DNA from: Elephas maximus indicus
Lineage: Eukaryota > Chordata > Mammalia > Proboscidea > Elephantidae
NCBI RefSeq assembly: GCF_024166365.1
Contig: NC_064831.1
Span: forward strand, 82,968,268 to 83,032,267
Direction of reading: 5' to 3'
Length of the DNA: 64,000 nucleotides
Position 1 is the first letter of the stretch, and every line of letters begins with the position of its first letter. Made by a program: the position numbers and the translations under genes. A model generated the notes under the pieces. It had not been told where the DNA came from. It made no database searches and was given only the letters and a program-made list of their open reading frames with translations. This document shows, piece by piece, positions 1 through 64,000 of the stretch.

Positions 1-410
1 GAGTAGCTCACCACCACCAAGAAAGGAGACACCCAGCAGCAGGAGACAGCGTGATCAGCTTCCCAGCCCATGGAGAGGGAACACTGAGTGCTTTCAGGCA
101 GAGACTGAGAGCCAGGGAGAGGCATGCCTAGGAGCATGTCTGAGAAGAGGCGATCCTGATGGAAGAACTGTATCTTGAGTGTCCCTAAGCCTGAACTGTA
201 AATGTTACTTCCCTAATATACACCATAATTGTGATGATGAACAAACCCAGAGAGTGCTGTGGGAGGGATGGTTGGTGTTAAAATTGATGAAGGCAGCAGA
301 GAGAGGAGGCATGTCTGACCCACACCTCATAGGAATCAGCCTTGGGCTGTTGATCTTGGTTCTCCTTCCCCCTTGTGGGGTTGGAGGAGGTCAGATGCCA
401 CCCCCAAGAT
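1..410 (+). mobile_element. LTR-like repeat, 3' part, cut by window edge
   Basis: This stretch aligns by eye with the 3' half of the repeat at 44391-45440. Shared blocks in the same order include the 'gagccagggagaggc' block, the 'cctgatggaagaactgta' block, the 'tgttacttccctaata' block, and the end near 'ggaggtcagatgcc'. The 5' part lies outside the window. The 1-kb relative begins like an ERVL-type LTR, so this is called an LTR fragment. No coding capacity is seen. The family name is not certain. Confidence 0.5.
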
Positions 411-429
411 GTTTTTACAGAGCCCATTC

Positions 430-1225
430 ATAAAATGGTCTCCAGTCTAACCTCTGGCTATCATGCTTACTCACATGCAACATACTTCCTCACACACTCT
501 CACACAAGCATGCACACATATACACACATTCAAATACAAACACCTGTTGACTGTCTACTTTCCAGAAGACCACCAGAATCGCCTGTGCATGGAACAAAGC
601 CATGTTTTGCTTTTTTTTTTTTTTATCTAACTGCAGTTAGGGAAAGTAGCTCCACCTTGACCAAGTCCTAGTAATGTCTTAGAAAGGGGAGACCAGCAGC
701 GGATGGTTATCGGGTTTTGGTCTCCGGGCTCAGGTGGTTTAAGCCAAGTCTTTCAGCAGGAGAATCTGATTAGAATTGGGCCATATTCACGATGCAGTAG
801 TTTAGAATTGGTCAACACAGTGAGGTAACAGCCTTTGAGTGAGTCTTCATTAGTAAATGGTTGTTTGGTAAGTGAACTTTTTGCCAGGTGAGCAGCCTGT
901 TATTCTGAGAAGGGGACTATGTGCCCAAATGAGCGATCCTTTGTTTGAATAAACTGGTTCTCAGGAATTTCCAAAGCAAACAGTAAAGTGTTTAATGGTT
1001 TACGATTTTCTCTTTCCTGGCAAGGATTTTCTAGAATCAATGGTAGTCATGTTGACACAGGTGATTCCAGTGTTCAGTGCTGATAGTTAAGCCACATGAT
1101 GCAGGGAGTCTCAGTTCTCAACACGCCCACAGTCACTCACCCACATCAACCAGACTCTGAGTGGCCTTGCTCTTCCCAGTCTCTGCATTTTCACATCTTC
1201 ACCCTCTTTCCTAATAAGGTTTATT
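430..1225. other. No recognised feature
   Basis: This stretch holds a short CA-rich patch (about 490-545) and a T run (611-624). No gene, splice-bounded exon or repeat family was recognised. Confidence 0.4.
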
Positions 1226-1580
1226 TACTCACATTATAAATGTTATACATCCTCATCATTGGAAATTTTGAAAATAAAAAAAGCTTTAAAAATTTTAAGT
1301 TGAACATATTGTATATACAAGAGGGAAACCAGTTTTCTTCCACCTAACTTCATAATTTGAACTTATCACCATGTTATTTTTTAATTGTAAGGCATGAATT
1401 TTTATTGGCTGCATAAATTACACGTAGTAAAAGGACCATGATTCATTTAAATTAGTTCCTATTTTTTCACATTATAAATAACACTGAAATAAATATCTTG
1501 GAGCAGTTTTTTGTTTGTTGTATTTTGATTATTTCCTTGAGGTACATATCAATTTATTGACCGTTACATTAAAAAAAAAT
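1226..1580. mobile_element. Ancient LINE 3'-end-like fragment
   Basis: The text has the character of old mammalian L1 3' UTRs: an A-rich stretch, then phrases resembling 'ggctgcataaatta', 'ttcacattataaataaca' and 'gaaataaatatcttgg'. It is strongly diverged. The orientation and subfamily were not resolved. Confidence 0.4.
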
Positions 1581-1832
1581 GTAACTTTTTACATTACAGG
1601 GGTATAAATGTTTTGAAGTCTTCAGTTATATTTGCCAAATTGCACTCTTAGGAGAGGGAGGGTAACAATTTGCCCTACCACCAAAGCATATAAAAACGAA
1701 TGTCATGCTGCTTTCTCCAGTCAACTTTCTCTTCTCAGTGGTAACCTGAGTAAAAGAATATTGAATAAGGTTTTTCCTATTGCCCCAGAATTTTACCTAC
1801 AGTGCCAAAGCAAAGGACTTTCAGATTACCCA

Positions 1833-2001
1833 CCAAAAACCAAACCAAACCTTTTCCCACCAAGTCGATTCCAACTCATAGTGACCCTGTATGACAGAGA
1901 AGAACTGCCCCATAGGGTTTCCAAGGAGCACCTAGTGGATTCAAACTGCCGACCTTTTGGTTAGCCGCTGTAGTTCTTAACCACTACGCCATCAGGGTTT
2001 C
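1833..2001 (-). mobile_element. AfroSINE-type SINE, full length, with TSD
   Basis: This is a tRNA-headed SINE on the minus strand. The A-rich tail (CAAACC repeats when read on plus) is at the left and the tRNA-like head, with a B-box-like 'gattcaaactgccgacc', is at the right. An 11-bp target-site duplication, CAGATTACCCA, flanks it at 1822-1832 and 2002-2012. That proves an LINE-mobilised insertion and fixes both ends. Confidence 0.9.
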
Positions 2002-2249
2002 CAGATTACCCACAGGGCTTACTAAAAAGTAGTGAAACTGTCCTTCAGTGCTCACCTCCACTCCTCTGTCTGGCCAATAGAAGCAGCAATCTGCAGTTTA
2101 TTATGGAGGGAGCTGTAAAAGGAGGTGAGTTGTTAGCCTGGTGGGATATATTGTGACATTTCCCTCTTCAAGTTGAGGGAACCATCATGGAGACTGAAGG
2201 TGCCTTCCAGGGAGATGATATTCTTCCTTTCTAGGCATTCTGCTGATGG

Positions 2250-2335
2250 AAGAAGAGCCACTGGGTGGGTCAGAACCACACACCTTTAGGTTAGCAGCCG
2301 AGCACTAAACTATTAGCACCACTAGGGTACCTCCC
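2250..2335 (-). mobile_element. Diverged SINE head fragment
   Basis: Only the tRNA-like head half is visible ('gggtcagaaccacacacc', 'ggttagcagccgagcac', ending near 'caccactagggtacctcc'). It is more diverged than most copies in the window, so it is probably an old, truncated member. Confidence 0.55.
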
Positions 2336-3670
2336 AAGTGGTATTTAGCCATCATGTCTCCTTCGTCTCTTCCAGTTGGTGACAGTTTCTCAGTCATTCC
2401 TCACGTTTCATAACCTTGACCTTTTGAAACAAAATGTTCAGGTATTTCATGAATGTCCTTCAATTTGAGTTTGTCTAATGTTTTCTCATAATTAGACTAG
2501 GGTTAAGGGTTTGGGGGAAGAATAACACAGAAGTAAAGTACCATTTTCATCACAGCATATCAGGAGTTACATGACATCAACATGACTTATCTCTAGTGAC
2601 ATTAACCTTGATAATTGAAGGTGGTGTCTGCTAGGTTTCTTCACTGTGAAGTTACTATTTTTCTCTTTTCATATTCTATTCTTTGGAAGCAAGTCACTAA
2701 GTACAGCCCATACTAAAGGGGAGAAAAATTAAGCTCTACCTCCTAGCAGGGGCAGTATCTACATATATAACTTGGAATTATTCTGTAAGGAAGATTTATT
2801 CCTTCTCCCCTATTTATTTATTCAACTGTTTATATCAGTATGAATTCATGGATATTTATTTTACACTTTGAATTATAATCTAATACTACTGTTTTATTTT
2901 GTTGCTCAAGTTATTCTAGCTTTAGTCATGAGACAGCTCTTTCAGGTTGGCTCCTGGGTCTTTTTGGTGTGTTCCCATCCATTTTTTTTATTTAGTTTTG
3001 TTTTGTTTTTGAGCACTTCTTTACTTTATGTCACTACAAGATGCTCCAGGCTCACCTTGTATTTTCCATGCCCTAATTCTAAAATCAGCCATTTCTCCAA
3101 GGAGCTGTACTTCCTTTTACTGAAAAATGGTATTTAGAAACGAAGATCTGGGCTTTGAGTATGCTCATTGCTACTGGCTGTCATTGTTTCTAGGCCCTTA
3201 CAACAGACAGAGCTAGGAAATACATGTGTATCCACCTTATATTATTAAACCAGCTTTCGAAGTTTTCTATTATATATATTGCCAAACCTAATGCTAACTG
3301 ATAGGGTAAATGTTAACTGATAACATGAGCTTTCTTATAAAAAGGTAATGCAGATCTCCTGGAGTCTGAAGTCTGTCTGCCAACATAGAGATGAGTGCCT
3401 GCATCCTACCTAGAAAGTGATGGGGTGGGTTGTGGGAGAGCAGGGAATGGATGGGATTGGCTGGAGTTGCCCCTGATGGTGGGGAAAGGCAGCAGCAGTG
3501 GCGTATCCTTTCTCAGTGTTTGGAGTGGCAAGGGTAAGTTTCTCACAGGCCAATTGGGTGCTGAGGAAAGTAGTGGGGCTTAAGCCATTCAGAATTTTCT
3601 CCGTCCAAAAGGGCTGCCTGCTAAAGAAAAGGGACCCTAGCAATAAGATTTTTGTGGCATGTGTCACTGG
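2336..3670. other. No recognised feature
   Basis: AT-rich sequence with no recognised repeat or gene. Short open frames here (for example near 2868-3137 and 3395-3707) have no recognisable domain and no supporting context. Confidence 0.4.
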
Positions 3671-3672
3671 GG

Positions 3673-3840
3673 TTGTTTACCAGATAAAATGCAGGTCTTC
3701 CAGTTAAACTGGGATTTCAGATAAACAAATAATTTTTAGTATAAGTATTAATGTAAGTATATCCCATGCAAAAGTTGTTTATCTGAAATTCAAATTTAAC
3801 TGGATTCCTGTATTTTTATGCTAAATATGGTAATCTTTCA
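3673..3840. mobile_element. Palindromic MITE (MER53-like)
   Basis: The left half contains 'accagataaaatgcagg', 'cagataaacaaataat' and 'agtataagtatt'. The right half contains the same text inverted: 'taagtatatccc', 'gttgtttatctgaaat' and 'cctgtatttttatgc'. Such nearly complete inverted-repeat structure is typical of small non-autonomous DNA transposons. The wording resembles human MER53. A second copy lies at 39625-39793. Confidence 0.65.
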
Positions 3841-4585
3841 CTGGGGCAGAAGTTGAGGTAGGGGTTGCCAGAGCTCAGCTAATCATCATATCAAGGAAGT
3901 ACAAGGCCCTGAGCCTGTGTTACTTCTGCATCTGCTTCCCACAGTGCCTGTCATATAAAGGGCATCATCAGCCAAGAAGAATCCACAAACAGCACCACAG
4001 TCAGTAAACTAGGTGCTCCTAGTTACCCTTCAAATGCCACATCCTCTTTGAAGTTTCTTTAACTCTTCCCCAAGCCAAACAAACAGCTCCTCTGGCTTAT
4101 ATTCTCCGAAGCACAGTATTCATGCTTCTGTGTATACCCTGGCAGTCTAAAAAAGAGTCAGGTACTATTTACGGATCATTGAGTTAACTGCTGTGCAGCT
4201 CTCTGAGCTCTCTGTGTGCAAAGCTTATGCTCTGTTCATCTTTGTAGCCACAGCGACCACTGCAGTCCCAGATAAAAAAAAAAAAGAGGCTCTAAAAATG
4301 TTTGTCCAATGAACAAGTGAGTAAATGAATCACTGCTCCCATTTTAGAGTTGAAGAACCAAGGCCCAGAAAAATCAAATTTGATTCAACTCAATTCAATT
4401 CAAATCCGTATACTTTTTTTTTTTTAATGAGTCTACAGTCAGCAAGAAAGATGAATGACTGCTTCAAGAGCTGAAGTGGAGGACTCAATGATCAGTGATG
4501 ATTAAAGACATGAAGGACATCATATGCCATCCAACCCAGCTGGGGACCAACATGGCATCGGAGATGGCACCAGCCACTGGCCTCT
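3841..4585. other. No recognised feature; short AATTC-type repeat
   Basis: Nothing gene-like was recognised. A short imperfect pentamer run (CAATTCAATTCAA-type) lies at about 4378-4402, next to a T run at 4413-4425, and an A run lies at 4275-4285. Confidence 0.4.
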
Positions 4586-4589
4586 GGAA

Positions 4590-4720
4590 GTGGTAGATAG
4601 AGCCTTGAATAGAAGTCAAAAGTTCCAGGTTCCATCCTGACTCTGTGACCTTGGGCAAGTCACTCTGCCTTGGTTTTCGCCTCTTTAAACTGCCAAAGGT
4701 GATCTAAACTAAACAATCTC
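4590..4720 (+). mobile_element. MIR fragment
   Basis: The phrases 'tgactctgtgaccttggg', 'caagtcactctgcctt' and the following pyrimidine-rich segment match the MIR core in the forward direction. MIR is a tRNA-derived SINE old enough to be shared by all placental mammals. Confidence 0.7.
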
Positions 4721-4739
4721 TAAAGTTGTTTTGAGCGTA

Positions 4740-4868
4740 TTTCTCTGTTCATTCTGTCAACCAGCATTTGTCGAGGCACTTTTGTGCTGATCTGGGGATA
4801 CAAAACAAGACATAGTGGCTGCCCTTGGGGAACTCACAGTCTACTGGAAAGACAGAGAAATAAAAATT
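4740..4868 (+). mobile_element. Old mammalian repeat fragment, unassigned
   Basis: The order 'tgtcgaggcacttttgtg', 'ctggggatacaaaaca', 'ctgcccttggggaactcac' and 'agtctactgg' matches the start of the long old repeat that also begins at 26225 in this window. The family was not named. Confidence 0.5.
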
Positions 4869-4889
4869 CAATAGACTGAAGTGTGGCTG

Positions 4890-5150
4890 GTACCATGGTA
4901 ATAACAGCAATGGCCACCATTAATTTTGCATTCATACTCACCATGTGCCAGTCACAATCCCAGTTCTCACTGCCACTTTTGTGAGTGGGTGTCATTTTAA
5001 TCCTCATTTCTTGATGAGAAGACCAAGGCTTAATGATGTGCAATGACTTGTTCAAGATCATTTGGCTAGTAAGTGGTAGAGCTACCATTTAAACCCAAAC
5101 CTGCCTGGCTCAAAAATCAATGCTCATAACCACTCAGCTATACTTTTCAC
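4890..5150 (-). mobile_element. MIR, nearly full length
   Basis: Read on plus this is the reverse MIR consensus: 'caccatgtgccagtcac', 'cattttaatcctcatt', 'caaggcttaatgatgtg', 'ggctagtaagtggtagag' and 'ctcataaccactcagctat'. Confidence 0.75.
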
Positions 5151-5319
5151 ATACTGAAAAAAGTCATGAGCTATACAAAGGAGGGCATAGGAGAAGTTTC
5201 TTAAGGTCTTTCTAACTACAACATAAAATGCAGAAACCATTTTTACAATAAAAAAAAAATTTAATGTTCTAGTCAGGAACAATTTCAAAAAAGGAAAATA
5301 ATAAGAGCTATCAAATACA

Positions 5320-5495
5320 TGATTTACTATACTCTATATAATCTTTAAATATATTAAGCATTTAATCTTTACAAAAAACTTATGAGAAATAAATTTCAGG
5401 AGTCACTCAGCCAGTAAATGACGACCTGGAATTTGAACCCAGACAATTTGGCTCCAGAGCCGGTGCTCTGAGCCATTATTCTATGCTGTCAAAGT
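5320..5495 (-). mobile_element. MIR fragment
   Basis: The reverse MIR core is visible: 'gtcactcagccagtaaatg', 'ggaatttgaacccagac', 'ggctccagagccggtgctc' and 'gagccattattctatgct'. Confidence 0.7.
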
Positions 5496-7275
5496 CAAAT
5501 GACAAATTGAAGGAGAAAAAAATTGAAACTCACATCACAAAGTGCTAATCTCCCTAATATACTAAGAGCTTTCCCTAAGAAAAAGACCAACACCACCACA
5601 GAAAATAAGCAACGCATATGAAGTTCATTTAAATTAAATACATAAGGGAAATGCAAATTCTAACTCTCCTGAGATACCATTACCAGTTTGGCAAAAACTC
5701 AGGATTTTGACAAACATTTTTTTTTTTAATTGTGCTTTAGGTGAAAGGTTACAGCTCAAGTTAGTTTCCAATTCAAAAATTTATATGCGCATTGTTATGT
5801 GACCCTAGTTGCTATTCCTATAATGTGACCGCACATTCCTCCTTTCCACCCCAGATTTCCCATGTCCATTCTACCAGCTCCTATTCCTTACTGCCTTCTC
5901 ATCTCACCTCCAGACAGGTGCTGCCCATTTAGTCTCATGTATCTACTTGAAGCACTCTCTTCTTGAGTATCATTTTATGTCTTAGAGTCCAATCTATTCT
6001 TTGCCTGAAGAGTTTGCTTCAGGAATGATTTTAGTTCTGGGTTAACAAAGAGTTGGGGGGCCGTGTCTTCTGGGGTTCCACCAGTCTCAGTCAGACCATT
6101 AAGTCTGGTCTTTTTACTAGAATTTGAGTTCTGCACCCCACTTTTCTCCTGCTCTGTCAGGGCATCTCTGTTGTGTTCCCTGTCAGGGCGGTCACTGGTG
6201 GTAGCTAGGCACCATCTAGTTCTTCTGGTCTCAGGCTGATGGAGTCTCTGGTTTATGTGGCCCCTTTTGTCTCTTGGGCTAATATTTTCCTTGTATCTTT
6301 GGTGTTCTTCATTCTTCTTTGCTCCAGGTGGATTGAGACCAGTTGATGCATTTTAGATGGCCACTTACTAGCTTTTAAGACCCCAGGTGCCACTCACCAA
6401 AGTGGGATGCAAAACATTTTCTTAAAGCTTTGTTACACCAGTTGACTTAGATGTCCCCCGAAACCACGGTTCCCAGACCCCTGCCCCTGCTACATTGTCC
6501 CTCAAATTGTCTGGTTGTATTCAGATGACTCCTTAGCTTTTGGCTTAGTCCAGTGGTGCTGACTTCCCCTATATTGCGCATTGTCCTTTCCTTCACCTAA
6601 GTTAATTTTTATCTACTATCCAATTAGTGAATTCCCCTCTCCTTCCTTCCTCACGCTCGTAAGCATCAAAGAATGTTTTCTTCTGTGTTTAAACCTTGAC
6701 AGAACATTCTTTATGGAGCTGTAAGGAAAAGCCTTCATACGCATGGCTGGTGGGAATGCAACTCAGTACAAAATTGATGGAGGCAGTTCAAAAGCCCAAA
6801 TCTACACACTCTTTTAACCAGCAATCCTACATCTAGAATTTTATTTTACAGATAACTCACACATGTAAAATGGCATTAATATAAAGCTAGTCACTGCAGC
6901 ATTCTTTCGATAGCAAAGTCCTGGAAACAACATAAATATCCATCAGTAGGGACTCCTGAACACATTTTGGTACATCCATACTATGGAATACTTTGCCGCT
7001 CATATTATGGACTGATATAAGACAATCTTCAAGAAATATTAAGAGAAAAAAACAGGTTCAGGGCAGTATGTACAATATATTACCATGTGTATAAAAAGAA
7101 GAAAGGAATATATTTTTGTGTCGACTTGTATGGGCATAAAAAAATACCTTTTGGACAAGATATAAGGTGGGAAGATGGGGGACAGGGATAGGAAAGAGAA
7201 CTTCCCCATATGTCTTCTGCATTTTTTGAGGTTTGAACCACGCATCTGTATTGTCTATTTTTTTAATTTAACAAA
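5496..7275 (+). mobile_element. Old L1 ORF2 3' end, split by a younger L1
   Basis: The left part (5496-5720) and right part (6696-7275) together read as the C-terminal end of L1 ORF2 in the plus direction. Examples are 'aagaaaaagaccaaca', 'gggaaatgcaaattct', 'gagataccattaccag', then, after the interruption, 'ggctggtgggaatgcaact', 'gcagcattctttcgatagc' and 'ccatactatggaatact'. No reading frame survives. The interruption is a younger L1 tail in the opposite direction. Confidence 0.75.
5721..6695 (-). mobile_element. Lineage-specific L1 3' UTR, 5'-truncated
   Basis: On the minus strand the element ends in 'tttcacctaaagcacaatt' followed by a run of A (seen as the T run at 5720-5731). It shares blocks with 19899-20742, 24171-24763, 52075-52962 and the tail of 13874-15374, for example 'agaccattaagtctggtc' and 'accatctagttcttctgg'. 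Imperfect flanking copies of TTGACA(g)AACATT at about 5706 and 6696 look like the target-site duplication. This is only the 3' end, as usual for truncated L1 insertions. Confidence 0.8.
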
Positions 7276-7555
7276 GAATTTTTTTTTTTCTAAAGATAAG
7301 CAAAGAAAATGAAAAGGGACACTTTGAGACTCTGGTTCTGAGAACTCAATGGTCCTTTAATGAGATAGACTCTTCATGAACCCACCAGAGCTAAAAAAAA
7401 AAAAAAAAAAAGATGGGGATATATCAGAAATACCCGTGGGTGAAGAGAGATTCTTTCATTCAGATGCACATATAGTTCCCATATGTCCCTGAGGCTCATT
7501 CAAAGCTAAGATTCAAGCCCCAGGGACAGCTGGTAACGTGGGTAACTGTGGGCAA
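7276..7555. other. No recognised feature; poly(A) run
   Basis: A T-run (7279-7290) and an 18-base A run (about 7393-7411) occur without a recognised element attached. Confidence 0.4.
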
Positions 7556-7559
7556 CCAG

Positions 7560-7770
7560 GCTTCGCTCATGGTTGTCATAGCAACAGTGATGTTCCTATA
7601 GCTGGATTTTCATTGTGAAGTAATTATCAGGCTTTGTGCTGGGCTCCTCCACATTTGCAGTCATTTACATCAATGACTATTATGAATGAGCCTAAATTAG
7701 TTGCAATTTCAATTGAACTGTTAAGAGAAGCTGTGAATTAAGCCAGATTTACACAACCTTCCATCATGAC
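7560..7770. promoter_or_regulatory. Candidate non-coding element with X-box-like palindrome
   Basis: The 14-mer GTTGTCATAGCAAC (7572-7585) is close to the RFX X-box GTTGCCATGGCAAC. The following 180 bases are unique-looking, AT-rich and carry homeodomain-type cores (GTAATTATC, CTAAATTAG, GAATTAAG). No repeat was recognised. The regulatory reading is inference from motifs and texture only. Confidence 0.3.
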
Positions 7771-8185
7771 TGGCAGACCTGGTAAGTTGTATGCCTGGTG
7801 CAGCTTAGGAGTGGGGTGCCATTTGCTCTGCTGCCCTCAAAGGCTGTGGGATGGTCAAAGTCCTGCCCCCTTCCAGCCCAAGATGGGCAGTCCCTTCTCT
7901 CCTCTCCTCTCCTCCCTCTCCCTCCACAAGTAGTAGAAGTAGACCCAGCAGGCTCCTGGTTTCAACCTAGTACATATCATAAAACTTTCTGATTGGCCAG
8001 AACTTTAAAAGACTCATAGTTCTATACAATTAGTCCAACTTTATACTGGAGAAAACTTAAGCTTGGACTGCCCACAGGCCCTCCACTGAAAAGTGATGGA
8101 GCCAGTATTCACAACCAAGCTCAGAGCTTCTTCCACTTGTGCATCCCTCACTCGCAGGCCAAGGGTGAAAATTTTCTTTATGTTG
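7771..8185. other. No recognised feature; CTCCT-rich patch
   Basis: A pyrimidine-rich CTCCT-type patch lies at about 7893-7926. No gene or element was recognised. Confidence 0.4.
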
Positions 8186-9860
8186 TGTATTAGTTTCCTG
8201 TTTGTTGTTCTTGTTGTTAGGTGCTGTCAAGTCAGTTCTGACTCATGGCAAACATATGTACAACAGAGCAAAATACTGCCTGGTTCTTCTGCTCCAGCCT
8301 CACAATTGTTGCTATCTTTGAGCTCATTCTTGCAGCCACTGAGTCAATTCATCTCACTGAGGGTCTTCCTCTTTTTTGCTGACCCTCTACTTTATCAGGC
8401 ATGATGTCCTCCTCCAGGGACTGGTCCCTCCTGATAATGTGTCCAAAGTACATGAGATGAAGTCTCGCCATCCTCACTTCTAAGGAGCATTCTGGCTGGA
8501 CTTCTTCCAAGACAGATTTGTTTGTTTTTCTGGCAGTCCATGGTATATTCAATATTCTTCGCCAACACCATAATTCAAAGGCATAATTTCTTCTGTCTTC
8601 CTTATTCACTGTCCAGCTTTCACATGCACATGACGCAATTGAAAACACCACGGCTTGGGTCAGATGCACCTTAGTCCTTAAAGTGACATCTTTGCTTTTT
8701 AACACTTTAAAGAGGTCTTTTGCAGCAGATTTGCCTAATGCAATGCATCGTTTGATTTCCTGACTGCTGATTTCATGGGTGTTGATTGTGGATCCAAGTA
8801 AAATGAAATCCTTGACACCTTCAATATGTTCTCAGTTTATCATCATGTTGCTTATTGGTCCAGTTGTGAGGATTTTTGTTTTATGTTGAGATATAATCCA
8901 TACTCAAGGCTGTAGTCTTTGATCTTCAGCAGTAAGTGCTTCAAGTCCTCTTTGTTTTCAGCAAGCAAAATTGGGTCATCTGCGTATCACAGGTTGTTAA
9001 CGAGTCTTCCTCCAATCCTGATGCTGTGCTCTTCTTCATAGTCTAGCTTCTCGGATTATTTGCTTAGCATACAGATTGAATAAGTATGGTGAAAGAAGAC
9101 AACGCTGACATACACCCTTCCTGATTTTAAACCACGCTGTATCCTCCGGTTCTGTTTGAACAACTGCCTCTTGGTCTATGTACAGATCCCACAGGAGCAC
9201 AATTAAGTGTTCTGGAATTCTAATTCTTGCAATGTTGTCCATAATTTGTTATGATCCACACAGTCTAATGCCTTTGTATAGTCAATAAAACACAGGTAAA
9301 CATCTTTCTGGTGTTCTCTGCTTTCAGCCAAGATCCATCTGATATCAGCAATAATATCCCTCATTCCATGTCCTCTTCTGAACGCAACTTGAATTTCTGG
9401 AAGTTCTTGGTCAGTGTAGTTTCCTAGGGCAGGCATAAAAAAAATTACCACAAACTAGGTGGCTTAAAACAACAAAAATTTATTCTCTCATAGTTCTAGA
9501 GGATAGAAGTTTGAAATCAGAGAGAGAGCAGGGCCATGCTTTCTCTGAAGGCTCTAGAGGAGAATCTGTCCCATGCCTTTCCCTTAGTTTCTGGTGTTGC
9601 CAGCAATCCTTGGTGTTCCTTGACTTATAGAAGCATCACTTCAATCTCTGGTTCAATCATCATGTGATTTTCCCTCCATGTCTGTGTCTGTATCTCTTCT
9701 TATATGGCCATCAGTCATATTTGATGAGGGCTCACCCCATTGACCTCACTTTAACTTAATGACATCTGCAAAGACTCTATTTCCAAATAAGGTCACATTT
9801 AAGGTACTGGTGGTTAGAACTTCAACAAACATTTTGGAGGACAGGAGTCAGACCACAACA
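8186..9860 (-). mobile_element. MLT1-type LTR (MaLR), split by an RTE element
   Basis: On the minus strand the LTR runs from TG (complement of 9860) to CA (complement of 8186). It shows the MLT1 plan: 'ggacttcaac'-like text, 'ggtcattaagtt'-like text, 'aataaatttttgttg' and 'aagccacctagtttgtgg' (compare plus 9450-9485 and 9720-9860). Only 14 bases lie to the left of the insertion (8186-8199). The rest (9417-9860) lies to the right. MLT1 belongs to the old ERVL-MaLR group. No internal viral genes are present. Confidence 0.75.
8200..9416 (-). mobile_element. RTE-clade LINE, 5'-truncated, broken reverse transcriptase
   Basis: This is a non-LTR retrotransposon of the RTE type, lying on the minus strand. 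Three open pieces remain. Residues from 9203-9451 contain motif A (FIDYTKALDCVDH). The piece at 9036-9242 contains GVCQRCLLSPYLFNLYA, where the usual QGC has become QRC. The catalytic YADD codons are at the complement of 8975-8986 in another frame. The C-terminal domain at 8349-8705 has CESWT and WCWRRIL. Frameshifts and stops separate the pieces, so it is dead. The 9-bp duplication TAGTTTCCT at 8191-8199 and 9417-9425 bounds it. The 3' end (complement of about 8200-8290) closely resembles the tail of the SINEs in this window, which suggests that relatives of this LINE moved them. Confidence 0.9.
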
Positions 9861-10344
9861 TGTTTAAAAAGTGACAGAGCTTCATTATGTCTTTAGTGAA
9901 AAGAATAAGTACTTCTGTATCTATCAGCCAAAGGAGAGTAAGAAGTGACCTAGTCCTGGGGCTGGCAGCCAAGTCCCCAACCTGATTGTGACATGCTTCC
10001 AGTGATTCAGAGAGACCCTTCACCCCTGGTTTAGGTGGTTACATTATGCCCATCCACATTCAACCACATCATTACCTCTCTCTGCCTTACATTATTCCAT
10101 CATCATGCCATGTACCTCTTAGAGGTGAATCCATTTTGTTGGCCTGTCAATGAAATAGTTACAAGGAGGAAGCAGCAGAATACTGCCAGAAAAGCTCCAC
10201 AGACATTTCACCTCTTGTAGTTTTATTTGGGCCAATCAGCCCTTCTTGGCAAGTAAAAATGTGTCCTGAAAAAGTTAAACTCAGACATCCTTCATCCTTA
10301 GGGCAAAGGTTCTTAACCTTGGATCAATCCATTTATCCTTGAGT
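9861..10344. other. No recognised feature
   Basis: No gene or known repeat was recognised between the MLT1 LTR and the next LTR-like element. Confidence 0.4.
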
Positions 10345-10765
10345 GGTATCTTAGTTATCTAGTGCTGCTTTAACAGAAATACCACAAGTGGACGGCTTTA
10401 ACAAAGAGAAATTTTTTTTTTCACAGTCTAGTAGACTAGAATCCAAATTCAGGGCATCAGCTCCGGGGGGAGGCTTTCTCTTTCTGTCAGCTCTGGAGGA
10501 AGCTCCTTCTCATCAATCCTTCCCTGGACTAAGAGCTTCTCCATGCAGGAACCCAGGGCTGAAAGGACACAATGTACTCCCAGTGCTTCTTTCTTGGTGG
10601 TATGAAGTCCCTCCCTTTCTGCTCGCTTCCCTTTCATTTCTTGTAAGACAAAAGGTGGTGCAGTCATACCCCAGGGAAATTTCCTTTACATTGGATCAGG
10701 GATGTGACCTTACCTGAGGGAACCCACTCAGATCCTTGACCTCAATACTAGGATTTAGAACTGAA
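10345..10765 (-). mobile_element. LTR-like interspersed repeat
   Basis: The plus-strand text 'agttatctagtgctgctt', 'taacagaaataccacaag' and 'tcacagtctagtagact', followed by a 350-bp body rich in 'ggctttctctttctgtc', has the layout of a reversed MaLR/ERVL-type LTR. The exact family was not assigned. Short open frames inside it are not genes. Confidence 0.5.
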
Positions 10766-11450
10766 ATCATTGATAGCAATAGGACATAGGGTGGGAGAAG
10801 AGTGATATGAAACAATGGTCTTCAAATACTATTGAAGGGGAAGTGTTCCTCCTAATAGAATTCTGTAAATCCATGTGTCTTTTCACAAATTTTAAAGTTG
10901 GCATGGAAATTTTTTCACTCCTCAATAGTTGCAAATACTGTAATTTTCTAATATATTAAAATATTAGCATTTTAAAATAAAATTATTACACCACTTTTTT
11001 AAACATATCCAGTGGAACCTAAATATAATGAGTTCATACCCATCATTAGTCTTTTATGAAACACATGAGCAAGCTCTTCGTCAACAAGCAGAAATTTTTG
11101 TCAGTACTTTCCAGCCAAAGATGGCCAGGAACACACCTGAAAGTGAACAAAGTTGAGTTTATTAACTCATTGTAACAAGGGGAAACACATACCATGGGGA
11201 GTTGTAGTACATCTCAGTAAGAAGGTATTAGAAAGTACTTATGGGATTTGGGCTTGTGTTAGATACTTTTGAGGAGGGTTCAAGGAGGCAGGGCTTTGCT
11301 CTGGATTAGATGCTGTCAGGAAACGGGTAACTCTATGACTGAGTATTTTAATAAATCTTATCTAGAAGGAGGGAAGAATAAAACAAGGCTAAAGGCTAAA
11401 GTTAACTGGTAGAGAAGCAATTACTCATTTTGGCTGGAAGAGGAGAATTA
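10766..11450. other. No recognised feature
   Basis: AT-rich sequence with no recognised gene or repeat family. Confidence 0.4.
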
Positions 11451-11993
11451 TGTCAGTTTTCTATTGTTTTGTAACAGATCACCACAAATTCAACAGCTTA
11501 AATCAATATTCACTTATTATCTCACAGTTTCTGCTGGTCAGAAGTTGGGATCCCACTTAACTGGGTCCTTGGACCAGGGTCTCTAAAGACTGCAATCAAG
11601 GTGTCGGCTGGGCTGCATTCTCATCTGGAGGCTTGGCCAGAGAAGGATCCACTTCTAAGCTCCCTCTAGTTGTTAGCAGAACTCATTTCCATGCAGCTGT
11701 AGAATTCACAACAACTTGTGTCTTCAAAGCTAGCAAGAGAGAGAGATTCTGCTGCTGGAGAGTCCCTGCCTTCAGAGAAGGGGTCAGGCCCACCCAGGTT
11801 ATAGTCCCTTGAGGTATCAAAATCAACTGATTAGGGATTTTAATAACACCTTCAAAATCTCTTCACCTTTGCCATATTACATTGGTTAGAGGCAAGCCAC
11901 AAATCCCACCCCCTCAAGGTGAGCGAATTACACAAAGGCATGGGTAGTAGGGGGCAGTAATCGTGGGGACCACCCTAGGAGATGTCTGCCACA
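11451..11993 (-). mobile_element. MLT1-type solo LTR
   Basis: The element starts with TG and ends with CA on plus, as LTRs do. On the minus strand it shows MLT1 phrases: 'caatgtaatatggcaaagg', 'gatgagaatgcagcccagc', 'cgacaccttgattgcagt', 'aactgtgagataataag' and 'tgttgaatttgtggtg'. No internal region adjoins it. Confidence 0.7.
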
Positions 11994-13299
11994 GGGATGT
12001 TTAGTATTCTTGTGGCTTCACAGTGACCTTGTTTTTGTCTGTGCTTAGGCCAGATTATGAAGTAGTCCTATTTATCTTTTTGCACACGTCACCACAGCCA
12101 CAGAGTGGCTTTGTCTGTGTTTTGTATAATGTGAGATTGTCGCGTTCCATGAGAGAATATCTGTGACTGCCACACCACCCGCTGGCAGCACTGAGTCCTA
12201 GTTCTTGTGTCAGGCCAGGCCCCAGAGGGCAGAAACTGCCTTTCTCTCTTTCACTTTACAGTCTTCCTTTTTTTTTTTTTTTTCTTGGATGATTATTTCT
12301 CTTCTGCCTCCCTCACTGAATTTTATTCTAACATGACCATTTATATTCTCAAAAGTTTTTTATGGATCAGTCTGTCAGGCTTTTCGGCAGCAGAAACTTG
12401 ACTATAAAATGAAACTTTAAAACAATTTTTTTTAATTTTTATTTTCTGTATAAGGCAAAGTACTAAAAAATTCTTTTGAGTCATTATGATTAGTAAAATA
12501 TTAATCAAAGCAGCATAAAGATGCAATACATTTTGACATATAATTATTAAATACGCAAAGTAAAATTTTATAAAAATGTATCTCCCAATGAGATGGTAGG
12601 GGCAGGTTTTATTGCCAATCACTTCATGCATGGTGGATGCTTTTAAATTTTAGTTAAGCCTGTTATTTAAAAGAGAAGCACCCAAAACAAAACAAAAAAT
12701 AATAATAAATCACCAGCATGAGAAAGGTTCAGCATCAATCCCATTTCTAATTTTAGTTTGTACAGGTGCAAGCACTGAGAAACCCTGCTCATTAGGAGGT
12801 GGAAATAGGGTCAGATTTGTTAAAGCAGTGGCCCTCAGTTCTTTGAATTTCTGAGCTACATGCCAAAAGTCACGCTCTGATTTTGCACAAAAATTACTCA
12901 AACAAATGAAAACCAGTTGACTTGCAGGAGTATTTGTTACCCAACGATTAAAGCCATGCACTATCTCAATCCTAACACCAATATTTTTTAATCAATCCTT
13001 TGTTGGTAATTTAAAAGTTTGTATTTGTATACCCAGGGCAATGTGCCATAGATAGACTCGAGAAGGGTGAGAGGTAGGAAAAGGGAAATTATAAAAGGAG
13101 AAGAAGGGAAGTTCTGCACCTCCATCTCAGGTGACTTTTCAGCAGATCAATTTCAGCAAGCACGCATGTGAAAGCAGAGGTTAAGGGAATTCATTCCCCT
13201 AAGACAATCCCCACGCATCCTGTAGAATGTATACTTGTGAGTGCTCCAATTTGAAGACACTGAACTAAAGCATTCTAAGGTCCTTACATATGAAGGTAG
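11994..13299. other. No recognised feature; 48-bp segment repeated later
   Basis: A T run lies at 12268-12285. The segment 12635-12682 recurs with few changes at 13826-13873. The later copy sits in an old L1, so the first may be a stray L1 piece. No gene was recognised. Confidence 0.4.
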
Positions 13300-13393
13300 T
13301 TAAACATAATTAAGCTTAAATTTTGTCTAATATGTACATCAGAATATCTAAGGTAACAGCCAAAACAACAGATACACTTCCATAGACATAGAA

Positions 13394-13584
13394 GCCCTGG
13401 TGTAGCAACGGTTAAGCACTTGGCCGCTAACTGAAAGGTTGGCAACCCGAAACCCACCTAGAGGCCCTGCAGGAGAAAGACCTGGTGATCTGCTTCCATA
13501 AAGACTGCAGCCAAGAAAGTTCTACTCTGTCGTACACAGTCGCCGTGAGTCAGAATCAACTCAACGGCACCCAACGAGAACAAT
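13394..13584 (+). mobile_element. AfroSINE-type SINE with 12-bp TSD
   Basis: The order is head ('agccctggtgtagcaacgg', 'aacccgaaacccacc'), a middle with 'gagaaagacctggtgatc', and tail ('cgtgagtcagaatcaactc', 'aacggcacc'). The duplication ATAGACATAGAA at 13382-13393 and 13585-13596 bounds it exactly. It belongs to the longer form with an extra middle block. Confidence 0.9.
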
Positions 13585-13873
13585 ATAGACATAGAATGTT
13601 CAAAATATCTTAGGGGAAAAAAATCTAGAATAATGGAAAAAACCATCAATCGCTCAAAAGGAGAAAGGTAAGTGGTGATGCTGGGAAGGGGAAGCAAACC
13701 AAAACAGCAGGAGAAATACAGTAGAATGTATTAATAAGATGGTTGAAAATAAATACGAATATCAGTAATTACAATAAACTTAAAGAGCAAAACTTTCCAA
13801 TTAAAAGACAAAAATTTTTCAGACAGGATGCTTTTAAAATTTAGCTATGCTTGTTATTTAAAAGAGAGGCACC

Positions 13874-15374
13874 TCAGATCACTAGCCATCAGAGAAATGC
13901 AAATCAAAACCACAATGAGATACCATCTCACCCCAGCATTACCGGCATGAATGAAAAAAAACAGGAAATAACAAATGTTGGAGAGGCTGCAGGAAGATCA
14001 GAACTCTTATGCACTGTTGGTGGGAATGCAAAATGATACAACCATTTTGTAAAAACAATACAGTGCTTCCTTAGAAAGCTAGAACTAGAAATACCATATG
14101 ATCCAGCAGCCCCACTCCTAGGAATATATCCTAGAAAAATAAAGAGTTATCACACGAATAGATGTACGCACACCCATGTTCACTGCAGCATTATTCACAA
14201 CAGCAAAAAGATGGAAACATTCTAGCTGCCCATCAACATCTGAATGGATAAACAAACTGTGGTACATACACACAATGGAATATTACACAAAGATAAAGGA
14301 CAATGAATCTGTGAAGCTTCTCATAACATGAATGAATCTGGAGGGCGTTATGCTGAGTGAAATAAGTCGATCACAAAAGGACAAACACTGTATGAGACCA
14401 CTACTTTAAAAACTCATGAAAAGGTTTACATGCAAAAAGAAACAATCTTTGATGGTTACAAGGGGGGAGGGGAGGGGTGGGAATAGAAAAACACTAATGA
14501 GACAATAAAAATGAGACAATAGATAACGGGTAACTATGGTGAAGGGTAAGACAGTCCACAATACTGGGGAAGCCAGCACAAACTGTACAAGGCAAGGTCA
14601 TGGAAGTTCCATAGACATACCCAAACTCCCTGAGGGACTGAATTGCTGGGCTGAGAGCTGTGGGGGCCATGGTCTCCAGGAACATCTAGCTCAATCGGCA
14701 TAACATAATTTATAAAGAAACTGTTCTACATTCTACTTTGGTGAGTAGCGTCTGGGGTCTTAAAAGCCTGTGAGTGGCCATCTAGGATACTCCATTGGTC
14801 TCACCCCTTCAGGAGCAAGGAAGAATGAAGAAAACTAAAGATACAAGGGAAATATTAGCCCAAAGGACTAAGGACCACATCTACCACGGCCCCCACCAGA
14901 CTGAGTCCAGTACAACTAGATGGCGCCTGTCTACCACCACTGACTACTCCGACAGGGATCACAATAGAGGGTCCTGGACAGAGCCAGAGAAAAATGTAGA
15001 ACACAATTCTAGCCCCAAAAGAAAGACCAGACTTGCTGGCCTGACAGAGACTGGAAAAATCCTGAGACTATGGCCCCTGGACACCCTATCAACTCACTAA
15101 TGAAGTCACTCCTGAGGTTCACCCTTCAGCCAAAGATTGAACAGGCCCACAAAACAAAATGAGACTAAAGGGGCACACCAGTCCTGGGGCAAGGGCCAGA
15201 AGGCAGGAGGGGACAGGAGAGCTGGTAACAGGGAACCTAAGGTTGAGAAGGGAGAGTGTTGACATGTTGTGGGGTCGTTAACCAATATCATAAAACAATA
15301 AGTGTACTAACTGTTTAATCAGAAACTAGTTTGTTCTACAAACCCTCATCTAAAGTACAATTTAAAAAAGGGAG
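13874..15374 (+). mobile_element. Lineage-specific L1: ORF2 end plus long 3' UTR
   Basis: The first 530 bases are the end of L1 ORF2 ('agagaaatgcaaatcaaaa', 'accacaatgagataccatc', 'gttggtgggaatgcaaaa', 'acaatggaatattaca', 'tgtatgagacc'). They continue without a break into about 950 bases of 3' UTR ending 'ctaaagtacaattt' plus A. This copy shows that the freestanding tails elsewhere in the window are L1 3' ends. It is 5'-truncated. Imperfect duplicates AGAGAGGCACC and AGAGAAAGGCATCC flank it. Confidence 0.85.
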
Positions 15375-16242
15375 AGAGAAAGGCATCCCCAAAAAATAAA
15401 AAAATAAACATAGGCACACAGAAAAGTCTAAAGATGGAAAATAACATTCCAGGCCAGTACTAACTAAAAGAAAGCTGGCATCACTATATTATCAGACAAA
15501 GCAAACTGTAAAACAAAGAGCAGTACTAGGGATAATAAGGTAATTATGCAATGGGAAAAGCCTCCATTCATCAGGAAGAGGTAATGAGTCTAACTTTGTA
15601 TGCACTTAACATACATAAAGCAAAAATTAACACAGCTGCAAGGAGAACTTGAAAAATCTACCACCATACTGGGCTATTTTAACACCCCCATCTCAGTAAT
15701 GGATAGAACGAGCTAGCAACGGAATAGTAAGAATATAGTGAGAACAGTGAGAATATAAATGGTACCATTAGCAAGTTTGAACAATGGACATTCTGGAACA
15801 CTGCACCCAACAAGTGGAGAACGCACACTGTATTCACTTACATATACAGCGTTTACACATTTACAAAAAGCAAGCCCAGGCTAAGCCAATAAGATCTGCT
15901 CAAAAAAAAAAAAAAGCCAAAGCGTTGATATTATACAGACCACATGCTCTGACCACCATGCAGTTAATGCAGAAATCAATTACAAAAAAAGATAATACAA
16001 AAAAATCCCACAGGTTTGAAAATTTAAGACATACTTCAAAATAATTCATCGGTTGAAGAAGAAAGCACATGGAAATTTTAAAACACTTAGAACTGAACCA
16101 TAACAAAATAAGAACATTCTTGAGATTTATGGCACATAGCTAAAATGTCCTGCCTTAAAAGGCTCACACTAGGAAATAAGAAAGTCACAAAATGAATGTG
16201 TTAAGCCCCACATCTGAGAATCTAGAAAGAGTCCACCTCTCA

Positions 16243-16545
16243 CCCTTTTTTTTGTTGTTGTTGAAAGTATACACACCAAAACACACACCAAGTCAACAAT
16301 TTGTACAAGTACAATTCAGTGCCGTTGATTACATTCTTCAAGTTGTGAAATCAACCATTCTCACCCTCTTATTCTGAGTTGTTCCTCCCCGATTAGCATA
16401 AACTCACTGCCCCTTAAGCTTCCCAACTGAACTTTCCAGTTGCTATTGTCAACTCATACAGTTCTTCAAGAGCTCTCACCTTTCTCCCTTCCTTACCTCC
16501 CCCAGAGTCTCCCCACACCTTACCTGCTGTCCCCTTCCTCCTATT
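16243..16545. mobile_element. Ancient L1 3' UTR fragment
   Basis: The phrases 'gaaagtatacacaccaaaac', 'caagtacaattcagtgcc', 'gttgattacattcttcaag' and 'aaccattctcaccctc' match a 3' UTR module of old L1 elements also seen at 48465 and 59370. Confidence 0.6.
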
Positions 16546-16567
16546 CAGAGGACTTACTTAGCGCTTC

Positions 16568-16665
16568 CAGCCGCTCCTTGGAAACCCTATGGGGCAGTTC
16601 TACTCTGTCTTATAGGGTCACTATGAGTTAGAATCAACTCAAAGGCAACGGGTGTGGTTTGGTGT
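16568..16665 (+). mobile_element. SINE, 3' half
   Basis: It starts inside the element at 'ccgctccttggaaacccta' and runs through 'ctatgagttagaatcaact' to 'ggtgtggtttgg'. The tRNA-like head is missing. Confidence 0.8.
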
Positions 16666-16749
16666 GTGCCAGGCACTATACTTCCTCCCACCATGTTCAT
16701 CATTAATTCTCAGAAAGTGTTCAGTCTTCCCACCTGGCATATTATTGGG

Positions 16750-16805
16750 GGAAAAAAAAAAACCAAACCCATTGCCACGGAGTCCATTCCAACTTCAGTG
16801 CCCAA
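16750..16805 (-). mobile_element. SINE tail fragment
   Basis: Only the tail is present, as reverse text 'aaccaaacccattgccacg' and 'gagtccattccaactt'. Breakage or early termination left no head. Confidence 0.6.
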
Positions 16806-17134
16806 TATAACCTCCTTTAGCTACACTCATTCATTCAACACTAACAGATCCCTATTGACGGCCGAGTACCTGCCAAGACTCTGAACCAGGATGACTACAT
16901 GCTGGGATACAGAGATGAAGAAAGTAAGCACAGTCCTTGCCCTAGAGCAGTGGTTCACATTCTGTGGCCAGACCAGCAGCATCAGCAACTGGGAACTTAT
17001 GAGAAATGAAATTCTCAAGCTCCATTTCAGACCTACTAAATCGGCATCTCTGGAGTAGACCCAGCATTCTTTTAACAAGCCATCCAGGGGATGCTGATAC
17101 GTGCTGGAGGAGTTGGAGACCCACTGCCCCAGAG

Positions 17135-19170
17135 GAGTCCCTGAGTGGTGCAAAAGGTTAAAGCACTCTACTGCTAACCGGAAGGCTGGTGGTTCAAGTC
17201 CACCCAGAAGTGCCTCAGAAGAAAGGCCTGGTGATCCCCTTCTGAAAAATCAGCCATTGAAACCCTCATGGAGCACAGCTCTACTCTGACACAGGCGGGA
17301 TCACCATGCCCCAGTCAGCCATTGAAACCCTCATGGAGCACAGTTCTACTCTGACACAGGCAGGGTCACCATGACCCAGTCAGCCATTGAAACCCTCATG
17401 GAGCACAGTTCTACTCTGACACAGGTGGGGTCACCATGACCCAGTCAGCCATTGAAACCCTCATGGAGCACAGTTCTACTCTGACACAGGCGGGGTCACC
17501 ATGACCCAGTCAGCCATTGAAACCCTCATGGAGCACAGCTCTACTCTGACACAGGCGGGGTCACCATGGCCCAGTCAGCCATTGAAACCCTCATGGAGCA
17601 CAGTTCTACTCTGACACAGGCGGGGTCACCATGACCCAGTCAGCCATTGAAACCCTCATGGAGCACAGTTCTACTCTGACACAGGCGGGGTCACCATGAC
17701 CCAGTCAGCCATTGAAACCCTCATGGAGCACAGCTCTACTCTGACACAGGCGGGGTCACCATGACCCAGTCAGCCATTGAAAACCTCATGGAGCACAGTT
17801 CTACTCTGACACAGGCGGGGTCACCATGACCCAGTCAGCCACTGAAACCCTCATGGAGCACAGTTCTACTCTGACACAGGTGGGGTCACCATGACCCAGT
17901 CAGCCACTGAAACCCTCATGGAGCACAGTTCTACTCTGACACAGGCGGGGTCACCATGACCCAGTCAGCCATTGAAACCCTCATGGAGCACAGCTCTACT
18001 CTGACACAGGCAGGGTCACCATGACCCAGTCAGCCATTGAAACCCTCATGGAGCACAGTTCTACTCTGACACAGGCGGGGTCACCATGACCCAGTCAGCC
18101 ATTGAAACCCTCATGGAGCACAGTTCTACTCTGACACAGGCGGGGTCACCATGACCCAGTCAGCCATTGAAAACCTCATGGAGCACAGCTCTACTCTGAC
18201 ACAGGCGGGGTCACCATGACCCAGTCAGCCATTGAAACCCTCATGGAGCACAGTTCTACTCTGACACAGGCGGGGTCACCATGACCCAGTCAGCCATTGA
18301 AACCCTCATGGAGCACAGCTCTACTCTGACACAGGCGGGGTCACCATGACCCAGTCAGCCATTGAAACCCTCATGGAGCATAGTTCTACTCTGACACAGG
18401 CGGGGTCACCATGACCCAGTCAGCCACTGAAACCCTCATGGAGCACAGTTCTACTCTGACACAGGCGGGGTCACCATGACCCAGTCAGCCACTGAAACCC
18501 TCATGGAGCACAGTTCTACTCTGACACAGGCGGGGGTCACCATGATCCAGTCAGCCATTGAAACCCTCATGGAGCACAGCTCTACTCTGACACAGGTGGG
18601 GTCACCATGACCCAGTCAGCCACTGAAACCCTCATGGAGCACAGTTCTACTCTGACACAGGCGGGGTCACCATGACCCAGTCAGCCACTGAAACCCTCAT
18701 GGAGCACAGTTCTACTCTGACACAGGCGGGGGTCACCATGACCCAGTCAGCCATTGAAACCCTCATGGAGCACAGCTCTACTCTGACACAGGCGGGGGTC
18801 ACCATGACCCAGTCAGCCATTGAAACCCTCATGGAGCACAGCTCTACTCTGACACAGGCGGGGTCACCATGACCCAGTCAGCCACTGAAACCCTCATGGA
18901 GCACAGTTCTACTCTGACACAGGCGGGGTCACCATGACCCAGTCAGCCACTGAAACCCTCATGGAGCACAGTTCTACTCTGACACAGGCGGGGTCACCAT
19001 GACCCAGTCAGCCACTGAAACCCTCATGGAGCACAGTTCTACTCTGACACAGGCGGGGTCACCATGACCCAGTCAGCCACTGAAACCCTCATGGAGCACA
19101 GTTCTACTCTGACACAGGCGGGGTCACCATGACCCAGATTCAGCTCAGTGACAACCGGTTGGGTCTAGAG
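17135..19170 (+). mobile_element. AfroSINE-type SINE with internally expanded array
   Basis: The head (17135-17246) is a normal SINE start: 'gagtccctgagtggtgcaaa', 'aaccggaaggctggtgg', 'ttcaagtccaccc' and 'gaaaggcctggtgatc'. The tail resumes after the array at 19135 with 'cagctcagtgacaaccgg' and 'ttgggt', which fits the normal SINE ending (compare 24845-24881). Everything between is 29 tandem versions of one internal 65-bp segment. One SINE of about 200 bp has thus grown to about 2 kb. Confidence 0.85.
17247..19134 (+). repeat. Minisatellite: 29 units of 65-66 bp, each ending in an ERE-like palindrome
   Basis: The units begin with CAGTCAGCC (AAATCAGCC in the first) and end with GGTCACCATGACC. 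Unit starts fall every 65 bases from 17247, except three 66-base units (starts 18482, 18678 and 18744) with an extra G before GGTCA. The total of 1888 bases equals 29 x 65 + 3. Units differ mainly at ATTG/ACTG, AGCTCT/AGTTCT and GGCGGGG/GGTGGGG. The palindrome GGTCANNNTGACC is perfect in 26 units. It fails in the first unit, in the unit starting 17507 (TGGCC) and in the unit starting 18482 (TGATC). Frames open through the 66-base units by chance. A regulatory role is unproven. Confidence 0.95.
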
Positions 19171-19592
19171 AAGTGCACAATCCAGCAAACATAAACAAGC
19201 AAGTGTAATGGACCGGGAAGGTACAGCCACTAAAACGGCCACCCCAGGAAGCTGTGAAAGCCCTTCGAGGGGCACTTGCCCTGAGACGTAACATCAGGAA
19301 AGACTCCACCAGGTAAGAGTCACACCTGAGCTGGGCTCTGGAGAAAGATGAGATGACCAGGCAAAGCAGGGCAGGGAAGAACATCCCAGCATCTGAAAGA
19401 GAAAAGTGTAAAGGCCAGAAGTCAGAGAGGTTCAAGCGTGCCCAGAAAACTTAGTCATTCAGGTCGCTGGGTAAACTACTGTGAAAGAGGAGGGGTACGC
19501 AGAAACGAAAAGAGAGACGAAACGGGGGTCAGATCCTGAAACCTTCAAATACCGATGAGGAGTTCGTTTCTAGAACTGTGAGAAGTAACGGC
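19171..19592. other. No recognised feature
   Basis: Unique-looking sequence between two SINEs, with no recognised gene. Confidence 0.4.
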
Positions 19593-19795
19593 AAGGTACC
19601 AGTTGCCATCGAGTTGACTGACTCATGGACACCCCATCTGTGTCAGAGCAGAACTGTGGGTCATAGGGTGTTCAACGGCTAGCTTTTCAGAAGTAGATCA
19701 CTAGGTCTTTCTTCTGAGGCACCCCTGGGCGGGTTTGAACCTCCACCCTTTCAGTTAGCAGCCAAGGGCATTGACCATTTGCATCACCTAAAGAC
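19593..19795 (-). mobile_element. AfroSINE-type SINE, longer subtype
   Basis: Reverse-strand copy: tail 'gttgccatcgagttgact' on the left, the middle 'gaagtagatcactaggtc' with 'ttcttctgaggcacccctg', then head 'gtttgaacctccaccc' and 'agttagcagccaagggc'. The middle block marks the same subtype as the array-bearing SINE. Confidence 0.85.
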
Positions 19796-19898
19796 TATAT
19801 TTGAAAGACAAGAAGGAGCTATAGAAATGTTAGTCATTATTAGTGATATTTAGAGTCATTGTCACCCCATTGATTATATAGTAGAATTTCCAAGCAGC

Positions 19899-20742
19899 TT
19901 TTTTTTTTTTATTGTGCTTTAAGTGAAAGTTTACAAATCAAGTCAGTCTGTCACACAAAAACCCATATACGCCTTGCTACACACTCCCAATTACTCTCCC
20001 CCTAATGAGACAGCGCGCTCTCTCCCTCCACTCTCTCTTTTCGTGTTTATTTCGCCAGCTTCTAACCCCCTCCACCCTCTCGACTCCCCTCCAGGCAGGA
20101 GATGCCAACATAGTCCCAAGCGTCCACCTGATCCAAGAAGCTCACTCCTCACCAGCATCCCTCTCCAACCCATTGTCCAGTACAATCCATGTCTGAAGAG
20201 TTGGGTTCAGGAATGGTTCCTGTCCTGGGCCAACAGAAGGTCTGGGGGCCATTACCGCCGGAGACCTTCTAGTCTCAGTCAGACCATTAAGTCTGGTCTT
20301 ATGAGAATTTGGGGTCTACATCCCACTGCTCTCCTGATTTCTCAGGGGTTCCCTGTTGTGTTCCCTGTCAGGGCAGTCATCGGTTGTAGCTGGGCACCAT
20401 CAAGTTCTTCTAGTCTCAGGATGATGTAGTCTGCGGTTCATGCAGCCCTTTCTGTCTCTTGGGCTCATAATTTCCTTGTGTCCTTGGTGTTTTTCATTCT
20501 CCTTTGATCCAGGTGGGTTGAGACCAATTGATGCACCTTACATGGCTGCTTGCTAGTGTTTAAGACCCCAGACGCCACTCTTCAAAGTGGGATGCAGAAT
20601 GTTTTCTTAATAGATTCTATTATGCCAATTGACTTAGATGTCCCCTGAAACCATGGTCCCCAGACCCCTGCCCCTCCTACGGTGGCCTTCGAAGCATTCA
20701 GTTTATTCAGGAAACTTCTTTGCTTTTGGTTTAGTCCAATTG
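19899..20742 (-). mobile_element. Lineage-specific L1 3' UTR, 5'-truncated, with TSD
   Basis: A minus-strand L1 tail with its poly(A) as the T run at 19899-19910 and 'attgtgctttaagtgaaag' beside it. The duplication CCAAGCAGC at 19890-19898 and 20743-20751 bounds the insertion. It aligns with 5721-6695 over most of its length. Confidence 0.85.
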
Positions 20743-20788
20743 CCAAGCAGCCTTTTTTCAGGAACCAGGAACATGACGAATATATTAC

Positions 20789-21326
20789 TGGGATGGTTAA
20801 GGTTGTGTGTCACCTTGGCTGGACCGTGATTCTCAGTGGTTTGGCAGTTATGTAATGACATAATTTGGCAGTTATAAAATGATATCGTCATCCTCCATGA
20901 TGTGATGTGATCAGCCAATCAGTTGAAAGGGGAGTTTCTTTGGGGGTGTGGCCTGCATCCAATATATATATTTGGACATTCTGGCAAAGCTCACTTGCTT
21001 GCTCTGGATCCTACATCCAGCTCATCATCATCTGCCCCATGGTTCTGCATACTTGAGCCAGCTGCCTGCCATACTGCCTGGTGATACAGGGATTCATCAG
21101 CCTCCGCAGCCTGTGAGCCAGTGGCCTGCCATTGTACCTGCTGATCTTGGGATTCGTCGGCCTCTGTAGTCCGTGAGTCAGTAGCCTACTGTCTAACCTG
21201 CTGATCTTGGGTTCATCAGCCCCTGCAGCTATGTGAGTCAAGAGAAGGCTCCAGCCTGACACCTGACCCACAAGACTTGGAACTTGCCAGCCTCTACAAC
21301 TACATGAGCCATTTCCTTGAGATAAA

Positions 21327-21357
<31 letters not shown>

Positions 21358-21391
21358 GGTTTTGCTTCTCTAGAGAACTCAGCCCAAGACA
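20789..21391 (+). mobile_element. ERVL-type solo LTR
   Basis: It starts TG ('tgggatggttaaggttg', 'tgtcaccttggctgg'). It then has 'ccaatcagttgaaagg' and 'catgagccatttccttgag', then 'ataaatctctctc', and ends 'cttctctagagaactcagcc' with 'caagaca'. This is the layout of MLT2/ERVL LTRs, with the AATAAA-like signal at 21322. The central 'cctgctgatcttggg' text occurs twice, about 60 bases apart. No viral coding sequence is attached. Confidence 0.65.
21326..21358 (+). repeat. (CT)n microsatellite
   Basis: A CT dinucleotide run with one interrupting extra T, just after the LTR polyadenylation-signal region. Confidence 0.9.
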
Positions 21392-22165
21392 ATTGCTTTT
21401 ATTAAATTGGAATATTTGAAACAGAAAAGGTATTTGTCACTGATAACAAATGGTCAGGGCCTGTGTGATTCACTCACCATCTGTCCTGGTATTGACATGT
21501 CAGCATGACTGTAGAGTCATCTGGGAGAGAGGACGAAGGATAATTTGAGCACCTCACAGCTTTCACTGGGATGAAAACCAGATGAAAGACAGGAAGATAT
21601 TCTTGTGCTGCTCAGGCACCATGAGACCATAATATAAAAAAATAAAATAATATAAGATGGTAATTAACTCAAAGAGGTACTTTAATAATCAACAAGCATC
21701 CATTCTACAGGAAGGCCTATCCATCTCCCCTGAGGTGGAGACAGTGGCCCCTTGGGTCCAGCCATAAGCATTTATTAGGATCGGGCTATGGAATTCATCT
21801 TAAAGCTGTTTTCCTTGCTTAGAAGGAGCAGTCTCCCAGATGCCTGCTTTGGAAGGGCCGCAGCGAGGTCAAGGCTTTGTCCTTGACCTCATGTGGATGG
21901 AACATTCTCAGGTCAGTCTCTGAGTCCTAAATAGATCTGATCACTACATTGTTGATACGATTCAGTTATTAAGAAATCTATGGGGTGGTCAAAAAAAACA
22001 GATCAATGGTTAATCTTCGCTGAAAGTCAGAAAAGTTAACCAACCAAGTTGAGTTTAAGTTTTCTCTTGCTCACTTGATCTAATAATCATTTGTAGAGCA
22101 CAAAGCATCCCTCCCTGGGTACCATCTGGAGAAAATCAATCACTTGTCTCTCTGGACATGTTATC
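21392..22165. other. No recognised feature
   Basis: No gene or repeat family was recognised. An AATAAAATAATATAA-type patch lies near 21638-21655. Confidence 0.4.
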
Positions 22166-22169
22166 TTCC

Positions 22170-22560
22170 TTCTTTCCAAATTTTTGTTTGCTTGTTTTGC
22201 TGTTGTTTTTTAATAGCAAATACATACTGCATGGTACGAAGTGCAAAAGATACAAAAGGGCACACAGAGAAATGCACATCCCCCAGTTCCGTTCCCCAAA
22301 GGCAACCTCTGGCTGCTGGGCAGAGCACGTCTGTGTGTAATAGGCCCTTTTTTGCCATACGTCAAAAATAAACCTACACAGCTTTCGAAACCTTAACATT
22401 CTACATTGGAGATTCTTCCACAGCAGCATGGAGATGCCCCACTGCTACACAGTATTCCACTATACGGTTATGTCTGTTATCTTAAACTGATTCCCCACCA
22501 ATGGACATTTAAATGGCTCCCAAACTTTTCCTATTTCAACCAATGCTTCAATTAAATCAT
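22170..22560. mobile_element. Ancient LINE 3'-end-like fragment
   Basis: The layout (A/T-rich start, 'gtgcaaaagatacaaaagg', 'ccccaaaggcaacctctgg', 'acagtattccactata', 'ttccccaccaatggacatt') matches a widespread old mammalian LINE 3' module. The orientation was not settled. Confidence 0.5.
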
Positions 22561-22831
22561 TGTACCCGAGGGAAAAAAAAAAAAAAGACCTTATCTATTT
22601 ATTTATTCATTTACTCACTGGTTCGGTCACTCACTGTGTGCCAGAATCACCCAGAGATTTATGTAAGGACTTATCCCTGGGCTAAGAAAAACAGTAAGAA
22701 ATTAAACAGGCAAAGATATGACATGAGAACATTCTAGGCAGAAAGTTCGGGATGTGAAAAATCAGAAAGCTGAAATTAGAGGATGGAGAGGTGAGCAGGG
22801 ACCAGATATCAAGGCCACTGTATGCTTAGCT
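22561..22831. other. A run and TTTA-type tetranucleotide patch
   Basis: A 14-base A run lies at 22573-22586, followed by an imperfect TTTA/TTCA run to about 22617. Nothing else was recognised. Confidence 0.5.
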
Positions 22832-22999
22832 GGTGCCCTGGTGGTGCAGTAGTTAAGAGCTTGGCTGCTAACCAAAAGGTCGGCAGTTCGAATCCACCAG
22901 CCGCTCCTTGGAAACCCTGTGGGAAAATTCTACTCTGTCCTTTGTGGTTGCTATGAGTCAGAATCAATTTGAAGGCAATGGGTTTCGTTTTTGGTCTGG
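22832..22999 (+). mobile_element. AfroSINE-type SINE, short form, with TSD
   Basis: A clean head-to-tail copy: 'ccctggtggtgcagtagtt', 'gctaaccaaaaggtcggc', 'agttcgaatccaccag', 'ttggaaaccctgtggg' and 'ctatgagtcagaatca'. The 11-bp duplication TATGCTTAGCT occurs at 22821-22831 and 23000-23010. This is one of the best reference copies in the window for the short form. Confidence 0.92.
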
Positions 23000-23063
23000 T
23001 ATGCTTAGCTAAAAAGAGTTTTATTCTGTAAGACACCAGGAGTGGCTGAAAGGTTTATGCAAG

Positions 23064-23285
23064 AACAACAACAACAAAAAAAAAACCCACTACTGTGGAG
23101 CCAATGCTGACTCACAGCCACCCTATAGGACAGAGTGGAACTGCTCACAGGGTTTCCAAGGCTGTAAATCTTTACAGAAGCAGACTGCCAAATCTTTCTC
23201 CCACAGAGCCACTGGTGGGTTTGCACTGCCGACCTTGTGGTTAGCAGCCGAGGGCTTAAACACTGCACCATGTGGACTCCTCGTA
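23064..23285 (-). mobile_element. AfroSINE-type SINE, long form
   Basis: The CAA-rich tail at 23064-23088 is followed by 'tgctgactcacagccacc', the extra block 'gtaaatctttacagaagc' with 'ccaaatctttctccca', and the head 'ggttagcagccgagggc'. Its ACAACAACA tail resembles the RTE 3' terminus. Confidence 0.88.
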
Positions 23286-23835
23286 ATACAGCACACTGGC
23301 CACCTAACCCGTGTGGGCTCTGGATTCTGCGTGGAGAATGCATTAGAGGGAGCCCAGCAGGAGGCACAAGCAAGAAATGATGAAATGCCAAGAGTCTCCA
23401 CCAGGGGTCGCTAACGCACATACCTACACAGCCCAGGCACAGACATTTCCACAAATGCCATGTCAGCCAATATGGTAAGACCCCACAGACCTGTAGCAGC
23501 CACCAGCCTGACACCCCTCACCTGACCAAGGCGGCGGCGAAGGGGACAAGGGCGTTTATTTTAGTCAAGCTCTCCGAAGTATGAAGAGTAGCCAGACACA
23601 GTTACATTGGAGAAAGAGGATCCGCTTCTGGCTTTCATACACTGACCACCGTTCAATCCTGGAGAAGACCCGAGCCGTGGAGACTAAGGCAGAAGGGAAT
23701 CCCTCTGTCTCGCTTTCTTCCGAAGCAGGGGGAGAAACTGTGAGGTTTCGTGCGTCTTGAGCTGCCCAGAAAAAGACAGAAAGCAGGAAGCAGATTGGTA
23801 TAAATTAGGGCATAATTCACTGCTCTAGTAGTTCT
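23286..23835. other. No recognised feature
   Basis: Unique-looking, moderately GC-rich sequence. Open frames here show no recognisable domain. Confidence 0.4.
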
Positions 23836-24040
23836 CAGGAAGCCCTGATGGTACAGTAGGTAAAGCACTGAGCTGCTGAGAGGTCAACGGTTCAAAAACA
23901 CCAGCGGCTCCGTGGAGAAAGACGTGGCAGTATACCTCTGTGAAGGTTTACAGCCTTGGAAACTCTATGGGGCATTTCTACTCTGTCCTACAGGGTCTCT
24001 ATGAGTCGGAGTTGACTCAACAGCAGTGGGTTTGGGTCTC
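23836..24040 (+). mobile_element. AfroSINE-type SINE, long form
   Basis: Head 'gaagccctgatggtacagt', then 'ggttcaaaaacaccagcg', the extra block 'gagaaagacgtggcagta' and 'tgaaggtttacagccttgg', and tail 'ctatgagtcggagttgact'. Confidence 0.88.
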
Positions 24041-24077
24041 TATAACAGAATTCGCCACGGGGTCTTTTAAATGTAGT

Positions 24078-24881
24078 CCCTGGGGAGTGCAAACGGTTAA
24101 CTCACTTGCTTCTAAGGGAAAGGTTGGAGGTTTGTGTCCACCCAGAGGTGCCTCAAAAGAAATGCCTGGCCCTGTTTGGAGCAAAGGAGAATGAAGAAAA
24201 CCAAAGACATGGAAAGATTACTCCAAAGGACTAACGGACCACAACTACCACAGCCTCCGCTAGACTGAGTCCAGCACAACTAGATGGTGCCCAGCTACCA
24301 CCACCGACTGCTCTGACAGGGATCACAAAAGAGGGTCCCAGACAGAGCTGGAAGAAAATGTAGAACAAAAGTCTAAGCCACAAAAAAAGACCAGACTTAC
24401 TGGTCTGACAGACTGGAGAAACCCTGAGAGTATGGCCCCTAGACTCCCTTTTAGCTCAGTAATGAAGTCACTCCTGAGGTTCACCCTTCAGCCAAAGAGT
24501 GGACAGGCCCATAAAACAAGACTAAATGGGCACACCGGCCCAGGGGCAAAGACGAGAAGACAGGAGGGGACAGGAAAGCTGGTAATGGGGAACCCAAGGT
24601 CTAGAACAGGAGAGCATTGACATGTCGTGGGGGTGGAAACCAATGTCACAGAATAACATGTTTATTAACTGTTTAATGAGAAACTACTCCGTAAACCTTT
24701 ACTAAAGTACAATTTTAAAAAAAAGAAAGGAACAAATACATGTAAATGTAAAAAAAAAATAGTCCTGGCAATCTACTTCCAAAAAATCAGCCATTGATAA
24801 CCCTATGGATCACAGTTCTACTCTGATGCACATGGGGTCACCATGAGTTGGAATCGATTTGATGGCAACCGGTTTGGGGTT
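24078..24881 (+). mobile_element. AfroSINE-type SINE split by an L1 insertion
   Basis: The left part (24078-24170) ends at 'agaaatgcctggc'. The right part (24764-24881) resumes with 'cctggcaatctacttcc', then 'aatcagccattgataacc', 'tggggtcaccatgagttgg' and 'gatggcaaccggtttgg'. CCTGGC is present on both sides of the break. This copy shows the normal SINE sequence corresponding to the array unit at 17247-19134, with GGTCACCATGAGT where the array has the full palindrome. Confidence 0.85.
24171..24763 (+). mobile_element. Lineage-specific L1 3' end inside a SINE
   Basis: It begins in the 3' UTR ('ggagaatgaagaaaacc') and follows the 3' UTR at 13874-15374 ('gactgagtccagcacaacta', 'agtcactcctgaggttcac', 'caccctt') to 'actaaagtacaatttt' and A-rich sequence. 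The CCTGGC duplication (24165-24170 and 24764-24769) bounds it. Confidence 0.85.
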
Positions 24882-25458
24882 TTTATTTATTTATTTGGTT
24901 TCTGCCTTTTAAACAACATGTGGCATGCTCCTTTTCCAACTTACATATTAAAGTTGACACTTGTCTCCTTTTTATTCAATGTAAAAGAATATTACCAAAT
25001 TTACTCCTCAAAAAGTTACCTGCATACAACTTCTCATGATGAACACATCATAATACAAAGCACACTTAGTACAACTTATGTATATTCTACCTTGTTTCAA
25101 AAAATATTCAAGGTGACTGTGTATATATAATCAATGTTTACCACAGATCTTAAGTGTACTTTATGAAGACTGGTAAAAAATGTAACCATCAAAAGGTCTG
25201 GAACTTTGTAGGGACTTTAAGGTCACAGCTTTCTAGCCCACAAATTCAAAAGGCCTAGGAAACCTACACCAAGAAAGGTCTTCTGGGAGCCATCCAGAGA
25301 CACAGTGTATCCAGTTGCCAAGGGGTGGGGGGCTTCAGGTTGGGAGCACTCATGGGTTCCTGGCTACAGAGTAACCAGCGAGCACTCCGCCAAGATTGCA
25401 GACATTCTACTGAAAATCATGGAGCCACAAATTAATCTCTTCTGTTACAAAACATGTT
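24882..25458. other. No recognised feature; partly LINE-like
   Basis: The stretch 24895-25135 has LINE 3'-end texture ('ggcatgctccttttccaac') but is too diverged to assign. The rest is unassigned. Confidence 0.35.
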
Positions 25459-25459
25459 T

Positions 25460-25622
25460 ACCGAAAGTCTGAAGGTTCGAGTCCACCGAGAGGCACCTTG
25501 GTAGACAGGACTGGCCATCTACTTTCAAGGTATCAGCTGTTGAAAACCCTATGAAGCACAATTCTATTCTAAAACACATGGGATCACCATTAGCCAAAAT
25601 CAACTTGACGGCATTTGGTTAA
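25460..25622 (+). mobile_element. SINE lacking part of its head
   Basis: It shows 'gttcgagtccaccgagagg', 'atcagctgttgaaaacc', 'gggatcaccattagcc' and 'aatcaacttgacggca'. The first 30-40 bases of the head are absent or unrecognisable. Confidence 0.8.
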
Positions 25623-25702
25623 AAATCCTAGTGTTGAATCTGAGGTCTCCTCCTTGCCACGTGGCCTTGGGAAGGTAGCTTACTCTCCCTATGTTCACAT
25701 AT

Positions 25703-25923
25703 TAAAAAAACCAAAGCCCAAACCACTGCCGTCAAGTTGATTCCAACTCATAGCGACCCTATAGGATAGAGCAGAACTGCCCCACAGGGTTTCCAAGGCT
25801 GTAAACCTTTATGGAAGCAGAACGCCACATCTTTCTCCAAAGGAGTGGCTAGTGGGTTGGTTCGAACTGCCAACCATTTGGTTAGCAGCCAAGCATTTTA
25901 ACCACTGTGCCACCAGGCCTCCT
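25703..25923 (-). mobile_element. AfroSINE-type SINE, long form, with TSD
   Basis: A complete reverse copy with tail 'aaccactgccgtcaagttg', extra block 'ctgtaaacctttatggaag' and head 'ggttagcagccaagc'. Flanking TTCACATAT at 25694-25702 and 25924-25932, continued by A-rich sequence on both sides, is the target-site duplication. Confidence 0.9.
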
Positions 25924-26934
25924 TTCACATATAAAAAGGGACCAGTAATACCTACTGCCTCATGGGATCAAGTACGAACTGTTGCAAAGTGCCTAGTAAC
26001 ATCCCTGAAACAAGGCAAATGCCCAAAAAACATCTACTATTCACGGTATTGATTCCCTTCGTGCCAGGAGTAAAAAAACCAGCTATAAATACAGGGCAAT
26101 CAGGAAGAATGGGTCCAGCAGTATAACATCAGGCACCACTAGATGGCAATAAAGATGCTAAGTAATTGGTTATTAAGAGAATCCTTTTTAGAACCAAGTA
26201 TTCTGTTACTCAGAATTTCCTCCTTCATTCATTAAACAAATATTTATTCAATGCCTACTATGTACCAGGTAGGCAGCTAGGATACAAAAGTCAGTGAAGG
26301 AAGATGCAGCACCTGCCCACATGGAACTTGTGGTCCAGGTGGGGAGATGAACAAAAACATCAACGAATCATCAATGATCAATGGTAGTAAGCACTGCGAC
26401 AGTATATAAGAAGGAGAACCGACCTGGTTAGGGAGGGGGAAGCATCCTTGAGAAAGAGATGATGGAGTCAAGATCTGAGGAAGAACAGCAGTTGGTAGCT
26501 GGTGCGGGGTGGGAAGGGAGTGCACAGGAGGAGGGAAGAGCCTACCAAAGGTTCCCAGGTGAGCAGGCAGATGGATGTTCCTGTGGCTAGAGCCCAAAGA
26601 GTAGGGGCAGCAGCACTCGCGATGCTGCTGGCGGGACAAGCAGGGGCCAGGCCACACAGGGCCTCATACGCCTTACTCATGTTGGGGATTAGGGCCTGGA
26701 GAGCTGCAGCAGGCTACTGAAGGGGAAGGGGGGTGACTTGACCAGATCTACATTGTGACAAGGTCATCTTGACTGCCTCGGGGATTCCACTGAAAAGGGG
26801 TCCAAGCAACACAGAGCTATTAAAGTCATGTGTTGCTTGATGTTCACAACACATTGTGTGAAATAGGACCTTATGTCATTAGGACCCTGCAAACACCAGA
26901 ACAGCAGTGCCTGGGAGTTATGTAAGTTGTCTGA

Positions 26935-27240
26935 CTTACAGACAACTCATACTTATGAATGCACTGCCATAAAGCCTATTTTATTAAAAATTTGAGTTAA
27001 ATACATACAATGGTTTGTAATAACACAGGCACTACTTTGTGATGCTCATAAAAACACTGCTCCTTTTCAAAGTGTTTAAGTGTTCTGTGTGCATAAAAAG
27101 GTAACATACATACTCTATACTAAGACAAATATTTGATACTAAATAAGAACCGTATGCACCTGCTCTGACTTACCTACAAATTCGACTTTAAGACAGACTT
27201 AGGAACAGATCTCATTCGTAACCTCGGGACTGCCTGTATG
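26935..27240. mobile_element. Tigger-like DNA transposon remnant
   Basis: One end reads 'cctcgggactgcctgta', and the interior has 'gacttacctacaaattcgac' and, near the other end, 'ctgacttacagacaactca'. The sense/antisense 'acttac...gtaa' theme and the terminal 'gactgcctg' resemble Tigger elements. No transposase frame is present. Confidence 0.4.
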
Positions 27241-27327
27241 CATGAGACATGAGATACACGTGTTGCATGGGAGAAGCTGTTTTGTTCACTACACCCGGTT
27301 GGATCAGGATTTCTGAGCTTTGTTATA

Positions 27328-27497
27328 ACCTTGTGGCCTGGTGGCACAGTGGTCAAGAGCTCAGCTGCTAAGCAAAAGGTCGGCAGTTCAAATCCACCAG
27401 CTACTCCTTGGAAACCCTATGGGACAGTTCTACTCTGTCCTATTGGGTCACTATAAGTCAGAACCAACTCCCACAGGCTTTTGTTGTTGTTATTATA
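27328..27497 (+). mobile_element. AfroSINE-type SINE, short form
   Basis: Head 'ggcctggtggcacagtgg', 'gcaaaaggtcggcagttc', then 'ttggaaaccctatgggac', 'gtcactataagtcagaacc' and a TTGTTGTTGTT tail, again like the RTE terminus. Confidence 0.9.
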
Positions 27498-28060
27498 ATC
27501 TAATGGAACGATGGATGTACATAGGCATTCTGACATTGCCCGAATGGAAGTTATGTGGCACATGAGTCCAGGGAGGAATGCTATATCTTGGATTAGGGTG
27601 GAGGCAATAGAGATAAGGGATTTAAGAGATGGGGAAAGGTAAAAGAACTCAATGGCTAGGGCGTGCCTCAGGAGAGGGAAATTCCAGAGATGGCTCCAAG
27701 CGTTCGGGACAGTGGAAGGTGGAGCTATCCACTAAGAAAGGGAAATGGTAGCCTTAAACGGTGGTCGAGTGAAGGAGAAGGAAGATCAGGAGCTCATTCC
27801 TAGATAAACTGACTTTGAGGGTATTTTGAGACATTCAAGTAGAAATGCCCAGAAGGCAATGAAATGTCTGGGTCTGGAGTACACAGGAAAACTACAGCCT
27901 GGAGATAAAACCCTGTGAGTCAGCTGGGCAGGGACAAGGCCATCAGTTGAGTAAAGGCCACCTGGATTTAGGACAATAACTAGGGGACTGGAACCCATCA
28001 ACTGATAACTGAAAGAAAGATATGCTAAAGAAGTTTTAGAAATGTAACCAAAGACAGAGG

Positions 28061-28465
28061 TCAGGACAGAGATAAGAGAGTTTTAAGAGAATGAACTACA
28101 AAAAGGACAAAAACTGGGAGTTAACAGGATTATAAGAAGCTTTTGCCTCAGTCTCCTTCCCAGAAGATGACTCTTCCTCCAAGTTCACTTTCACACTTTC
28201 AGAGAAGGGAGATGGTTCCTCTCAACAGCCCCCCCCCCCAATTTACCTAGCCTGTGTCTGGGTGCTACCTGTTTATGAGATCTCATCACACGTACAGCCT
28301 TCAGCTTGAATACTGTGGGAGGAGGGAGCTTGGCCTCCTGGAAGAACCACTACCCCGACAGTTACTCCGAGGGAGGGATTTTAACATTTGAGAGACATTT
28401 CCCTCCCTGTTTAACAGTTAAAGCACAGTTAACTTACCTATTTTCTTTTTTCAGGGGAAGTAGTA
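28061..28465. other. No recognised feature; C run
   Basis: A 10-base C run lies at 28231-28240. No gene or family was recognised. Confidence 0.4.
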
Positions 28466-28469
28466 GACA

Positions 28470-28600
28470 CACGGAGAACTAGGTTCCAATCCCAGCTCCC
28501 TCAAATATAAGCAATGAGAGCCTTGAACAATTACTTCTCTCTCTAAACTCTAGTTTCCCTAACTTTTAAGAGGATTGCTCTGCCACTAACTCTCATAAAA
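28470..28600 (+). mobile_element. MIR-like fragment
   Basis: The phrases 'actaggttccaatcccagc', 'gagccttgaacaattactt' and 'ctctagtttccctaac' follow the MIR core order in the forward direction, with considerable divergence. Confidence 0.5.
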
Positions 28601-30540
28601 AGAAAGAGGAAACATAAAGCAAATGTGGCAAAATGTGAACTAGCGAAGCTAGGTATTGGGGACGGATGTTTATGAAGCTAAATTTTTCTGGTAGGCTTGA
28701 ATATTTTTCAGTAAAGAGCTGCGAGAGTATAAAATTTAACACAAAGAAAGCTCAATACAAATATTCACTGTCATTTAACACTAGACTCTACTGAAATTAC
28801 ATTGTTCCTGCAGCTTTTTGCCACTAGACTGGAGGCACCTTGAGGACAGGGAAGGTCATTGTCTCTCCATCTCTGCATCCCCAGTTTCTCCCACAGTCCC
28901 TGCCTGGTACGTGGCAGACGGAGGGAGTTGCAAATAGCCATGTACCAGAGTCACATGCAGGCTTCCCACCCCCCTCCCAAAATACAGATTTCTGGGCCCC
29001 AGGCCTATTAGGGAAGGTGTCCTGGTTCTTGCACAGCAGTGGCTGAGTCAAGGGATGACCCTCAATGTCCTTTATCAGTACGAAACCCCTCATTCTCTAT
29101 GGACAACTGATGTTTGCTAAACCGTATGTAAAATTGCTATTAAAATGCAGCTTCAAGACATGTCTTCCTGTTCCACCTCAACTCCACTGGATTAAGTAGA
29201 GGTTGATTTTTAAGCTCCCTCATGTGATTCTGATATAGCTATGAAAACTGTGGATGTATTTACTATGGGTTTGTTGAATGAATAAGTGATTGAATGAATG
29301 AGTGAATAAGTAAATGAATGAACAAATGGTATCCTCTGCTGTGGAAAATGCTCCTCTCTTCCCATCTCCTTCACCAACTGACATTAGGCATGTCAAGGTG
29401 ATTGGCCCTCCTGGGCCAGACAGGAAGCTGAAATGAGAGGAAGTTGTACCAAAAGCCTTTCTTCCAAGACTCCACACCTAAAAAGGTTTAGCAACAAAAT
29501 AATAATTTTTTTTTTTTTTTTTTGGAGTTCCTGACCCCTAAAATACAATGGGCCACAGATCAAGCATGTGCATCATAGTAGCATGCCCACTCCCCTTTTT
29601 TGTTCCCTTTTGTTTAGGATCCAAGTGTCATGTCCGATAGGTTCCTATCCCAGTTCCCCCTTGCTTCCCCCTCATTGCCCCCAGGAATACTTGTGTTACA
29701 TTGGACAGACTCACCCCTTACGTGAGTAGTCGGTTTACAGTTTGATTTGATTAAGAGACTAAGGCTATTAAAGCAGTTCAGCTGACAGTCACTTAGGGAC
29801 TCCTGAGCAGGGGCCTATCTATGGGAAACAGCACCTCTGGCAATCAGTTTTAAATTCCTGAATGATCTCTCATAGCTGGCATGGAAGCTGCAATGGCCAA
29901 CAGAAACTGCTCCTTAGCGTCCCTCCTCAAGCAGCGCCCAGGGCAGGCTCCCTACCTGCCATAATTAGTCATGCCTCTGCTGAGTCTAGGCAGAGTGTAA
30001 CACTGGGGAATCTGAGAGGAGCCAGGTGCCTTCACCATGCAGGGCTTCAGCTCTGGGGTAATAAGCAGTGGCATGCTGGTAAATATTTAACAACCAGGTC
30101 TCCAGGCGGAAAAGTCCTGAATTTGTGGTGTGTACCTATTGCTGTGGTATAAATATTCCTGAGGTGGCCAATTTCAAACTACGAACATGACATCACGGAA
30201 AGCAAAACTCAGAAGAGATATGCACAATCATTCTCGCCAGCTAACTCCAGCACACCACTCCCGGCCTCTGACCTAAGCGAAAACTGTCCATCTTCCCTCA
30301 GTAAGGATCTGCAGGCCCAGAAGCTGGACTGCACGGATATTTAGGTGATCACTACTGAGACTCCATCTCCTAATTTCAGGGACCAGATACAACTGCTAGG
30401 AACAAATGTTTGAAATATTCCAAGATCTTTACAATCCCTTCCAGCAATAAGGGTCTTGGCACAAAACATTAACATCTTTCTCCTCTGAACTGTCAAACTT
30501 CTACATCTTTTGATTTTTTTTTTAGCTAAGACTTATCTAG
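28601..30540. other. Long unassigned stretch
   Basis: No gene or repeat family was recognised apart from a GAAT/GAGT-type tetranucleotide run (29270-29327) and a 19-base T run ending at 29523. Sections around 28800-29050 and 29850-30130 are GC-richer and unique-looking. Open frames there have no known domain. Comparison with other mammals would be needed to say whether an exon is present. Confidence 0.35.
29270..29327 (+). repeat. Imperfect (GAAT)n tetranucleotide repeat
   Basis: A run of GAATGAAT/GAGTGAAT/AAATGAAT-type tetramers with single-base changes. Old LINE tails often end this way, but the adjoining element was not identified. Confidence 0.75.
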
Positions 30541-30544
30541 AATT

Positions 30545-30705
30545 GAGTCCATACCAAGCACTGTTCCAAACACAGCTCCTGTAATGATTCAATTCATCCT
30601 CACAAGCCTGAGATAAGTACTTTAATGATCTGTTTTACAGATGAGCAAACTGAGGCACCAAGAGGTTAGGTAACATGCCCAAGATCACACAGCCCTGAAT
30701 TGCCT
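30545..30705 (-). mobile_element. MIR
   Basis: Reverse MIR text: 'aattcatcctcacaagcc', 'gttttacagatgagcaaac', 'tgaggcaccaagaggttag' and 'catgcccaagatcacacag'. Confidence 0.8.
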
Positions 30706-31279
30706 TTGTAATTTCCCATAAAAAAAATGGTGAATGAATGGCCAGTTTTCCCACTCAGGTAGCTCTTCACGTATTTTGGATATACATTTAGTGGAAAAAC
30801 AAAAAGCATTATTTATACACATTTAATTGCAAATTGAATCTAATAGCTACATAATCATAATAAAATCTTTCAGAATGATCAGTTTTAGGAATAACAGAGC
30901 TTTGCCTTTCCATATCGACCTACACTGATAGAGCTCAAACCTCTTCACAGTTATCAATTAATTATACATCAATACTCCTTAGAGGCCAGGCATTACATTT
31001 ATGTTCTGTTTTATGCTTATTTTATAGCTCTTGTTAGTAATAAAAATATTAACATTTCATGCATCATACAATGTGCCACAGAGCCCAGAATTAGACATGG
31101 TTATCTGTTTAAAAGTTTTAAACGGTGACTAAATTTCTAAGAAATAATTTAATGTTTCATTATTACTAGCAATATCTCAAATTAATATAGCGTTTCACGT
31201 TTAAAATAATTTTTCTTGTGAGCTGAAAAAACATGTGGATTCTGGAGCCAGACACCTAGCTCTAGTGCTGTTCTGTGAT
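30706..31279. other. No recognised feature
   Basis: AT-rich sequence without a recognised gene. A short MIR-like phrase ('attctggagccagacacct') occurs near 31240. Confidence 0.4.
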
Positions 31280-31515
31280 TTTTTTTTTAATGTTTAATTT
31301 TATTTCAATTGTAGGAAATAATAGACTCATGTGTCAAAAATCAAAAGGTACTAAAACACAGAGAAAAAAACCTCTCTTCCTATTTCATCCCTCGAGACAA
31401 AATAATGTTAACAGTTTCTTATATCCTTCTAGAGACATTTATGCATATATGGTGCAAGCAAACGGCACCCATAATCTTGTGCCATTTTACACAAATGTTA
31501 GCATTCTACACTCAT
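31280..31515. mobile_element. Ancient LINE 3'-end-like fragment
   Basis: It resembles the module at 22170 in layout: a T/A-rich start, 'aataatgttaacagtttct', 'tatatccttctagagac' and 'tttatgcatatatgg'. It is diverged and its orientation was not settled. Confidence 0.5.
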
Positions 31516-31626
31516 TGAAAGTTTGAGCAGGTAACTCGTCTGAGCTAGTTTTCTCTCCTGAAAAGGGGATTTGGGAGGATTAGATCAACGAATTACGCAA
31601 AACGCCTCAGTCTAGTGTCACGCCTA

Positions 31627-31738
31627 AAAAAACCAAAACCACCACCAATCCCTTGTAATGCAGTTGATTCCGACTCATAGAGACCCTATAGGGCAGAGTA
31701 GTACTGCCCCACTGGGTTTCTAAGGAGCGGCAGGAGTT
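31627..31738 (-). mobile_element. SINE, tail half
   Basis: Reverse copy from its A-rich tail ('aaaaaccaaaaccaccacc') through 'gattccgactcatagagac' to 'gggtttctaaggagcgg'. The head is missing. Confidence 0.85.
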
Positions 31739-31985
31739 GGCAACTAAGACCCTTTTTCCCAACCCTTAAAAAGGTTGTGAGATAAGTGGCCTGCAACAGC
31801 ATCAGCTCAGAGATTGTTAATCGGATTATACGGCCCAAACCCAGAATTTCCGGTTCAAAAGGTCTGGGGTGGGCCCCATAATTTGCATCTCTAACAAGCT
31901 TCTTGCTGCTGATAGGGAACAAGAACCACAAGAAAGAGTAGAAAGTTAGATGCCTCAGATTCCTAGAGATTCTACCCTAGATGGT

Positions 31986-32096
31986 TGTTGTGTGCCCTCC
32001 AGTCAATTCCAACTCACAGCAATCCTACAGAGCGGAGCAAAACTGCCCCATGGGGTTTCCTAGGCTGTAAATCTTTCTAAAGGAGCAGGTCGCAGG
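31986..32096 (-). mobile_element. SINE or RTE tail fragment
   Basis: 'ttgttgtgtgccctccagtc', 'aattccaactcacagcaat', 'gggtttcctaggctgtaaa' and 'tctttctaaaggagc'. The TTGTTGT start resembles the RTE 3' end. Confidence 0.75.
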
Positions 32097-32384
32097 TCCT
32101 CTCTCCCTCCGAATCGCTAAATAACCTTGAGCAAACGACCATCTCGGAGCTTCACTTTTCTGTTTTTAGGAGAGAGACAACTCCCATCTCAAAGGCTGTT
32201 GAGATTACATAAAATAAAGTATGTGCCTAAGGCACACATTTAAAAAATTAATATTGGTTTAGAGAGTAAATGTTTAAAAAAAAAAAAACTCACAGGGCAA
32301 GGAGAAAGGGCGGGGGATATCCCAATAACAGTGGTAAAAGGCAGATTTGGGATAAGTGGACGGATCCGTAGCCAAAGGCTAGCA

Positions 32385-33660
32385 AGGGTCACGAGCGCCC
32401 AGGTACAGTCTCAAAACTTGCCCTGCCCCCGCCCCTGTCCCCCAGCCTCGTCAACAGGGCGAGGGAGTGTGAAACCCCGCCGACCTCGTCCGGCTCCCCC
32501 TTGGACTTACGCCCGGGGACAAACGTCCCCCTCTACCACCCTGGCTAAACCTCTGTCCGCGACCCCCTCCTCTTAAGCCTCCCGCCCTGCGTCCCCTCTC
32601 CCCTAGGCCCCGCCCGACACCGCCCCGCCCCCTCCCAGATCCGCAAAGCGCCCCTAGCCCGGACCTGGGCTCCCCCATCCCCCGCCCCGCGCGGCCCCTT
32701 CCCGCGCGCACGACGCCCTCCCCACGCGAGTCGTCGGCCCCCACGGCCCACGGCGAGTCACTTCCCCCCGCCCCGCACTGCGCCCCAGACGGCGCAGCAG
32801 GAGGAAGCCGCGGGCCCGTGAACAGGCTCGGACCGAGGACTGGGTCTCAGATCCCGCGTGTGACCAGAGGGCGGAAGCCAGGACTGAAAACCAAGGTCGG
32901 GGTCTCGTTTTAAAAGTCTGAGGCATCAGGCACCGTCTACCTAGAAAGACCTCGGTACAGTGGTATTGCGTTTCATTTTTAAGTCGCCTGTCAAATGCAG
33001 ATGACCGGGCCTCTAGCCCGTCTTTATCCAATTTGAGAAGCCTTCCTGCACATGACATCGGCCCACGAGGAACCACTCTTGCGTTGGCGGCTCGCTGCGC
33101 AGCGCTGACGTGCAGAGACCAGAGAAGGAAATGGCGGCGGGCGGCGGGCGGAACAGGGCGCGGCCGGGGCCCCGCGGCTGGCCGGCCACCAGGGGGCAGG
33201 CGTGCGTCTGCGTCCCTCGGCCGGCTGGAACCAGTCTGGCCGGAAGCCGGGCGGTGCCTTCGCTTCCGCAGCGATGCGCCACGTGGCCGGCCAGGAAGGA
33301 CAGAAGAAAACAACAAAATGGCGGCGGAGGCGGGGCCCGCCGGGCACCCCCTGCGGCCTAGTTTTCTTCAAAGGGCGGTGTTCGGGGGTCAGGGTGGCGC
33401 GAGTTGAGCGCTGTGCGGGAGCCTCCGGACTGAATGTGGGCTGGGGCAGCCGAGTGAAGCCGTAGGCAGCTTCACCTGGGTGGGTCGGAGCCCGGGCTCC
33501 AAGCCCTGGGCATGCTCGGGGACACTGCGGCGCGCTCCTAGTTGGCGGGCCGTTTGCTCGAAGCCGCCGGCCTGCTTCCCAGTCAGGGCTTGTTTTCATT
33601 TGTCGCTTGCGAGCGAGACGGCAGAAACGTTTTCCTCGGGGCTTTTTTCCTACAGCGGGG
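32385..33660. promoter_or_regulatory. CpG island, likely TATA-less promoter
   Basis: CpG dinucleotides are dense here and rare in the flanks. There are GC-box-type runs (CCGCCCC and CCCCGCC around 32610-32770). On plus there are AAATGGCGGC (33129-33138) and AAAATGGCGGC (33315-33325), matching the YY1 promoter motif, CCGGAAGC (33240-33247), an ETS type, and CACGTG (33280-33285). No TATA box is evident. YY1 motifs in this orientation usually lie just downstream of starts of genes on the same strand, so a plus-strand transcript starting near 33.1-33.3 kb is the first guess. A good minus-strand splice donor (GGGC|GTAAGT, complement of about 32509-32518) also allows divergent transcription. The gene it serves is unknown. 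Long open frames on both strands are expected from GC content alone. Confidence 0.8.
33186..33199 (+). promoter_or_regulatory. CTCF-type core motif in the CpG island
   Basis: CCACCAGGGGGCAG fits the CTCF core consensus CCASYAGRKGGCRS at every position. It lies between the two YY1-type motifs. CTCF binds such cores as an insulator and loop-anchor protein. Occupancy here is inference. Confidence 0.6.
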
Positions 33661-35275
33661 TTAGAGTGGAGTCCAGGAGAGTGCTAATTGAACTGAGAAG
33701 CATTTCCCTTCCTTCTTTGCAGCGGTTTTCGTTACCGTTTCCTGCCTTTGTTGAAAGGGTTGGAACCGCCTCCCTCCGAGATGGAGATAAATGGCGTTCT
33801 ACCGATCTCTAAAAGAACACCAAGCCCTCGATGTCTAGGCTTTCACGGAGCTCCCCACCCCGGCCAAGTGTTGGGGAAGGATTTTGTTTGCCTTGCAGAC
33901 TAGGGCTGCGAATGTGCGGCAGAGACTGAGGTTCTGTGGTTTTATATCAGCCATGTTGTACATTAAAAAAAAAAAAAAAAAAACTCGGTTGTTGTATGTT
34001 TTTAAATACAAGACGTGAGGAAACAAAATAGTCCAGTGTTCACGGCGTTCTGGTAAAGACCCGCAGCGGCCCCTGCGTATCGATGGCTCTGGAGCCGAAG
34101 GACTGAGCCCTTCGAGATCTGGCTGGACAACTGTCAGGCTCGGTTTCATTTCTTAACACCCGCCCCTTCTCTCTAAATAATTTGTCTTGTTTTACGTGAG
34201 TTTGAGATGTGCAAGAGTCACTGGGGGTAAAAATAGTTAACAAGCTACCCTAAGTGTGTAGTAGGTTTAGAATAAAGGGGATGTCTGTCTTTGGTTTCAT
34301 TTATAAATTTGTCGTTTTCAGAGTTAAGATACGGATTTTCTCTGGTTCTTGGCAAAGCAAATTGTTGGATCGTTGGCAAGGCTCTGAAATGATCTATTAC
34401 TGTTTGTTGTTTTTCTTAGAAATTAATAAAACTTGCCTCCCAAAGGTATAGGAGGTTTAATTAACAATTTCTAAATGTAATAAGGGTCCCGAATGAGGGC
34501 ATGCTACAGTGACACGGCTTGAGAAAGGCAGTCCTCTTTTTAGGGCATTGTGAAGGAACTCTTAGTGGTCTCCACAGATTGATAGGGAGTTTAACACCCG
34601 TGCTGTGATCAGAACTTCATTGCTATTAAATGATAGACTAGAAACGGTATGATGTGATCAGGAAAAAAAAAAAAAAGAGCTCAAAGCTTTTTTATTTTAC
34701 AGGTTAAATGTGGATTTTTGACCCAAGCAGAGGTTTGAGAGAATTTCCCCTTTGCCACTCCCTTTCGTTTCCCTGCTCTCAAAAGGTTTCTTTGCAGAAA
34801 AGTACATGATGAGGCAAAGAATGGCTGGGCAAAATGTCCAAAGGGCTCCTTTAAAAACTACGGGGGTAAAGAACCCTCCCTCTCTTCAGCCTGGGAAAAG
34901 AAGGCAGCTTCTTTAACAGCGTTGCCTTACAAAAAGCCGGCCCCTTTGTGTTCTTATATTTTACAGTGATTACCCCTTGTTTGTCTCTTTTTTACACATG
35001 GTTCAGATGGAACCTCTGGCAACTTTTTCTGCAAATGCTACTGACATATAGGAGCGCAAGAATTAGCATCCTCAGGCCTTAAATTGTTGGTCTCCACAAT
35101 CTCATTAACACTAGCTTCCTGTTAAGAGAAGATACTGTCTTTCAAATTTTAAAATACTTATTATAGCAAACTTGGTTTAAAAAAAAATTAAAAGAACCTG
35201 TACTCCAATAATTCCAAAATAATTGTAGATATAAAGTTTTTTGGAGGGGGAAGTTATACTGTGTGTATGATTTGT
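33661..35275. other. Repeat-poor DNA downstream of the CpG island
   Basis: This holds a 19-base A run (33965-33983), a possible splice donor TAC|GTGAGT at about 34194-34202 on plus, and otherwise no recognised repeat or coding segment. If the CpG island drives a plus-strand transcript, this would be its first exon or first intron. Confidence 0.35.
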
Positions 35276-35279
35276 TAAC

Positions 35280-35720
35280 TACATTTTTTAATGTTTTATT
35301 TCATATTACTAAAGCAAATTATGCTCGGTACAGAAAACAAGGAAAATACAAAGAAAAAAAATCACCCAGATGGTACCACCAAGAAATACCCACTATTTAA
35401 GAAAATCCGTGTATGTCTGTATCTGTTTTAAAAGAATACTATGCATAGTGCTGTCACCTATGTTTTTTATTTAGCCATGTATAGTGTACATTTTCTTCTG
35501 TCAATATGTCTTTCTTTTTGGTTTTTAGAGCCTGCATATTATTCTATCAGATGAATATACTAGATTTAACCTTTAACCACTCTCATGATTAGACCCCAAA
35601 TTTGCCACTTTTTGCTCTTTAGATAATGTTGGCATGAACAGTTGTACAAAAAGCTTTTTACATATTAATGTAAAATAAGGTTTACAAATCTGAACTTTTT
35701 AAGGTTTTTTGATACATATT
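35280..35720. mobile_element. Ancient LINE 3'-end-like fragment
   Basis: The order 'aaaacaaggaaaatacaaag', 'aaaaatcacccagatgg', 'gcctgcatattattctatc', 'aacctttaaccactctc' and 'ataatgttggcatgaaca' matches an old mammalian LINE 3' module. Confidence 0.5.
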
Positions 35721-37385
35721 TTCACTTCCCAAATTACTGAATTAATGGTATTGTGTCAGGAATCTTCTAAATAAGCATTCCATCTTAGGTCAAATACTCT
35801 CTTCGACTGTCCTCACTTTTCTAAATGTATTTAGTTTTATTTGAAAAAAAGTTAAATCATTTATTTTTTGGTGTACTATTTTTGATATGAATGTGTGTCT
35901 TGATAAGTACCAGGTATGGATGTTAATTTGAAGCTAAACAGTTAAAAGGAGTCCTTTCACTGTTAAGCTATTAACAATATAGAAACTTCATTTCCTTGTA
36001 ACTAGTTCATTTCTCTGTATAGATATGATACAAAATAAACTTTAATTGTTGACATTTTCTTTCCAATGTGCAGCAAATATATAAATTTTATATTATTTGG
36101 GTGTAAATGATGAAGTAAATCTTGGTTTTTTAGGCTAAAGGCCTCTAAACAGTATTTCTAATTTTACTGGCTCTTTATTTTCGTATGGATATGCTGACCT
36201 TTATCCACAGGACAGGAAGATGGCCGTCTTCAAAACAAGGTGACCAAATAGTTCTGAGGTTTTTCCTTTAGTTTACTATTGGTGATACTTGAATACTCCC
36301 TACTAGGAAATTGTTCAATGGCCTGTTATTCCAAAATTCAACCCTGTCTGCCACAATCATTCCTTTGCTGTCTAAAAAATGATTTAGAGAGTACAGAGCG
36401 GCAGAGATGGATACAATAAAGGCATGAATAATGGGAAAATATCAATCAGCAGCCATTATGTGATCATCTTAAAACCACCTCAGAGAGTACTATCAGCTCT
36501 GATCCACCTACCCCCCTATACATTGAATAACAGTTTTCTCTCTTGAAGTCCTTCTAATTACTATACTTGGAATAAAACACTTTCCATTAGGATGGAAAAT
36601 ACAGTTTGTTAAGAAGATTTCTTCAAAAGGATTTTAGGGCTTTAAGAACTAGCATATATGGCAGCCATTATTCTGTAATAGTCTTCCTTTTGGTGACAGT
36701 GCTGCAGAGGGTTATTCGACTACAGTATTTGAGCCCATTTCAAAGTCTCCCAAGAAAACCTTTGCAAAGCTCCTAAATTGTCTGGTTCTACAGATGCACA
36801 GCAATAAACACAAGAAGATTTTTCTAGCTATACCAGCACTGTGCATCCAAGATTAAAATCTATTACCAGAGATTTCACTGTGATCCTTTCAAAACAGCTC
36901 CAGATTTTTGTTTTACCATTTAGATTTCATAGCTGATACGCAAGACAGCAAATGGATGAATATTTTATGTTTCAGTTCTTTTAAAGGACAATTGACTTTG
37001 AACAGCTTTTGGAAGCTACAGCTCTTAGAAGCCTGTCTCCTAGGAGCTGAAGTTTAAAATCTGCCATTGATAGAAATGAAGAAGTGGGATGGGGGGAAGG
37101 CCTCTGAAAACATCGAGTTTCCACTCTCAGGTACAGTGAACATCCAGCAGTGAAAGGAAAGGGTCTTGTAAATTTGCCTCCTCACTCTCACTCGGCCCTA
37201 CCAGAAATAAAAGAGGGAAACTTTAGGTTGCCTCGGGCCTTAGACTTGAGGCTCTAGAGTCTTGGCTGCTAAATTGACAAATTGTGGGCACATTTCAGCT
37301 GAGTTAGGGTTCTATATGTATGTGTGCGTGTGTGCATGTTTTCTCCAAATCTCCCTTTTGCCCCCATATCAGATAGCCCTAAAGG
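35721..37385. other. Longest stretch without recognised repeats
   Basis: About 1.7 kb, AT-rich to balanced, with no SINE, LINE or LTR recognised and no convincing exon. In a window this dense in insertions, a clean block may be under constraint. A short (GT)n-like patch (37317-37340) lies near its right edge. Confidence 0.35.
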
Positions 37386-37389
37386 GCCT

Positions 37390-37555
37390 GTGGAGTAGTG
37401 GTTAAGAACAGGGGCTTGGGAGTCAGAGGAAGCCAGAGTTGGAGGCTCTGGTTCTGTCACTGACCAACTATTTGACCTCTGGTAGGTTAATATCACCGGG
37501 CTTCAGTAAATTGGGAATATCGGTTTCTTTGTTATGAGGATTAAATGCCTGGCAC
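37390..37555 (+). mobile_element. MIR
   Basis: Forward MIR text: 'ggagtagtggttaagaaca', 'gcttgggagtcagagga', 'ctggttctgtcactgacc', 'tttgacctctggtaggtta' and 'tgaggattaaatgcctgg'. Confidence 0.8.
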
Positions 37556-37561
37556 AAATAA

Positions 37562-37673
37562 TGTTATTGGTTGTTATCAAGTCAGTTCCAACTCATGGCA
37601 ACCCCATGTGTGCAGAGTAGAACTGCTTCATAGGGTTTTCAAGGCTATGACCTTTCGGAAGCAGATAGCTAGC
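37562..37673 (-). mobile_element. SINE or RTE tail fragment
   Basis: 'ttggttgttatcaagtcag', 'ttccaactcatggcaaccc', 'gtagaactgcttcataggg' and 'tttcggaagcagatagc'. It is as close to the RTE tail as to the SINE tail. Confidence 0.75.
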
Positions 37674-37921
37674 TTTCAATAAATGGTAGTGATCATTAAT
37701 CCTTCTAGTTCCTTAATCTATCTTCCTTTTCTCCATCTTCACTGCTCCTACCTACACTCAGTGTCTCCTTTGTCCAGTTGGCCTCCTAACTGGTCTCCAG
37801 CCCTCTAGCCTAGTTCCTAAGCTGCTTGCTATTCCTTGTACCAGTCCTCCCCTTAAACATGCTCTTTGTTCTCTTACCTGTCTGGTGAACTCCTACACAT
37901 TAGTCAAAACTCAGCTCAAAC

Positions 37922-38626
37922 CTTATTACCCCAATGATAAAAGTGTAAATTGATAATAGCTTTGAAGGAGAATTTTACAGTTAACTATCAAAATTTAAAT
38001 GCCCATGGATCTAGGAACTCTACTTTTATAGCTACCCGCACACATGGACAAAAGAGAATGTGTACAGAGATACTGTTTGTCATAGCAAAAGACTGTAAAA
38101 TTCTACATATCCAATACAGCACCAGTATAAAAGGTTTTCATTTCTCCCTGCAATGGAATACTATGCAGCTTTTAAAAAGAAGTGTGCAGCTGTATATGTA
38201 TCAACCTCTAAAATATACATTGTTAAATGAAAAGATAAAGGTGTAAAAAGTTGATTAGGCGATGCCTCCATTTGTCTTGAGAGAGGGGGGTAATATATTA
38301 TTGGGAATACTGGTGGTGTCTTAGAAACCCAGGTGGAATAGTGGTTAAGAGCTACAGCCACTAACCAAAAGGCTGGCAGTTTGAATCTACCAGGCGCTCC
38401 TTGGAAACCCTATGGGGCAGTTTTACTCTTTTCCATAAGGTCACTATGAGTCGGAATCAACTCAACAACAATGGGTTTGGTGTTTGGTGGTGTCTTTGGG
38501 CAGCCAAGGGCCTGGGTGAGGAAAGATTTACTTTTCTCTGTATATGCATTTGTATTTTGGGGGAAATATTTAACCATCTGTATAAAATTATCCATTAATT
38601 TTTTTTTTTTTTAATTAAAAAAGAAA
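37922..38626 (+). mobile_element. Old L1 3' end inserted in L2
   Basis: The L1 ORF2 terminal text is visible: 'ggatctaggaactctac', 'atagcaaaagactgtaaaa', 'gcaatggaatactatgcag' and 'aaatgaaaagataaagg'. It then has, after an inserted SINE, a short 3' UTR and the T/A-rich end before the duplication at 38627. Confidence 0.7.
38323..38484 (+). mobile_element. AfroSINE-type SINE, short form, with 12-bp TSD
   Basis: 'gaaacccaggtggaatagtg', 'ccaaaaggctggcagtttg', 'ccttggaaaccctatgggg' and 'ctatgagtcggaatcaact'. TGGTGGTGTCTT at 38311-38322 and 38485-38496 bounds it. It is the youngest layer of the nest. Confidence 0.9.
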
Positions 38627-38900
38627 AAAACTCAGTTCAAACGTCTCTTCCTTTGGGAGGTCTTTGTTGACCCTCCCTCCTGTCTCGGTTTCTCCTGCCT
38701 TTATCGCTCCTGAAGTCCCCCCAGTGTTTACCACTATTACATTGTAGAACTTACCCCATTGTGCTGGATGTAATTGTCCACGTGAGGGATTTCCCTGGAA
38801 AACCAGTCTAGAAGGTAGAATCGGTATTGTTTTCATTTTTGTGTTCCAAGGACCTGGCACAAAATGCTCAATAATTTTTTTTTTTTTGAATGCACGAACT

Positions 38901-39129
38901 GAAAAGGCCTCCTCCCACGTCTTTCCTACCACTGCCCTGATCCTATCGTCATTGCCCACAGGAGAGTTTAAAGTTCAGTAGACATAACCTGGCCCCAACC
39001 TACATTATCAGGTACCTCCTGCTACACTTGACTTTTCACTGTTTTTGTCATTGCTTGTTGGTTTCTCTTCTTTTGATTTTTAAAAATCCACAATATCTTC
39101 GTATACTTCTTGCCTTTGAATGTGCACTT
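38901..39129. other. No recognised feature
   Basis: L2-like vocabulary continues faintly ('tcctcccacgtctttcct'), but nothing is assignable. Confidence 0.35.
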
Positions 39130-39440
39130 CCACCTACTAATATCCATTCCAACCTCTAGGCCGATTAGTTCCTTTAAGACCCACTCACTCCAAGTCACTT
39201 CCTCTTGAAGCCTTCCTGGATTTCCCAGTCTCAGTCAGATAAGCTTTCATCAATATTCCCACAGCTCTCTGATCAACTGTGTCATCATTTATCATTTATT
39301 GCAATATTGTTTTATATGTCAGTCCACCCAACAAAAATCAGGACTCTTCTAGGGCAGGGATTTTTACCCTGTTTATCTCAGTCTCCCTGGAATTTATGGC
39401 ACATATAAATAAATGTTGCATGAATGGATGAATGAACAAA
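39130..39440 (+). mobile_element. L2 3' end
   Basis: Order typical of L2: 'gtcacttcctcttgaagcc', 'ttcctggatttcccagtc', 'tcatttatcatttattgc', 'ctagggcagggatttttac' and 'taaataaatgttgcatgaat'. It ends in GAAT-type tetramers. Confidence 0.75.
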
Positions 39441-39604
39441 TTAATAGTAAGTGCTCAGTGATATTCTGATGCGCCATCCATTATTTAGGCAGCATATCTG
39501 AATCTTGTGTCATTTTTACAGCTCAGCCTGGTACCTCAGACCAAAACTTTTGATGGCATTCACTGTTCTAATGCAGAATGGAGACACCAATTACATGTGC
39601 CTCT

Positions 39605-39793
39605 ATAAACAGCCCCTCAAAGTCAGATGGCCAGATTTAGGAAATAAACTTAAATTTGAATTTCAGAAAAACAACAAACAATATTTTGTAATGTAAATAT
39701 ATCCCAAATATTACTTAATCCTAAAAAACTACTCATTGTCAATGTGAAACTTAAATTTAAGTGGACATGCTGTATTTTATCTGGAAACCCTAT
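39605..39793. mobile_element. Palindromic MITE (MER53-like), second copy
   Basis: 'ggccagatttaggaaataaa', 'gaatttcagaaaaacaac' and 'atatatcccaaatatt' on one side. The inverse, 'actcattgtcaatgtgaaac' and 'ggacatgctgtattttatc', on the other. It has the same plan as 3673-3840 but is read through different point changes. Confidence 0.6.
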
Positions 39794-41690
39794 CTCAAAG
39801 GCCAGATTCCCAAACCCTGTCTTCCTGTGTTCAGACCCAGCAATTCCTCTTAGAGAATTTTATGAACTATGCAGTTTTATCATCTTTATTAAATAAAAAC
39901 CAAAATCTCCCAACTCTTCTTGCTAAAATTTTGTACACATATTTAAACACTTTGCTTTCTTCCAAAATTATTACATTTTAAAATCAGAGTTAGATTCTTA
40001 CTAGTAGTAATTTAGCCTCTTCTTAAGCCACTTACCAGTAAAATTGGATCTCTAGAGGGAGGAATCCAGGTGATTCCATCTGAATTCTCTGTATATTTTC
40101 ACCGCTATTCCACAGTGTATCTTGGGTAAAGTGAAGTTTTCCCCAAGAATGGAGGGAAAGCTACTTTCTGTGATAGAAACCCTACAGAGCCCTTCGGGCT
40201 ATAAAATGCCCCTTACCAGTGGAGGAGAGTTAATAGGGACACAGCCCAGCTCCAGCACCTGCGTGGTGCAGGCCTAGCTCAGCAGCCATCATGTATTTTC
40301 AAGATTTTTTTAAATGTTAGAAATATCTTATCCAAAAGGGGGCCATTTTCAGATTTCAGTTTGTAAGCACTGGTAAATGATCATTCAGGCCAAAAATGCA
40401 GGCACCAACTGCAGCCACATATATTTTTGTTTAAAAGCACAGCTCCCATTACATTAAATCCTGTTCCCCTGTAGCTTTACAGTGGATGACAACTACACCA
40501 CATGCCTTTTTGTTATATGTAATTAATTTTCCCCGTGGTTCTAGAAAGTAAGATAATCTACAAACGTCATCCAACATCCAATGTTGAAAATTACAAGCTA
40601 AACGCTGTTCGAGGTGTCTAAACTCATGCAAAATGTTTGCTTAGTCCTCAATTATCACAGCTCTGCGTTCTGAAAACTGATGATGTGAAACCTCAGAAAT
40701 TATTAAGAAGTGGCAATTGGGATGTGAGAGAATTTACATTAGGGGGGAAAGGGCATGTTAGAAGGGAGTGCCAAGATGTAATGTGGTTTAAATATAGCTG
40801 AGTAGCATGGGGAACATGGCTCACTCGGGCGGAGAGTGGAAAATCCTGGCAGATATGCCAAGGGTATGATAGGACTGCAACATCACCTCCTATTTCTTGA
40901 GAATTCACTGATTGATACCTACAGCAATGTCTGCCTTAAGAGCCTGAGTAAAGTAAGAGTGGATGGGTAGGCTTTCTGCGTGATGGCAGTTTACAGGAGA
41001 AAAGATGGCTACCACCGAACAAACCGTCAGAGGAGGGACAGAGGGAAGGACCATCTTTCATCTTTTGAAATCGACTGAAGGGACATTTAAGGTGTCAAGA
41101 GGTTTATTTTGGGAAGGCCAATATTTCTTTTCGTGCAGTTGTTTCAGGGGTGGCTTTTGGTAAATATTGCTTGGTAAAGCGAATAATTTCAGAGCCACGG
41201 AGTGTGGTAGAGTATCTCCAGGATTTACGTTGGAAGAAATAAACAAAAAAGGAGCATTAAGTTATTTAACTGTTCTTTTAAGTCAGCAATAAACCATTGC
41301 TTAACTTTTAGATCATAAAAGCTTCTAGCCTGAAGAAAAGTTCTTTAAGGATTAAGGTGCAGGAAAAAAATATCTCGTATTTATTCATTCTACTCTAAAA
41401 AACGACCTATAAAGAAAGGATAATTTATTTGATGCATGCTAAATCTATCCAGCTCTTCCCAAATAAGTTTATATACCAACAGTTTGTCTTGTTTTGGGAT
41501 CATTTTTAGTATGCTATAAATTTTTTTTAATATAATTTGTCAATCCATCAGTCAAGAGTTTTCTTTGCTTCAGAGCCCATTCATTTTTAAACCTGTTGGA
41601 TATTCAGTGTGACTTTATTCATGAAGTTGTTCCTTTTGTCCCATTCACGTGTTCAGTAGCTCCGTTTCTGCACCAGGGTGGACAATTTAG
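39794..41690. other. Long unassigned stretch
   Basis: No repeat family or gene was recognised. The sequence is unique-looking, with several short open frames lacking domains. A T run begins at 41696. Confidence 0.35.
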
Positions 41691-41869
41691 GGTTTCTTTT
41701 TTTTTTTTTTTTTTTCCACCCTCTTTTGAAGAAACCTACTCATTCCGACATTATTTGCCCAATTAGACAGTAGTCCCACCCTGGAACTTGACTTCGAGCT
41801 GAATTTTTTTTTTTTTTTTAGGAATATACAATGGAGACCCCGTTTCACATTTTGGCTGCACACAAGGGT

Positions 41870-42060
41870 AACTACCGCCAGCGCTTCGGGCAGGAAATGT
41901 GCTCGGTGCCTTTAAGAGGAACTGGCGGTAATTTTCCACGGCCTGGCGGCCCAGGCAAACGCGGCAGGCGGCTGAGTGCGGCTGCGCGGCGCCGCGCGCC
42001 TCCCGTTGCCTGGTTACTGCACCCCCCCCCACCCCCGGTGCTCAAGGTTTATTTGTTTCC
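41870..42060. promoter_or_regulatory. Small CpG-rich island with an RFX X-box
   Basis: About 190 bases dense in CpG (for example GCGCGGCGCCGCGCGCC) between two T-runs on the left and a C run (42021-42030) on the right. GTTGCCTGGTTAC at 42005-42017 is, on minus, GTAACC-A-GGCAAC. This fits the RFX X-box GTNRCC(N0-3)RGYAAC at all fixed positions. It could be a small or alternative promoter, or a CpG-rich enhancer. No exon could be attached to it. The open frame across it (41831-42109) is probably chance. Confidence 0.5.
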
Positions 42061-42466
42061 AACATGGCCCTCGAGTCCTGTTTTGGTGCCCCAGGAACAA
42101 AGCCACTAGTGCGGCATTGAGCCTAATAAAAAGTAGAAGTTGTAGAACTGGCTTTAAAAGTATTCCATGTCAATATTTACTTACTATTTTAACTTTACAA
42201 AAATCCTTTCAGGTTATCTGGGTGGCAGAAAATTCAGAGCAGTGCCTCGGGGTGTAAGCCTTAGTATGGTATCTTAGTCTTTCCCTGGCAGGGTTTTTTA
42301 CTTAAAGGTTGGTGGTGGTCATTGTTTCCTTTGATAAGAATTGCTGGTTTTCTTTGTCAAACTAGGTCAGGAGCAATACTTATGAGATTTAAAGGTGACT
42401 ATGATGTGGTTTTTTTTTTTTTTATGATGGGTTTGGTTTTTGTTTTGTTTTATGATGTTTAACTAT
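42061..42466. other. No recognised feature
   Basis: Unique-looking sequence up to the next SINE, with a T run at 42410-42423. Confidence 0.4.
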
Positions 42467-42637
42467 CAAAAATCAAACCAAACCCAGTGCCGTGGAGTCG
42501 ATTCTGACTCATAGCGACCCTGTAGGACAGAGTGGAACTGCCTCATAGAGTTTCCAAGGAGCGCCTGGCGGATTCGAACTGCCGACCCTTTGGTTAGCAG
42601 CCGTGTAGCACTTAACCACTACTCCACCAGGGTTTCC
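42467..42637 (-). mobile_element. AfroSINE-type SINE, short form, near-consensus, with TSD
   Basis: This is a very regular reverse copy: 'aaaccaaacccagtgccg', 'gagtcgattctgactcata', 'gcgccgtgtagcac'-like head text and 'actccaccagggtttcc'. Flanks TGTTTAACTAT (42456-42466) and TGCTTAACTAT (42638-42648) form the duplication. Low divergence suggests a comparatively young insertion. Confidence 0.92.
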
Positions 42638-42969
42638 TGCTTAACTATAGAGACCATATAATTATGTGAAATTCCGTTCATTATTTTTGTAGGTGGACAC
42701 TGTATTTATCATCTCAGTTAGGGTAATGATAGCCCGGGGCCCTGTCTTGTTATCTTTAATAAAAACCTCTTTTTTTTTTTCTTTTTCCTTTTTTCTTCTT
42801 GAAACATTAGTTTATACCCAGATCTGATCTTATGGTACCATAATGAATATTATTAGATTGTAAATTACTTTGGAAATAGGAACTATGTTTTATTCATCTT
42901 TGTATCCCCAAAATGTTAACGCTTGTAACAAATCCTCAAATAATGTTACTAAAAAATGCTAATTAACAT
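42638..42969. other. No recognised feature
   Basis: AT-rich sequence with a T run near 42770. Nothing was recognised. Confidence 0.4.
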
Positions 42970-43185
42970 CTATTGAGACTTTTTACTCTGCCAGGCACTG
43001 TGCTAGGTGCTTTGAATGCATTCCTCTCCCTTAATCTTCACAAGAACTTTATGAGGTACTTTTATTATCCCCCAGTTTACGATAGAGAAACTAAGGCACC
43101 TGGAGGTTAAGTAATTGCCTAAACTGCTACAGCTAGTAAATGGTGGATTCGGGATTCGAAGTCAGAACAGTCTGAGAACCGATTC
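42970..43185 (-). mobile_element. MIR, nearly full length
   Basis: 'gccaggcactgtgctaggtg', 'aatcttcacaagaacttta', 'gagaaactaaggcacctgg' and 'ggattcgggattcgaag' in the reverse MIR order. Confidence 0.8.
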
Positions 43186-43739
43186 TAGGTTTTCATTGTG
43201 CAATACTGCTGCTCTAAATACTGCAGGGAGTACATGTCTAAGGCAGCACTTCAGGGAGTAGTGCGAAGGCCTCGTTCCTTGATACATGCCCGTCTTTGTT
43301 GTGAATTGCCTTTCACATTCCTATCAGTTATTAGTGGGCTGAGGACATTTGGATCCTTTCTACGCTCTGAGCTGAAAGAACCAAACTTAGTCAACCTTGG
43401 TGGCAGGATATGGATACAACTCAGGACACAACTCCAGGCAGCTCTTTCAATCATACTCTGCTTGTATTCAGATTTTCACTGGCTGGCCCAACCTTTCCAC
43501 ACACATAATGAGACAAATAGTTGGAAGCCAGGAGAAGGATATTACCAAATGCTAAGGATTACATTTTCTATTTAGATTCAACTTCTTACTTTTTTTTTTT
43601 TAATTAAATCTAATTTCTAGCAGATGCTGAATGAATTTCCGTGCTGCACTAGACCAAGAGAATGTGTCCAAGAACTGCCAAATGAGCGGCTGGCTTTAAT
43701 GTTCTTTTGAATTCAGTCTTCACTCTATAGTCTTCCTTC
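43186..43739. other. Unassigned stretch with a 125-codon open frame
   Basis: The plus-strand frame at 43198-43575 starts near the end of the MIR and shows no domain I recognise. Its composition (cysteine-, leucine- and arginine-rich, no motif) does not favour a real protein. Confidence 0.35.
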
Positions 43740-44180
43740 TGTGTCTGCACAGTCTAAAGATACCTGAGGAGGACCTCTGACCTGCTGAGCTTCACACACC
43801 TTTGCTTCTGCCATCCTTCCTTAGCTTCTTTTCTGACAGACTCAGCTTCTGCGTGGTAATGTGCTGATCCCTCAGCTTGTATCACCTTCTTCCACCATTT
43901 TTGCTTGCTTGGCTCAACTAGCAAGACAGCTCAGCTACCTTCTGGAATCCTTCCCTGACCCACCTCCCTGTTCATGCACCTGATCTAATTTGGTCTCCCT
44001 TGGACTCCCAGACCACTTGGTAATTTTCCATATTACAACACACACAGATGTGTGTGTGTATGTATGTGTGTATAGTCATGTTTAATTTACTAGTTCATAA
44101 ACTTCTTAATAGCAAGATTGGTTTTTTTAAACTTTGTTTTCCCAGCACAGAAGGGCACCTAGATAGTAGAACACTGAGAT
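43740..44180 (+). mobile_element. L2 3' region
   Basis: Typical L2 order: 'ccttcttccaccatttttgc', 'ttctggaatccttccctgac', 'ttccatattacaacaca', 'catgtttaatttactag' and 'cagcacagaagggcacct'. A TG/TATG microsatellite (44041-44077) lies within it. Confidence 0.65.
44041..44077 (+). repeat. CA/TG-type microsatellite, compound
   Basis: A short CA run passes into TG and TATG repeats. The switch gives it a small inverted-repeat character. Confidence 0.75.
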
Positions 44181-44390
44181 CACAAACTGGTGACCCACAA
44201 GCCTAATCCAGCCCATCAAACTATTGTTTGGCTCTTTGCAGTGCAGTGAATTACTTATATGGCCCTTCTAGCCAGAGTCTTTGTGACTCCCACACAACGT
44301 TTGGGTGGGACTATGCAAATAAGGTGCTTGTGGCCCACCAAGGGGATTAAACTGCTTGCTGCTAATGCAAATAAGGTGTATGGAGCCTGT

Positions 44391-45440
44391 AATGGTTAAA
44401 GTTATGTGTCAGTTTGGCTGGCCTATGATTTTCAGTGGTTTGGCAAGTCTGTAAATGACATAATTTGGCAATTATGTAATGATGTAATTATCCTCCATTT
44501 TGTGATGTGTTGTAAATCCTAGCCTCTATGCCTGTGGTTATGGTCCCATTTGGGAGTGAGTTGTCCATTATGTTAATGCAGCAGGATTAGGGTGGAATGT
44601 ATCTTGAGTCATCACCTTACTAGAGGGAGTGATTCAGGTCACCACCCTTACTCCAGTCACCACCCTCACCACCCTTGTTCAAGTCACGCCCTTACTTGAG
44701 TCACAGTTTTTTTCTTACAAGAGATATAAGGAGAGAGAAGCAAGCAGAGAGTGGCAACCCATCGCCACCAGGAAAGAGGAGCTGGGAGTGGAGCATATCC
44801 TTTCAAGCCAGGATCCCTGCACTTGGAGCCTTCTAGACCCAGGAGACAGAGAGAGCTGTAACACCAGAGAGGGGAAAAGATGGCGAGAAGCAGTGGCAGA
44901 AAAACAGCAGTAGCAGAAGCAGCAGAACCAGAAGACAATGTGGTGGGCTTCCTGACTCATGGAGCAAGAGAGCTGAGCACCTTCAGGCAGGAGGCTGGCT
45001 GGTGGTGTGGGGTGCATCTGTGCACTTGTCAGCAGAACTAGTCTTGCTGACCCACAGAGCTAGAGAGCTGAGTACCTTTGGCCTGAGGGGCCGAGAGGCC
45101 GAGGGCCAGGGAGAGGCCTGTCTGTGGGCATGGCCAAGAAGCTGTCCTGATCGAAAAACTGTACCCTGAGTCCCTCCTGTCTTGAATCGTAACCTGTTAC
45201 TTCCCTAATAACCCCCATAATCATGAGTATTGTCTGTGAGTTGTGTGTGGCCATTGCAATGAATTATTGAACCCAGCGGAGAAGTAGAGTGCGCCGTGAG
45301 AGGGACAGATGGTGTCAAAACTGGAAAAAGGTTGGAGAGGGGAGGTATTTGACTTCCACCTCATAGCGATCAACCCTGGGTTGTTGATGCGGATGGTGAT
45401 TCTTTCTCCCCTTCAGTGAAGTTAAAGGAGGTTAGACACT
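44391..45440 (+). mobile_element. LTR-like repeat, about 1 kb
   Basis: The first 130 bases align with the ERVL-type LTR at 20789 ('ggttaaagttatgtgtcag', 'ttggctggcctatgatt', 'cagtggtttggcaa', 'atgacataatttggca'). The rest differs from that LTR and instead aligns with 1-410. It contains a loose direct repeat of 'gtcaccaccc/gtcacgccc' (44637-44700) and a purine-rich 'ggagagagaag' body. No coding sequence was seen. It is called an LTR by its 5' homology. The family was not assigned. Confidence 0.55.
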
Positions 45441-46959
45441 CCTGCTGTTCCATTTTTACGCTGCTGTTGTCGTCGTTTTTAATTTCAATTTGAAGCCACA
45501 TTTTAAAATCCGAGTGGTTTACATACAGACCAGGGTCTTCAGCTTCTCTTGAAAAATAAGATGTGGCCACCCTGGGCCTGTTTCCACATAACAGTAGGTG
45601 CATAGTACAGAGATGTGGCTGCTCCTTCAGATGGGACTAGAGCCCTCCACTTTGTTTGCCAGATGCCATTCCCTTTTCTTTCCCCATTGAAGCCAAGTAT
45701 GAGGTATCATTTATATTGAGTCTGCACTGGTGTTTTTCTTGGAGTAAAATACTTCTCAATACCAAAAGAGAGAAAACAAGACCAAAACAGCTTTCAGGAA
45801 TAATAGGGAGAGCCTAATTCTTTGTGAAAATGAAGGTTCGCCTTTGTGTTTGTTAGGCACATAAAAATGCATCTGTCTTAGTTTCTCTTAAACCCACCTG
45901 CTTCACTTATTTAAATTGTCTTCCTGGCCCCTAGAGGTATTTGAGTTTTTGATCCCTAAGGTAGATAACTAAAAAACTGTTGGAGGAAAGAAGGAAGGAA
46001 AAACAAGTTCGGCCAATGGTTGAGATTCCAAACCTTCATAATTCAGCCACCTAAACAGACTTTCCACCTTAGCCAATCCGTCAGCTTCACCCTGAAATCT
46101 CTTCTAATGTTGGCTGGATTTCAGTTGGGTATGCACATGATACTGTTTCCGATAGCCGCTGCCTTTTTTGCCTATAGCAAAAACGTATGAGATAAATTCA
46201 TATGTATGCCCTTTGTCTTTAATGACTCCAAAGGCAGAAAATGCACAAATGTGCTAGTTAACTTCATCAGGGAGATGAGCTTCTCAGAGACTTATCCGCA
46301 GCACCTTATACATGATGGACAATGTTTGCTGGGTAGAACTGAGAGCAATTTTGCAAAATTTGCAAGCAAGAGAAAATTGCTAGTTCTGTCACTACCCATG
46401 TTTGTGTATCAAAATGAATGCCTAAATAAATACTACCTTCTTTAAACACCAGGGAGGTAAGTAAGTACCGATGCATGTGCAAAGTAGGATATTGATGCTG
46501 TCTCACCTAAAACAGCCGAGATAACAAACCATAGTAGTTTAAGAAGTTACAAACATTGTTCTTAAGCCCAGAGATTTGTTTAATAGAGCTTTTGTGTTCA
46601 AGGAAGGCTTTTAATTATCACTTTCTCCTAAACTCTCATAGCTTGGATTTACATTGTTTGAATAGGAATCTTCTCTGGAATTCTTTCTGAAGATCTTGAG
46701 TGCTCCCTGCCCTTTCCTGACATTGTTGAGAATGAAATGAGAATATGGGGTCCAGGCAAATATTCCTTTCTGCTTCCAACATGCTGTGACATCATAAAAT
46801 AATACTAAAGTCATCTGTCCCTTTCTCCTTGCCTATTACTGTCTTTGCAGATTTGACCTTTCCAAGTCTATTAGGGCAGTGGCTGGGAATAGGGGCAAGT
46901 TAGAAAAAGTCTCACCGTCGATTCTGGCATACCTTGCCCTTAAGAACCACCAGTTTTCC
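45441..46959. other. Long unassigned stretch
   Basis: No repeat family, exon or promoter was recognised. Open frames (for example 46206-46445) have no known domain. Confidence 0.35.
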
Positions 46960-47148
46960 TGTTAGCCAGTTGTGGTACAGTCGACTCTGATTCATGGAGA
47001 CCCCATGTACGCCAGAGTAGAACTATGCCCCATAGCATTTTCTGTGGCTGCTTTTTTGTAAGCAGATCACTAGGCCTTTCTTCTGGATAGACTTGAACTT
47101 CTAACTTTTCAGTTAGTAGCCTAGCACATGAATCACACACCCAGGGAT
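46960..47148 (-). mobile_element. AfroSINE-type SINE, longer subtype
   Basis: 'gtggtacagtcgactctg', 'agaccccatgtacgccaga', the middle 'gcagatcactaggcctttc' and head 'agttagtagcctagcac' with 'cacacccagggatgccc'. Confidence 0.85.
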
Positions 47149-47474
47149 GCCCAATATAATTTTTTTTTTTCTTTTAGATTCGCTTAAAAACATCTAACTC
47201 AAGGGCATATGATAAGGATTGTCAAGGGGAAGGGTGCATCAAAATCTAGGGAATGTGAGCATTTTAGGTTTATTAAACTGGTTGTGGAAGAGTTTATGCA
47301 TTTGGAAAAAGAACACTCTCTCTGTAAATTGTCTTTATTTTGGACCTGAGAAGAGCAGAATGAACCCAACCACCCACTAGAGAGGACCTGAAGAAAAGCT
47401 GATGCCCGGAGACTCTTGCTTTGATGAAAAGCCTCAGTAGGGATGAAAGGAAGGGGCCTGAACTGATGAGAAAA

Positions 47475-47556
47475 CAGAAATAAGGCAACTTTCTAAGGTC
47501 CCCAGGAGTCCAAATCAGAAATAAGGCAACTTTCTAAGGTCCCCGGGAGTCCGAAT
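47475..47556 (+). repeat. Two 41-bp tandem copies
   Basis: The unit starts CAGAAATAAGGCAACTTTCT. The copies at 47475-47515 and 47516-47556 differ at only two or three positions. The second copy ends in text that merges with a SINE tail. Confidence 0.85.
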
Positions 47557-47595
47557 CAACTCAACTGCAATGGGTTTGGTTTTTTGGTTTTCTAA
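47540..47595 (+). mobile_element. SINE tail remnant
   Basis: Only 'gagtccgaatcaactcaact', 'gcaatgggtttggtttttt' remain. The start is blurred by the local 41-bp duplication. Confidence 0.65.
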
Positions 47596-48460
47596 GAGAC
47601 TGGAAGCTGCCTAGAAATTTTAATTCTGGTCTTTTTTTTTTTTGAAGATCCAAACCATACAGCACATAGTAGGGCTGTATTTATTCTACTTGTCTCAAGT
47701 CGTAATTCTCCAGATATTTGAACAACCATGCTTGATTGTTATTTGCGCAAGGATCACAAAATCTTTAGTAGCTAAGGCAGCTCTTTGGCAAATAGATTTC
47801 TGTATATGATGTAAAAAGGGCTCATTCAGAGAACTACAAATTTACTTGTGGTTAGCTAGAATTGAAACTTTGATTATTGCCATTTCTGTAAGCATGCTGC
47901 AATAATTATGTCCTGTCTACAAAAAGGGAGAAATACTTAATCTTTGTAGGTTTTCACTAGGTTCAAAAAGGCAGTGCAAATATTTTGATACCTGACTTTA
48001 TGTAAAGGAGACCAGCAGAAAGAGACTCAGTTTGCTAAATTATAGCACAGATTTGAAAGAAACCGAAATTTTTTTTTTTTTTCTAATTCAGAATCTGCAT
48101 GTGTTTCTATCCATGGGCTAAAGTAACTTGTGTATCACATAAAACCAGCCAAGGCCAAACCAGTCTATTATCTGTAGAAATTTAAAGGATACATTAACTG
48201 CTTGATATCAATTAAAGACATTTAGTGCCATTTCATTAAGCACCCTATTTAATCTCCATGCCTGGTGCCGTTCCCTCTTCTTCAAAACTGTCTTCTTCCC
48301 TATTCAAAATCAGAGTCTTGGAATCTATTCAGGGCTGGTGCTAAATTTGATAAGAAAAGCATTCTGCTGTCTGTTAACCTCCAGATTTGAGTTAGAACTT
48401 AGACCCTGAAATCTACATAGGACTTTTTTCCTTTCCTTTCTTCATCTTTTTTACATATCT
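47596..48460. other. No recognised feature
   Basis: AT-rich sequence with T runs at 47632-47644 and 48070-48083. No gene was recognised. Confidence 0.4.
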
Positions 48461-48464
48461 TTTT

Positions 48465-48905
48465 TTTTATTATTGTAAAATATAGATAACACACTTGACA
48501 ATTCAACATTTTTCAGGTGTATAATTCAGTGACATCAATTACACCAATCATGTTGGGCAACCATCACTAATATCCATTATCAAATTTTCCATCACCATAA
48601 AGGGAAACTCAATGCTTCCCTAACGACGACTCCCTCTCCTCCTCTCTCTTGCCCTGGTAAGCCCACTGCCTTTGAGCTGGTTCGGACTCCTAGCAATCCT
48701 ACAGGACAGGTTAGAACTGCCCCATAGGGCTTCCAAGGCTGTAAATCTTCAGGGAAGCTCACTGCCACATCTTTCCCCGGTGGAGGAGCTTGTGGGTTCC
48801 AACTGCTTTAACTACTGCAGCGCCAACGACCATCAAACTCTGACCTCTATACACTGGCCTCTTCTAGGTATTCCGTACATGTGTGACACACTTCCAGAAA
48901 GGTAT
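48465..48905. mobile_element. Ancient L1 3' UTR fragment split by a SINE
   Basis: The left part (48465-48654) shows 'ttgtaaaatatagataac', 'gtgtataattcagtgacatc' and 'gggcaaccatcactaata'. The right part (48833-48905) shows 'tgacctctatacactggcc' and 'tcttctaggtattcc'. The order continues across the SINE. Confidence 0.65.
48655..48832 (-). mobile_element. AfroSINE-type SINE, long form, diverged
   Basis: 'gctggttcggactcctagc', 'cccatagggcttccaaggc', 'ctgtaaatcttcagggaag' and 'cacatctttccccggtgg', with a worn head at the right. Confidence 0.8.
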
Positions 48906-49535
48906 TCAAGCGTCTGCATAGTTCCAGTTCTAAAGCTGTGGACTGAGATGTGGTTAATTAAACAAGGCAAAAGATTCCACAACCACAGCGGAAAACTCTC
49001 TGAAAACAAGGAGTGCCAGACGGAAAAATTCCAGGTGGGAGATAATGATTAATATACTGCTTTAGAAAAAGTGGTGTGGAAGAGTCATACACGGACCTCA
49101 CTGCATACGTGTCTTCAACTTAGCTACGGGGTATGTGTCGGCCAAAAATTCCATCTCTATGAACCGTGGGTAACATAACTACAATCTACTGTTGACAGAG
49201 TCAGACCACAGGTTTAGACAGACCAGAGGTTTAAACCACGTTTGTTTCTGTTTACAGTACTATCACCCAAGCCGTAAATAAAAGGAGCCTGGCTTTAAGT
49301 CTCTGTTTGTAGACAGTCAATTTAAATCCTTCCACCCCGCAGACCAACTCAAAGGCAGTAACCGTGGCTACCGCTGCTGCCGAAGAAACACACTCTCCAG
49401 ATTCCCAGTTCTGTTTTCAGCTTTAGAAAACTGGTTATGTTGAAAGGGAAAAAACCATTTCACTCTGCCTGGGTTATTGACACCGAGAAGCGCTCCTCGG
49501 CCTGTTCAGAAGGGGAAACAATGAGTCATTCATGC
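48906..49535. other. No recognised feature
   Basis: Unique-looking DNA leading into the third CpG-rich patch. Confidence 0.4.
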
Positions 49536-49539
49536 TGTC

Positions 49540-49740
49540 AGCCCAGGTGGTGCCTGCATTCCCAACCCAGGCGCCCAGTTAACCCTGGTGCTGCGGCCCA
49601 CGGCCTCCTGGGCGCGCGGAGCCCGCAGCGCGCCGCCCTCGGTTCCCGGCAGCCTCGGGGGAGGCCTGCGCTGCAAAGGGACACGCAACCGGTAACCAAG
49701 GCTGTACCTCCGCAGTGCCAGTCCCAGGGGGCCTCGAAGC
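49540..49740. promoter_or_regulatory. Small CpG-rich island with X-box-like site
   Basis: A roughly 200-base GC/CpG-rich patch ('gggcgcgcggagcccgc', 'agcgcgccgccctcgg'). GCAACCGGTAAC at 49685-49696 differs from the RFX consensus GTNRCCRGYAAC only at position 2. It may be a minor promoter or enhancer. The plus-strand frame at 49437-49757 that crosses it has no recognisable domain. Confidence 0.45.
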
Positions 49741-50857
49741 TGTTTGTCACCGTGTGATTGGCTCCGGAGAGGGGTGGAGAAATGAAAACACTCTGCTCAG
49801 GATATATTTAGTTGAAGTGCAGCTGGGGAAGTGCTTAAACAAGGGAGCTTTTGTCCTTATGCGGAAGTGTTTTTCTGCACTCTTCCAGGGTGAAAAACTT
49901 AAGCCACGTTCTGATCCCGCCTCCACCGCCCACCCCACCCCCGCATTATATTTTCTCTTCATTGGGAGATGTTTTTAATCTGAAAAGTTTTCTGGAATTT
50001 TCGGGGGTTTGTTATAGAAGAGGAAACTGAAAAACCTTGATGGAGAATTGACTCCAACATACAAAGCACAAACCTTGACTGGAAAACACAGTTAAGAAAT
50101 TCAGATAATTTCCGAACGTGCCCGTACAAGTTTGCATTCTTGCAACTAATTTTCTGTAGCTTCAAATTGAGTTTTAGGTATTTTCGAATGTCCTTACTTG
50201 GACTAATTTATGGAATTAAAAACATAATTAAGTTTTATGAGCTGACAGAACTCTGTTTCACTTGAGTTGATTCACATTTTCCAATAATGAAAGATGTACT
50301 TCTGCGCTGATGAGCACAGCTTCTCTGCAACAGATTACTGATGAGCCGTGTAATGGCTCTTCTTCCGTCCTCCTCGGAACGTTGGAGAACTGCCGCCTTG
50401 TTACAAGGCTTTACAGCCAATATGTAAATACTGTATTTTTGGGGCACACTGTCTACTATTCAGAAATAGCACAGGAAGTCTTTTACATGAAAACCTGATT
50501 GGTAGTTATAAACCAAGGGCAGAAACTTCTGAACAAGAAGCCCGTGTTTTTCTGTTTTTGTTTTTTACTATTTTTGCTTGTTTGTTTTTTGATACCTTGA
50601 TCCTAGGAAATCAGGCTAACAACCCCATTTTTAAAAATTCACTTGTTAATTTTTTTTTTTACTTGTTAAATGTTAAAATATTTGAATTCTCATTAGGTTA
50701 AAGATGTTGTGAGGGTATAAAAATGAGTAACATTTGTTCTCTGCCTTCAAAGAGCCGATAAATTTAGGGAAATTGCTCCCCTTCCACAGATAAGGCAATG
50801 GAAGCCAGGGAAGTTAAGTGGCTCTTGCCCCGGGGTCACACTACTGGTCTTCAGCCC
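49741..50857. other. No recognised feature; faint MIR trace
   Basis: Mostly unique. A weak MIR-like phrase lies near 50785-50845 ('gataaggcaatggaagcc'). A near-copy of the 44-bp unit below occurs at about 50468-50496. Confidence 0.35.
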
Positions 50858-50945
50858 AACACAGGAAATCTTGTACATGAAAATCTGTGACTGCAGATGC
50901 AAACACAGGAAATCTTGTACATAAAAATCCGTGACTGCAGATGCC
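50858..50945 (+). repeat. Two 44-bp tandem copies
   Basis: The unit starts AACACAGGAAATCTTGTACA and ends GACTGCAGATGC. Copies start at 50858 and 50902 and differ at about two positions. A third diverged piece ('cacaggaagtcttttacatg') lies 390 bases upstream. Confidence 0.85.
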
Positions 50946-51329
50946 TGGTGTTAGAGTCAGGGTTTGATACCCAGGGTCCATGCCCAGGTAGCAACTGTTG
51001 ATGGTAAGGGATTCAAGAAGGAAAGAGGAGCTGATATTTCATGTGTATGTCATCTTGTATCTGTAAAAGAAAGTAATGACATTTTGTTGGAAGCCCTTGT
51101 TGGCTTCCTTATTAAAAAAAAAAAAAAAAGTCAAGTGTCTTGTAAGTACTTTTTTGTAAAAGTGGGGAAGAAATGAGAGCTTATGAAGGGAATACTTTAA
51201 AAGGTTCCATTGTATTTTATGAGACACTTTTCCAAATGTTTTATTTTGGAAACTATGAAAATGTTTCCTATCTACTTATGAAACAATGCTACTGTAAGCC
51301 AAAGATCTTACAGGGATCAAAAAGAAGTT
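50946..51329. other. No recognised feature
   Basis: An A run lies at 51114-51129. No gene was recognised. Confidence 0.4.
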
Positions 51330-51645
51330 TATATCTGGCTGCTTTCACTCAACATCATGTTTCTGAGGTTCACCCATGTTGTCGCATGTATCAATAAGTT
51401 GTTCCCTCTTATCATATGAATATACCACAATTTGTTGATCCATTCAGCTGTTGATGGACTTTCGGATTGTTTCCAGTTTGGGCCTATTATAAATAAAGCT
51501 GTTATGAACATTGCTGTATAAATTTTTGTGTAGATAAGCTTTTGTTTCTCTTGGGTACATACCTAAGAGTGGAGTGCCTGGTCACATGATAAGTGTGGCC
51601 ATTTTAAAATGTATCCTCAAATTCTTTGATTAAAAAAAAAAAGCT

Positions 51646-53035
51646 TCCTTTAAAGAGTTGGACTCTAATTTCTCTTCACAGACTTATTGAAACTGGCTTC
51701 TAATGAATATAATATGATGGAAGTCATACTATGTGGACTTCTGGTGCTAGTCATAAAAAGGATACATCTCCCCCTCCCCCCCTTTTCTCTTCCTCTCACT
51801 CATCCTTGCGAAGCTTGTCCTGGGAATCCAGTCTCTTTGTTGTAAGGAAGCCCAGATGACGTGGAGAAACCATGGGTGGGTATTCCAGACAGTAGCCCAA
51901 AAAGGCCCATAGCCAACACCAACATCAACTACTAGTCATGTGTACGAACAAACCCTCAGATGACTCCTTACCCAGCCTTCTGAGTCTTACTGCTGAGGCC
52001 CAGACAAGCCATCCTCTCCAGGACCCTGTCTGAATTTCAGACTCACAGAAACTGTGTGAGATAAAAAATGATTGTTGTACACAATATAGGCGAAGTCAGC
52101 ACAACTGGACTAAACCAAAAGCAGAGAAGTTTCCTGAATAAACCAAACGCTTGGAAGGCCAGCATAGCAGAGGCAGGGGTTTGGGGACCATGGTTTCAGG
52201 GGACATCTGTTATGTCCATTGGCATAATAAAATCTATTAAAAAAACATTTTGCATCCCATCTTGCAGAGTGGCATCTGGGGTCTTATATGCTAGCAAGTG
52301 GCCATCTAAGATGCATCAATTGGTCTCAACCCAAATGCAGCAAAGAATGAAGAACACCAAAGACACAAGGTAAGTATGAGCCCAAGAATCAGAAAGGGCC
52401 GCATAAATCAGAGACTACATCAGCCTGAGACCAGAAGAACTAGATGGTGCCCGGCTACAACCAATGACTGCTGTGACAGGGAACACAACAGAGAATCCCT
52501 GAAGGAGCAGGAGAGCAGTGGGATGCAGACCTCAATTTCTCATAAAAAGACCAGACTTAATGGTCTGACTGAGACTAGAAAGACCCCATAGGTCATAGTC
52601 CCTAGACCTTCTGTTAGCCCAAGACAGGGACCATTCCCAAAGCTAACTCTTCAGACAGAGATTGGACTGGACTATAAGCCAGAAAATGATACTGATGAGG
52701 AGTGAGCTTCTTGACTCAAGTAGACACATGAGACTATGTGTGTATCTCCTGTCTGGAAGGGAGATGTGAAGGTCGAGGGGAACAGAAGCTGGCTGAATGG
52801 ACATGGAAATGCAGGGTGGAGAGAAGGAGTGTGCGGTCTCATTAGGGGGAGAGCAACTAGGAGTATATAAAAAAAATAGCAAGGTGTATATAAGGTTTTG
52901 TATGAGAGACTGACTTGATTTGTAAACTTTCACCTAAAGCACAATAAAAAATTTAAAAAAAACAATAATGTTGTTGCTTTTAAGCCACAAAGTTTTGGGG
53001 TAATTCGTTCTATGACAATAAGTAACTAATAGAGT
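51646..53035 (+). mobile_element. MLT1-like LTR split by an L1 tail
   Basis: The left part (51646-52074) ends with 'actcacagaaactgtgtgag' and 'ataaaaaatgattgttg'. The right part (52963-53035) resumes 'ttgttgcttttaagccac', 'aaagttttggggtaattcg' and 'aataagtaactaata'. That is the 3' end pattern of MaLR LTRs. The left boundary is approximate. Confidence 0.6.
52075..52962 (+). mobile_element. Lineage-specific L1 3' UTR, 5'-truncated
   Basis: Ends 'gtaaactttcacctaaagc' and 'acaataaaaaa', the forward counterpart of the tails at 5721 and 19899. Interior blocks match: 'gtggcatctggggtctta', 'atgcatcaattggtctcaac' and 'gaactagatggtgcccgg'. Flanks AATGATTGTTG and AATAATGTTGTTG suggest an imperfect target-site duplication. 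Confidence 0.85.
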
Positions 53036-53290
53036 AAAATTGTGATTAACTTTATAAGAAGCTGCTAAACTATTTTCCAAAGTGGCTTTACCATTCTGCA
53101 CTCTTACCGGCAGCGTATGAGGGTTCCAGATGTTCCATCCTCACCAACACTTCATATCATCAGGTCTTTCCAATTTTTGCCTTCTGATGGTCATGGAGTT
53201 AGTCATTTCTCAGTCGGGTGTTAATTGGCATTTCCCTGACATCATGCCTACTTTTCATCAGAAATATTATTTATTACCCATCGTAGAAAT

Positions 53291-53765
53291 CCACCTTACT
53301 TACTATATTTCATAAACACATCTCACAAAACCAGCAGATTCCTGCCCCTGGTATTGGAGAGCTTATGTTTACATTTCCAATTTTTTAAAAAAAATAATTG
53401 CTACCAGGGAAAATGGGAGAGATTTGCTTAAGGGGTACAGAGCTTTTGTTAAGGATGATGGGTAAATCTGGAAATGGATAGTAGTGATTGTTGCACAACA
53501 TGATGACTGAAATTAACGTCACTGACTTGTACAGGTAAAAATGCTTGAAATGTTTCATTACATATATTTCACCATGATAAAAATACTTTAAAATAATTAT
53601 TTTATTTTTAAAAAAAACTAATTATACAAAGTGAGTTTGTATAATTAATAATTATCCACGTTATGATTTCTTAAGTTAGTTTGAAAGCCCCTGGAAAAGT
53701 GAGGAAGAAAATCTGTATATCCAGAAATGCAAGTTTCCTAGTCATTACCATCATCTATTGTTAAT
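53291..53765. other. No recognised feature
   Basis: AT-rich sequence, possibly old L1 sequence ('gggtacagagcttttgtt', 'tggatagtagtgattgttg'), too diverged to assign firmly. Confidence 0.35.
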
Positions 53766-53769
53766 TAGT

Positions 53770-53975
53770 CCTAATATTACTACCATTTATTGAGAAACAC
53801 TGTTTGCCAAGGACTTTGCATATATGAGCTCACCTAATGCAACAACAACAGTATGAGGTACATATCATTATTATCCTCATCCTAGTCCAAAGGAAAAGGA
53901 GGTTTAGAGAATTCAAGAAACTCGGCTGTAGCCATACAACTGGATTTGAACCCAATATTGTTTTCTTTGACTCCA
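53770..53975 (-). mobile_element. MIR
   Basis: 'accatttattgagaaacac', 'gtatgaggtacatatcatta', 'tcctcatcctagtccaaag' and 'actggatttgaacccaata'. Confidence 0.75.
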
Positions 53976-54189
53976 AACAGGTTTTCCCTTGCTTCTTTCT
54001 AATTTTATACCGGAATGTAAGAAAATATTTTGGCGTACAGTGGAAACTATTCTAGACTAGGAACTGAGAGACTGAGTTTTACTCTTGGCTCTGTCAGTAA
54101 TCAATAGTCCCCTCTTGGACAAGTTCCTCTCTGGACAAGGGTTGCTCATTATTGAAAGTTTGGGTTAAGGACTTATCCAGCTTAAAACT

Positions 54190-54395
54190 CTCTATGTACC
54201 AGGTGCCGTTTTCAGCATTTTGCAAGTATTGACTTGTTTACATCTCATAACAACCCTATGACATTGGTACTATGACTGTGCTTATTTTACAGATGAGTAA
54301 ACTGAGTCACGGAGATTTAAGTAATTTTCCCAAAGGCACAAAACTAGTAAACGCAGGGAGTCTTGCTTCAGAGTCCCAGGTCTTACTATAAACTA
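54190..54395 (-). mobile_element. MIR
   Basis: 'tgtaccaggtgccgttttc', 'catctcataacaaccctatg', 'ttttacagatgagtaaactg' and 'aaaggcacaaaactagtaaa'. Confidence 0.78.
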
Positions 54396-55015
54396 GGCAA
54401 CCTCTATTGAAGCTTACTTACTCTGTGCTTAATTTCAACAACCTAAGATAGCATGATTAGTGTTATTCTCTCCTACCCCAACCCCACCCTTCCTTCTACT
54501 TTTTGGATGAAGAAACTAAGGCTTAGAAAATTTATCTTATTCCGATTTCCACATTCAGTTAATGACAGAGCCAGGGACAGGTAGCCCAGATAGCTTGTCA
54601 TCAAAGGCTGTGCTCAAGTATTCCAGCAGTCAGAGCTCTGGGGAGTGTGAGGCTGCAGGGAATCTTACTCACCTAGAATCTCCTGTCCTGATTGCCACAC
54701 CCACACCATCCACTCCAAACTGCAACCTGGCTGTCTTTCGTCCTCAGTTCTTTTCCTGCAAATGCCCAAGGAGCCTGCCCTGAGGCACTCAGAGGGAGAG
54801 TAGGGGCACCTCCCAGGATAGAAACTACTGTAGACTGGTGAGATCGCCCCAGCAAGCCAGTGAGGAGTTGATATAAGCTGGTCTCCAATTCTCAAGGACT
54901 GATTTTGAATTAAATACCTGGGACTCAGATGTCAGTCTTGGGCAGCGCAAATACTACAGTTCTGACATTATTGCATCAAGGGCGAGGTTTTTCTTCTTCT
55001 TCTTCTTTTTTTTTT
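54396..55015. other. No recognised feature; TTC repeat
   Basis: A TTC/T run lies at 54987-55018. The section 54560-54900 is GC-richer, with overlapping open frames on both strands but no known domain. Confidence 0.4.
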
Positions 55016-55019
55016 TTTA

Positions 55020-55740
55020 GGTACATGATTTTTAATAGAAAATATATATACATAATAAAAGTCAAATAACACAAAGCATATTGTATCTAGTGAAAATGAT
55101 TCTTCATCTCACCTCTGCTCCAGTCCCCATCCCCTAAAACAACCTCTTTCTTGTATATTCAGCCGAAGATAATCTTGTTGTTAGCTGTCGTTGAGTTGCC
55201 TCCCATTCATGGTGACCCCATGCGCAACAAAAGGAAGCGCTGCCTGGCTCTGTGCCATCCGCATGATTGGTCGTAGATTGGACCGTCGTGATTCATAGGG
55301 CTTTCATTGGTTGATTTTTGGAAGTAGATCACCAGGCTTTTCTTCCTAGTCATCTTAGTCTGGAAAATCTGCTGAAACTTGTCCAGCATCAAGCAATACT
55401 CAAGCCTCCACTGACAGATGGGTGGTGGCTCTACATGAAGTGCATTGACCGGGAATCAAACCTGGGTCTCCCTCGTGGAAGGCAGGAATTACTACCACTG
55501 AGCCACCAATAGATATACATATAGGTATATATATTTTTAACCACACATATGGGCATATACTATACATACTATTCTGTACCTTCGTTTTTGGTTATAACTA
55601 ACAATATGTCTTGGAACTTACTCCTGGTCAATATCTAAAGCCCTTTTTCATTTTTGAAAGGACTGCAGAGCTTTCCATTGTAAGGCTGTGAAATAACCTA
55701 GCTAGCCAGTCCCCTATGATGGCCGTTGAGGTTGTTTCTA
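55020..55740. mobile_element. Ancient LINE 3' module split by a SINE
   Basis: Left (55020-55171): 'aatagaaaatatatataca', 'aagtcaaataacacaaagc' and 'cctctttcttgtatattc'. Right (55512-55740): 'atatgggcatatactatac', 'gactgcagagctttccatt' and 'cccctatgatggccgttgag'. It is the same module type as 22170 and 35280. Confidence 0.55.
55172..55511 (-). mobile_element. SINE with a glycine-tRNA-like head
   Basis: On minus the head reads 'ggtggctcagtggtagtaat', 'tcctgccttccacgaggga', then 'gtttgattcccggtcaatg'. It follows tRNA-Gly closely (A-box GGCTCAGTGGTAG, B-box GTTTGATTCCC). This differs from the head of the common SINE. The body is about 340 bases, and the tail ends 'caacgacagctaacaacaa', like the RTE 3' end and the other SINEs. 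It is a second SINE family sharing the tail. The tRNA part is not a functional tRNA gene because it runs into the SINE body and lacks a matched acceptor stem. Confidence 0.75.
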
Positions 55741-56547
55741 ATCTGAAGCTCCGACCAGCCCCCTGTAGGGAATCTGCTGTGTTTTCCCTGCAACGCAGTG
55801 CAGGCTCCCTGAGATCTCCTAGTCAAGGCTGTGGGGAGGGAGGGGAGTTCGCGCACGCTCCCCTCCAGCCAGAGAAGGCGTGTAGTACTGCTGGGCTTTC
55901 CTCTGTGGAAGAGAACTCACAGGGCTAAGTGGAGGTACAGCTCAGAAAAAAACACCCAGACAAAAGCTCAACTCATCTCTGAAGCCTGGTGTTTATGCTC
56001 AACTGCAGCAGTAGCAGCAGCAGCAATAAAAATACGCTGTGAGCTTTTCCAGCATTCCTTGCCAAATATGCCACTGTCTCCTTTTCCACCAGGACCTGCA
56101 GCTCCAGGGACCTGGCCAGTTCTGTGACTCATGGGAGCTGGAGGCACCGGTTTATGATACAAGGCAATATATTTGACCAACAGATAGGGAAGGAACGAGA
56201 TTGGGTCTGCAGAATTTTATCTACCTATGGCTCTTCCTCTTGAGAAATGACCTGGGCAACTTAATTCAGCTCAGTTCCTCATATTCTCTTCACTGAGATG
56301 AAAGTGTTTGGTCAGGCGAGTGGTTTCTCCTAGAAGAACCCACTGCTAAGTGTCTGCCTCTGCCTGGCTCTGTTTGGTGACGCTTTGCTTGGCTGGAGGC
56401 CTGGGGAAGCCCCTCAATGGTTTCCCTTCCAAAGGAAACACCTATACTATAAGTTCTATCATTCCCCCCCTAAAAATGCATGGTGCCAGGGCCTTTGTTT
56501 TATATTGACACCACTGTTCTAGCCCTCCCTGCAACAAAAATTAGTTG
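55741..56547. other. No recognised feature
   Basis: GC-richer than the surroundings (55760-55920). Overlapping frames have no domains, and no repeat was recognised. A C run lies at 56464-56470. Confidence 0.4.
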
Positions 56548-57479
56548 AATGTGTTCATTTCATCTAGGTTTTCAAATTTGTTGGAGTACAATTTTTCATA
56601 GTAACCTGTTATGATCTTCTTTATCTCTGTTGGATCAGTTGTAATGTCACCAATTTTATTTCTTAATTTGATTATTTGCCTCTTCTGATTTTTTGTATTT
56701 TGTCAGTCTAGCCAGCGGTTTGTTTATTTTACTGATCCTTTCAAAGAACTAACTTCTGGTTTTGTTACTTCTTTCTGTTGTTTTTCTATTTTATACTTCA
56801 TTTATTTCTGCCCTGATCTTTATTATTTCCTTTTTTCTGGTAGTTTTTGGCTTCTTTTGCTCTTGCTTTTCCATTTGTTCAAGTTGTCAGTTTAAGTTAA
56901 TGATTTTGGATCCTTCTTCTTTTTTTAATATAGGCATTTATTGCTATGAATTTCCCTCTGAGTACTGCTTTTGCTGTGTTCCTAAGGTTTTGCTTTGTTG
57001 TGTTTTCATTTTTCTTTGAATTTTTTAATTTCACTTTTGATTTCTCCTGTGACCCAATAGTTTTTTAGGGGTATATTATTTAGTTTCCTTTTTTTTCCCC
57101 TTTATTTCCTGTTGTTGATTTCTAGCTGCATACCATCATGGCCGAAGAAGATGCTTTGTATGATTTCAATCTTTTTAAATTTGTTAAGACTTGTTTTGTG
57201 TCCTAACTTATGGTCTATTCTGGAAAATGATCCATGTGCTCTGGAGAAGAATGTGTATTGTTCTGAAGCTGGCTGGAGCGTTCTATATATATCTGTTTGG
57301 TCAAATTGGCTTATGGTTTTATTCAATTTCTCAGTGCCCTTAGTGATCTTGTTTTTAGATGTTCTGTCAGTAATTGAAAGTGGTATGTTGAAGTGCCCTA
57401 TTATTATTGTGGAGTTGTCTATTTCTCCTTTGATATTAGTCAGTTTTTTGTTTCATGTATTTTGGAGCATCGCTATTCC

Positions 57480-57692
57480 AAAAACCAAAACCCACTACTA
57501 TCGAATCGATTCTGACTCATAGTGACCCTATACGACAGACTAGAACTGCTCCATAGAGCTTCAAAGGCTGAAATCTTTATGAAAGCAGACTGCCACATCT
57601 TTCTCCTTTGGAGCAGCTTCTGGGTTTGAATGACCGACCTTTTGGTTAGCCGCCAACTGCTTTAACCACTGCACCACTAGGCCTTCTGCATT
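57480..57692 (-). mobile_element. AfroSINE-type SINE, long form, in L1
   Basis: 'accaaaacccactactatcg', 'gattctgactcatagtgacc', extra block 'gaaatctttatgaaagcag' and 'ggttagccgccaactgc', inserted in the L1 endonuclease region. Confidence 0.9.
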
Positions 57693-58527
57693 GTTGTTAG
57701 GTGCATGTATATTTATAATCGTTATGTTTTCTTGCTGGATTGACCGTTTTATTATTATGTAATGTCTTTCTTTATCTCTCATAATAGATTTTGATTTAAA
57801 GTTTATTTTATCTGTTATCAGTATGGCCACCCCTGATCTTTTTTGTTTATTGATTGAATGGAATACTTTTCTCCATCCTTTTACTTTCAGTCTGTTTGTG
57901 TTCTTATGTCTGAGGTGTATTTTCTGTAGATAGCAAAAGACATTCTGCCATTCTCTGCCTTTTGTATGGGACGATTAGGCCATTTGCATTTAAGGTTATT
58001 ACTGAAAACAAAATGCCTACCTCACTCATTTTGTTAATTGGTTTTTGAGTGTTTTGTATCTTATTTGTTTTTTATTCTGATTTTTCTGTTTTTGTTTGTA
58101 TTTGGTTGCTTTCTTGAGACCAGCCTTTTTTCTTTCTTCCTCCTTTTCTTTTGGGTATTTTTTCTCAGAGATTTCTTAGTGGTTACCACATATATTACAT
58201 TGCACAACTTAAAATTGCAACAGTGTTTAACACATGAGCAGCAGTTAACATACAACCTTAATGTAATAAATCTTTTCTGATATGCTCATCGTTCCCCTGT
58301 TTCTGTTGGTGCGTCTCCATTAACATCAATATACAACCAAAATTCATTAAGTTTACTTTGTACTTATGTTTTACAAACTTGATGCTGTACTGTTTGTCAG
58401 ATTTAATTATTGAGTTTTTTTCCCTGAAAATATCATATACTTAGTCCTTATGATTGCCTGTGTTGTTGCAGTTTTTTGGAGATCTCTCTCTCTCTTTCTT
58501 GTTTTTTTTATTTTTTCCTACATATAA

Positions 58528-58681
58528 CTTGTTGCCGTTAAGTTGATTCTGACTCATAGGGCCCCTATAGGACAGAGTAGAACTGCTCTGTAGGGTTTCC
58601 AAGGAGCATGTGGTGGATTTGAACTGCCAGCCTTTTGGTTAGCAGCCTTAACTCTTAATCACTGTGCCAATGGTGCTCCCT
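58528..58681 (-). mobile_element. AfroSINE-type SINE, short form, in L1
   Basis: 'gttgccgttaagttgattc', 'tgactcatagggcccctat', 'gtagggtttccaaggagc', 'ggttagcagccttaactc'. Confidence 0.88.
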
Positions 58682-59369
58682 TCCTGTGTATTAATACGAG
58701 TATTTATTGAATGCTCTTGCCTTTCCATTTAGAGTACTCCCTTAAGTAAAACTTGCAAAACTGTTGTGGTAGTGGTAAATTCCCAGAGCATCTGTTTGTT
58801 TGGTGGGAATGACTTGACTTCCTCCTCAGTTTTGAACGACAACTTTTCTGGGTAAAGAATTTTTGGTTGACAATTGTTTTTGTTCAGTATTTTATATATG
58901 TTGCACCATTGTCTTCTGACCTCTAAAATTTCTGGAGAGAAACCCTCACTGATTCTTATGAAAGACCCTTAGTATTTTATATTGCATTTTTCTCTTGCTG
59001 CTTTCAAAATTCTCTCCTTGTTTTTGGTTTTCAAGAAATTTTATTAGGATATGACATGGAGTTGATCTTTTTGTGTTTCTTCTAATTGGGGTTCCTATAG
59101 CTTCCTGTATTTGCAGGCTTGGTTTTCTGTTCAGGTTTGGGAAATTATCTCTTGGAAAATTCTCCCTATGCCTTTATTGTTGTTGTGGTAACAACAATGT
59201 TAGATTTCTTAATTGAACCCCATGTTTCCATTTGAGTTTGTTCACTTTTCTTTGTTCTTTTCTCTTGAGACTTGGTAAGTTCAGTTATTTTGCCTTCTAG
59301 TTTATTTATTCTATTTTCTGTCTGTTTGAAAAATTACTTGAAAGTGACAAATATAAAGCTGTTGGTTTC

Positions 59370-59690
59370 TCCCCCAACATTTCTTTTTTATTTTATTCTG
59401 GTGAAATATGCAACAAAATATTTGCCATTTCAACTATTTTCATGTGTACAATTCAGTGACATTACTTATGTGCAAAGTTTTGTGCAACCATCACCACTAA
59501 TCCATTTCCAAATTTTCCCAGCATCCTTTACAGAAATGCAGTATGTATGCCTTAAGCAATACCTCCCTATTTCCCCTTTCTGCTTGCCTCTGGTAGCCAC
59601 TAATAACCTTTGATCTCTATGAATTTGCCTATTCTAGATATTTCATAAAAGTGTCTCTCCCAACATCGTATCATGAAAATTTCCAAACAC
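59370..59690. mobile_element. Ancient L1 3' UTR fragment
   Basis: 'ctggtgaaatatgcaacaaa', 'tgtacaattcagtgacatta', 'gtgcaaccatcaccactaa' and 'tgcctattctagatatttc'. It is the same module as 48465-48905. Confidence 0.65.
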
Positions 59691-59775
59691 ACTAAAGGTG
59701 AAAGAATTATGCAGCGAACACTCATGTCTCCACCACCTAGATTCTATAATTAACGTTTTGCTAGATTTCCTTTAA

Positions 59776-59990
59776 GGAGATCTGATGGTACAGTGGTTAA
59801 GAGCTCAGCTGCTAACCAAAAAGTCTGAACCCACCAGCTGCTCCTCTGCGGGAGGAGGATGTGGCGGTCTGCATCTGTAGAGATTATAGCCTTGGAAACC
59901 CTATGGGTCAGCTCTACTGTGCTCTATAGGATCATTATTATTAAACCTATTGTTCTGTGCCAGAATCTACTTGACGGCACACAATAGGTT
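59776..59990 (+). mobile_element. AfroSINE-type SINE, long form, diverged
   Basis: 'tctgatggtacagtggttaa', 'gctgctaaccaaaaagtc', extra block 'ggatgtggcggtctgcat' and tail 'ctacttgacggcacacaata'. The tail contains a small insertion around 59935. Confidence 0.82.
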
Positions 59991-60029
59991 TGCTTGATCA
60001 CATATCCTACCATCTATTCAAGCCACTGT

Positions 60030-60359
60030 ATCTTAAGGCTTTTTAAAAGCCCAGCTTAAATATTCAATTCATTTACTTTGAAAACTTCTCAACAGGAAAC
60101 TCAAAACCTTGTTTAATAAATACGGAGTAATTTAGTTCCAGTTCAAATTAGGCTAGTAGGGAGAGAAGAGGGAAAGAAGGCTAGAGAAAATGGAGAGGGA
60201 GAAGGTGGCTTCTGGAAAAAAAAAGGAAGTTGACAGAGGTAAGAAGAAGAATGGAGTCCAACTGGAAAAGGAGAGAGAGTTGTGCAGACACAGGAAAAAT
60301 TCAAGTCTCTGGAGGTTTGCAAATGAGCGTGGGTCACTTCTTCTCCAAGAAAACACCAA
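60030..60359. other. Purine-rich stretch before the pseudogene
   Basis: GA-rich from 60160 to 60290. A plus-strand frame opens at 60190 and happens to run in frame into the pseudogene, giving a false fusion. No RPS2 similarity is seen before 60360. Confidence 0.5.
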
Positions 60360-61242
60360 ATGGTGGATCATGCAGGTGATATGGAAGAGCCTGGAGGCCC
60401 CGGGGGGCCCTGGAGTGGTAGACCATGGTGGTTTCAGTGGAGGCTTTGGCAGTGGCTTCCTGGTCTGGGGTCATGGACCTCACAGTGGCAAGGCCAAGGA
60501 CAAAGAATGGCTCCCTGTCACCAAACTGGGCCACGTGGCCAAGGACATGAAGATTAAGTCCCTGAAGAAAAACTGTCTCTTCTCCCTGCCCATCAAGGAG
60601 TCTGAGATCATTGACTTTTTCCTGAGGACATCCCTCAAGGATGAGGTTTTGAAAATTATACCTGTGGAAAAGCAGACGTGGGCTAGCCAGCAGACCAGGT
60701 TCAAGGCATTTGTCACCTCTTGAACTACAATGGCCACATCGATCTGGGTGTTAAGTTCTCTAGGGAGGTGGCCGCTGCCATCCACCGGACCATCACCCTG
60801 GCCAAGCTCACCATCGTCCATGTGCTGTGAGGCTACTTGGGGGACAAGATCAGCAAACCCCACCCAGTTCCTTGAAAGGTGACCAACGACTATGACTCTG
60901 CGCTGGTGTACCTCATCCCCAGCCCCAGAGGCATTAGCATGGTTTAGTCCCTTTACCTAAGAAACTGCTGCTAACATATTGATGACTGCTACAGGTTGAC
61001 CAGGGGCTGCCACGCCAAGCAATTTTGTCAAGGCTACCTTCAGCGCTATCTCTAAGACCAACAGCTATCTCACCCCTGATCTCTGAAAAGAGGCTGTGTT
61101 CACCAAGTCTCCTACCAGGAACTGAGCATCTTGTAAAGGCCCACATCAGAGCCTCTATACAGAAGAGCCAGGCTCCAGCTGTGGCCACCACATAGTGGTT
61201 TTTATACAAGAAAAATAAAGTGAATTAAGCCTGAAAAAAAAA
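60360..61242 (+). pseudogene. RPS2: Processed pseudogene of ribosomal protein S2
   Basis: This is an intronless, broken copy of the mRNA for the small-subunit protein uS5 (RPS2). The start codon at 60360 gives MVDHAGD and a PGGPGGP stretch. After a frameshift near 60410 come [52 protein letters not shown] and TRFKAFV. A TGA at 60721-60723 ends this frame, and further stops follow (for example near 60827). The remaining text still matches in order: YNGH, SYLTPDL, VFTKSPYQE and the C-terminal QAPAVATT-like codons before TAG at 61193. A polyadenylation signal AATAAA (61214-61219) and an A run (61233-61242) complete the retrocopy. The Arg-Gly repeat is shortened and largely lost. It cannot encode a working protein. 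Mobilisation by L1 is the usual route. Confidence 0.95.
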
Positions 61243-61789
61243 TTAGTACGGGTCAGGTCACTAGCACCGTCCTTCATGGGGGGCTGGGAATGTAGAAGTT
61301 TTGTACCTAGGGCCCTGCTGATGCTTGGTTAAGGACCAGCTCCCTGAATAGAGCATGGTGGCTAGAGGCTTCTGTTGGCCACCACAACTGTGGCCAGGAG
61401 AGCCGTGTGCTGCCCTCCTGGGGACTCCACGTGGTACATATGTTGGCATTCCTTGCAGGGTTCCTGGTAAGGGAGTCCAGCCCTGTGTCAGCTGTATAAT
61501 GGAGGAGATCCGGAATGGGGGACCCTCACTACTGCTATGTATTGTTGGTACATGAGAGCCTGGACTGTTATTTAACCTCTCCGAGCTTAGAGTATTCTCA
61601 TCCGTAAAATGGGCAGAGTAAGAGTATATGCCTTATGGGGTTATATATTGGGCAGATAAACTGAGATGGATGCATACAAGATGGTCAGTGAATTCCTGGT
61701 AGAAGACTTAATGAACACAGTCTCAGGCATGGGTGAGATGTCTGGAGTGCCAGATATCATCTGCCAGCTGTTGGACTAAATGGCTTACA
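61243..61789. other. No recognised feature
   Basis: Moderately GC-rich sequence. No gene or repeat family was recognised. Confidence 0.4.
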
Positions 61790-61925
61790 CACTATCTTGT
61801 TTCATCCTCATAACAGCACTAACAGGTGAATATTATTATTGGTCTCATTTTAGAAATGTGGAAAATGAAACTCAGAGACGTTAAGTAACTTCTGCAGGTG
61901 ATACCTCTGGTAATGGTGGAGCCAG
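61790..61925 (-). mobile_element. MIR
   Basis: 'atcttgtttcatcctcataa', 'attattggtctcattttag', 'aatgaaactcagagacgtta' and 'agtaacttctgcaggtgat'. Confidence 0.75.
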
Positions 61926-62180
61926 AGTCCCTGGTGGCACAAAACAGAAATGTTGGTGGTTTGAATCCACCTACAGGCACCTTCGAAACCCTGGTGGTAT
62001 AGTGGTTAAAGAGTTCGGCTGCTAACCAGAAGGTTGGCAGTTTGAATCCACTGGGTGCTCTTGGAAACCCTATGGGGCAGTACTAGTCTGTCCTGTAGGG
62101 TTGCTATGAGTCAGAATTGGCTTGCTGCCAACGGATTTGGTTTTTGGTTGTTCTAGAGGCATCTTGTAAGAAAGGCTTGG
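61926..62180 (+). mobile_element. SINE split by another SINE
   Basis: The outer SINE starts 'agtccctggtggcacaaaac' and 'ggtttgaatccacctac', is interrupted after 61983, and resumes 'ttgtaagaaaggcttggct' near 62163. The insert is a whole short-form SINE. Confidence 0.8.
61984..62156 (+). mobile_element. AfroSINE-type SINE inside a SINE, with TSD
   Basis: 'cgaaaccctggtggtatagt', 'gaaggttggcagtttgaat', 'ttggaaaccctatggggc' and 'ctatgagtcagaattggc'. The duplication AGGCACCTT (61975-61983) and AGGCATCTT (62157-62165) differs at one position. Confidence 0.88.
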
Positions 62181-62256
62181 CTATCTGTCATCCACCTGTC
62201 CCCTCAGAATCACACGTCGTGCTGCCCTCAGTACCATGCCTGGTAAGCACTATATA

Positions 62257-62455
62257 AACCAATTATCGTACAATCATCTTTGACTCTTGGTGACTGAACT
62301 AGAGCTAGTAGAACTGTGCTAAACAGGGTTTTCAATTTGATTTAGCAGAAGTAGATCACCAGGGTTTTTTTCTGAGGTGCATCTGGGTGGACTCAAATTT
62401 GCAACTTTTCTGTTAGCAGCTGAGCGCGATAACCATTTGCACTACCCAGGGACTT
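62257..62455 (-). mobile_element. AfroSINE-type SINE, longer subtype
   Basis: 'gtacaatcatctttgactc', middle 'gcagaagtagatcaccagg', then 'ggtgcatctgggtggactc' and head 'gttagcagctgagcgcg' with 'actacccagggactt'. Confidence 0.85.
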
Positions 62456-63395
62456 GAAGCACTCTACAAAATCAGATGTGCTTCAGAAGGTTTTTGTAAG
62501 GGCAAAACAAGAAAACAATGTGAAACTACTAATACCTACCAGGCACTAAAAAATGGCTACAGAATGAATGTCGATGAATTTGTCAAATACTTCAGAGTCT
62601 TCATCTGCTTTCTCTAATATCGATTCTCTAGAGGTTTCCCTCTGATGGAAATAACCATGGTGAAAAAATATTCCCAATCCTGCACTATACAAATGCCGGT
62701 CTAACCAACAAATTCCAAGGAACTTGGCCTTCCCAGCGTTCTGACCTCATTTCTATCATAGCAACATTGAACCGATTATACTTTTTGCCTGTGATCAAAG
62801 AACACAGCAGCAGATTACAAATTACCAGGATCAAGGGCAAGCCCTTTCTTTTCCTGCCTGTTCCAACCTGGCAATAGATTCTGTCTCAGTGTGCCAAGAG
62901 CAACCCAACGCCCAGGATGGTCCCAGAAAACACTGTTGGAGCCCCTTCACAGTCATTTTCTTCGATAAGGCCTCTAGATGGACAGATTGCAATGCCATAC
63001 TTAGAGCTGTTTTTCCCCCCTTTTCTGATTAACTGTTGGACTCTTCCCCTCCCTTTTCAAAACCTGCAAAATAATAATCCTATGGATTTACCCCTCACTG
63101 CAATGCAGAAGATACATAGAATAAAGTGACATTATACACCTAAAAGTACTTTGAAATTGTCTTTAAATTTTCTGTACAAATGCAAGATTTAAAAAAATCA
63201 GCATATTGGCTTTATGATGGTGGTTTGTTCTCATTTCTACCTTAGCCAGTTATGAGAACACTGTATTTTTCACTTTCAATAAGATCAAGGGATGAGAGCT
63301 GGGCAAGAGGCACACCAAGACAATGGGAGAAGTAGAGGGCTCGAAGCCAGTAGTTAAGGCTTTTACAGGAAGCTATGGTTCCAAAAGGTCAAGGA
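62456..63395. other. No recognised feature
   Basis: Unique-looking DNA with no recognised gene or repeat. The frame at 62917-63129 has no domain. Confidence 0.4.
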
Positions 63396-63478
63396 CTTGA
63401 AAACCCTGTGAAGCAGTTCTAGTCTGCACACATGCGGCCGCCATGAGTTAGTATCAGCTCCACAGCAGCTAACAACCA
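63396..63478 (+). mobile_element. SINE tail half
   Basis: 'gaaaaccctgtgaagcagtt', 'cacacatgcggccgccatg', 'agttagtatcagctccac' and 'agcagctaacaacc'. The ending is again like the RTE terminus. Confidence 0.75.
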
Positions 63479-64000
63479 TGGGCAAAGGTGATCTCAGTGG
63501 AGTCCCTGAAGTGAGATGACAAGAGATGACAGGGTTGTTTTGAGGACCAAGTGAATGACGCCTAATCAAGAAGTCTTGGGACTGGAGAGGGTTTGGAATG
63601 CCAGCAGGCACCTGGCAGAATTTGGGACTATAGTATTGTCCCCTGACAAATGAGGAGCTCAGCGCTGTGTTGGATAACATACTAAGCAGCACCAAAAAGA
63701 AATAACTCATAGACCTCTGCTTTCTAAGAAGACCACATTAAGCCAATGCCAACAGATAATGTGATACCTTGAGAGAAACACTCAAAGATGAAAATTCCTA
63801 GTCAAGTGTTTCCAATTCACCTCGGTGGTTGTAAACACTCTCACTGTACTTGGAATGCTCACCATTCTTCCTTTCTCTCCCTGCAGTCTAATTTTTGTAT
63901 CATTGAAAACCATATCTCTTTTCAGCTTTTCATTTCCGGAATACACTAATCCACTTTTCTAAAAAAGGCCAAATCTTTTAGCACGTCATTATAGCTTGTC
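63479..64000. other. No recognised feature
   Basis: No gene or repeat family was recognised up to the window edge. Confidence 0.4.

Follow-up and report, generated by a model that had tools for sequence, protein, structure and literature searches.

The window analyzed here is a 64-kb stretch of elephant DNA (C17:82968268-83032267 of an assembly of 3,401,163,062 bases in 64 contigs, which was searched as a whole). It contains a tandem array situated within a SINE (Table 1). For positions 17250-19137, TRF gave a period of 65, 29.0 copies and 97% matches. This is the same, real array that the preliminary description of the window had placed at 17247-19134, with the phase offset by three nucleotides.

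Table 1. Positions in the window of the array, its palindromes and the SINE sequences at the locus
Feature	Position	Strand	Description	Evidence
Tandem array	17250..19137	+	Host SINE 3' core amplified to 29 units (65-66 bp)	TRF, unit table
Perfect GGTCACCATGACC palindromes (26)	17364..19134	.	One per unit, none in units 1, 5, and 20; 65-66 bp apart	
5' part of host SINE	17133..17249 (start approximate)	+		BLAST and MAFFT against dispersed copies in the window
3' tail of host SINE, ATTCAGCTCAGTGACAACCGGTTGGG...	19138..19175 (end approximate)	+		Alignment
Separate SINE copy	19598..19787	-	Single unexpanded unit; in-window reference	

The array units differ from each other by 2.9% on average in pairwise comparisons. 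An extra G brings units 20, 23, and 24 to 66 bp. The commonest variants, T8C (10 units) and T30C (9 units), are mutually exclusive within units, and the T8C units were found to concentrate toward the 3' end of the array (mean position 21.5, p = 0.001). A 22-mer spanning the junction between units had 25 matches in 3.40 Gb, all 25 of them inside the array. With 29 highly similar units, each longer than 20 bp, the array is a minisatellite, and its origin is local and confined to a single locus. Neither Rfam (gathering scores) nor tRNA scans gave a match at the array, and one 31-mer of the unit had no match in viral contigs. The copy number of units that are 97% alike is hard to assemble, and the array length could thus be an artefact of collapse or expansion. 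We find this very unlikely, since the units carry private as well as shared variants and the junction 22-mer is present at one locus only. The doubt concerns how long the array exactly is and not whether it exists. A 7-unit periodicity or duplication of higher-order blocks was also considered and discarded, as the run tests were not significant (825 to 1,655 of 2,000 shuffles reached or exceeded the observed value).

The perfect estrogen response element (ERE), GGTCANNNTGACC, was found in 26 of the 29 units and nowhere else in the 64-kb window; outside the array one site within one mismatch is located at 26762. In 100 dinucleotide shuffles of the window the perfect 13-mer occurred 0.07 times on average and at most once. 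If an ERE is defined by sequence as a perfect or near-perfect GGTCANNNTGACC, these 26 units would each carry one. The palindrome occupies unit positions 50-62, and its immediate flanks in the array are G and C (GGGTCACCATGACCC). The strongest natural EREs have A/T flanks. Exact search and the unit table confirmed the count of 26 exact palindromes, from 17364-17376 to 19122-19134, that was given at the outset. The remaining units, previously said to hold one- to three-base variants, deviate by one to two changes only (two in unit 1, one each in units 5 and 20). The CpG reported 4 bases before the palindrome in most units is indeed kept in 24 of 29, but at unit positions 47-48, where its C lies 3 bases before.

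By BLAST, the three longest window relatives of the host SINE head, on both strands, were 19684-19787(-) with 80% identity, 62340-62454(-) with 76% and 24075-24169 with 79%. The array unit matched the single-copy stretches 24787-24846 (87%), 19623-19680(-) (81%), 25533-25596 (75%), and 46992-47033(-) (79%). Fuller dispersed copies consist of a head, one unit and a tail; in the host SINE, head and tail are split by 29 units. These alignments show that the array unit is the 3' core of a SINE, with SINE head and tail on either side. Such homology to a dispersed element that remains on both sides marks it as a TE-derived minisatellite. Divergence from the host amounts to 20-24% for the three longest head matches among the dispersed copies, and to 13-25% for the unit. 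Since the units are only 2.9% apart compared to 13-25% for the dispersed copies, the array is either younger than the SINE or homogenized. An AfroSINE would be expected to have a tRNA-derived head with Pol III boxes. A sequence resembling the B-box consensus, GGTTCAAGTCC at 17191-17201, was read by eye in the SINE head, which gave no match with Rfam or ARAGORN. In the stretches compared, nothing convincing was found for a target-site duplication, the best candidate being an 8-mer with one mismatch (AGAGGAGT/AGAGAAGT). The host SINE is presumably AfroSINE-like. AfroSINEs are described as specific for Afrotheria (PMC11292518), which fits the mention of elephant in the preliminary description. 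The available parts of PMC2211313, PMC10671557, PMC3478180, and PMC1785376 mention neither tandem AfroSINEs nor this array. The host SINE (17136-17317) and the neighboring SINE (19615-19796) also form an inverted pair of 182 nt with 75% identity, 2.3 kb apart.

The palindrome equals the 3' core of the SINE, GGGGTCACCATGAGTC, with GT replaced by CC. The dispersed core has the form GGGGTC(A/G)CCATGAGTC. With A at the variable position, its left half-site is complete and its right half-site has three of five bases in place. Exact matches to CTGACACANNN plus core numbered 2,099 in the genome for the A form and 1,067 for the CpG form (controls 0), and the SINE is thus a high-copy dispersed repeat. 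Perfect sites in the SINE context ACACANNNGGGGTCACCATGACC, which is slightly looser than that of the precursor search and from which array units with other context variants drop out, numbered 26, with 22 in the array and four elsewhere (C6, C18, C22, and C26). Each of the four outside loci (3,023 bases) holds a single perfect site. In three of them the alignment covers most of the SINE, in one (L050) the 3' part only; two share CCCAG with the array and the other two have ACCT. The scarcity of perfect sites in the SINE context, four outside the array against 2,099 precursors, indicates that the sites are rare variants of the SINE and that their number in the array comes from local multiplication.

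Genome-wide we identified 2,083 perfect palindromes in 3.40 Gb (being palindromic, the pattern gives 2,083 matches on either strand, and these are the same sites). The human genome was reported to contain about 2,310 (PMC2568806). The reversed pattern, used as control, gave 3,974 matches, which makes the perfect ERE about half as common, and a first-order model of the window background predicts about 3,112 perfect sites. If anything, the motif is under-represented in the genome. The density of perfect sites in the array is about 22,500 times the genome mean. Pairs of perfect sites separated by 37-67 bp were found 26 times, 23 of them in the array, two in a 40-bp minisatellite on C2 and one on C1 (reversed control, 2). 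Pairs with gaps of 6-36 bp were found three times, all in the C2 array (reversed control, 1), and there were none genome-wide with gaps of 68-98 bp, nor for the reversed control. The random expectation for the three gap ranges combined is about 0.26 pairs. For gaps of 6-98 bp the array is thus the densest perfect-ERE cluster found in the genome, in agreement with the exceptional site density first proposed for it. The C2 array ranks second with four perfect sites. It is found in the region of C2:5537493 (positions 1299-1650 of locus L010) and has four perfect GGTCACGGTGACC in its last units. Like the array described here it is a tandem repeat carrying perfect EREs, but it has another unit and only 8.8 copies, the remaining ones being imperfect.

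As no other place in the genome was found to have perfect sites so dense at these gaps, the array could be imagined to act as a sink that titrates the estrogen receptor away from other sites, as was suggested when it was first described. However, its 26 sites are only 1.2% of the 2,083. Receptors number in the tens of thousands in responsive cells and far exceed 26 dimers. We therefore hold a sink to be implausible and extremely unlikely.

A search for two SINE cores TCTACTCTGAC spaced by 40-70 bp gave 153 + 127 = 280 matches compared to 0 and 1 for the reversed-pattern controls. Clustering by eye of the 100 matches listed of these 280 resulted in at least 17 tandem loci, located on C1-C8, whose units measure about 22 to 81 bp among the matches listed. 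Twelve of the 17 have at least two listed pairs; the five with one pair may be simple duplications. One of the loci, C1:29331599-29334550, is a long array in which this SINE core is repeated every 65-66 bp, with other breakpoints and at least 35 pairs among the matches listed. The perfect EREs listed for C1, whose order runs past that place, include none in it, which makes it a natural control. In the pair searches with gaps of 6-98 bp, no clustered perfect EREs were found in other tandem SINE-core repeats either. Tandem SINE cores thus recur without clustered EREs, which argues that minisatellite growth, and not a gathering of sites, produced the density.

Minisatellite birth from the SINE core is therefore recurrent, as it is for Alu in human, where 23% of minisatellites were reported to be TE-derived and one AluJo contains an array of 17 x 52 bp (Ahmed and Liang, 2012; PMC3389668). 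In both cases an internal segment of an old SINE was amplified locally after insertion to many units. The elephant array differs in its SINE family and in that the amplified segment has a perfect nuclear-receptor palindrome. A literature search by title and abstract opening, covering few subscription journals, found no paper on an ERE-bearing minisatellite among those listed. The initial account of the array had motif, count and density right, but missed its SINE origin and the recurrence of tandem SINE cores.

We proceeded to look for signs of function. Variable positions were found at three of the 10 specified palindrome positions and at six of the 55 others (Fisher p = 0.13). Conservation of the palindrome within the array does not exceed that of the other unit positions, and no extra constraint is seen, although this is weak evidence in an array that is young and homogenized. 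The unit has a single CpG, which accounts for five of the 31 substitutions, all five being C>T or G>A, and this CpG is lost in five of 29 units. Loss by transition only, as for a methylated CpG, suggests germline methylation. The observed/expected ratio of CpG is 0.17 in the array and 0.29 in the rest of the window. The constraint test, the CpG decay and the CpG ratio weakly point to a passive, presumably methylated repeat. Three units of 65 bp span 195-197 bp, which is near the nucleosome repeat, and every third site would then share its nucleosome phase.

The array could nevertheless be a working estrogen-responsive cluster enhancer, in which receptor dimers occupy many of the 26 perfect sites at once and array length tunes a nearby gene. 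Units of 65-66 bp, each with one site, and a CpG island about 13 kb away (32.2-33.9 kb) would suit such a role. The engineered PRL-HeLa prolactin array is reportedly larger and contains sites for other factors. It has many ER-responsive units at one locus, as the elephant array may have. It differs in being engineered and in containing a promoter, and this multi-copy promoter-enhancer array visibly recruits GFP-ER (PMC5509144). In MCF7 reporters, a tandem of two perfect 13-bp cores responded strongly to estradiol (PMC2568806). On the other hand, the same source estimates that less than 5-10% of perfect sites are bound in human MCF7 cells, and the Alu-borne EREs that it discusses were not functional there. 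These Alu elements (Norris, 1995; Mason, 2010, as cited in PMC2568806 and PMC9301316) resemble the host SINE in supplying estrogen-response sites, but are dispersed, whereas in the array one site is multiplied in tandem. Together with palindrome positions that are no less variable than the others, a CpG decay suggestive of germline methylation, and an expansion that needs no selection for sites and happened to other tandem SINE cores without clustered sites, this makes a cluster enhancer quite unlikely in our view.

The more general proposal that the array is a binding platform is possible, yet gains no support from the sequence, given the absence of extra palindrome constraint and the low bound fraction in MCF7. 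That it would be a natural, SINE-born platform, whose 26 sites bind receptor together in some ER-positive tissue and whose length varies between individuals, seems unlikely to us. If true, the hormone response would scale with copy number.

We consider it likely that the array is a minisatellite which formed within a single copy of an AfroSINE-like SINE, with estrogen sites that hitchhike and are mostly silent. In the order we propose, CpG decay from GTCGCC to GTCACC and a rare GT-to-CC change would have given one SINE copy a perfect palindrome. Tandem duplication would then have begun within this copy, and unequal exchange or slippage may have enlarged and homogenized the array to 29 units, carrying the palindrome along. 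The repeat, presumably CpG-methylated in the germline, would have mostly no function. Should chromatin open in an ER-positive cell, each unit is expected to bind a receptor dimer on its own, as any perfect site can, and the units may then jointly act as an enhancer. Local growth predicts likeness between adjacent units; neighbor similarity showed no significant excess over shuffled unit order (1,149 of 10,000 shuffles were as low), which counts against this explanation. Nor does the junction fit a simple crossover between the two flanking 5-bp TCAGC repeats (17250 and 19140) as the starting event, since this would produce a 67-bp unit and the array has one of 65 bp.

The origin of the array is ordinary and the outcome extraordinary, and a passive reading is favored over function. 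The common SINE is two substitutions from the motif; one copy gets there and minisatellite growth multiplies it. This would be a route to a very dense cluster of hormone-receptor motifs without selection for binding. The 26 near-identical sites at fixed spacing, with site-free tandem SINE cores as controls, offer a test bed for whether receptor recruitment in native chromatin can follow from site number alone.

The window has several other features. The CpG island (32201-33950) reaches a GC content of 0.72 and an observed/expected ratio of 0.96 and is probably a promoter; a weaker GC-rich stretch is found at 49.25-50.05 kb. Residues 80-186 of an ORF at 60160-60720 (+) match ribosomal protein S2 (uS5; E = 3e-39), and the ORF is probably a processed pseudogene. 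Of the 179 ORFs listed, 10 were compared with Pfam and gave a sub-threshold RVT_1 only, from a reverse transcriptase remnant at 9206-9454 (-) (E = 6e-5, below the Pfam cut-off) that we take to be RTE/BovB-like. A 60-bp tandem repeat (3.1 copies, 74% matches) is located at 21054-21237, and ARAGORN predicted a tRNA-Gly (TCC) at 55440-55512 (-), which is either a gene or a SINE-like relic.
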